Shown here: positions 1-20,980 of the stretch, in pieces
Numbering within the stretch: position 1 is the stretch's first letter
How the letters are laid out: every line of letters starts with the position of its first letter
From: a virus
IMG/VR virus record: IMGVR_UViG_3300022594_000034
Coordinates: 1 to 20,980 of that record
Strand: one strand, 5' to 3'
DNA: 20,980 bases
The notes under the pieces: model-generated
Database searches by the model: none
What the model was told of the DNA's origin: nothing
The model's input: the letters and a program-made list of their open reading frames with translations, nothing else
Translations under genes and position numbers: made by a program

Positions 1-32
1 TTAGCGCGAAGCGCAAAAAATTTTAGCGATTT

Positions 33-293
33 TTAGCCCAATAATCTGCGCATATTATCGTCATCTTCATCATCAAATAGTGTACGTATTATACGAGAAT
101 GTTCGGGGAACTGTAGTAGCCACTGTGAAGCCAGTAAGGGATTTGAAAACAATAACCACCAGTCTAGGGGAATTGCCGCAGAGTAAATGTCAGTATGCGC
201 ATAACTGCGGGGCCAATAGCGCACTTGCGACTGCCAACTTAGTAGCAGTCGATTTTGATCCCTATCAAAAGGTTCAAGATACACTAGAAGCAT
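33..293 (-). CDS. Hypothetical protein, 86 aa
   Basis: Product not recognised. The protein is rich in Leu, Trp and Arg and ends in an acidic stretch (DDEDDD) followed by a short basic tail. It begins 15 nt after the stop of the 2OG oxygenase gene. There is no Shine-Dalgarno site; instead a TAAATA box (300-305 on the complement) lies 6 nt before the ATG, the same arrangement seen at 4909, 18547, 19669 and 20219, which favours a real late gene. The 79-aa ORF on the opposite strand lacks such a signal. Length and context support it moderately. Confidence 0.5.
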   Translation of the reverse strand: MLLVYLEPFDRDQNRLLLSWQSQVRYWPRSYAHTDIYSAAIPLDWWLLFSNPLLASQWLLQFPEHSRIIRTLFDDEDDDNMRRLLG

Positions 294-299
294 ATCTTG

Positions 300-305
300 T
301 ATTTA
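300..305 (-). promoter_or_regulatory. TAAATA box 6 nt before ATG
   Basis: The complement reads TAAATA before the start codon at 293 with no SD. Same arrangement as at 4915, 18554, 19658 and 20209. Confidence 0.45.
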
Positions 306-307
306 AG

Positions 308-880
308 CTACTTCTTTAAAATATAGTTGACGGTCAGTACCAGTCGTTCTTCGTGATCGGTAGGTGTTGTAGAGCTGTGATAGTGTGCGCCATCAAAATC
401 AAACCATAGATTAGCTGTAGGCTTCTGACGATGCAGTTCTGTGTAATTACCATTCCCCAGACGTCTACGTTCATTGAATACCACTGTGTCACCCGAGCTG
501 GTTTTAGGATACCATATGCCCGTACGATGCTTAAAACCCTGATCCACATGCGGTGTATGTTGAATACTATAGGGAGTGCGTGTACACAAGCCTAGTCTTA
601 CACGAGCAACAGACTCTAGCTGTTCCCCAGTGCGATCACAGGCTGCCAACAGAATCTGTAGACTCAAATCCCATAGGGGGCTTACAGCTTCGTTATCTTT
701 CCATATAAGATGACTAAAGGATCCCTGATATTCGGGTATATTGGCAACATCATCAGGAGTGGCTGTAAAGGGCAGATAAAACCAATGTATAGCAGGATCT
801 AGGAAACGTGCTTGTGCGTAGGCAAAGGTTTGAGTGGGTAGTAAATCGGGTATGGTTTGAATGGGTCTATGCATACACAT
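308..880 (-). CDS. 2OG-Fe(II) oxygenase family protein
   Basis: Likely iron- and 2-oxoglutarate-dependent dioxygenase, about 190 aa. The metal-binding triad is visible: HVD near residue 111, and a distal His in GAHYHSS near residue 165-167, followed by EERLVLTVNY, where the Arg would bind the 2OG carboxylate. This HxD...H...R order is typical of the short oxygenases common in T4-like phages; substrates are mostly unknown. An in-frame GTG at 889 and an ATG at 874 are alternative starts; I chose the ATG at 880. None has a good Shine-Dalgarno site. A strong hairpin at 897-929 separates it from the gene upstream, so its promoter is unclear. Two more family members lie at the right end of the window. 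Confidence 0.8.
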   Translation of the reverse strand: MCMHRPIQTIPDLLPTQTFAYAQARFLDPAIHWFYLPFTATPDDVANIPEYQGSFSHLIWKDNEAVSPLWDLSLQILLAACDRTGEQLESVARVRLGLCTRTPYSIQHTPHVDQGFKHRTGIWYPKTSSGDTVVFNERRRLGNGNYTELHRQKPTANLWFDFDGAHYHSSTTPTDHEERLVLTVNYILKK

Positions 881-896
881 ATGTATCACAGACAGA

Positions 897-929
897 AACG
901 CCCTAGCGTGATATTGACACTAGGGCGTT
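897..929 (-). terminator. Hairpin terminator after the 66-aa gene
   Basis: Perfect 10-bp inverted repeat (AACGCCCTAG / CTAGGGCGTT) with a 13-nt loop, 9 nt after the stop of the 938-1138 gene. The trailing T-run is short (TTTCTGTC), so termination may be partial or the hairpin may protect a 3' end. Confidence 0.65.
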
Positions 930-937
930 GAAGTGTA

Positions 938-1138
938 TTAGCGTACTTCTTGTGGAGCTTGTTCTATGTGTGCTAGAGCGGAAGGATTATCCTTGGCATG
1001 ATTATGTGGTCTAATGCCCACTAGATTATCACTAGCTTCAGCATGCTCTTCTCGATTACGAGCGTGTGCATTGGCTTTAGCTTGATCTGTTAGTGCTTGT
1101 TGCTCTGGCGATAATTTCTTGTTTTGTGTTCTATTCAT
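938..1138 (-). CDS. Small hydrophilic protein, 66 aa
   Basis: Not recognised by family. Very polar, rich in Ala, Asn, Gln, Glu and His, with an N-terminal KKLSPEQQALTDQAKANAHARNREEH segment that should be helical; there is no membrane segment. The start has a good SD (CCCGGAG, 7 nt before ATG). A TATAAATA box lies upstream at 1168-1175, giving a leader of about 25 nt, so it is probably a late gene, perhaps a small virion or assembly protein. It is followed by a strong hairpin (897-929), so it appears to be a monocistronic unit. Confidence 0.75.
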   Translation of the reverse strand: MNRTQNKKLSPEQQALTDQAKANAHARNREEHAEASDNLVGIRPHNHAKDNPSALAHIEQAPQEVR

Positions 1139-1604
1139 GATTGACTCCGGGAAATATTCCTATACTGTATTTATACCGTATGACTAACTTGCCATATAGT
1201 GCCCCCGTATGACTGCTGATATATTTGAGCACATGCTAGTATATGGAACTCATTTGAATAACCATCATCAAATAACAGTATGTATAGCATAGTCAAATAT
1301 TTAGTATTGTGCTCGAAATGAGTCTACAGGGTGAAAATTTTGCTGTGCGTATTTTTTAAAAATGGGATTTCAGTAGCTCTAGAAGGATTTCTACTAGTAC
1401 GGGATCTGTGGGAATGGGACTCATCATAGTAGTGTATATAGTGAGAAAAAGAGTTACAGAGGGGAAAAATAGAGAACGTAAAAAAATTGTGGTGGAGTAC
1501 TTTTCTTTTCAGGGTGGTGATTTTAGACCCCATACCAAACTGTTGCGCATATACAACACAACAGTACTATACCGGTCGGCCTCACCATGACCGACCACCA
1601 TGAC
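1139..1604. other. Gene-poor stretch with small inverted repeats
   Basis: About 470 nt without a convincing gene. A plus-strand ORF (ATG at 1414, end 1590) would give a 58-aa protein with one N-terminal hydrophobic segment and a basic tail, but I see no clear signals. A minus-strand 69-aa ORF overlaps it and looks spurious. Nested inverted repeats lie at 1226-1315 (GAGCACA/TGTGCTC, ATGCTA/TAGCAT and ATTTGA/TCAAAT). CTGTTG/CAACAG (1540-1564) and GGTCGG/CCGACC (1574-1596) lie just past the lipoprotein stop and may form its 3' end. Confidence 0.5.
1168..1175 (-). promoter_or_regulatory. T4-type late promoter box TATAAATA
   Basis: The complement reads TATAAATA, the exact -10 consensus of T4-family late promoters, 29 nt before the start of the 66-aa gene. 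There is no TTGACA -35 box, in contrast to the sigma70-type promoters in the rest of the window. Confidence 0.6.
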
Positions 1605-1805
1605 CTACCGGCCGCCACATCCCCGGGGATCATAACAAGGCCACTGACCGAAGGGGTGATCCCATGTGGGAATCTGTTCGAACTTGCTTCGGCCTGCGGG
1701 TGGATCCCACGGTGCGTCACGGCGATCTCTAAGTGGGAAGCCGCCACACGCTGTTAGCTGTAGGCACACTACAGCTAGGGCTAGTGCTGTTGCTGTACGC
1801 TTCAT
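1605..1805 (-). CDS. Small lipoprotein, 66 aa, proline-rich
   Basis: The N-terminus is a clear lipoprotein signal peptide: MKR, a hydrophobic core (ATALALAVVCLQ), then the lipobox LTAC with Cys20 as the lipidated residue. The mature part is only about 47 aa, rich in Pro, Gly, Trp and Arg, with two further Cys. It probably sits on the inner face of the outer membrane. Its ATG overlaps the preceding stop (ATGA), so it is translationally coupled as the last gene of the 2613-1605 operon. The GC content is visibly higher than its neighbours. A short, Pro-rich lipoprotein is also what an outer-membrane spanin (Rz1-like) looks like, but no inner-membrane spanin lies beside it, so that role is only a possibility. 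Confidence 0.75.
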   Translation of the reverse strand: MKRTATALALAVVCLQLTACGGFPLRDRRDAPWDPPAGRSKFEQIPTWDHPFGQWPCYDPRGCGGR

Positions 1806-2035
1806 AGCCGAAACCTAGCTAGGACAGCACAAGCTTCTGCATACTCACCCTTGTGCTCTAGCTCTGCATCTATACGCAGTGCTAGGCTACGCTCATACAG
1901 CTCTTTAGAGTACATGTCTAATAGCTCTTGTGCATAGTCCATATCATCTCTGGGCACACTTCTAGCCCAGTCCTTTAATACTCTAGGGCTAGCGTTTAAC
2001 AAGAACTCTAGGTTCTTACGATCATGTTCATTCAC
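1802..2035 (-). CDS. Conserved-looking phage protein, 77 aa
   Basis: Not assigned a function. The chosen start is the GTG at 2035, which has GGGGAG 8 nt upstream and overlaps the TGA of the preceding gene. The open frame extends upstream to 2164, but that part would lie entirely inside the 2028-2345 gene. The protein begins MNEHDRKNLEFLLNAS and is mostly helical and charged, with a pattern of small soluble phage proteins. It is coupled to the lipoprotein downstream by an ATGA overlap. Confidence 0.7.
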   Translation of the reverse strand: MNEHDRKNLEFLLNASPRVLKDWARSVPRDDMDYAQELLDMYSKELYERSLALRIDAELEHKGEYAEACAVLARFRL

Positions 2036-2345
2036 TTGCACACTCCCCATCATACTCCATAAGGCACTCCAATGCATCACGCACACGATCATGGTCCGTA
2101 GTATAGAACGTGAACTCGCCCAGTGTGGTGCGCCCTTCACCTTCTTTAATGTATTCAAAGCCACCGTAGTAGTCCAAGCGTGAGCCTGTGTAACTAACTA
2201 TACAGTCTTGGTCTACGAACAGCTGGCCACAGCGATCATCTAGGCCCAGTCGGCTAGCTGGCTCCTTGCGCATGCCCTGTACATATCTGCTGACCTGATC
2301 GTTGACTTCGTCCAACAGGTCTAGTGCTGATGTATATTCGTTCAT
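2028..2345 (-). CDS. Hypothetical acidic protein, 105 aa
   Basis: Not recognised. The start at 2345 is chosen because AAGGAG lies 7 nt before it; an in-frame ATG at 2369 would overlap the preceding gene and has no site. The protein begins MNEYTSALDLLDEVNDQ, is acidic and contains many Tyr and Asp residues, with a GGFEYIKEGEGRTTLGEFTFYTTD segment that suggests a small beta-rich fold. Second gene of the operon from the promoter at 2641-2669. Confidence 0.75.
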   Translation of the reverse strand: MNEYTSALDLLDEVNDQVSRYVQGMRKEPASRLGLDDRCGQLFVDQDCIVSYTGSRLDYYGGFEYIKEGEGRTTLGEFTFYTTDHDRVRDALECLMEYDGECASE

Positions 2346-2355
2346 TGCTGTCTCC

Positions 2356-2613
2356 TTATCCGAATTCATAAAAGGTTACTGAAGGGTCAAGTGCCTTGAG
2401 CTCTGCGGCTGCAACTGTAAGCTCTTTGTAACGGGCATTGACCTGTGCGCGGGATAGTTCGCCATCGCAGGTCAAGTTCTCTGGGCTTAGTGCCGAATCA
2501 ATAATGTCTGCTATACGCTGACGATCTTCTGCAATGGTAAGATCCAACTCAGGGTTGCCAAAGACCTTGTTGAACTGATTGCGCTGTTTAACGAACTGTA
2601 ACAAGTTTTTCAT
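2356..2613 (-). CDS. Hypothetical protein, 85 aa
   Basis: Not recognised. The sequence is helical, with no signal peptide or membrane segment; a central part reads RQRIADIIDSALSPENLTCDGELSRAQVNARYKEL. The start has AAAGG 8 nt upstream in a leader of the same CACACA type found behind other promoters here. First gene of the four-gene operon 2613-1605 driven by the promoter at 2641-2669. Confidence 0.75.
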   Translation of the reverse strand: MKNLLQFVKQRNQFNKVFGNPELDLTIAEDRQRIADIIDSALSPENLTCDGELSRAQVNARYKELTVAAAELKALDPSVTFYEFG

Positions 2614-2640
2614 TATAGACCTTTCTGTGTGTATGTCTAG

Positions 2641-2669
2641 ATTATACTGTCTTTTGGGTTCGTTGTCAA
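2641..2669 (-). promoter_or_regulatory. Sigma70 promoter for operon 2613-1605
   Basis: Exact TTGACA (2669-2664) and TATAAT (2646-2641) with a 17-bp spacer. The TGA stop of the 2666-2893 gene lies inside the TTGACA box. Confidence 0.9.
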
Positions 2670-2893
2670 CCTATTTTGAACCTAAGTTCATGCGGGTATT
2701 TGAGCTTGATTTTACCACTAAGAATCCGTTGCTTATACTCTTCTGCGTGAGCTCGCGTCCAGCATACAGCACAGCTTGACCAACCCTTGGGAGTGCGAAT
2801 ATAGAGTTGGACAGAGTTACGAATCTTTTCGCGATCCTCTTGGGATATATTACCCGTTAGGATCTCACTCCATCGATTGTAATGACGCTTCAT
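2666..2893 (-). CDS. Hypothetical basic protein, 75 aa
   Basis: Not recognised. Basic, starting MKRHYNRWSEILTGNIS; a Cys pair (CAVCW) in the middle could bind metal with a second partner, but no complete zinc motif is present. The start codon overlaps the TGA of the gene before it (ATGA), so translation is coupled. Its own stop is inside the -35 box of the next promoter, leaving no spacer between transcription units. Confidence 0.7.
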   Translation of the reverse strand: MKRHYNRWSEILTGNISQEDREKIRNSVQLYIRTPKGWSSCAVCWTRAHAEEYKQRILSGKIKLKYPHELRFKIG

Positions 2894-3090
2894 TGTGCAA
2901 AGATCTCTTTAGAAAGTATCTTTTCCTCAACTTCTCTGTGCGCTAGGTTTAGAGCCATAGTAGCCACTGTGATGGCAATGATACGTTCCTGCCCGTTGAA
3001 GCGTTGGCAGTATTCCATCAGCTGTTCAAAGCTCTCTGGAGTAGCAAAGAGTCCGGTCTTTGGGATTGGGTTTTCTACGATGTTGTACAT
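2890..3090 (-). CDS. Hypothetical protein, 66 aa
   Basis: Not recognised. A small soluble protein, MYNIVENPIPKTGLFATPESFEQLMEYCQRF and a helical C-terminal half. AAAGGAG lies 7 nt before the ATG, in a leader starting CACATACACACA after the promoter at 3117-3145. First gene of a two-gene unit with the 75-aa protein downstream (ATGA overlap). Confidence 0.75.
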   Translation of the reverse strand: MYNIVENPIPKTGLFATPESFEQLMEYCQRFNGQERIIAITVATMALNLAHREVEEKILSKEIFAQ

Positions 3091-3116
3091 GTCAGCTCCT
3101 TTGTGTGTATGTGTTG

Positions 3117-3145
3117 ATTATACTGTTCTTTATCCAATCTGTCAA
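3117..3145 (-). promoter_or_regulatory. Sigma70 promoter for 3090-2666
   Basis: Exact TTGACA, 17-bp spacer, TATAAT on the minus strand. The stop codon of the upstream metalloprotease gene (TGA, 3144-3142) is part of the -35 box. Confidence 0.9.
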
Positions 3146-3552
3146 CCGATTTGTTCAATAACCCTACGGAATACCAGCTCTTGATTGCGAAATGCCTGCA
3201 CTTCCCAAGGCTGTTGTAGATATGCCACACTGTGGGCATAGAACTTGCCTTTCCATTTGTTGCCCTTAGGAGTGGGACGCAGGATGCCTTTGACAAACTG
3301 ACTCACGTGGGTCAACTCGTGTGCTAGAGTAATGCCAAAGTCTGCTAGGTTGGAGTTAGGTTTCAGCACTACCAATATGGTGTCTATGCCCAGTAGCGGT
3401 ACGCAGGTTCCCTGTGCATCTGTCAGTTCTCGATCGACCTTGATCTGTAGGAACTTTCTAGAACGAGTCAATCCCAACTGACGGAACATCTCTGGTAACA
3501 GGCTTTCTATATAACGCTTGTACCTAGGGGGAGCATCTATGTAGTATTCCAT
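3142..3552 (-). CDS. HExxH zinc metalloprotease-like protein, 136 aa
   Basis: Contains HELTHVSQ at about residue 78-85, the zinc-binding HExxH helix, and a later PWEVQAF with Glu117, which could be the third ligand, as in gluzincin-type or SprT-like small metallopeptidases. The core is short, without a signal peptide, so it acts in the cytoplasm or virion. The substrate cannot be read from the sequence; host proteins and capsid maturation are both possible. It begins 2 nt after the stop of the 66-aa gene with GGGAGG as SD, third in the operon from 4109-4137. Its TGA lies inside the next promoter's -35 box. Confidence 0.8.
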   Translation of the reverse strand: MEYYIDAPPRYKRYIESLLPEMFRQLGLTRSRKFLQIKVDRELTDAQGTCVPLLGIDTILVVLKPNSNLADFGITLAHELTHVSQFVKGILRPTPKGNKWKGKFYAHSVAYLQQPWEVQAFRNQELVFRRVIEQIG

Positions 3553-3553
3553 G

Positions 3554-3754
3554 TCAGCCTCCCATTGCTCGCATCAGCTCATTGTGGAGATAGTCCACAG
3601 TGCTTTGATCCACATAAAAGTCTGTACGGGGATCGTAGTAGCTGCCTTCTTTCACATCGTAGTAGAGGCAACGACCGCCGATGTTGAAAGGACCTTCTAG
3701 GCCTTCACGTGGTCCATAGCCTGCTAGGACATCGTTTACAATTCTATAGCCCAT
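3554..3754 (-). CDS. Hypothetical protein, 66 aa
   Basis: Not recognised. The start at 3754 (MGYRIVNDVLAGYG) has GGAG 8 nt upstream; the open frame reaches 3787 but that part overlaps the preceding gene without a site. Rich in Tyr, Asp and Gly (CLYYDVKEGSYYDPRTDFYVDQ), probably a small beta-sheet protein. It lies between the 106-aa protein and the metalloprotease, all cotranscribed. Confidence 0.7.
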   Translation of the reverse strand: MGYRIVNDVLAGYGPREGLEGPFNIGGRCLYYDVKEGSYYDPRTDFYVDQSTVDYLHNELMRAMGG

Positions 3755-3755
3755 C

Positions 3756-4076
3756 TTAGATCTCCAAAACTGTTGCAGGGTAGGCAATTGAGCCTTCGTA
3801 TTCTAACTGTGAGCGTTCAAACTCTGTGAGGTAGTCATCAGCCACCACTTCCCAACCAATGATGTGATTGCGGAAGTAGTCGTTGTCTTCCTCAATCTGT
3901 GAACGAAGCACCATTACCAACTCTGTGAGTGCTTCCTCAGAGCGACCAAACTTGCCCAGGGGATAGAAGTAGTCTTGACCGCCTTTGAACTTCCAGTACT
4001 GTGGGCAAGCACCTTCACCGTCCCAATCGTGGGCACCGTAGTTTTCCTGGGTTTGTGTTGTGATTAGCAGTTTCAT
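3756..4076 (-). CDS. Conserved-looking phage protein, 106 aa
   Basis: The protein starts MKLLITTQTQENYGAHDWDGEGACPQYWKFKGG, a pattern I associate with a hypothetical family seen in many tailed phages; no function is known to me. It is acidic, with a charged helix in the middle. AGGAGCGA is the SD, one of eight exact copies of GGAGCGA before genes in this window. First gene of the 4076-3142 operon. Confidence 0.8.
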   Translation of the reverse strand: MKLLITTQTQENYGAHDWDGEGACPQYWKFKGGQDYFYPLGKFGRSEEALTELVMVLRSQIEEDNDYFRNHIIGWEVVADDYLTEFERSQLEYEGSIAYPATVLEI

Positions 4077-4108
4077 AGTTCGCTCCTATTTGCTGTGTGT
4101 ATGTGTAT

Positions 4109-4137
4109 ATTATACTGCACTCTAGCCGATTTGTCAA
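4109..4137 (-). promoter_or_regulatory. Sigma70 promoter for operon 4076-3142
   Basis: Exact TTGACA/17/TATAAT, followed by the common leader start ATACACATACACACA. The -35 box lies next to the T-run of the terminator of the gene upstream. Confidence 0.9.
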
Positions 4138-4184
4138 CCAAAAAGAAACCCCAGTGGCTCTGGGGTTGTGGCTTTTTTACAACA
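4138..4184 (-). terminator. Intrinsic terminator after the 132-aa gene
   Basis: Stem AACCCCAG / CTGGGGTT (4147-4167 on the plus strand), followed in transcript direction by TCTTTTT. A second small hairpin (GTTGT / ACAAC, 4166-4184) lies directly before it and resembles the 3'-end hairpins at 8321 and 10693. Confidence 0.8.
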
Positions 4185-4583
4185 CTAATCGTTGTGGATT
4201 TGCTTTGTATCCCGATCGAATGTATACTTGCCCTTGCCTAGTAAATCAGCACCATCTTCTTTGGAGATCATCAATCTGACATCTTTCAGCTTATCGGCTA
4301 GCCTTTCGATCAGTAGTTCTTTGGTTGATCCCTGCCCTAGAAACAGGCCATCATCCTTACGGTACGCATACAGTTCAGCGCCTACCTGTTCTACTTTGAT
4401 CTGTACACGCTCGTATCCTTCATCTTCGACCTGCTGTTCTTCAACCATGCTCTTTAGCTTTTCATGTGTTACACCAGCGGCTTCTAAGATCGTACCGATC
4501 ATGAGCTTGTGGAATAGAGCTGTGAACCAATGGCCAACATACAGGCCAAGGCCAAAGACTAGAATGTATTCGATGTATTCCAT
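4185..4583 (-). CDS. Membrane-anchored coiled protein, 132 aa
   Basis: One N-terminal membrane segment (about residues 5-28, IEYILVFGLGLYVGHWFTALFH) followed by a charged cytoplasmic or periplasmic domain with a likely coiled region (EEQQVEDEGYERVQIKVEQVGAEL). There is no cleavage motif, so it should stay anchored. The ATG at 4583 overlaps the preceding TGA (TGATG) with CCGGAG upstream; the TTG at 4586 is a less likely start. Family not recognised. It is the last gene of its unit, followed by an intrinsic terminator. Confidence 0.75.
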   Translation of the reverse strand: MEYIEYILVFGLGLYVGHWFTALFHKLMIGTILEAAGVTHEKLKSMVEEQQVEDEGYERVQIKVEQVGAELYAYRKDDGLFLGQGSTKELLIERLADKLKDVRLMISKEDGADLLGKGKYTFDRDTKQIHND

Positions 4584-4909
4584 CAATTTCTCCGGGGATT
4601 CTTCAAGGCAGCCGCTTCCTTGCGTAGACTGCCTGCTTTCTTGTAAAGAGCATCAGCCTGTTCAGTTAGGCTATCACTCTTGGCTTTTGATAGCTTGCTA
4701 CCACCGAACTCTCGCTCGATATAGTAGGCTACCAATTGGTTGCGGATCATTACCGTTAGATCATACCCTGTATCATCTGGACATAAGAAGCGTAAAGGAC
4801 ATTTACCCCAACCACCGTATTCTAGGAACTCTGCCCAATATCGACGATGGTCTTTATTGTTGGGATCGAAGGCTACTAAGGGTCTGGAATAAAACTCTAA
4901 TTTGCTCAT
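4583..4909 (-). CDS. Hypothetical protein, 108 aa
   Basis: Not recognised. An N-terminal half rich in aromatic residues (RYWAEFLEYGGWGKCPLRFLCPDD) and a C-terminal basic helix that looks like a coiled coil (SLTEQADALYKKAGSLRKEAAALK). No SD precedes the ATG; a TAAATA box (4915-4920) lies 5 nt before it, while an exact sigma70 promoter sits at 4948-4976. The gene may be read both early from the sigma70 promoter and late from TAAATA. Confidence 0.75.
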   Translation of the reverse strand: MSKLEFYSRPLVAFDPNNKDHRRYWAEFLEYGGWGKCPLRFLCPDDTGYDLTVMIRNQLVAYYIEREFGGSKLSKAKSDSLTEQADALYKKAGSLRKEAAALKNPRRN

Positions 4910-4947
4910 AATGTTATTTACACCGTTGGGTTAGTCTATATGCTTAT

Positions 4948-4976
4948 ATTATACATTCTTGCTCGGTTTGTGTCAA
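4948..4976 (-). promoter_or_regulatory. Sigma70 promoter for 4909-4185
   Basis: Exact TTGACA/17/TATAAT on the minus strand, directly after the terminator of the 5036-5338 gene. Confidence 0.88.
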
Positions 4977-5006
4977 TAAAAAACCCTAGTACCGAAGTAC
5001 CAGGGT
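4977..5006 (-). terminator. Intrinsic terminator after the 100-aa gene
   Basis: Stem ACCCTGGTAC / GTACTAGGGT closed by a TTCG loop (4983-5006), followed in transcript direction by TTTTTTA. Strong and typical. Confidence 0.88.
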
Positions 5007-5021
5007 CAACACAGTCTCAAT

Positions 5022-5034
5022 CGGGAGCGAATCG
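5022..5034 (-). repeat. 3'-UTR motif CGATTCGCTCCCG, copy 1
   Basis: The 13-nt sequence between the stop of the 100-aa gene and its terminator is identical to 14022-14034, in the same position behind the winged-helix gene. In this copy the flanks allow a 5-bp stem (AATCG/CGATT) that presents ATTCGCTCC in the loop. The loop is complementary to the SD variant GGAGCGA. Confidence 0.6.
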
Positions 5035-5035
5035 A

Positions 5036-5338
5036 TTAAACTGTAACTGCCGCTGTTGTCCCAACAGTAGCTGCCACTGCTTTGGACGCAGGGTTCTTCT
5101 TTTCAGCGTAGGCCAGAGCGGCTTCTACAGCTGGATTGCCTTGGCCGAAACCAATAGCTTTGAGATGCTGTACAGCATCACCTTTGGTCATTTCAAAGGG
5201 CAAGCTCTCAAGCTCAACACCAGTGTGACCGTTCTTTGCAAGGATCTTGATACGCATAGTATCATTAGCAAAACGGATCTTAGTCTTACCGTCAACTGTC
5301 GATACACCTGCAACTGCGAATTTCTTATCTGTAGCCAT
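5036..5338 (-). CDS. Small soluble protein, 100 aa, probably abundant
   Basis: Function unknown. The protein has an N-terminal beta-like part (FAVAGVSTVDGKTKIRFANDTMRIKILAKNGHTGVELESLP), a helix with KGDAVQHLKAIGF, and an Ala/Val/Thr-rich tail. It is a self-contained transcription unit with its own promoter, a 5'-UTR hairpin, a good SD and a strong terminator, a design shared only with the winged-helix gene at 14054-14326. This suggests a highly or specially regulated product. The tail AATVGTTAAVTV is low in complexity. Confidence 0.78.
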   Translation of the reverse strand: MATDKKFAVAGVSTVDGKTKIRFANDTMRIKILAKNGHTGVELESLPFEMTKGDAVQHLKAIGFGQGNPAVEAALAYAEKKNPASKAVAATVGTTAAVTV

Positions 5339-5370
5339 TTTAAATACCTCTTTCTGTGTGTGTTAAAGTT

Positions 5371-5384
5371 ATGCCTTTCGGCAT
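5371..5384 (-). promoter_or_regulatory. 5'-UTR hairpin with GAAA tetraloop
   Basis: In the transcript ATGCC-GAAA-GGCAT forms near the 5' end, between the promoter at 5391 and the SD. GNRA-capped 5' hairpins can stabilise phage mRNAs or bind regulators. Confidence 0.5.
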
Positions 5385-5400
5385 GTTACAATTGTAACAT
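5383..5400. promoter_or_regulatory. 18-bp perfect palindrome over the -10 box
   Basis: ATGTTACAATTGTAACAT is its own reverse complement and covers the -10 box (TACAAT) of the 5391-5419 promoter. It is placed like an operator for a dimeric repressor or activator. Confidence 0.5.
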
Positions 5401-5419
5401 CATTCTACGTATTGGTCAA
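5391..5419 (-). promoter_or_regulatory. Sigma70-type promoter for the 100-aa gene
   Basis: TTGACC, 17-bp spacer, TACAAT: one mismatch in each box, with a palindrome over the -10. The stop codon of the 5416-5610 gene is within the -35 box. Confidence 0.75.
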
Positions 5420-5610
5420 CCAATAATTTTACCAATTTGCGGTAAAACCTGTATCGTGATGCTAACCTTCTCATCTAGTGCCTCGACGAATGATTCATCA
5501 AACACGAGATCCTGCATGCTAAGGTCGATCAACTCTTCGACCCTAGCCAAATCTGCTTCACCCTCGCCACCGCATTCAATCGTGAATGTGAACGCGAACT
5601 TTCTAGTCAT
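5416..5610 (-). CDS. Hypothetical acidic protein, 64 aa
   Basis: Not recognised. Short and acidic, alternating beta strand (RKFAFTFTIECGG) and helix (EADLARVEELIDLSMQDL), then a beta strand (KVSITIQVLP): a small alpha/beta fold. AAAGGAG lies 8 nt before the ATG; the start overlaps the preceding gene by 8 nt. Last gene of the three-gene operon from 6525-6553. Confidence 0.75.
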   Translation of the reverse strand: MTRKFAFTFTIECGGEGEADLARVEELIDLSMQDLVFDESFVEALDEKVSITIQVLPQIGKIIG

Positions 5611-6220
5611 TGGCTTTCTCCTTTATGGCTTCTGCACCTTCTCTAACCCATTGAGTCAGCTCTTCTTCGTTCTCGGCTTCATATTCGGCCATCGTTTCGC
5701 TGATCTGCCAAACATCGTCCAATTCGTCACCAATTGCATCTCGAACTTGATCGGAACGCAAGTCAGTGAAGTCGTAGTAGTCATCGCCAAAGTCTGTTGT
5801 ATATTTGCCACAGTAGCACATGCCACATTCGTAGTAATATCCATCAACCCTAAAGCCCTGTTCTTCCATCTTTGCGTATGCATTGATTGGCGGAGCCCAG
5901 GCACTGTCGAAGTATAGCGTAATCGAGTTGGCTTCAACACTAACGATATCACACTCTACATCCCACTTGGTGCCCCATTCGTTTACACACCAATCATACC
6001 AGTTGGCATAACCGTGCTTCTCGATGTTGGCCTTTTCCTTTGCTTCTAGGGCAAGTTGCTCTTGCGGATCACCTACACAACCTGCTATAATGTGCAGGTC
6101 TTCAGGAACAGGAACAAACTCATTGAGCAACGCACCCTTGGCAGCCGCTTCCTTCATACGCACAATCATCGCAGGATCATCGTGCTGGAATGTCACAGAA
6201 TTATTACACCAATTAGGCAT
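5603..6220 (-). CDS. YubB/Api92-like (DUF1281-type) protein, 205 aa
   Basis: The N-terminus MPNWCNNSVTF is the hallmark of a family (YubB of plasmids, Api92-like phage proteins; ferredoxin-like fold) whose members start MPNWC.N. The start at 6220 is chosen for that motif and for GGGGAG 8 nt upstream. The middle carries the typical Trp-rich part (YANWYDWCVNEWGTKWD) and a conserved-looking FDSAWAPPINAYAKM, then an acidic C-terminal region rich in Tyr and Asp. The molecular function is unknown; the family is spread by plasmids and phages. Coupled to neighbours by 8-nt overlaps on both sides. Confidence 0.8.
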   Translation of the reverse strand: MPNWCNNSVTFQHDDPAMIVRMKEAAAKGALLNEFVPVPEDLHIIAGCVGDPQEQLALEAKEKANIEKHGYANWYDWCVNEWGTKWDVECDIVSVEANSITLYFDSAWAPPINAYAKMEEQGFRVDGYYYECGMCYCGKYTTDFGDDYYDFTDLRSDQVRDAIGDELDDVWQISETMAEYEAENEEELTQWVREGAEAIKEKAND

Positions 6221-6494
6221 GTGCCATCTCCCCAAATGTAGAAACAACTGCGTCTACGGCACGCTGATCGCGTCCACCAATATGCCAGCGATACCGTCCC
6301 ATTGGAGTTTCGTATTCCTTCCAATCATATATAGTGGCCACTGTGCCATCTTCAAACTCCAAGCACCACTCGGCTGTAGTCTTGTCACCACCACCTTCTG
6401 GCTCACCAAACACTGCTACCAGTTCATGATAGTAAGCGGTAACATAACCTTGCAGGCTTGTCATGTTAGCGTTTGCATCTTTTGTAAACTTCAT
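6213..6494 (-). CDS. Hypothetical protein, 93 aa
   Basis: A small protein with MTSLQGYVTAYYHELVAVFGEPEGGGDKTTAEWCLEFEDGTVATIYDWKEY, a pattern I have a sense of from other phage hypothetical proteins: a helix, then a beta hairpin and a WHIGG segment. No function known. GGAGCGA is the SD, with the standard leader behind the promoter at 6525-6553. First gene of a three-gene operon. Confidence 0.78.
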   Translation of the reverse strand: MKFTKDANANMTSLQGYVTAYYHELVAVFGEPEGGGDKTTAEWCLEFEDGTVATIYDWKEYETPMGRYRWHIGGRDQRAVDAVVSTFGEMAHA

Positions 6495-6524
6495 TTATCG
6501 CTCCTTCTTTGTGTGTATGTGTTT

Positions 6525-6553
6525 ATTATACAACCAATTTACCAATCTGTCAA
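6525..6553 (-). promoter_or_regulatory. Sigma70 promoter for operon 6494-5416
   Basis: Exact TTGACA/17/TATAAT; the leader ATAAACACATACACACA is the common type. Confidence 0.9.
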
Positions 6554-6560
6554 CCAATTT

Positions 6561-6779
6561 CTACAACAATCTAAAGATAGTTCCTACCACATAGATTGCC
6601 AACAAGATACCGTTGACAGCGATCAAACTAGGCTCACGCATACGGTAAGCCGCTACCAACCAAACTGCGGCACCCGCGTTCAGCATGTAGACATTCAGCG
6701 GATCAATGCCAAATGTTGTTAGTAGGGCACCTAGGATGGTTAGTGTGGTGCCCGTCCACTTTAAGATATCAGTTAGCAT
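6561..6779 (-). CDS. Small membrane protein, 72 aa
   Basis: Two or three hydrophobic segments (about residues 8-24, 30-45 and 52-70) separated by short loops with NVYMLNAGAAVWLVAAYRMREP. No signal cleavage site, so it is probably an integral inner-membrane protein. The start is one of two adjacent ATGs (6782 or 6779) inside the end of the 61-aa gene, with no SD, so it relies on translational coupling. Family not recognised with confidence; a holin-like role cannot be excluded but nothing supports it. Confidence 0.7.
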   Translation of the reverse strand: MLTDILKWTGTTLTILGALLTTFGIDPLNVYMLNAGAAVWLVAAYRMREPSLIAVNGILLAIYVVGTIFRLL

Positions 6780-6954
6780 CATTTAATCGTTTCATGCCCA
6801 ACGAACCGCAACCCATAATGCCTAATCCTACTACTGCTAGGATGATAGCATCAAACAAGGATGCATCTGTAGTGCTAAGTTCAATAGAACCAACTGCACC
6901 AAATGTCATAAAGAAACCTACTGTGAACATAAACCACGCCGCATTCTTTGTCAT
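6769..6954 (-). CDS. Small membrane protein, 61 aa
   Basis: Two predicted membrane segments (about residues 7-25 and 34-54) joined by a short acidic loop (IELSTTDASLFD). Not recognised. AAAAGGAG precedes the ATG and an exact sigma70 promoter lies 32 nt before the start codon. It is cotranscribed with the second membrane protein, whose start lies inside this gene; the pair may form one complex. Confidence 0.72.
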   Translation of the reverse strand: MTKNAAWFMFTVGFFMTFGAVGSIELSTTDASLFDAIILAVVGLGIMGCGSLGMKRLNDAN

Positions 6955-6985
6955 AACTCACTCCTTTTGTTTAATGTATGTGTAT

Positions 6986-7014
6986 ATTATACAACCAATT
7001 TACCAATTTGTCAA
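6986..7014 (-). promoter_or_regulatory. Sigma70 promoter for 6954-6561
   Basis: Exact TTGACA/17/TATAAT. It lies immediately downstream of the structured RNA region. Confidence 0.9.
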
Positions 7015-7088
7015 CCAAATTAGATTGGACTTACAATAGCACTAGACTCTGCATTGACGGCTCGCCTTGTGCTAAATGCCTGAAACTT

Positions 7089-7290
7089 CAGTTAGGAAAG
7101 GATTAAAGGAACTCCGGACTGACTGCCAATACCGTCTATTGGACTAGTCGCCTTCGTCATTACTGCCTACTTACTATCGCCGCTTCTCCGGGTTGCCCCT
7201 GTTTCATGCCCCAGTTTAAGCGTATCCGTCGATACTGTCCTCTACCTGGGCGCCTAGCGATGTAGGTAACCTTTAATGCTTTCCTAACTG
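7089..7290 (-). ncRNA. Candidate structured RNA with a long closing stem
   Basis: There is no plausible ORF, yet an exact sigma70 promoter at 7302-7330 points into the region. In the transcript the first part of the RNA (7290-7270) pairs with 7109-7089: CAGTTAGGAAAG and ATTAAAGG against CCTTTAAT and CTTTCCTAACTG, 20 of 21 positions with one C-C mismatch. Inside are GTATC-GACG-GATAC (7234-7221), a GCCCAG/CTGGG helix around it, GGG-GCAA-CCC (GNRA loop), a CCTAC/GTAGG plus ATCGC/GCGAT helix, and CCAATA-GACGG-TATTGG with GACT/AGTC below it. A CCGTC further downstream (7060-7056) is complementary to both GACG-type loops. It matches no RNA family I know. The transcript may extend to about 7030; no clear terminator is seen. 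Confidence 0.75.
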
Positions 7291-7301
7291 TCTATGTCTC
7301 T

Positions 7302-7330
7302 ATTATAGCAGGGATCAACCATTTTGTCAA
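7302..7330 (-). promoter_or_regulatory. Sigma70 promoter for the structured RNA
   Basis: Exact TTGACA/17/TATAAT, followed by AGAGACATAGA. No start codon with an SD follows for about 340 nt, so its product is the RNA. Confidence 0.88.
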
Positions 7331-7349
7331 CCCCTGCTACAATTTCATT

Positions 7350-7418
7350 TCACTTTGGAAGGGTATTACAAGTTTCAATGCCCTTAAAATGCCATTTTCT
7401 ACAGTGTGTACATTCCAT
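7350..7418 (-). CDS. 22-aa cysteine-containing microprotein
   Basis: ATG GAA TGT ... TGA encodes MECTHCRKWHFKGIETCNTLPK. It has AAAGGAG with 6 nt spacing and a perfect sigma70 promoter (7446-7474) in the standard position, the same signals used by the longer genes, so translation is likely despite its size. CTHC, a His at residue 10 and a third Cys at 17 could bind zinc. It stands alone between two promoters. Function unknown. Confidence 0.6.
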   Translation of the reverse strand: MECTHCRKWHFKGIETCNTLPK

Positions 7419-7445
7419 TGTGTGCTCCTTTGTTGCTATGTCTCT

Positions 7446-7474
7446 ATTATAGCAATGATTACCCAATTTGTCAA
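7446..7474 (-). promoter_or_regulatory. Sigma70 promoter for the 22-aa microprotein
   Basis: Exact TTGACA/17/TATAAT with leader AGAGACATAGCAACAAAGGAG. The TGA of the 7471-7695 gene lies in the -35 box. Confidence 0.88.
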
Positions 7475-7695
7475 CCTCTGCAAAATACCCACATTTTGAA
7501 TTGGGTTTCATCAAGTCCCATTAGCACACCTTCGTAGTCCCTATAGGACAAGTATGTTCGTTCACGATCCTTATACCAAACAGGATTGCCTTCGATGCTA
7601 CGATTGTGCCTAGTGACCTGAGCCTTGGCAATACTTTCCTTCTTGTAGTAGGATATGATCCTGCCGCCACCCTTTTCAAATACTACAAATCCCAT
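7471..7695 (-). CDS. Hypothetical basic protein, 74 aa
   Basis: Not recognised. Basic, with many Tyr and Arg (RIISYYKKESIAKAQVTRHNRS, WYKDRERTYLSYRDYEG), probably a small beta-rich nucleic-acid-type fold by composition only. AAGAAGG precedes the ATG, which lies 1 nt after the stop of the previous gene. Third gene of the operon 8234-7471. Confidence 0.72.
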   Translation of the reverse strand: MGFVVFEKGGGRIISYYKKESIAKAQVTRHNRSIEGNPVWYKDRERTYLSYRDYEGVLMGLDETQFKMWVFCRG

Positions 7696-7696
7696 A

Positions 7697-7885
7697 CTAG
7701 ACCTTCTTAAACAAATTCTTTACCTTTTCAAATTGCCTGCCTCGTTTGTCAAAGCCTTTGATGCCCTTCTTAAAATAGTAGGGCTCCTTCTCACCTACCT
7801 TGATGTAGGCTACTAGGGTTGTGCCATCCAGCAGGTATGTGTGTGCTGGAAAGGCACCCCCGGTTGTTTCCCGGAGGGCTTCCAT
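7697..7885 (-). CDS. Hypothetical basic protein, 62 aa
   Basis: Not recognised. A short protein with a Lys-rich C-terminal half (EKEPYYFKKGIKGFDKRGRQFEKVKNLFKKV), possibly nucleic-acid binding by charge. GAGG lies upstream of the ATG, which follows the stop of the 115-aa gene by 1 nt. Middle gene of its operon. Confidence 0.7.
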   Translation of the reverse strand: MEALRETTGGAFPAHTYLLDGTTLVAYIKVGEKEPYYFKKGIKGFDKRGRQFEKVKNLFKKV

Positions 7886-7886
7886 C

Positions 7887-8234
7887 TTAGTCCATCCTCG
7901 ATCCGGAGTAGACCTTGTCCAGGCCTAACTTCTGTTTAAGGACTTCTGCGTAGGCATCAGCGCCTGCTTCTTTAACAGAGATGCTCTGTGTAGGGTGGCC
8001 ACTTGGATTCCAAATCTGCAGGCTACCTGTGTAGTCTTTGCGGAAGCCAGCGGCCTGCAATGCCTTGCCCAACTTTGAGTTACTGCGAACGCCGTAGACG
8101 TTTACCCAAGCAAAGCCACAAGCATCACGCTCGCCAATCTTGCTGTACATCTGCTTGGCCGCTGTACGGGCCTGGATGCCTGCTTCGTTGAGTGCGTCTT
8201 GGACTGCCTCTAAGTTGAATGTCGCTGTAGTCAT
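7887..8234 (-). CDS. Hypothetical protein, 115 aa
   Basis: Not recognised. Starts MTTATFNLEAVQDALNEAGIQARTAAKQMYSKIGERDACGFAWVNVYGVRSNSKLGKALQAAGF, a mixed alpha/beta pattern; no signal or membrane segment. The SD is GGAGCGA behind the standard leader. First gene of a three-gene operon. Codon use is like the rest of the window, in contrast to the next unit on its right. Confidence 0.78.
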   Translation of the reverse strand: MTTATFNLEAVQDALNEAGIQARTAAKQMYSKIGERDACGFAWVNVYGVRSNSKLGKALQAAGFRKDYTGSLQIWNPSGHPTQSISVKEAGADAYAEVLKQKLGLDKVYSGSRMD

Positions 8235-8264
8235 CTATCGCTCCTTTTGTGTGTGTAAGTCTTT

Positions 8265-8293
8265 ATTATACACAGGTCTTGCCAATCTGTCAA
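8265..8293 (-). promoter_or_regulatory. Sigma70 promoter for operon 8234-7471
   Basis: Exact TTGACA/17/TATAAT with leader AAAGACTTACACACACAAAAGGAG. Confidence 0.9.
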
Positions 8294-8310
8294 CCAAAAT
8301 GTTCCCTCTT

Positions 8311-8344
8311 ACAGCGGGGTCAGTGTGGCTTTTACGCCACACTG
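8311..8344 (-). terminator. 3' hairpin plus ACCCCGCTGT element
   Basis: 8-bp stem CAGTGTGG / CCACACTG (8321-8344) after the 8354-8704 gene, followed in transcript direction by ACCCCGCTGTAAGAGGG. The stem-loop GTGTGGCGTAAA-A-GCCACA is almost the same as that at 10693-10720, which is followed by the same element. There is no T-run, so it may be a processing or protection signal. Confidence 0.6.
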
Positions 8345-8353
8345 TGCTATATG

Positions 8354-8704
8354 CTAGTACTCCATACTCGCATAGCCGTCGTCTTGCATTCCCTGCTCTG
8401 TAAAACTAACACTAGTCCCTAGCAAGTCGCTAACAGCATTCTCAAAGCCGCTGTCTGTATACATGCGCCAGCTTTCGTCGCCGCCTGTGTGTACAACGCC
8501 TATGTGCGTACAAATGTCGCCGTCGTAGTCTGTTTCGCTAACATGTATCTCTTTAATTGTAACTGTTTTTAAATTACAGTCCCAAATACTGTCGCCTGCT
8601 AGTTGCACTTTTACATTGCACTTGTACTCCGTAGTAGTCGTGTCGTCTTCTACACGTGTCTCTACTAGTTTTAATTTTTTACTAACTGTGTTTAGTGTTT
8701 GCAT
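8354..8704 (-). CDS. Hypothetical protein, 116 aa, YC-free coding sequence
   Basis: Function unknown. An acidic beta-type protein (TTTTEYKCNVKVQLAGDSIWDCNLKTVTIKEIHVSETDYDGDICTHIGVVHTGGDESWRMYTDSGFENAVSDLLG). The coding strand contains no TC and no CC dinucleotide: all Ser codons are AGY, Phe is always TTT, and the protein has no proline. The neighbouring operons do not show this. GGAGCGAAAC is the SD, with an exact sigma70 promoter at 8735-8763. Last of three genes that share the bias. Confidence 0.78.
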   Translation of the reverse strand: MQTLNTVSKKLKLVETRVEDDTTTTEYKCNVKVQLAGDSIWDCNLKTVTIKEIHVSETDYDGDICTHIGVVHTGGDESWRMYTDSGFENAVSDLLGTSVSFTEQGMQDDGYASMEY

Positions 8705-8734
8705 AGTTTCGCTCCTATTGCTGTTTAAAATTGT

Positions 8735-8763
8735 ATTATACTACAGTTTAGCCAAAATGTCAA
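8735..8763 (-). promoter_or_regulatory. Sigma70 promoter for the 116-aa gene
   Basis: Exact TTGACA/17/TATAAT. The TGA of the 8760-8948 gene lies in the -35 box. Confidence 0.88.
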
Positions 8764-8948
8764 TCTGTAATTTGCATTTCTACTAACTGCTCCGCCGCTT
8801 CTTGTAGCTCGTCTGCTACATTTTCTATAGCACAATGCAAGTCGTAGCATTGTTCTGTATTGCCTAATGCACTTTGCATTAGTGCGTCTGTTTCGTTTAA
8901 TAATGCTATTGCTTGCTGTAATTTGTTTGCTTTGCTTATGTTGCTCAT
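8760..8948 (-). CDS. Small helical protein, 62 aa, YC-free coding sequence
   Basis: Not recognised. Almost wholly helical, with heptad-like Leu spacing (KLQQAIALLNETDALMQSALG ... VADELQEAAEQLVEM), so a coiled coil or small helical bundle is likely. The start at 8948 is chosen for AAGGAG 6 nt before it. The coding strand has no TC or CC dinucleotide and the protein has no Pro. It lies between the two other genes with the same bias. Confidence 0.75.
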   Translation of the reverse strand: MSNISKANKLQQAIALLNETDALMQSALGNTEQCYDLHCAIENVADELQEAAEQLVEMQITD

Positions 8949-8969
8949 TTTTGCTCCTTGTAAAATTGT

Positions 8970-8998
8970 ATTATAGCACACACTTGCATTTTGGACAA
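8970..8998 (-). promoter_or_regulatory. Sigma70-type promoter inside an inverted repeat
   Basis: TTGTCC, 17-bp spacer, TATAAT. The -35 is poor, but the -10 and spacing match the other promoters. The spacer and -35 lie within an 11-bp inverted repeat (8976-9006). Confidence 0.6.
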
Positions 8999-9006
8999 GT
9001 GTGTGC
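8976..9006 (-). terminator. 11-bp inverted repeat, terminator or operator
   Basis: GCACACACTTG / CAAGTGTGTGC with a 9-nt loop lies between the stop of the 9023-9286 gene and the -10 box of the next. Transcribed, it would be a strong hairpin at the end of the upstream message; in DNA it covers the next promoter. No clear T-run. Confidence 0.5.
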
Positions 9007-9022
9007 GCAATAGTTTACTAAA

Positions 9023-9286
9023 TTAGTCTACTATTACAATGCTGTTTGTGCGCATTGTTTTTTGTGCGCATTGCATTACATACGCTAAATCTGTTGCAAG
9101 TGTTTGCGCACTTAAATCTCCGCTAACATAATCGCATTTTTTTTGCACAGGAAATTTGTATACTACTTTGTTAAACTGTTTTTTAGTTTCAAAAACATTA
9201 AATGCGCAAACTAATTTGTAAGTGTCCAATTTTTTATTGTAAATTAGTTTTGCTTTTGCTACTGTGTTTAGTGCTGTTTTAAACAT
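9023..9286 (-). CDS. Hypothetical basic protein, 87 aa, YC-depleted coding sequence
   Basis: Not recognised. Lys-rich N-terminal half (AKAKLIYNKKLDTYKLVCAFNVFETKKQFNKVVYKFPVQKKCDY) and a helical C-terminal part. The start at 9286 is chosen for the GGAG 9 nt upstream; an in-frame ATG at 9313 would be at the very start of the transcript. In the CDS TC and CC occur only in TTTCCT, at the single proline codon, which cannot avoid them. First of the three genes with this bias. Confidence 0.72.
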   Translation of the reverse strand: MFKTALNTVAKAKLIYNKKLDTYKLVCAFNVFETKKQFNKVVYKFPVQKKCDYVSGDLSAQTLATDLAYVMQCAQKTMRTNSIVIVD

Positions 9287-9319
9287 TTTATTGCGCTCCG
9301 TTTTGTTTAACATGTGTGT

Positions 9320-9348
9320 ATTATAGCGCACTATGTCCAATTTGTCAA
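9320..9348 (-). promoter_or_regulatory. Sigma70 promoter for the 87-aa gene
   Basis: Exact TTGACA/17/TATAAT with a leader starting ACACACATG. Confidence 0.9.
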
Positions 9349-9357
9349 CCAATTTAT

Positions 9358-9384
9358 AATAACCCTATGCGCTGTAGGGTTATT
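9358..9384 (-). terminator. Hairpin terminator after the 108-aa gene
   Basis: 10-bp stem AATAACCCTA / TAGGGTTATT with a 7-nt loop, 8 nt after the stop of the 9392-9718 gene, followed by ATAAATT in transcript direction. It also marks the right border of the YC-poor island. Confidence 0.75.
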
Positions 9385-9391
9385 CTTGACT

Positions 9392-9718
9392 TTAGCGAGG
9401 AAGCCTGTATACTACCCCTTGATCACTCACCACCTTGGTGTAGCCCTGGGAAGCAAAGATATCTTCCATCTCTTTGGCAAATCGCTTGTCGCGAACACGA
9501 GCGGACTCTACTTTGATAGCGATAAACGTCTTGCGATAGTTGATGTAGATGTTGCTGTAGGCATACGCTGTGTCTATCAAATCTCGCGCTGTGGCTGCTT
9601 TTGCTCGCTGTTCCGATGAATAGCTGTGGCTCAGCTCCCTATTGCGCATCTCAGCGTTGATGGCTGCCCCACGTGCAAAGTATCCCGCGCCTACAGTTCC
9701 AATTTCTTTTTCTTGCAT
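9392..9718 (-). CDS. Hypothetical protein, 108 aa
   Basis: Not recognised. A basic, helical protein (AAINAEMRNRELSHSYSSEQRAKAATARDLIDTAYAYSNIYINYRKTF) ending in a short beta-like segment (TKVVSDQGVVYRLPR). No signal peptide. The SD is GGAGCGA and an exact sigma70 promoter lies at 9747-9775. It is a single-gene unit with its own terminator. Codon use is ordinary here, unlike the island directly beyond its terminator. Confidence 0.75.
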   Translation of the reverse strand: MQEKEIGTVGAGYFARGAAINAEMRNRELSHSYSSEQRAKAATARDLIDTAYAYSNIYINYRKTFIAIKVESARVRDKRFAKEMEDIFASQGYTKVVSDQGVVYRLPR

Positions 9719-9746
9719 TTGTCGCTCCTTGTGTGTCTATGTCTCT

Positions 9747-9775
9747 ATTATACTGCCCCTTTGCCAATTTGTCAA
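9747..9775 (-). promoter_or_regulatory. Sigma70 promoter for the 108-aa gene
   Basis: Exact TTGACA/17/TATAAT with leader AGAGACATAGACACACAAGGAGCGA. Confidence 0.9.
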
Positions 9776-9809
9776 CCAAAAAAAAAGACCCTATGGTTAG
9801 TAGGGTCTT
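9776..9809 (-). terminator. Intrinsic terminator after the HTH gene
   Basis: Stem AAGACCCTA / TAGGGTCTT (9785-9809) followed by a run of nine T in transcript direction. The strongest terminator in the window. Confidence 0.92.
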
Positions 9810-9827
9810 AAAGTACTTCAAGGAGGA

Positions 9828-10085
9828 TTACGAATTCATAGACACGTAGGGGCTGAAGGGTTCGTCTGTGCCGTTCAGTGGCTCGGGGCGCCCGTCAATC
9901 TGCACGTCAAGCCAATCAAGGATGTCTTCTTCCTTGAACGCTTCTTCCATATCACAGTTGACTTCATGGATCCAATCCTGAACCAACTTGATAGGACAGT
10001 TTAGTTGAGTTGCAATCTGTGTAGGGGTTAGCCCTTCGATAAACAACTGTTCAATATCGTATGATAGTTCTGACATTACGCTCAT
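9828..10085 (-). CDS. Helix-turn-helix protein, 85 aa
   Basis: Residues 8-40 (YDIEQLFIEGLTPTQIATQLNCPIKLVQDWIHE) form a classical helix-turn-helix, with GLTPTQIATQLN as the turn region and LVQDWI as the putative recognition helix. The C-terminal part is acidic and may be flexible. It is a candidate transcription regulator of this early region, for example through the palindrome at 5383-5400, but no target can be proven. The start overlaps the stop of the 45-aa gene (ATGA), with GAGGAAACAG as the ribosome site. Last gene of the operon 10589-9828, followed by a strong terminator. Confidence 0.75.
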   Translation of the reverse strand: MSVMSELSYDIEQLFIEGLTPTQIATQLNCPIKLVQDWIHEVNCDMEEAFKEEDILDWLDVQIDGRPEPLNGTDEPFSPYVSMNS

Positions 10086-10219
10086 TCTGTTTCCTCTGTT
10101 AGGTATGCAATTAAATTCTTTTGTGGAACAAACTTCAAAAGTTCTTCTAGGGCTGTTAGATCGGAACCCTCTAGGTCCTGTGCGATCTGATCCAGTACAC
10201 GATCAATTAGGTCTTGCAT
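10082..10219 (-). CDS. Small helical protein, 45 aa
   Basis: MQDLIDRVLDQIAQDLEGSDLTALEELLKFVPQKNLIAYLTEETE: acidic, entirely helical, with a regular Leu/Ile pattern. It resembles a short protein family I recall from other tailed phages (ending in NLIAYL.E) without a known function. The start overlaps the end of the 84-aa gene by 13 nt, and its stop overlaps the start of the HTH gene, so all are coupled. Confidence 0.7.
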   Translation of the reverse strand: MQDLIDRVLDQIAQDLEGSDLTALEELLKFVPQKNLIAYLTEETE

Positions 10220-10461
10220 TGTACATCTTTCTCTAGTTGATAGTCTTTAACCATTTGATGTAGGGGGCATATAACTTCTTTCTCGTCTATGCTCCACTCG
10301 TCATCGTGATAGTCGATCCACTCTCTGTAGGCTGGGTCGCCGTTGTCGACTTCACCGTCGAAGCCCATCTCCAATGCTTCTTCTTCTGAGTCTGCTTCAA
10401 CCCAGAAGCTCTCCTGGATAAGGCTTGTTCGGCTCATCAGGAACCGGAACTGTTTGGCCAT
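10207..10461 (-). CDS. Hypothetical acidic protein, 84 aa
   Basis: Not firmly recognised. MAKQFRFLMSRTSLIQESFWVEADSEEEALEMGFDG looks like the strand-helix start found in small phage proteins with a YxVxVxAxxxEEA pattern; the remainder is very acidic (WIDYHDDEWSIDEKE). The ATG overlaps the TAA of the preceding gene (TAATG) and has no strong SD, so coupling is likely. Second gene of its operon. Confidence 0.72.
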   Translation of the reverse strand: MAKQFRFLMSRTSLIQESFWVEADSEEEALEMGFDGEVDNGDPAYREWIDYHDDEWSIDEKEVICPLHQMVKDYQLEKDVQCKT

Positions 10462-10589
10462 TACTTGGCCATTTCTTGCGATTGGGTCTTGACAGTCTCT
10501 ACACCCTTATCAAGCATACGGGCGATGCCTGAGAAGCCAACGGTAGCCAAGATAAGACCAAATATAGTACCAAATATAAATGAACGCAT
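10461..10589 (-). CDS. Single-pass membrane peptide, 42 aa
   Basis: Starts MRSFIFGTIFGLILATVGFSGIARMLDKGVETVKTQSQEMAK: one membrane segment (residues 4-22) and a short amphipathic, basic tail. The start at 10589 has AAAGGAAG upstream; the frame is open further but lies before the transcription start. First gene of the 10589-9828 operon, an unusual mix of a membrane peptide and an HTH regulator. Confidence 0.7.
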   Translation of the reverse strand: MRSFIFGTIFGLILATVGFSGIARMLDKGVETVKTQSQEMAK

Positions 10590-10619
10590 TTTGCTTCCTT
10601 TCTGTGTCTGTGTAAATGT

Positions 10620-10648
10620 ATTATAGCACCAATCTGTCCTGCTGTCAA
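10620..10648 (-). promoter_or_regulatory. Sigma70 promoter for operon 10589-9828
   Basis: Exact TTGACA/17/TATAAT with leader ACATTTACACAGACACAGAAAGG. Confidence 0.9.
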
Positions 10649-10677
10649 CCATCTACCTACATACGTGCATACGTGTA

Positions 10678-10720
10678 ACAGCGGGGCCTAACTGGGATGT
10701 GGCATTTACGCCACACCCCA
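10678..10720 (-). terminator. 3' hairpin plus GGCCCCGCTGT element
   Basis: Stem TGGGGTGTGGC / GCCACATCCCA (11 bp with one G-T), loop GTAAAT, just after the VWA gene, then GTTAGGCCCCGCTGTTA. It is the sister of the 8311-8344 element. There is no T-run. Confidence 0.65.
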
Positions 10721-10726
10721 GGCACT

Positions 10727-11950
10727 TCAATAACGCTTCAACTTCTTCTTTTCTTCCTCTTCATAGATAACACTTTGTCCGAATGGTGCTTCGTTAGTAT
10801 TACCTTTGATGACGAACAAGGTATCGCAATAGTCCTCGTCACCCCAACTGCCACATGGGTAGCCGTCTGTGAACATAATGAACTTCTTAGGCTCGATGCC
10901 GTTCTCTTTCATAAACTCATAGTTGGCGTCAAAGTCTGTGCCACCGCCACCCTGTAAGTCATAGTCCAACAAGTCATCGCCGTTGTCTTGTGTAAACACC
11001 TGTGGGTTATACACTGACGTATCAAATGTCCACAAGTGAATACGATAGTCTTCGTATTGATCCATAATGGCTTTGACTTCGCTAATGAATACCCTAGCGT
11101 CTGCATCACCAATAGAACCACTCATGTCAATTGCTACTGCAACATCGATAGTCTCATCGTTCTTCAAGCCTGGCAGGATTGCTCCTGTGTGCCAGCCCTT
11201 ACGGTTAGGACGGCTGAATGAATAGTCATTGCGGATAAGGCTTTGAATGTTCATACGCAGAACTTCACGCCAGTTCATCTTAGGCTCAGTCAAGTCTTTG
11301 ATCAAGCGTTGGATACCTGCTGGCACTTTACCTGCACCTGCCGCCGCGGCACTTTGAATCATTGCCTGCTTTACTTCATCGCGGATCTTCTGTGCATCTT
11401 CTTTGCTTAGGGTAGGCTTGCCCTTACCACCTTTGCCGTCTTTATCGCTTTCGTTACCAGCACCTTCTTGCTCGTTGATGTGCTCGTCCAACAAGTCACC
11501 TAACTGTTGCAGGAGTTGATCCATAGGAATCTTCTCTGCCTTTTCGTATAGGATGTCGTAGATCTCTTCCCAAGCCATACCTCTGTATTGGTTGTCCTGG
11601 CAAATCTTTACTTCAGTAATCTTGTCGCCAATACGCTCGTCTACAAGGATCTGATTGACTGCAAAGTCCTGTGCTATGTTAGACAGTTGACGATCGCGTG
11701 AACCTACTCGACCAAAGTGATCAAATACGCAATGGCAGATCTCATGTGCAAAGAGGAACTCTAGTTTCTTCTCGCTGAGTTTCTGCACGAACTTGGTATT
11801 GTAATAGAAGTCACGACCGTTAGTTGCCGCTGTCGGGCACCACTCGTCTGCTTCTACCAAACGCATACGAGTTGCCATGTTGCCAAAGAACGGAGTCTTT
11901 AACAGTAGGCCTACGCGGGCGGTAGTTAGTTTATCTACAATTGGGTCCAT
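10727..11950 (-). CDS. VWA domain / putative metallopeptidase (DUF2201-type)
   Basis: The N-terminal part carries HEICH at residues 69-73, a zinc HExxH motif in the setting typical of DUF2201_N. A Gly/Lys/Asp-rich linker (about 163-180) follows. The C-terminal VWA-like domain has a metal-dependent adhesion site: DMSGS at 275-279, GGGGTDF at 334-340 and FTDG at 360-363. Such proteins work with a MoxR-family ATPase, which is encoded directly upstream (12104-13189); together they probably remodel a protein complex or activate an enzyme. The gene has its own promoter and the SD GGAG. A Lys/Glu tail ends the protein. Family assignment is firm; the target is unknown. Confidence 0.88.
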   Translation of the reverse strand: MDPIVDKLTTARVGLLLKTPFFGNMATRMRLVEADEWCPTAATNGRDFYYNTKFVQKLSEKKLEFLFAHEICHCVFDHFGRVGSRDRQLSNIAQDFAVNQILVDERIGDKITEVKICQDNQYRGMAWEEIYDILYEKAEKIPMDQLLQQLGDLLDEHINEQEGAGNESDKDGKGGKGKPTLSKEDAQKIRDEVKQAMIQSAAAAGAGKVPAGIQRLIKDLTEPKMNWREVLRMNIQSLIRNDYSFSRPNRKGWHTGAILPGLKNDETIDVAVAIDMSGSIGDADARVFISEVKAIMDQYEDYRIHLWTFDTSVYNPQVFTQDNGDDLLDYDLQGGGGTDFDANYEFMKENGIEPKKFIMFTDGYPCGSWGDEDYCDTLFVIKGNTNEAPFGQSVIYEEEEKKKLKRY

Positions 11951-11975
11951 ATATCGCTCTCCTTAGTATGTATAT

Positions 11976-12004
11976 ATTATAGCACCAATCTACTCGAATG
12001 TCAA
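11976..12004 (-). promoter_or_regulatory. Sigma70 promoter for the VWA gene
   Basis: Exact TTGACA/17/TATAAT; leader ATATATACATACTAAGGAGAGCGA. The VWA gene can therefore be made independently of its ATPase. Confidence 0.9.
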
Positions 12005-12006
12005 GA

Positions 12007-12038
12007 GCCGAGATGTTGTATTTTTGCAACACCCCGGC
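12007..12038 (-). terminator. Hairpin terminator after the MoxR-like gene
   Basis: 12-bp stem (two G-T pairs) GCCGGGGTGTTG / CAACATCTCGGC with an A-rich 8-nt loop, followed by TCTTGACA, so it abuts the next -35 box. It is preceded by TTTGAAGTGCC, closely similar to the sequence before the 10693 hairpin. Confidence 0.7.
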
Positions 12039-12051
12039 ACTTCAAATAGTT

Positions 12052-12118
12052 GGGCAGGCAAGCCCTGGGAGACCCCCTGCCCTGCAATGGAGCAGAGGTC
12101 TAATCAGTTCTCCATTGC
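12052..12118 (-). repeat. Two further hairpins in the 3' region of the MoxR gene
   Basis: GCAATGGAG / CTCCATTGC (12084-12118) includes the last codons and the stop codon; GGGCAGG / CCTGCCC (12052-12082) follows. Together with the terminator they make a heavily structured 3' end of about 100 nt. Confidence 0.55.
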
Positions 12119-13189
12119 CCGCAAAACATACTTGCCAAAACGCTTGTGGAACTCTTCGAAGCTCTTCATCTTCGTTGCATCCAAAGGCAAGTTATAGTTC
12201 GTCAACGCTGTCTTCGCGCCCATAACTACAATCTCTGTTGGGAAATTGTCCATCATATAGCGGAAGAAGTTATCAGCAAAGCCGTCCCAATTCTTCACTT
12301 GCTTCTCTGCACGGTCCTTCAACTCGTAGCACAAAGAGACTGTCAAAGAATACATCGCTGACACTTCTTTGATAGCCAAGTCTTTAACCTTGCCATCTAA
12401 GATGTCATCTGCTTTAGGCAATTTGCCTGCAATCTTACGGTGTGCCATAAACTTCACAGCCAGGCCATCACCAATTGCACCACTTACCAAAGTAGTCAGC
12501 GTATCTTCGTCACAGCCATCATCTGCGAGCAAGTCGCTAACGAATGACCAAGAGCGTGGAGTAGCGAACGACTTGCTAGAACCCTTAGGGTCAAAGTCAT
12601 ATAAGTCTTGCTTGGCAAAGCCTACATAACCAACAACCTCTGGGTGGATCTTGTTGAGCGTAGCCCAATCTTGCCAGTCATCAAAGTCTACCTTCATCTC
12701 TAAGTGCAAGAAGCGGTTAGCCAACGGAGCAGGCATTCTGTAGGTAACGCCACGGTCACCTTCGCGGTTACCTGCCGCTACAATGTCTACACCCTTAGGC
12801 AATTTGTAGGTGCCTACTGCACGGTTCAGAATCAACTGATAGGCCGCCGCTTGAACTGCTGGAGGAGCAGAGTTCAATTCGTCGATGAAGATGATAGCCT
12901 TGCTGTCAGGATCGCTAGGCAACTCAATTGGAGGAGCCCATGCCATCTTAGTAGCCACGCTGTCAAAGTATGGAATACCTTTAATGTCTGTAGGTTCCCA
13001 CAGGGCTAGTCGAATGTCGATAACTTCGCGATCGGTATCTTCACCAATCTGTGCTACCAACTCGGACTTACCAATTCCAGGGGGACCCCAAAGGAAGATT
13101 GGACGACGCATTTTAATTGCGTGACGGATTGCTTTTGTGGCGCCTTTTGGACCCACTTGGCGGACGGATGTATCAGTGCTTTTTGCCAT
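12104..13189 (-). CDS. MoxR-like AAA+ ATPase
   Basis: AAA+ ATPase of 361 aa. Walker A GPPGIGKS at residues 35-42, Walker B IIFIDE at 99-104, and a sensor-1 Asn in AAGN at 138-141, followed by the GDRGVTYRMPAPLANRF segment typical of the MoxR/CbbQ-like group. These ATPases act as chaperones or activators together with VWA proteins; the partner is the adjacent 10727-11950 gene. Such pairs occur in large phages as well as bacteria. SD AGAGG, with a promoter at 13242-13270 about 50 nt upstream. No sign of damage in the motifs. Confidence 0.9.
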   Translation of the reverse strand: MAKSTDTSVRQVGPKGATKAIRHAIKMRRPIFLWGPPGIGKSELVAQIGEDTDREVIDIRLALWEPTDIKGIPYFDSVATKMAWAPPIELPSDPDSKAIIFIDELNSAPPAVQAAAYQLILNRAVGTYKLPKGVDIVAAGNREGDRGVTYRMPAPLANRFLHLEMKVDFDDWQDWATLNKIHPEVVGYVGFAKQDLYDFDPKGSSKSFATPRSWSFVSDLLADDGCDEDTLTTLVSGAIGDGLAVKFMAHRKIAGKLPKADDILDGKVKDLAIKEVSAMYSLTVSLCYELKDRAEKQVKNWDGFADNFFRYMMDNFPTEIVVMGAKTALTNYNLPLDATKMKSFEEFHKRFGKYVLRAMEN

Positions 13190-13241
13190 TTTAGACCTCT
13201 CTTTAAATTACACGAACAATAATTGCTTTCCCAGTATTAGT

Positions 13242-13270
13242 ATTGTAGCACCTTTCTTCAGTGCTGTCAA
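13242..13270 (-). promoter_or_regulatory. Sigma70 promoter for the MoxR-like gene
   Basis: TTGACA/17/TACAAT, one mismatch in the -10. The leader is about 45 nt and lacks the common CACATACACACA sequence. The upstream gene's TGA lies in the -35 box. Confidence 0.82.
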
Positions 13271-13899
13271 CCAACCCTTTTCACATAGTGGATTTGTGTT
13301 GTTTTATCGCCACGGACTGATTTAATCTTTGCTTTGATTCGTACAGTGCCTTCAAACTGTTCGCCAGCCCAAAAGTCCACGTAGGCATCGCCCAACTTGG
13401 CTGTAACACGGAATCGATTGTAGTTCTGATTGTAGTGACACTTGACAACCTCAATGTCGCCCTGTATCTTATCCCCTACTTCACCCTGTAGTTGGGTAGA
13501 GCTACGAATGTCAGCATCTACTTCTTTCTTGGCCTGTTCGCGTAGCATGGCCGCAGGCAAGCAGGATACGATAGCAAAGTCTAGCATATCGCGAGTGGTA
13601 AACTCTTCCTTTTGGGCTATCTTTAGAGCCTGACGTTCAAAGTCGTTGATCTTACCTGAGAGTTCTTTGAGTAAGAACCCGTTGAAGAAGTGGCGCACCA
13701 AACGACCCTGCTCGATGTCCTGTGCTGTAACTTCGACAAAGTCTGCTGTACGAAGCCAGGCCTTGACCATCATCTTGTTGGCTTCTTTGATAACCTTACG
13801 GCATTCGCCTTCATAGACTACCACAGGTTCTTTGCAATAGCCACCGTTGATGCGATCAGCGGCAACTGCACAACCCCACACTTGATCTGCTGTAAACAT
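13267..13899 (-). CDS. Hypothetical protein with possible OB-like C-terminus, 210 aa
   Basis: Not assigned. The N-terminal two thirds is helical. The C-terminal part (about 155-210: KCHYNQNYNRFRVTAKLGDAYVDFWAGEQFEGTVRIKAKIKSVRGDKTTQIHYVKRVG) is a run of beta strands with a YN..YN.F.VTA...........G.V...AKIK......TTQ..YVK pattern that reminds me of small nucleic-acid-binding OB-like domains at the ends of other phage proteins; this is an inference only. The gene lies upstream of the MoxR/VWA pair but in its own unit. The SD is GGAGAGCGAATG with promoter 13922-13950. Confidence 0.72.
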   Translation of the reverse strand: MFTADQVWGCAVAADRINGGYCKEPVVVYEGECRKVIKEANKMMVKAWLRTADFVEVTAQDIEQGRLVRHFFNGFLLKELSGKINDFERQALKIAQKEEFTTRDMLDFAIVSCLPAAMLREQAKKEVDADIRSSTQLQGEVGDKIQGDIEVVKCHYNQNYNRFRVTAKLGDAYVDFWAGEQFEGTVRIKAKIKSVRGDKTTQIHYVKRVG

Positions 13900-13921
13900 T
13901 CGCTCTCCTTAGTATGTGTCT

Positions 13922-13950
13922 ATTATAGCACTATGTATCCGATTTGTCAA
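13922..13950 (-). promoter_or_regulatory. Sigma70 promoter for the 210-aa gene
   Basis: Exact TTGACA/17/TATAAT with leader AGACACATACTAAGGAGAGCGA. Confidence 0.9.
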
Positions 13951-13973
13951 CCCCTTTGGCTGGAGTGCCGGTC

Positions 13974-14006
13974 AAAGAAAAAGGCTGTTGTATTTCTACA
14001 ACAGCC
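13974..14006 (-). terminator. Intrinsic terminator after the winged-helix gene
   Basis: 10-bp stem GGCTGTTGTA / TACAACAGCC with a GAAA tetraloop (13983-14006), followed by TTTTTCTTT in transcript direction. Confidence 0.9.
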
Positions 14007-14021
14007 CTCAAACAACCGCCC

Positions 14022-14034
14022 CGGGAGCGAATCG
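14022..14034 (-). repeat. 3'-UTR motif CGATTCGCTCCCG, copy 2
   Basis: Identical to 5022-5034 and in the same place, between a stop codon and a terminator. The bases flanking the loop differ from copy 1, but CCG/CGG can still pair, so the loop ATTCGCTCC is conserved while the stem varies. Confidence 0.6.
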
Positions 14035-14053
14035 GCTTGGTCGGTTTGAAACC

Positions 14054-14326
14054 TTACAGAGTGATACCCATTGCTTTGGCTTTGTAACCAAGAGCAACGA
14101 TTTCACGTGATGGGCGGCCCATTTCGTATTCAGTAACCTGAACACCATTGCCTGCCTTGCGTGACTTGCTGTAGACAGCGTAGCCATTTGCACGGATACG
14201 GCTTGCTTCAGCGGACAAGTTCTTTACACCGAAACGCTTAGATGCTTCTGATGCTGTCAACTTCTCGCCATTGTACAATGCGTTGAAAACCTTGTAGGTC
14301 TTAGTTTCTTTAGAGATAAATTTCAT
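14054..14326 (-). CDS. Winged-helix / HTH DNA-binding protein, 90 aa
   Basis: Residues about 10-60 (TYKVFNALYNGEKLTASEASKRFGVKNLSAEASRIRANGYAVYSKS) match a winged helix-turn-helix: helix, G-E-K-L-T-A-S-E-A turn, recognition helix, then a beta wing with the YAVYSKSRKAGNG turn. The tail (SREIVALGYKAKAMGI) is basic. This type occurs in many T4-like marine and freshwater phages and probably acts as a small DNA-binding regulator or nucleoid-like protein. It is a monocistronic unit with a 5'-UTR hairpin, a strong terminator and the CGATTCGCTCCCG motif, sharing this design with the 5036-5338 gene. Confidence 0.8.
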   Translation of the reverse strand: MKFISKETKTYKVFNALYNGEKLTASEASKRFGVKNLSAEASRIRANGYAVYSKSRKAGNGVQVTEYEMGRPSREIVALGYKAKAMGITL

Positions 14327-14345
14327 TTTAAGTTTCCTTTAGTAT

Positions 14346-14365
14346 GGCTGACTTTTCCTTATCAG
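14346..14365 (-). promoter_or_regulatory. 5'-UTR hairpin of the winged-helix gene
   Basis: GCTGA / TCAGC with a 10-nt loop, between promoter and SD (AAAGGAAAC). Comparable position to the hairpin at 5371-5384. Confidence 0.45.
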
Positions 14366-14374
14366 CATTTAACT

Positions 14375-14403
14375 ATAATAACATATCGACCCTTCCAGGT
14401 CAA
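14375..14403 (-). promoter_or_regulatory. Sigma70-type promoter for the winged-helix gene
   Basis: TTGACC, 17-bp spacer, TATTAT. The TTGACC variant is shared only with the promoter at 5391-5419. Confidence 0.75.
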
Positions 14404-14420
14404 CCACGTATCTTACCAAA

Positions 14421-14612
14421 TTACTTCTTGATCTTTACTTCTGTACGAATGAACGCACCGATCACCAAAACAGCCACCCAGGTCTGCCACGTGTAACCAA
14501 TGTTCAGGCTAGGGAACAAGGTGTTCGCCGCCCAGATAGTCACGAACGGCCCAAGGATCACTAGAGCTAGGATCAATGCACCAATACCCAAAACAGCCAA
14601 CAACTTACTCAT
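14421..14612 (-). CDS. Small membrane protein, 63 aa
   Basis: Two membrane segments (residues about 3-27 and 40-56) with a short loop containing NTLFPSLNIGYTW, ending in a basic tail (RTEVKIKK). The start at 14612 has CAGGAG upstream and overlaps the preceding gene by 8 nt; the frame is open upstream only within that gene. Not recognised. Last gene of the AAA+ operon 15902-14421. Confidence 0.72.
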   Translation of the reverse strand: MSKLLAVLGIGALILALVILGPFVTIWAANTLFPSLNIGYTWQTWVAVLVIGAFIRTEVKIKK

Positions 14613-14835
14613 TTTCAATCTCCTGAATCTCTTGGATTCGTTTAACTTCCGCAAGCTCTTTCTCAATAGCCTGTAGTTTACGTTTATTACCTACTGAACT
14701 ACCCCTATGGTAGACTACCCAAACGTGTTCCTCACAATAGTTCTTTGTAGGGAACACAGGGCACCCACACATCTTTACGGGCCAGTCCCGCAAGGGATCT
14801 TGCTCTGGCCCAATGTATTGGCACCCTTGCATCAT
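14605..14835 (-). CDS. GcrA-like zinc-binding small protein, 76 aa
   Basis: The pattern CQYIGPEQDPLRDWP, MCGCPVFPTKNYCEEH, VWVVYHRG matches the C-terminal metal-binding signature of GcrA-type proteins (CxxPI...FCG.P....pYC..H...aY). Cys5, Cys24/26, Cys35 and His38 are the likely ligands. GcrA is a cell-cycle transcription co-factor of alphaproteobacteria; here the N-terminal DNA-binding part is missing and a charged coiled coil (KLQAIEKELAEVKRIQEIQEIENE) follows. It starts at one of two adjacent ATGs overlapping the AAA+ stop codon with GAGGTGC upstream. The function is inferred only by resemblance. Confidence 0.68.
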   Translation of the reverse strand: MMQGCQYIGPEQDPLRDWPVKMCGCPVFPTKNYCEEHVWVVYHRGSSVGNKRKLQAIEKELAEVKRIQEIQEIENE

Positions 14836-15902
14836 GCACCTCGCTTCATAACTGTCACTTCGGCCATGGCCTTCCATGTAGTTGAGAAGCTCTTGCGCAA
14901 GTCCGCTACCTTCAATACTGTACGCAAGCTGAGCTCACGCATCTTAGCACGATTCTCTACAATGAAGTCTACTACCTCATCGCGCTGGCATTCTTCAAGC
15001 TCATAGCTATCCAACATACCGTCTTCTACAATCTGCTTGATACGCAAGACCTTCTCACGGTCTGTGTCCATTTGCAGATCAATATAGTGACAGCGTGACT
15101 CTAATGCCGCCAAGTGATCCTGCAACTTCTTAGAACGAACATTCTCGAACTTGATGTTGGTAATAAAGATCGCACCTGCTTTGAATTCAAAGCTGTCTGG
15201 CACTCCTTCGGAACGCAACATACGGCTGTCTGTGTTCCAGCTGATAGTACGCTTCTTAGAGCTGTCTAATGCCGCTTTAAGAATGTTCAAGCTCAAGTCA
15301 TCGAGCAATACGCTATCACAGTCATCAAACACAATCACATTGCCTTTTTCACTGTAGTTATACAGTTTGGAGTACAAGCCAATCGCGCTCATTGCACCCT
15401 TTACAATTTCATATTTGGGCTTACGCTGACCCATCATGTCAAACAAGTCGTCCTTGCTGAGCACTTCTTCAACACCAAAGCTCTTGCCTACGCCCGGAGG
15501 GCCAGTGACAATCATAGCACGAACGGTGCCCTGCTTGACTGCTTTAGTCATGTCTTTAAGTACTTCAAAGCGTGAACGCAGGCGCTCAACGATCTCTTCG
15601 TCTGTTTCGTGTGCTACAATTGCATCACTGACCTTGATCTGTTCCAAACTCTTATCTCCTACTTGTGAGTGTGCTACTTCAGAGACAACTGTATAGCTGT
15701 CAATGCCTTCGCACTTGATACGGATCTTGCGATCAGGGATGCCTGCATTTGCAGGATAGGCACTGCCGCCTTGTACAGTCACAAAGCCTCCGCTATCACT
15801 AAAGCGGAACCCTTCTACTAGTTCAAAACGCACACCACTCATGCTAGTGTCGCGTCCGCGGATTTTGTAAGTACCCTCGTTGATTTCGATAATTGCTGGC
15901 AT
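14832..15902 (-). CDS. AAA+ ATPase, 356 aa
   Basis: A single AAA+ domain from about residue 95: Walker A GPPGVGKS at 134-141, Walker B VIVFDD at 189-194, a sensor-1 Asn in FITN at 246-249 and an arginine-finger candidate SR at 269-270. The N-terminal 90 residues are beta-rich (EINEGTYKIRGRDTSMSGVRFELVEGF) and may form a substrate-binding domain. Similar ATPases of unknown role are common in large myophages. It heads an operon with the GcrA-like and membrane proteins. The SD is GGAGCG and an exact promoter lies 34 nt before the start. Confidence 0.87.
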   Translation of the reverse strand: MPAIIEINEGTYKIRGRDTSMSGVRFELVEGFRFSDSGGFVTVQGGSAYPANAGIPDRKIRIKCEGIDSYTVVSEVAHSQVGDKSLEQIKVSDAIVAHETDEEIVERLRSRFEVLKDMTKAVKQGTVRAMIVTGPPGVGKSFGVEEVLSKDDLFDMMGQRKPKYEIVKGAMSAIGLYSKLYNYSEKGNVIVFDDCDSVLLDDLSLNILKAALDSSKKRTISWNTDSRMLRSEGVPDSFEFKAGAIFITNIKFENVRSKKLQDHLAALESRCHYIDLQMDTDREKVLRIKQIVEDGMLDSYELEECQRDEVVDFIVENRAKMRELSLRTVLKVADLRKSFSTTWKAMAEVTVMKRGA

Positions 15903-15936
15903 TGTTTACGCTCCAATGTTGTTTAAGTAAGTCTCT

Positions 15937-15965
15937 ATTATAGCAAACAATAGGGGTCTTGTCAA
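15937..15965 (-). promoter_or_regulatory. Sigma70 promoter for the AAA+ operon
   Basis: Exact TTGACA/17/TATAAT. The -35 box forms the loop of the inverted repeat at 15949-15973. Confidence 0.9.
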
Positions 15966-15973
15966 CCCCTATT
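15949..15973 (-). terminator. Hairpin with a -35 box in its loop
   Basis: AATAGGGG / CCCCTATT with the loop TTGACAAGA, 14 nt after the stop of the 15988-16467 gene and followed by GTTTGC in transcript direction. It likely ends the upstream message while its loop is the -35 box of the next promoter. Confidence 0.65.
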
Positions 15974-15987
15974 TGTCTCTGTTGTTT

Positions 15988-16467
15988 TTACGCAACTTCT
16001 GCATCTGCAGGCAGGGCCTCAAGGGCTTCTGCGAGCGGAGTCAGCGTCTTGTACATTGTAGAGGAACTGTAGATGTTACCCACGTACCATACGCCGTCTT
16101 GCATAATGTAGTACCACTCAGCACCGCAATTGTCCACCTGCTCAAGGAACTCATCAAAGGTATGTGCTACCTTGTAGTCAACGTTAGACTCGCCGCGATC
16201 GCGTCCGTAAAAGGTACACATCCCGCCAAACTGTTCTTCGTAGACTTCTGCACTCATCTCAGTGCCGTGATAGCCAAAGGCATGCTGTACGCCAATCTCT
16301 TGCTTTAGGCTACTCAAGTCACCTAGTGCTACCAATTGATTAGCCTTGGTGCTGTCATAGTGCTTTTGCAAGAGGCTGCCGTTGTATTCCAAATAGCCAT
16401 CCCAGTGACAGTAAACTGACTTGCATACTGTACCATGCATGACTGCAATGCGTGAACGTGTTCCCAT
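15988..16467 (-). CDS. Conserved-looking phage protein, 159 aa
   Basis: The N-terminus MGTRSRIAVMHGTVCKSVYCHWDGYLEYNGSLLQKHY belongs to a phage family I recognise by its M.TRS.I....G...S.YCHWDGY.EYNG..L..HY pattern; no function is established to my knowledge. The middle contains YGRDRGESNVDYKVAHTFDEFLEQVDNCGAEWYYIMQDGVWYVG, which looks like a beta-hairpin domain. GGAGCGA is the SD and an exact sigma70 promoter is present, so it is a single-gene unit. Confidence 0.85.
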   Translation of the reverse strand: MGTRSRIAVMHGTVCKSVYCHWDGYLEYNGSLLQKHYDSTKANQLVALGDLSSLKQEIGVQHAFGYHGTEMSAEVYEEQFGGMCTFYGRDRGESNVDYKVAHTFDEFLEQVDNCGAEWYYIMQDGVWYVGNIYSSSTMYKTLTPLAEALEALPADAEVA

Positions 16468-16497
16468 TTTGTCGCTCCTTTGTTAAACAATGTCTCT

Positions 16498-16526
16498 ATT
16501 ATACTGTCAAATCTCAGCTCTGTCAA
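16498..16526 (-). promoter_or_regulatory. Sigma70 promoter for the 159-aa gene
   Basis: Exact TTGACA/17/TATAAT. The last codons of the upstream gene (CAG GTT GAC AGA) run through the -35 box. Confidence 0.9.
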
Positions 16527-16902
16527 CCTGTTCTGATAACCCGCCAAATGCTCGGGATAATTTGTAGAACTTAGGCTTAGCATCTTCAATGGCTTGATAT
16601 ATCAAGTCTTCTGCTGTACCGTCACGTAGAACTTCACGAGCATCTTCGTAGAGGAATCCCCCTACAATAGCATCACCCACTTCCAAGCCCTCTACGAACA
16701 CTCTAGCACGTAGCATGAACCAGTCCAAGTGCCCCGAGTCAATGTCCCTACGCATCTTAGGGATATCATAGTAAGGCTGCTTGGTCTCTGGGTCAATTGA
16801 GTCATCAAATAGATCCCCAACATCAATGTCTTCCCAGCTCTTGTCCACAACTACTTCTAAGTCCCCGCGCTGTTCACGCAATAGTTCATCCCAGTAACGC
16901 AT
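16507..16902 (-). CDS. Hypothetical acidic protein, 131 aa
   Basis: Not recognised. Acidic, with a long N-terminal segment rich in Asp and Glu (GDLEVVVDKSWEDIDVGDLFDDSIDPET) and a helical C-terminal half (DAREVLRDGTAEDLIYQAIEDAKPKFYKLSRAFGG). No signal or membrane segment. AAGGAGCGAGC is the ribosome site. Its 3' end, encoding VDRAEI, covers the -35 box and part of the spacer of the next promoter. Confidence 0.75.
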   Translation of the reverse strand: MRYWDELLREQRGDLEVVVDKSWEDIDVGDLFDDSIDPETKQPYYDIPKMRRDIDSGHLDWFMLRARVFVEGLEVGDAIVGGFLYEDAREVLRDGTAEDLIYQAIEDAKPKFYKLSRAFGGLSEQVDRAEI

Positions 16903-16927
16903 GCTCGCTCCTTGTTAGTAAGTGTCT

Positions 16928-16956
16928 ATTATACTGCCAAAATCATTCTGTGTCAA
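16928..16956 (-). promoter_or_regulatory. Sigma70 promoter for the 131-aa gene
   Basis: Exact TTGACA/17/TATAAT, leader AGACACTTACTAACAAGGAGCGA. The end of the 56-aa gene (GTT GAC ACA GAA TGA) lies over it. Confidence 0.9.
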
Positions 16957-17113
16957 CCGGCTCAAACATGCGAGCGCCTTCAGTCATGAACTGATCAAAG
17001 ACTGCCAGCTGTTCTGCTGTGAACTTGTGACGGTTGAGCTTGATATAGTATAAGCCTACCAATAGATCACCGTGTCCAAACTCTTTGGCTGTTTTAACTA
17101 GTCCTTCGTACAT
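16943..17113 (-). CDS. Small soluble protein, 56 aa
   Basis: MYEGLVKTAKEFGHGDLLVG ... YIKLNRHKFTAEQLAVFDQF, then MTEGARMFEPVDTE. Helical and without membrane segments; not recognised. AGAGGAG lies 6 nt before the ATG, which follows the stop of the GIY-YIG gene by 1 nt, so the two are cotranscribed. The C-terminal VDTE is encoded by the next promoter's -35 box. Confidence 0.75.
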   Translation of the reverse strand: MYEGLVKTAKEFGHGDLLVGLYYIKLNRHKFTAEQLAVFDQFMTEGARMFEPVDTE

Positions 17114-17114
17114 A

Positions 17115-17435
17115 TCAATCTCCTCTTGTGTCAGTGTTTAGGGTGGGTTTAAGTATACGGCGCAGTTCAACTTCACGCTTGTGTGCTTCAGCTTTACCAC
17201 GGATGATCTCGTGTACTAGTACTTCGATCTGCTCTTTGCTGTCCAGGGCACGTAGAGCCTCGCATAGTAACCAGTTCTTAGACTCTGTTTTGGCGCGATA
17301 GAAATGCTTGGCTGCTCGGGCTAGCACACTCTTGTTCACAGTACTTTCTGTCTTAGCTGTGACGCCAATATAGTTTTCACCGTTGACACGTAGCTCGTAT
17401 ATGATATGATTGCGATCTACTCGTTTTTTGCGCAT
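17115..17435 (-). CDS. GIY-YIG-like endonuclease, 106 aa
   Basis: IIYELRVNGENYIGVT at residues 11-26 matches the GIY-YIG signature (IIY ... YIG), followed by a basic helix (KSVLARAAKHFYRAKTESKNW) and a Glu in HKREVELRRILKPTLNTD near residue 88-90 as the likely catalytic acidic residue, with Asn100. At 106 aa it is a bare nuclease domain without a DNA-binding domain. It may be a free-standing homing nuclease or may act in DNA degradation or repair. No intron is evident nearby. The SD is GGAGCGA and the promoter 17471-17499. Confidence 0.78.
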   Translation of the reverse strand: MRKKRVDRNHIIYELRVNGENYIGVTAKTESTVNKSVLARAAKHFYRAKTESKNWLLCEALRALDSKEQIEVLVHEIIRGKAEAHKREVELRRILKPTLNTDTRGD

Positions 17436-17470
17436 TGCTTTCGCTCCAATGTTTTGCTGTCTATGTGTCT

Positions 17471-17499
17471 ATTATACTGCCAAAAGTTCAGAATGTCAA
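17471..17499 (-). promoter_or_regulatory. Sigma70 promoter for 17435-16943
   Basis: Exact TTGACA/17/TATAAT, leader AGACACATAGACAGC. Confidence 0.9.
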
Positions 17500-17506
17500 C
17501 CCCGTG

Positions 17507-17533
17507 GGAAAAGACCCTAGACTCTGTAGGGTC
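17507..17533 (-). terminator. Intrinsic terminator after the tRNA
   Basis: Stem GACCCTA / TAGGGTC with a 7-nt loop (17513-17533), then TTTTCCC. It lies 85 nt after the tRNA 3' end and would close the 18246-17618 transcription unit. Confidence 0.85.
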
Positions 17534-17617
17534 ATTGATCGTGTGGCTTTTGGACAACAGTCTGGGCTAACCTTTTGAATTGGCTAGAGTTTGTCACGGC
17601 ACTGTCAACATTGCGAA
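17534..17617 (-). other. Spacer between tRNA and terminator
   Basis: No ORF. A TTGACA at 17608-17603 has no fitting -10 at 17 bp (AGCCAA), so it is not called a promoter. The stretch is probably the 3' trailer of the tRNA-containing transcript. Confidence 0.5.
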
Positions 17618-17694
17618 TGGTGGGCCCACCTGGACTCGAACCAGGGACCAAAGGATTATGAGTCCTCTGCTCTAACCAACTGAGCTATAGGCCC
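17618..17694 (-). tRNA. tRNA with anticodon CAU (Ile2 or Met)
   Basis: A complete 77-nt cloverleaf: acceptor GGGCCTA / TGGGCCC, D-arm GCTC-AGTTGGTTA-GAGC, anticodon loop CTCATAA with anticodon CAT, T-arm CTGG-TTCGAGT-CCAG, discriminator A and encoded CCA. It is an elongator-type tRNA. The anticodon arm GAGGA-CTCATAA-TCCTT and the rest resemble bacterial tRNA-Ile2, in which C34 is lysidinylated to read AUA, more than elongator Met; the distinction is not certain. AUA codons are visibly used in this window. It starts 17 nt after the stop of the 98-aa gene, in the same unit. Confidence 0.95.
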
Positions 17695-17711
17695 ACGTGC
17701 AACTAGTGTTG

Positions 17712-18008
17712 TTACTCTTGTTCGCTCGCTGTAGCTGTGTCGCTAGCTGTAGGCTGTGGTGGCAAGTTCCACGTGTTGGTTCTAGGCTGTGTATGTACTA
17801 GCTCGCCTGTTACAGGATCACGTGCCATAGGGTTGTAGCCGCCTGTGGGATCAGTATTGGGTATGGCTGCCACACGTGAGGCTTCTGCCCTAGCTGCCTC
17901 GGGATCGTCTAGTTTGGGAACAACAAACCCACCTGCAACTGGATCTAGCACGTTGTCCAGTGTATGATAGTGTGTATCACCTTGTGGTTCAATCAGTGGT
18001 TTAGTCAT
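17712..18008 (-). CDS. Pro/Ala/Thr-rich small protein, 98 aa
   Basis: Not recognised. No hydrophobic core; rich in Pro, Ala, Asp and Thr, with stretches such as NPMARDPVTGELVHTQPRTNTWNLPPQPTASDTATASEQE, so probably extended or disordered, as in small virion or scaffold-type proteins. The start overlaps the preceding gene by 8 nt. It lacks a clear SD and is presumably coupled. Confidence 0.7.
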   Translation of the reverse strand: MTKPLIEPQGDTHYHTLDNVLDPVAGGFVVPKLDDPEAARAEASRVAAIPNTDPTGGYNPMARDPVTGELVHTQPRTNTWNLPPQPTASDTATASEQE

Positions 18009-18246
18009 CTTTATTCTCGTATTGTTTGATCATTCTATATACCGGCTCCATGCGTTCTTGAAATATGTCCGGCGAAGTTTGTGACGCTTTCTTCATGTCA
18101 TATTCACTAGGGTAGTGTCGCAACAAGGCCCTCGCTTCTTTCCTCACAGCTAAAGGCACACGTTTAGTTTCTGAACTAAAACTTAAACGTTGTAGAAAGT
18201 CTGCTGTTGCCTGCACAGCACGATATCGCTCATCGGGTAAGGTCAT
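18001..18246 (-). CDS. BPSL0761-like protein, 81 aa
   Basis: MTLPDERYRAVQATADFLQRLSFSSETKRVPLAVRKEARALLRHYPSEYDMKKASQTSPDIFQERMEPVYRMIKQ closely follows the pattern of the BPSL0761 family of proteobacteria and their phages (MTLPDERYRAV ... VP..VR..AR.LLRHYPS..DM). The function is unknown. The start at 18246 is chosen to match that N-terminus; an in-frame ATG at 18285 would add MHKKRLLSNSKFI. Neither has a good SD. Promoter at 18305-18333. Confidence 0.78.
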   Translation of the reverse strand: MTLPDERYRAVQATADFLQRLSFSSETKRVPLAVRKEARALLRHYPSEYDMKKASQTSPDIFQERMEPVYRMIKQYENKDD

Positions 18247-18304
18247 GATAAATTTTGAATTGGATAACAGTCTTTTCTTATGCATATTTGCTAGGTTATA
18301 GCTT

Positions 18305-18333
18305 ATTATACTATATACGCACTGACATGTCAA
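18305..18333 (-). promoter_or_regulatory. Sigma70 promoter for 18246-17618
   Basis: Exact TTGACA/17/TATAAT; the -35 overlaps a TGACATGTCA palindrome (18323-18332). It drives two genes and the tRNA. The leader differs from the common type. Confidence 0.85.
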
Positions 18334-18339
18334 CCTTTA

Positions 18340-18350
18340 ACAGCGGGGCC
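18340..18350 (-). repeat. ACAGCGGGGCC element
   Basis: One of five copies in the window (others at 8311, 10678, 18579 and 18845; the first ends in TC). It sits between the stop codon of the 65-aa gene and the next -35 box. Confidence 0.6.
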
Positions 18351-18547
18351 TATTTGCGAATGTGTTGTATATATGCTACATGCGTTCGGAACTCTGCTAA
18401 TAAGAATGGATCATTCTGCATACGCTGTATAAGGAATCCCCATACAAATCCCTGCTTGTATAGATCATTCTTATGCTGATCCTTATAGGGACTTATAGTG
18501 TTTAACTCTGATTCTAGTATAGTTTCAACTTGTTTAAGTGTACGCAT
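18350..18547 (-). CDS. Hypothetical protein, 65 aa
   Basis: Not recognised. MRTLKQVETILESELNTISPYKDQHKNDLYKQGFVWGFLIQRMQNDPFLLAEFRTHV: helical, amphipathic, no membrane segment. There is no SD; a TAAATA box (18554-18559) lies 6 nt before the ATG, so it is probably a late gene with a very short or absent leader. Confidence 0.7.
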   Translation of the reverse strand: MRTLKQVETILESELNTISPYKDQHKNDLYKQGFVWGFLIQRMQNDPFLLAEFRTHVAYIQHIRK

Positions 18548-18793
18548 ATAGTATATTTACATAGTGTGTGTATTCTGCACAGCGGGGCCTCGTGTGGACG
18601 CACGGTTACTAGTATAAGGTCAGAGGTATATACAAAACCACCGTGATTTTAGTGTAGATAAATACTGGCGGAGCCGTTTTTTCACTGTAGAAACACTGGG
18701 GATTGAATCATTTGAGCAGGGTAGGCTACATAACTAATAGTAATATAAGATTTCTTCTACTGTGGTTTATGAGGCATTACAAAAATTCACACA

Positions 18794-18811
18794 AAATCAC
18801 ACTTTTCTGCA
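18794..18811. repeat. 18-bp direct repeat, copy 1
   Basis: AAATCACACTTTTCTGCA; the same 18 nt recur at 18889-18906, 95 bp further on in the same orientation. An ACAGCGGGGCC element lies between them. Confidence 0.8.
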
Positions 18812-18888
18812 CTTTTCCACACTATACATCATCATGTACCCAGCACAGCGGGGCCTATACGCAATTCTGCTCGAGTCTACTGATCAGT

Positions 18889-18906
18889 AAATCACACTTT
18901 TCTGCA
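18889..18906. repeat. 18-bp direct repeat, copy 2
   Basis: Identical to 18794-18811. Confidence 0.8.
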
Positions 18907-18993
18907 TAACGCCCACAGTAAGAGTCAATGTTTATGGCAATCTCAGCTCAGTAAATCTTTATTCTCTCAGCGGCCCGCATGCTCTTGACTTGA

Positions 18994-19107
18994 TTATACG
19001 CTAGTATAGGCTATACCTATCAGTAGACCCAAGCCAAACGCTGACCAGCACAGAGTTACCAACAGTATAATATAGATCAAGTCATGTTCTAATATAGTTT
19101 TTACCAT
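18994..19107 (-). CDS. Single-pass membrane peptide, 37 aa
   Basis: MVKTILEHDLIYIILLVTLC followed by WSAFGLGLLIGIAYTSV: one long hydrophobic segment (residues about 10-33). Its ATG overlaps the stop of the lipoprotein gene (ATGGTAA), a strong sign of coupling. No SD of its own. Function unknown; too short for an inner-membrane spanin. Confidence 0.5.
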   Translation of the reverse strand: MVKTILEHDLIYIILLVTLCWSAFGLGLLIGIAYTSV

Positions 19108-19247
19108 TCTAATACCTTAGTTTTAAACTCCACTCTACGACACGCTTGTGGTTGACCCGTACAGTCGTTCACTTGCTTATATACTGCACAAGAGCTTGTG
19201 GCCAGTATAATAGTTACTATAGCTAGGATATATCCAATTTGCTTCAT
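19101..19247 (-). CDS. Small putative lipoprotein, 48 aa
   Basis: MKQIGYILAIVTIILATSSC looks like a signal peptide ending at a lipobox-like TSSC with Cys20; the mature part is only 29 aa (AVYKQVNDCTGQPQACRRVEFKTKVLEW) with two further Cys. The lipobox is not ideal. The start is preceded by TATATA 4 nt upstream and no SD. It diverges from the plus-strand 77-aa gene with only 19 nt between start codons. The pair with the 37-aa membrane peptide suggests an envelope function. Confidence 0.55.
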   Translation of the reverse strand: MKQIGYILAIVTIILATSSCAVYKQVNDCTGQPQACRRVEFKTKVLEW

Positions 19248-19249
19248 AC

Positions 19250-19261
19250 AGTATATATACT
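19250..19261. promoter_or_regulatory. Palindromic box between divergent starts
   Basis: AGTATATATACT is a perfect 12-bp palindrome lying between two divergent ATGs 19 nt apart. It can serve as a -10-like box in both directions; no -35 is evident. Confidence 0.45.
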
Positions 19262-19266
19262 ATACT

Positions 19267-19500
19267 ATGAGTTTACCCACTATAGACAATCGATTACTCT
19301 TGTGCTATCGTTACTACGCTTGGGATTCCTGTGCCTACGATCCCGAGGACATTTGGGCTTATGTACAAGCACAGCCCGGAGGATCTATTGGTATACGAGC
19401 CTGCGGGGAAATAGACTTTTGGATTCCACCCAAGTCTTTAACATTCTTTTTACTACGCTTTCCTTTACTGCGAAGAATTGAGGCGCAGGATTATCTATAG
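19267..19500 (+). CDS. Hypothetical protein, 77 aa
   Basis: MSLPTIDNRLLLCYRYYAWDSCAYDPEDIWAYVQAQPGGSIGIRACGEIDFWIPPKSLTFFLLRFPLLRRIEAQDYL: aromatic-rich, with FWIPPKSLTFFLLRFP suggesting a beta or membrane-proximal segment. Not recognised. The frame is open from 19198, but the ATG at 19267 avoids reading through the divergent gene. No SD. First gene of the plus-strand block; a hairpin at 19565-19590 may end its message. Confidence 0.65.
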   Translation: MSLPTIDNRLLLCYRYYAWDSCAYDPEDIWAYVQAQPGGSIGIRACGEIDFWIPPKSLTFFLLRFPLLRRIEAQDYL

Positions 19501-19564
19501 TCATTTCGCAACCAGTCCGGGGCACGCATGCACAGGGCTGGGCCGCAGTTGTGATTATAATACT

Positions 19565-19600
19565 AGCAGATAATCTTTGAAAAATCTGCTTGAAATTTTT
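19565..19600 (+). terminator. Hairpin terminator after the 77-aa gene
   Basis: AGCAGAT / ATCTGCT with a 12-nt A-rich loop, then TGAAATTTTT. Moderate. Confidence 0.55.
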
Positions 19601-19626
19601 GCGCTTCGCGCACGTCTTCGACGTGC
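19601..19626. repeat. Two tandem TTC-loop hairpins
   Basis: GCGC-TTC-GCGC (19601-19611) next to GCACGTC-TTC-GACGTGC (19610-19626), in front of the virion-type gene. The first, with the T-run before it, recurs on the opposite strand at positions 4-20. Confidence 0.6.
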
Positions 19627-19657
19627 AAGTCATAACTAGCATCCTGTCCAAAATACG

Positions 19658-19663
19658 TAAATA
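19658..19663 (+). promoter_or_regulatory. TAAATA box 5 nt before ATG
   Basis: ACGTAAATACTAGTATG precedes the virion-type gene. If this is a T4-type late -10 box, transcription would begin at or next to the ATG. Confidence 0.5.
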
Positions 19664-19668
19664 CTAGT

Positions 19669-20211
19669 ATGGCAACTTCACAAACATCCATTGTCGACAG
19701 CATTGTTGCTGGACGAGAGCCCCCGGCTACTACTTCTTATACTAACGTATTTGGGGGAACTACTACCATACCTCTAGTAGACCTATTGGGACCCGCAGTC
19801 AATCCCCAGGCTTTAAGTGTGGGTGTTTCATCTGTTAGTCTGTCGGCTAGTACCTATACATTTCCCACTATACCCGAACCTGATACTACTTCAGCTGCCA
19901 GTAGCACTATAGATGTTACTATAACAGGACAGCCCGTGGTTAGCTTATTGGGTTTTGAAAGCCCGGGATTCTCTGTGGACTCTTTGGGCAATCTCATAGT
20001 CCAGACGCTCTCAGTAGTGGCTTCGGGCTCGATTGACTCGCTGACTGTAGGCAGTCTATCAGCTACTACAGCTACTATTGCCACTGCCAGCATAACCACA
20101 CAGACCAGCACTAGAGTCACACTTGTCAATCAGCCCACACGTTTAACTGATGCTACTAATAAACAGTATGTAGATTCACGAATTACTGCTCTTAGTATAG
20201 CACTTAGTTAA
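19669..20211 (+). CDS. Virion-type Ser/Thr-rich protein, 180 aa
   Basis: Likely a structural protein such as a tail-fibre, whisker or baseplate-associated component. It is dominated by Ser, Thr, Val and Ala in repeat-like beta segments (SIDSLTVGSLSATTATIATASITTQTSTRVTLVNQP) and ends in LTDATNKQYVDSRITALS, a motif very common near the ends of phage fibre domains. The TAAATA box 5 nt before ATG and the lack of an SD point to a late gene with little or no leader. Compared with typical fibre genes it is short, so it may be one part of a larger fibre. Confidence 0.7.
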   Translation: MATSQTSIVDSIVAGREPPATTSYTNVFGGTTTIPLVDLLGPAVNPQALSVGVSSVSLSASTYTFPTIPEPDTTSAASSTIDVTITGQPVVSLLGFESPGFSVDSLGNLIVQTLSVVASGSIDSLTVGSLSATTATIATASITTQTSTRVTLVNQPTRLTDATNKQYVDSRITALSIALS

Positions 20212-20214
20212 ATA
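20209..20214 (+). promoter_or_regulatory. TAAATA box 4 nt before ATG
   Basis: GTTAAATATGGCATG, overlapping the TAA stop of the gene before. No SD is present for the oxygenase. Confidence 0.45.
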
Positions 20215-20218
20215 TGGC

Positions 20219-20851
20219 ATGAGCAAAATAGTATACGATCACAATTACGTTAGAGTTATAGACCATGTAGTCGACGACAAGTGGTGCGATCAAATGGTTG
20301 AAGCATTTGAACTGTGCAAAGACTATCAAGTAGAAATACCCGGACGCCTATGGGAACTGGACTGCTATAATGTTAGAGCCAACCCCCGTGCTATATTCAA
20401 ACCCAAGGGTCTTACACGCAACAGTAACCTAGTCTACAACTGGACTCCGGATACAGATCGGCTTATGACCATAGTAAACGATCTATTCAACGACTTTAGA
20501 ACACGTTGGGACCCACATGCTTTCCTACCCGTAAAGTATGCGGCAGAAGGGTTTCGTATCAAGGCCTATGACCCCGGGGAACACATGTTCAAACTGCACG
20601 TGGATCAGGGCTGTCGCGATACAGCCACACGCTTTCTAGCATTTCTGATCTATCTAAATGACAACGAAGCGGGCACTGAGTTTATCAACGAATTAGATGA
20701 CAAGGGTAACCCTCTGGTAGTTCGAGCTAAGAAGGGTAGGGTCTGTGTATTCACCCCCACGTGGCACTACCCCCATATAGGGCATATGCCCCATACTAAC
20801 AAAAAGTACATAATGAGTACTTACCTACACTACATACCCAAGGGCGCATGA
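20219..20851 (+). CDS. 2OG-Fe(II) oxygenase, prolyl-hydroxylase-like, 210 aa
   Basis: The core LHVDQ (HVD at 127-129) supplies two iron ligands; the third is a His in TWHYPHIGHMPH (183-189), and KKYIMSTYLHY follows, with Lys195/196 in the position usually held by the Arg or Lys that binds 2OG. The segment FLAFLIYLNDNEAGTEF is the typical strand between them. Such enzymes hydroxylate proteins or nucleic acids; the substrate is unknown. A TTAAATA box lies 4 nt before the ATG and there is no SD. It directly follows the virion-type gene, so virion or host protein modification is plausible. Confidence 0.85.
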   Translation: MSKIVYDHNYVRVIDHVVDDKWCDQMVEAFELCKDYQVEIPGRLWELDCYNVRANPRAIFKPKGLTRNSNLVYNWTPDTDRLMTIVNDLFNDFRTRWDPHAFLPVKYAAEGFRIKAYDPGEHMFKLHVDQGCRDTATRFLAFLIYLNDNEAGTEFINELDDKGNPLVVRAKKGRVCVFTPTWHYPHIGHMPHTNKKYIMSTYLHYIPKGA

Positions 20852-20980
20852 CAACACATCAATTATTCCCCACCCCCATATGGGTACAGGACCTAGAGGG
20901 TGAGCCCCTTAAATCAGTAACTGAAGAACTGGATAGGGTCGTACCCTTGATTAAAGCTGAGGGTAACCCCTGGGACGATA
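20848..20980 (+). CDS. Start of a further 2OG-Fe(II) oxygenase-type gene (partial)
   Basis: The start overlaps the previous stop (ATGA) with AAGGGCG upstream. The visible 44 residues begin MTTHQLFPTPIWVQDLEG and continue PLKSVTEELDRVVPLIKAEGNPWDD. LFPTPIW at the N-terminus is characteristic of a family of phage and bacterial 2OG-Fe(II) oxygenases (TIGR02466-type). The catalytic part lies beyond the window, so the call rests on the N-terminus and on clustering with another oxygenase. Confidence 0.65.
   Translation, partial: MTTHQLFPTPIWVQDLEGEPLKSVTEELDRVVPLIKAEGNPWDD

What the first reader, a model, noticed from the sequence alone, without database searches (positions are those of the whole stretch)
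8328..9376. Three-gene cassette with almost no TC or CC on the coding strand
On the plus strand of this roughly 1,050-nt stretch, G is followed by A or G at only two places (8993 and 9150), although G is frequent. Hence the coding (minus) strand has no pyrimidine-C steps. Within the three CDSs the only exception is TTTCCT, at the single Pro codon of the 87-aa protein; the other two proteins contain no Pro at all. Ser is always AGY, and Phe and Ile avoid codons ending in TC. So both codon choice and amino-acid content seem shaped to remove YC. The bias starts and stops at hairpins and is absent in flanking operons. Possible causes, all inference: escape from a ssDNA or RNA cytidine deaminase acting at YC, or the footprint of one; avoidance of an RNase, a PAM or a modification site; or import of a cassette from a genome with this property throughout.
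Basis: seen in the sequence. Interest (0 to 1): 0.92.

Follow-up and report, generated by a model that had tools for sequence, protein, structure and literature searches.

The report
Phage mRNAs purged of one dinucleotide
A cluster of small genes in many large environmental phages has been rewritten by evolution so that its messages contain no pyrimidine-cytosine step at all, probably so that they can still be read in a cell where something attacks RNA at exactly that step.

Summary
The coding (minus) strand of window 8333-9377 has 4 YC steps where about 76 are expected. Recoding the three proteins with the phage's own codon usage gives 43.9±5.7 YC (minimum 23 in 10,000 trials); the observed count is 2. 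It is not a local oddity: 43 of 52 IMG/VR homologues of the 116-aa protein have zero YC, and the YC-free islands run 0.4-2.7 kb. A blind scan of 2,123 genes and 100 dinucleotide classes in 12 phage genomes or contigs finds this exclusion only in that cluster. A few cluster genes in one clade are instead GR-free.

It is selection, not a C-to-T footprint. All three codon phases are purged equally, the lost C is replaced mainly by A, and Ser is kept as AGY. The limits follow the transcript: nothing from -30 to -8, tolerance only between Shine-Dalgarno and AUG, and return at the last stop codon. Best explanation (inferred): messages made immune to an RNA-acting effector for which one YC is fatal. 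Precedents for dinucleotide-specific RNA effectors exist (Csx1, CmdT). The effector, host and protein functions are unknown. I found no earlier description, in a literature search that was limited.

The parts
8333..9377 (-). YC-free island: coding strand with 4 YC against about 76 expected
9023..9286 (-). 87-aa CDS; family 'YNKKL...FPVQ...YVSGDL'; holds the only Pro (TTTCCT)
   Evidence: the family's TTTCCT/TTCCT exception is kept in about ten loci
9150..9152 (-). exception 1: TCC inside TTTCCT (Phe-Pro) of the 87-aa protein
9320..9348 (-). sigma70-type promoter of the 87-aa gene, TTGACA (9348-9343) - 17 nt - TATAAT (9325-9320)
   Evidence: sequence; scored
8760..8948 (-). 62-aa CDS; family 'MSNISKAxKL...EQLVEMQIT'
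8970..8998 (-). promoter of the 62-aa gene, TTGTCC - 17 nt - TATAAT; its -35 box holds exception 2 (8993-8995)
   Evidence: sequence
8354..8704 (-). 116-aa CDS, 'EQGMQ' family (FTEQGMQDDGYASME); present in nearly every island and zero YC in 43 of 52 homologues
   Evidence: AlphaFold2 model of mean pLDDT 88.6
8735..8763 (-). promoter of the 116-aa gene, TTGACA (8763-8758) - 17 nt - TATAAT (8740-8735)
   Evidence: sequence
9358..9384 (-). hairpin AATAACCCTA/TAGGGTTATT after the upstream 108-aa gene; YC stops inside it
   Evidence: sequence
8321..8344 (-). hairpin CAGTGTGGC/GCCACACTG just after the 116-aa stop codon; YC resumes in its second arm (8327)
   Evidence: sequence

Best explanation
The island makes messenger RNAs with no target for an RNA-acting effector that needs only a 5'-YC-3' step, best when A follows. 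During infection such an effector (a dinucleotide-specific nuclease or an mRNA-modifying enzyme, of the host's defence or of the phage's own takeover) becomes active. Ordinary messages, which carry tens of YC, are cut or blocked. The small proteins of this cluster can still be made, presumably because they are needed exactly then, for instance to neutralise the effector. Shown: absolute, frame-blind, sense-strand exclusion from about the transcription start to the last stop codon, kept by selection over deep divergence. Inferred: that the target is RNA, that the effector exists, that expression under attack is the advantage, and that the proteins are countermeasures. The GR-free genes of one clade would be messages immune to a second effector.
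For: Sense strand only and frame-blind: P(C after Y) 0.009-0.012 in all three codon phases against 0.16-0.26 outside. Limits follow the transcript: in 136 depleted genes YC is 0/1280 at -30 to -8, 0/530 at 0 to +9, about 0.01 in the body, and tolerated only at -7 to -1 between Shine-Dalgarno and AUG (14/293), where an initiating ribosome would shield RNA. It returns right after the last stop codon (0.00 to 0.04, 0.07, 0.10). Single sites are purged, as expected if one hit is enough. Gene-level mosaic: YC-free, GR-free and normal genes sit side by side on one strand. Selection, not mutation: Ser stays 5.2% but is AGY, Pro falls 3.2% to 0.2%, A-ending codons replace C-ending ones; the FP(V/T)Q proline of one family is kept against the rule. 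Precedents: SisCsx1 cuts CC and weakly UC (PMC6754442); CmdT modifies GA in mRNA and blocks translation (PMC11618068); ACA-less messages are translated in MazF-arrested cells (PMC5408214).
Against: No effector was found. Untranscribed promoter DNA is also depleted about 3-4-fold at the first gene and fully in interior promoters, which pure mRNA selection does not require unless transcripts read through or the operators are shared. Remaining YC sites are not more base-paired than RC sites (0.398 against 0.401 unpaired), so shielding by RNA structure is not seen. The template strand shows a weak avoidance with the same context (TGAT = ATCA at 0.11), hinting at an agent that also sees the other strand. 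In GR-free genes the Shine-Dalgarno box still contains GR. No island protein has a recognisable family.
Confidence: 0.5

Rival explanations
1. DNA-level site avoidance. A host defence (single-strand-specific nuclease or deaminase) attacks YC in phage DNA, mainly on the non-template strand exposed by heavy transcription. The cluster is the first-expressed DNA and lacks the sites, and its products then protect the rest of the genome.
For: Promoter DNA upstream of the start is depleted too. The same context ranking (YCA most avoided) appears on both strands, strongly on the coding strand and weakly on the template. There is a single cluster per genome. In 8 of 17 contigs over 100 kb the EQGMQ or linked island gene lies within 6 kb of a contig end (1.2 expected), which could mark a genome terminus.
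Against: The tolerated SD-AUG spacer and the limit at the last stop codon have no meaning in DNA. YC-free and GR-free genes alternate. Template YC in most contexts is not avoided at all, even at synonymous sites (AGAC, CGAC, CGGC enriched). Contig ends may only reflect strain variation.
Confidence: 0.2
2. Escape from Rho. Rho's primary RNA site recognises 5'-YC-3' (established knowledge; not retrieved in my paper searches), so YC-free transcripts would resist Rho-dependent termination.
For: Exact match of the dinucleotide and of the sense strand; intergenic RNA inside islands is YC-free.
Against: Rho needs many YC sites, yet isolated single sites are purged (0/1280 in leaders). Translated ORFs are already shielded from Rho. 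The most avoided context is YCA and TC is at least as avoided as CC, whereas Rho favours C-rich RNA. GR-free genes stay unexplained. YC is tolerated in the SD-AUG spacer.
Confidence: 0.1
3. Footprint of a cytosine deaminase: C-to-T mutation at YC has worn the sites away.
For: YC with 3' A resembles TC-preferring deaminases; coding-strand bias is known for APOBEC3 footprints at adenovirus ends (PMC7449416).
Against: T is not the main replacement. All codon phases are depleted, whereas APOBEC3 footprints deplete NTC only, enrich NTT and spare TCN. C after purines is enriched. Normal and GR-free genes interrupt the island.
Confidence: 0.04
4. An effect on DNA or RNA use not considered here, such as sorting of these messages or an unknown phage polymerase or modification.
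For: The coexistence of YC-free, GR-free and doubly free genes is odd under any single known agent.
Against: No positive evidence.
Confidence: 0.16

Closest known systems
ACA-less messages surviving MazF (single-protein production; PMC5408214)
   Same: Messages stripped of a short nuclease target are selectively translated while other mRNA is destroyed
   Different: Engineered, a 3-nt target; here natural, 2-nt, several genes, conserved across diverged phages
Restriction-site avoidance in phages, including T5 pre-early DNA lacking EcoRI sites (T5 from memory)
   Same: Selection removes targets of an attack, locally in the first-expressed genes for T5
   Different: Those sites are 4-6 bp, palindromic, on both DNA strands; here a dinucleotide on the sense strand only
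APOBEC3 footprint in human viruses (PMC7449416)
   Same: TC-type motif lost, sometimes on the coding strand of a few genes only
   Different: There NTC only, replaced by NTT; here all codon phases, CC as well, replaced mostly by A, to zero
CmdTAC mRNA ADP-ribosyltransferase (PMC11618068) and SisCsx1 RNase (PMC6754442)
   Same: Defence effectors acting on single-stranded RNA with dinucleotide specificity (GA; CC with weak UC)
   Different: No homologue found near the islands, and no known escape by recoding

Membership tests
APOBEC3-type deaminase footprint | Depletion confined to synonymous NTC, TCN and NNTCNN spared | tested here: not met
   P(C after Y) 0.009/0.012/0.010 in the three phases
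APOBEC3-type deaminase footprint | C replaced by T | tested here: not met
   GCT .26 against .30 outside while GCA .57 against .37; 5 of 27 aligned YC sites are YT
Rho-escape transcripts | Absence of YC on the RNA strand | tested here: met
Rho-escape transcripts | Tolerance of isolated YC and of YC in translated ORFs | tested here: not met
   isolated sites purged in leaders and ORFs
Phage restriction-site avoidance | Target absent from both DNA strands | tested here: not met
   GR (YC on the template) is normal in most island genes
Messages immune to a sequence-specific RNA effector | Exclusion follows the transcript and is frame-blind | tested here: met
   promoter DNA is partly depleted too
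Messages immune to a sequence-specific RNA effector | An effector with this specificity exists in the infected cell | not tested
   host unknown; PADLOC scan of island proteins gave nothing convincing
Messages immune to a sequence-specific RNA effector | Restoring YC makes the message sensitive | not testable with these tools
   needs a bench experiment

The most novel reading that the evidence does not exclude
Phages carry 'effector-blind' gene cassettes: natural messages from which a whole dinucleotide class has been evolved away (YC in most genes, its complement GR in a few) so that countermeasure proteins can be translated while dinucleotide-specific RNA effectors destroy or block all other mRNA. 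The excluded dinucleotide would then read out the specificity of an undiscovered defence.
Probability: 0.45. Interest if true: 0.95.

Novelty: categorically new. Interest (0 to 1): 0.9.

Why it matters
If true, a coding sequence itself is an anti-defence device, and the missing dinucleotide tells which effector it evades. That gives a computational way to find both counter-defence genes and unknown RNA-targeting defences: look for genes that lack a dinucleotide on one strand. Even with the mechanism open, complete loss of a dinucleotide class from one strand of one gene cluster, kept over deep protein divergence, is something that I found no description of and that any theory of codon choice must explain.

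Tried and rejected
Deaminase footprint, import from a YC-less genome and strand-blind PAM or restriction sites: rejected by codon phases, replacement bases, whole-genome scans and strand asymmetry. tRNA loss: rejected, since TTC/TTT share a tRNA and YC across codon boundaries is purged equally. Regional mutational process near an origin: islands lie in co-directional operons and GC skew gave no consistent origin; YC-free and GR-free genes alternate. EQGMQ protein as the cause: its domain occurs in other phages with normal YC. Shielding of exceptions by RNA structure: no difference. Led nowhere: Pfam, PHROGs and PADLOC for the island proteins; Foldseek against PDB, no significant match, and only one marginal BFVD match, M1HTR4, TM 0.71, without a name; cultured phages; bacterial genomes; AcrIII-1 ring nuclease family PF08960, absent; paper searches for Rho YC wording or for prior reports.

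Full report
WHAT IS THERE. The window is a 20,980-base fragment of a large uncultured phage. Its ATPase-partner protein at 10727-11950 resembles those of jumbo phages such as Phosso, PA5oct and Atu_ph07. On the minus strand lie many small genes, each with its own strong sigma70-type promoter and an AGGAGCGA-like ribosome site. Three of them, with their leaders and gaps (8333-9377), contain 4 YC steps on the coding strand against about 76 expected. The proteins recoded with the phage's codon usage would carry 43.9±5.7 YC (minimum 23 in 10,000); they carry 2. The opposite strand is ordinary.

IT IS A CONSERVED TRAIT. The 116-aa protein ('EQGMQ' family) has 52 relatives in IMG/VR, at 39-90% identity. 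In 43 of them the gene has zero YC, where roughly 11-32 are expected. Around it run YC-free islands of about 0.4-2.7 kb; some are perfect over 1,138, 1,180, 1,354 and 2,043 nt. A very distant member (28% identity) is YC-free over 721 nt. Members lacking the trait are outlying forms: partly depleted (L043, L045, L056) or embedded in larger proteins of other phages (L050, L052, L187-L214).

ONLY ONE PLACE PER GENOME. I fetched four long genomes that carry an island (G007 353 kb, G002 180 of 185 kb, G011 257 kb, G025 275 kb), two long ones that lack it (G015 400 kb, G027 268 kb), and shorter contigs. An unbiased test of 2,123 genes against 100 one- and two-letter dinucleotide classes returned YC as the top class in the island genes and, in a few genes, GR. 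All such exclusions sit in the one cluster; the other hits are long genes with mild biases, and G015 and G027 have none.

GENE-LEVEL, WITH A MIRROR CLASS. In L126 nine adjacent co-directional genes read: four YC-free, one GR-free (YC 17/30, GR 3/22), one YC-free, one GR-free (YC 5/33, GR 2/36), one YC-free. In L042 two genes lack both classes and so contain no Asp, Glu or Gly. One protein family of 12 has nine YC-free members, two GR-free members and one low in both. A gene with many YC sits inside the island of L006. This mosaic excludes a regional mutational process.

SELECTION, NOT MUTATION. C after purines is enriched; GCC, ACC, GTC and ATC are replaced largely by A-ending codons; Ser keeps its share but only as AGY; Pro falls from 3.2% to 0.2%. 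In orthologue pairs only 5 of 27 YC sites are YT in the island version. The 87-aa family keeps one Pro (TTTCCT) in about ten loci against the rule, as a functional residue would. All codon phases are equally purged, 0.009-0.012 against 0.16-0.26. APOBEC3 footprints look different: NTC depleted, NTT enriched, TCN spared (PMC7449416).

WHERE THE RULE STARTS AND STOPS. Relative to the start codon (136 depleted genes, 839 controls): -60 to -31, 0.13 of control; -30 to -8, 0 of 1,280; -7 to -1, 14 of 293; 0 to +9, 0 of 530; then about 0.01. All 14 leader exceptions lie between the Shine-Dalgarno box and AUG; by my arithmetic, chance would put them all there with probability about 6e-11. After the last stop codon YC climbs from 0.00 to 0.04, 0.07 and 0.10 in successive 10-nt bins; after interior stops it stays near zero. 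Promoter DNA of the first gene is depleted 3-4-fold, which is the main argument for a DNA-level alternative.

CONTEXT. In half-depleted genes the most avoided context is YCA (TCA 0.13 against 1.37 in controls at third codon positions; CCA 0.24 against 1.43) and the least avoided is YCC. In fully YC-free genes the template strand shows a weak avoidance with the same ranking (TGAT, the complement of ATCA, 0.11; TGAG 0.38; TGGT 0.37), absent in control genes. So the agent reads Y-C-(A), overwhelmingly on the sense strand.

BEST EXPLANATION. A frame-blind, sense-strand, single-hit rule running from about the transcription start to the stop codon, with a gap where the initiating ribosome sits, points to the message. 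I propose that these messages are built to survive an RNA effector specific for YC, so that the cluster's small proteins can be made under attack. Effectors with dinucleotide specificity exist in bacterial immunity: SisCsx1 cleaves CC and weakly UC (PMC6754442), CmdT marks GA in mRNA and blocks translation (PMC11618068). Target-free messages are known to be translated in MazF-arrested cells (PMC5408214). The steps 'RNA is the target', 'effector present' and 'proteins are countermeasures' are inference. Confidence in an RNA effector is 0.5; DNA-level attack 0.2; Rho 0.1; deaminase footprint 0.04; other 0.16.

THE PROTEINS. None of the island proteins tested matches Pfam, PHROGs or PADLOC convincingly. 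The 116-aa protein folds confidently as a compact beta-rich domain with two helices (pLDDT 88.6); no solved structure matches it significantly.

LIMITS. All relatives are metagenomic contigs of unknown host. Several loci are near-duplicates, so counts of loci are not counts of independent events; I did not build a tree. Gene calls are my own, by ORF and ribosome-site rules. One search pooled 26 loci chosen to limit redundancy. The prior-art search covered only open-licence papers and a few word combinations.

Noticed in passing
L042:11943-12185 (-), L042:12440-12691 (+), L126:7001-7270 and 7758-8108, L038:4140-4409, L051:9564-9914: Genes lacking GA/GG on the coding strand (mirror image of YC), two of them lacking both classes, with proteins nearly or wholly free of Asp, Glu and Gly.
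   Followed up: partly
ends of contigs behind L002, L009, L024, L038, L044, L054, L136, L137: In 8 of 17 contigs over 100 kb the EQGMQ or linked island gene lies within 6 kb of a contig end (1.2 expected): genome terminus or assembly breakage at a variable locus.
   Followed up: partly
island promoters, e.g. L005:9190-9255, L040:6990-8060; window 8970-9000: Promoters carry an inverted repeat around -35/-10 (GCACACTTGACATTTTGGACAATGTGTGC type), a possible operator or overlapping terminator shared by the cluster.
   Followed up: no
L050, L052, L187-L214: The EQGMQ domain recurs inside larger proteins of other phages with normal dinucleotides; its function is unknown.
   Followed up: partly
G015:132283-146517: A 4,744-aa protein made of GVQ-type repeats with a huge GA deficit (315 against 1,142 expected), caused by the repeat.
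   Followed up: no
L042:12270-12345: Inverted repeat (AACATGTTAACTACC...GGTAG...TTAACATGTT) between two divergent doubly depleted genes.
   Followed up: no
window 10727-11950, 12104-13189, 5603-6247, 20219-20851 (the last on +): Neighbouring genes: DUF2201 metallopeptidase/VWA protein with MoxR-like AAA ATPase, Api92-like (DUF1281) protein, 2OG-Fe(II) oxygenase; all with normal dinucleotides.
   Followed up: no
L037:15019-15432 (-): A second, separate YC-poor gene (5/34.8) on the opposite strand 5 kb from the main island, again on its own coding strand.
   Followed up: partly
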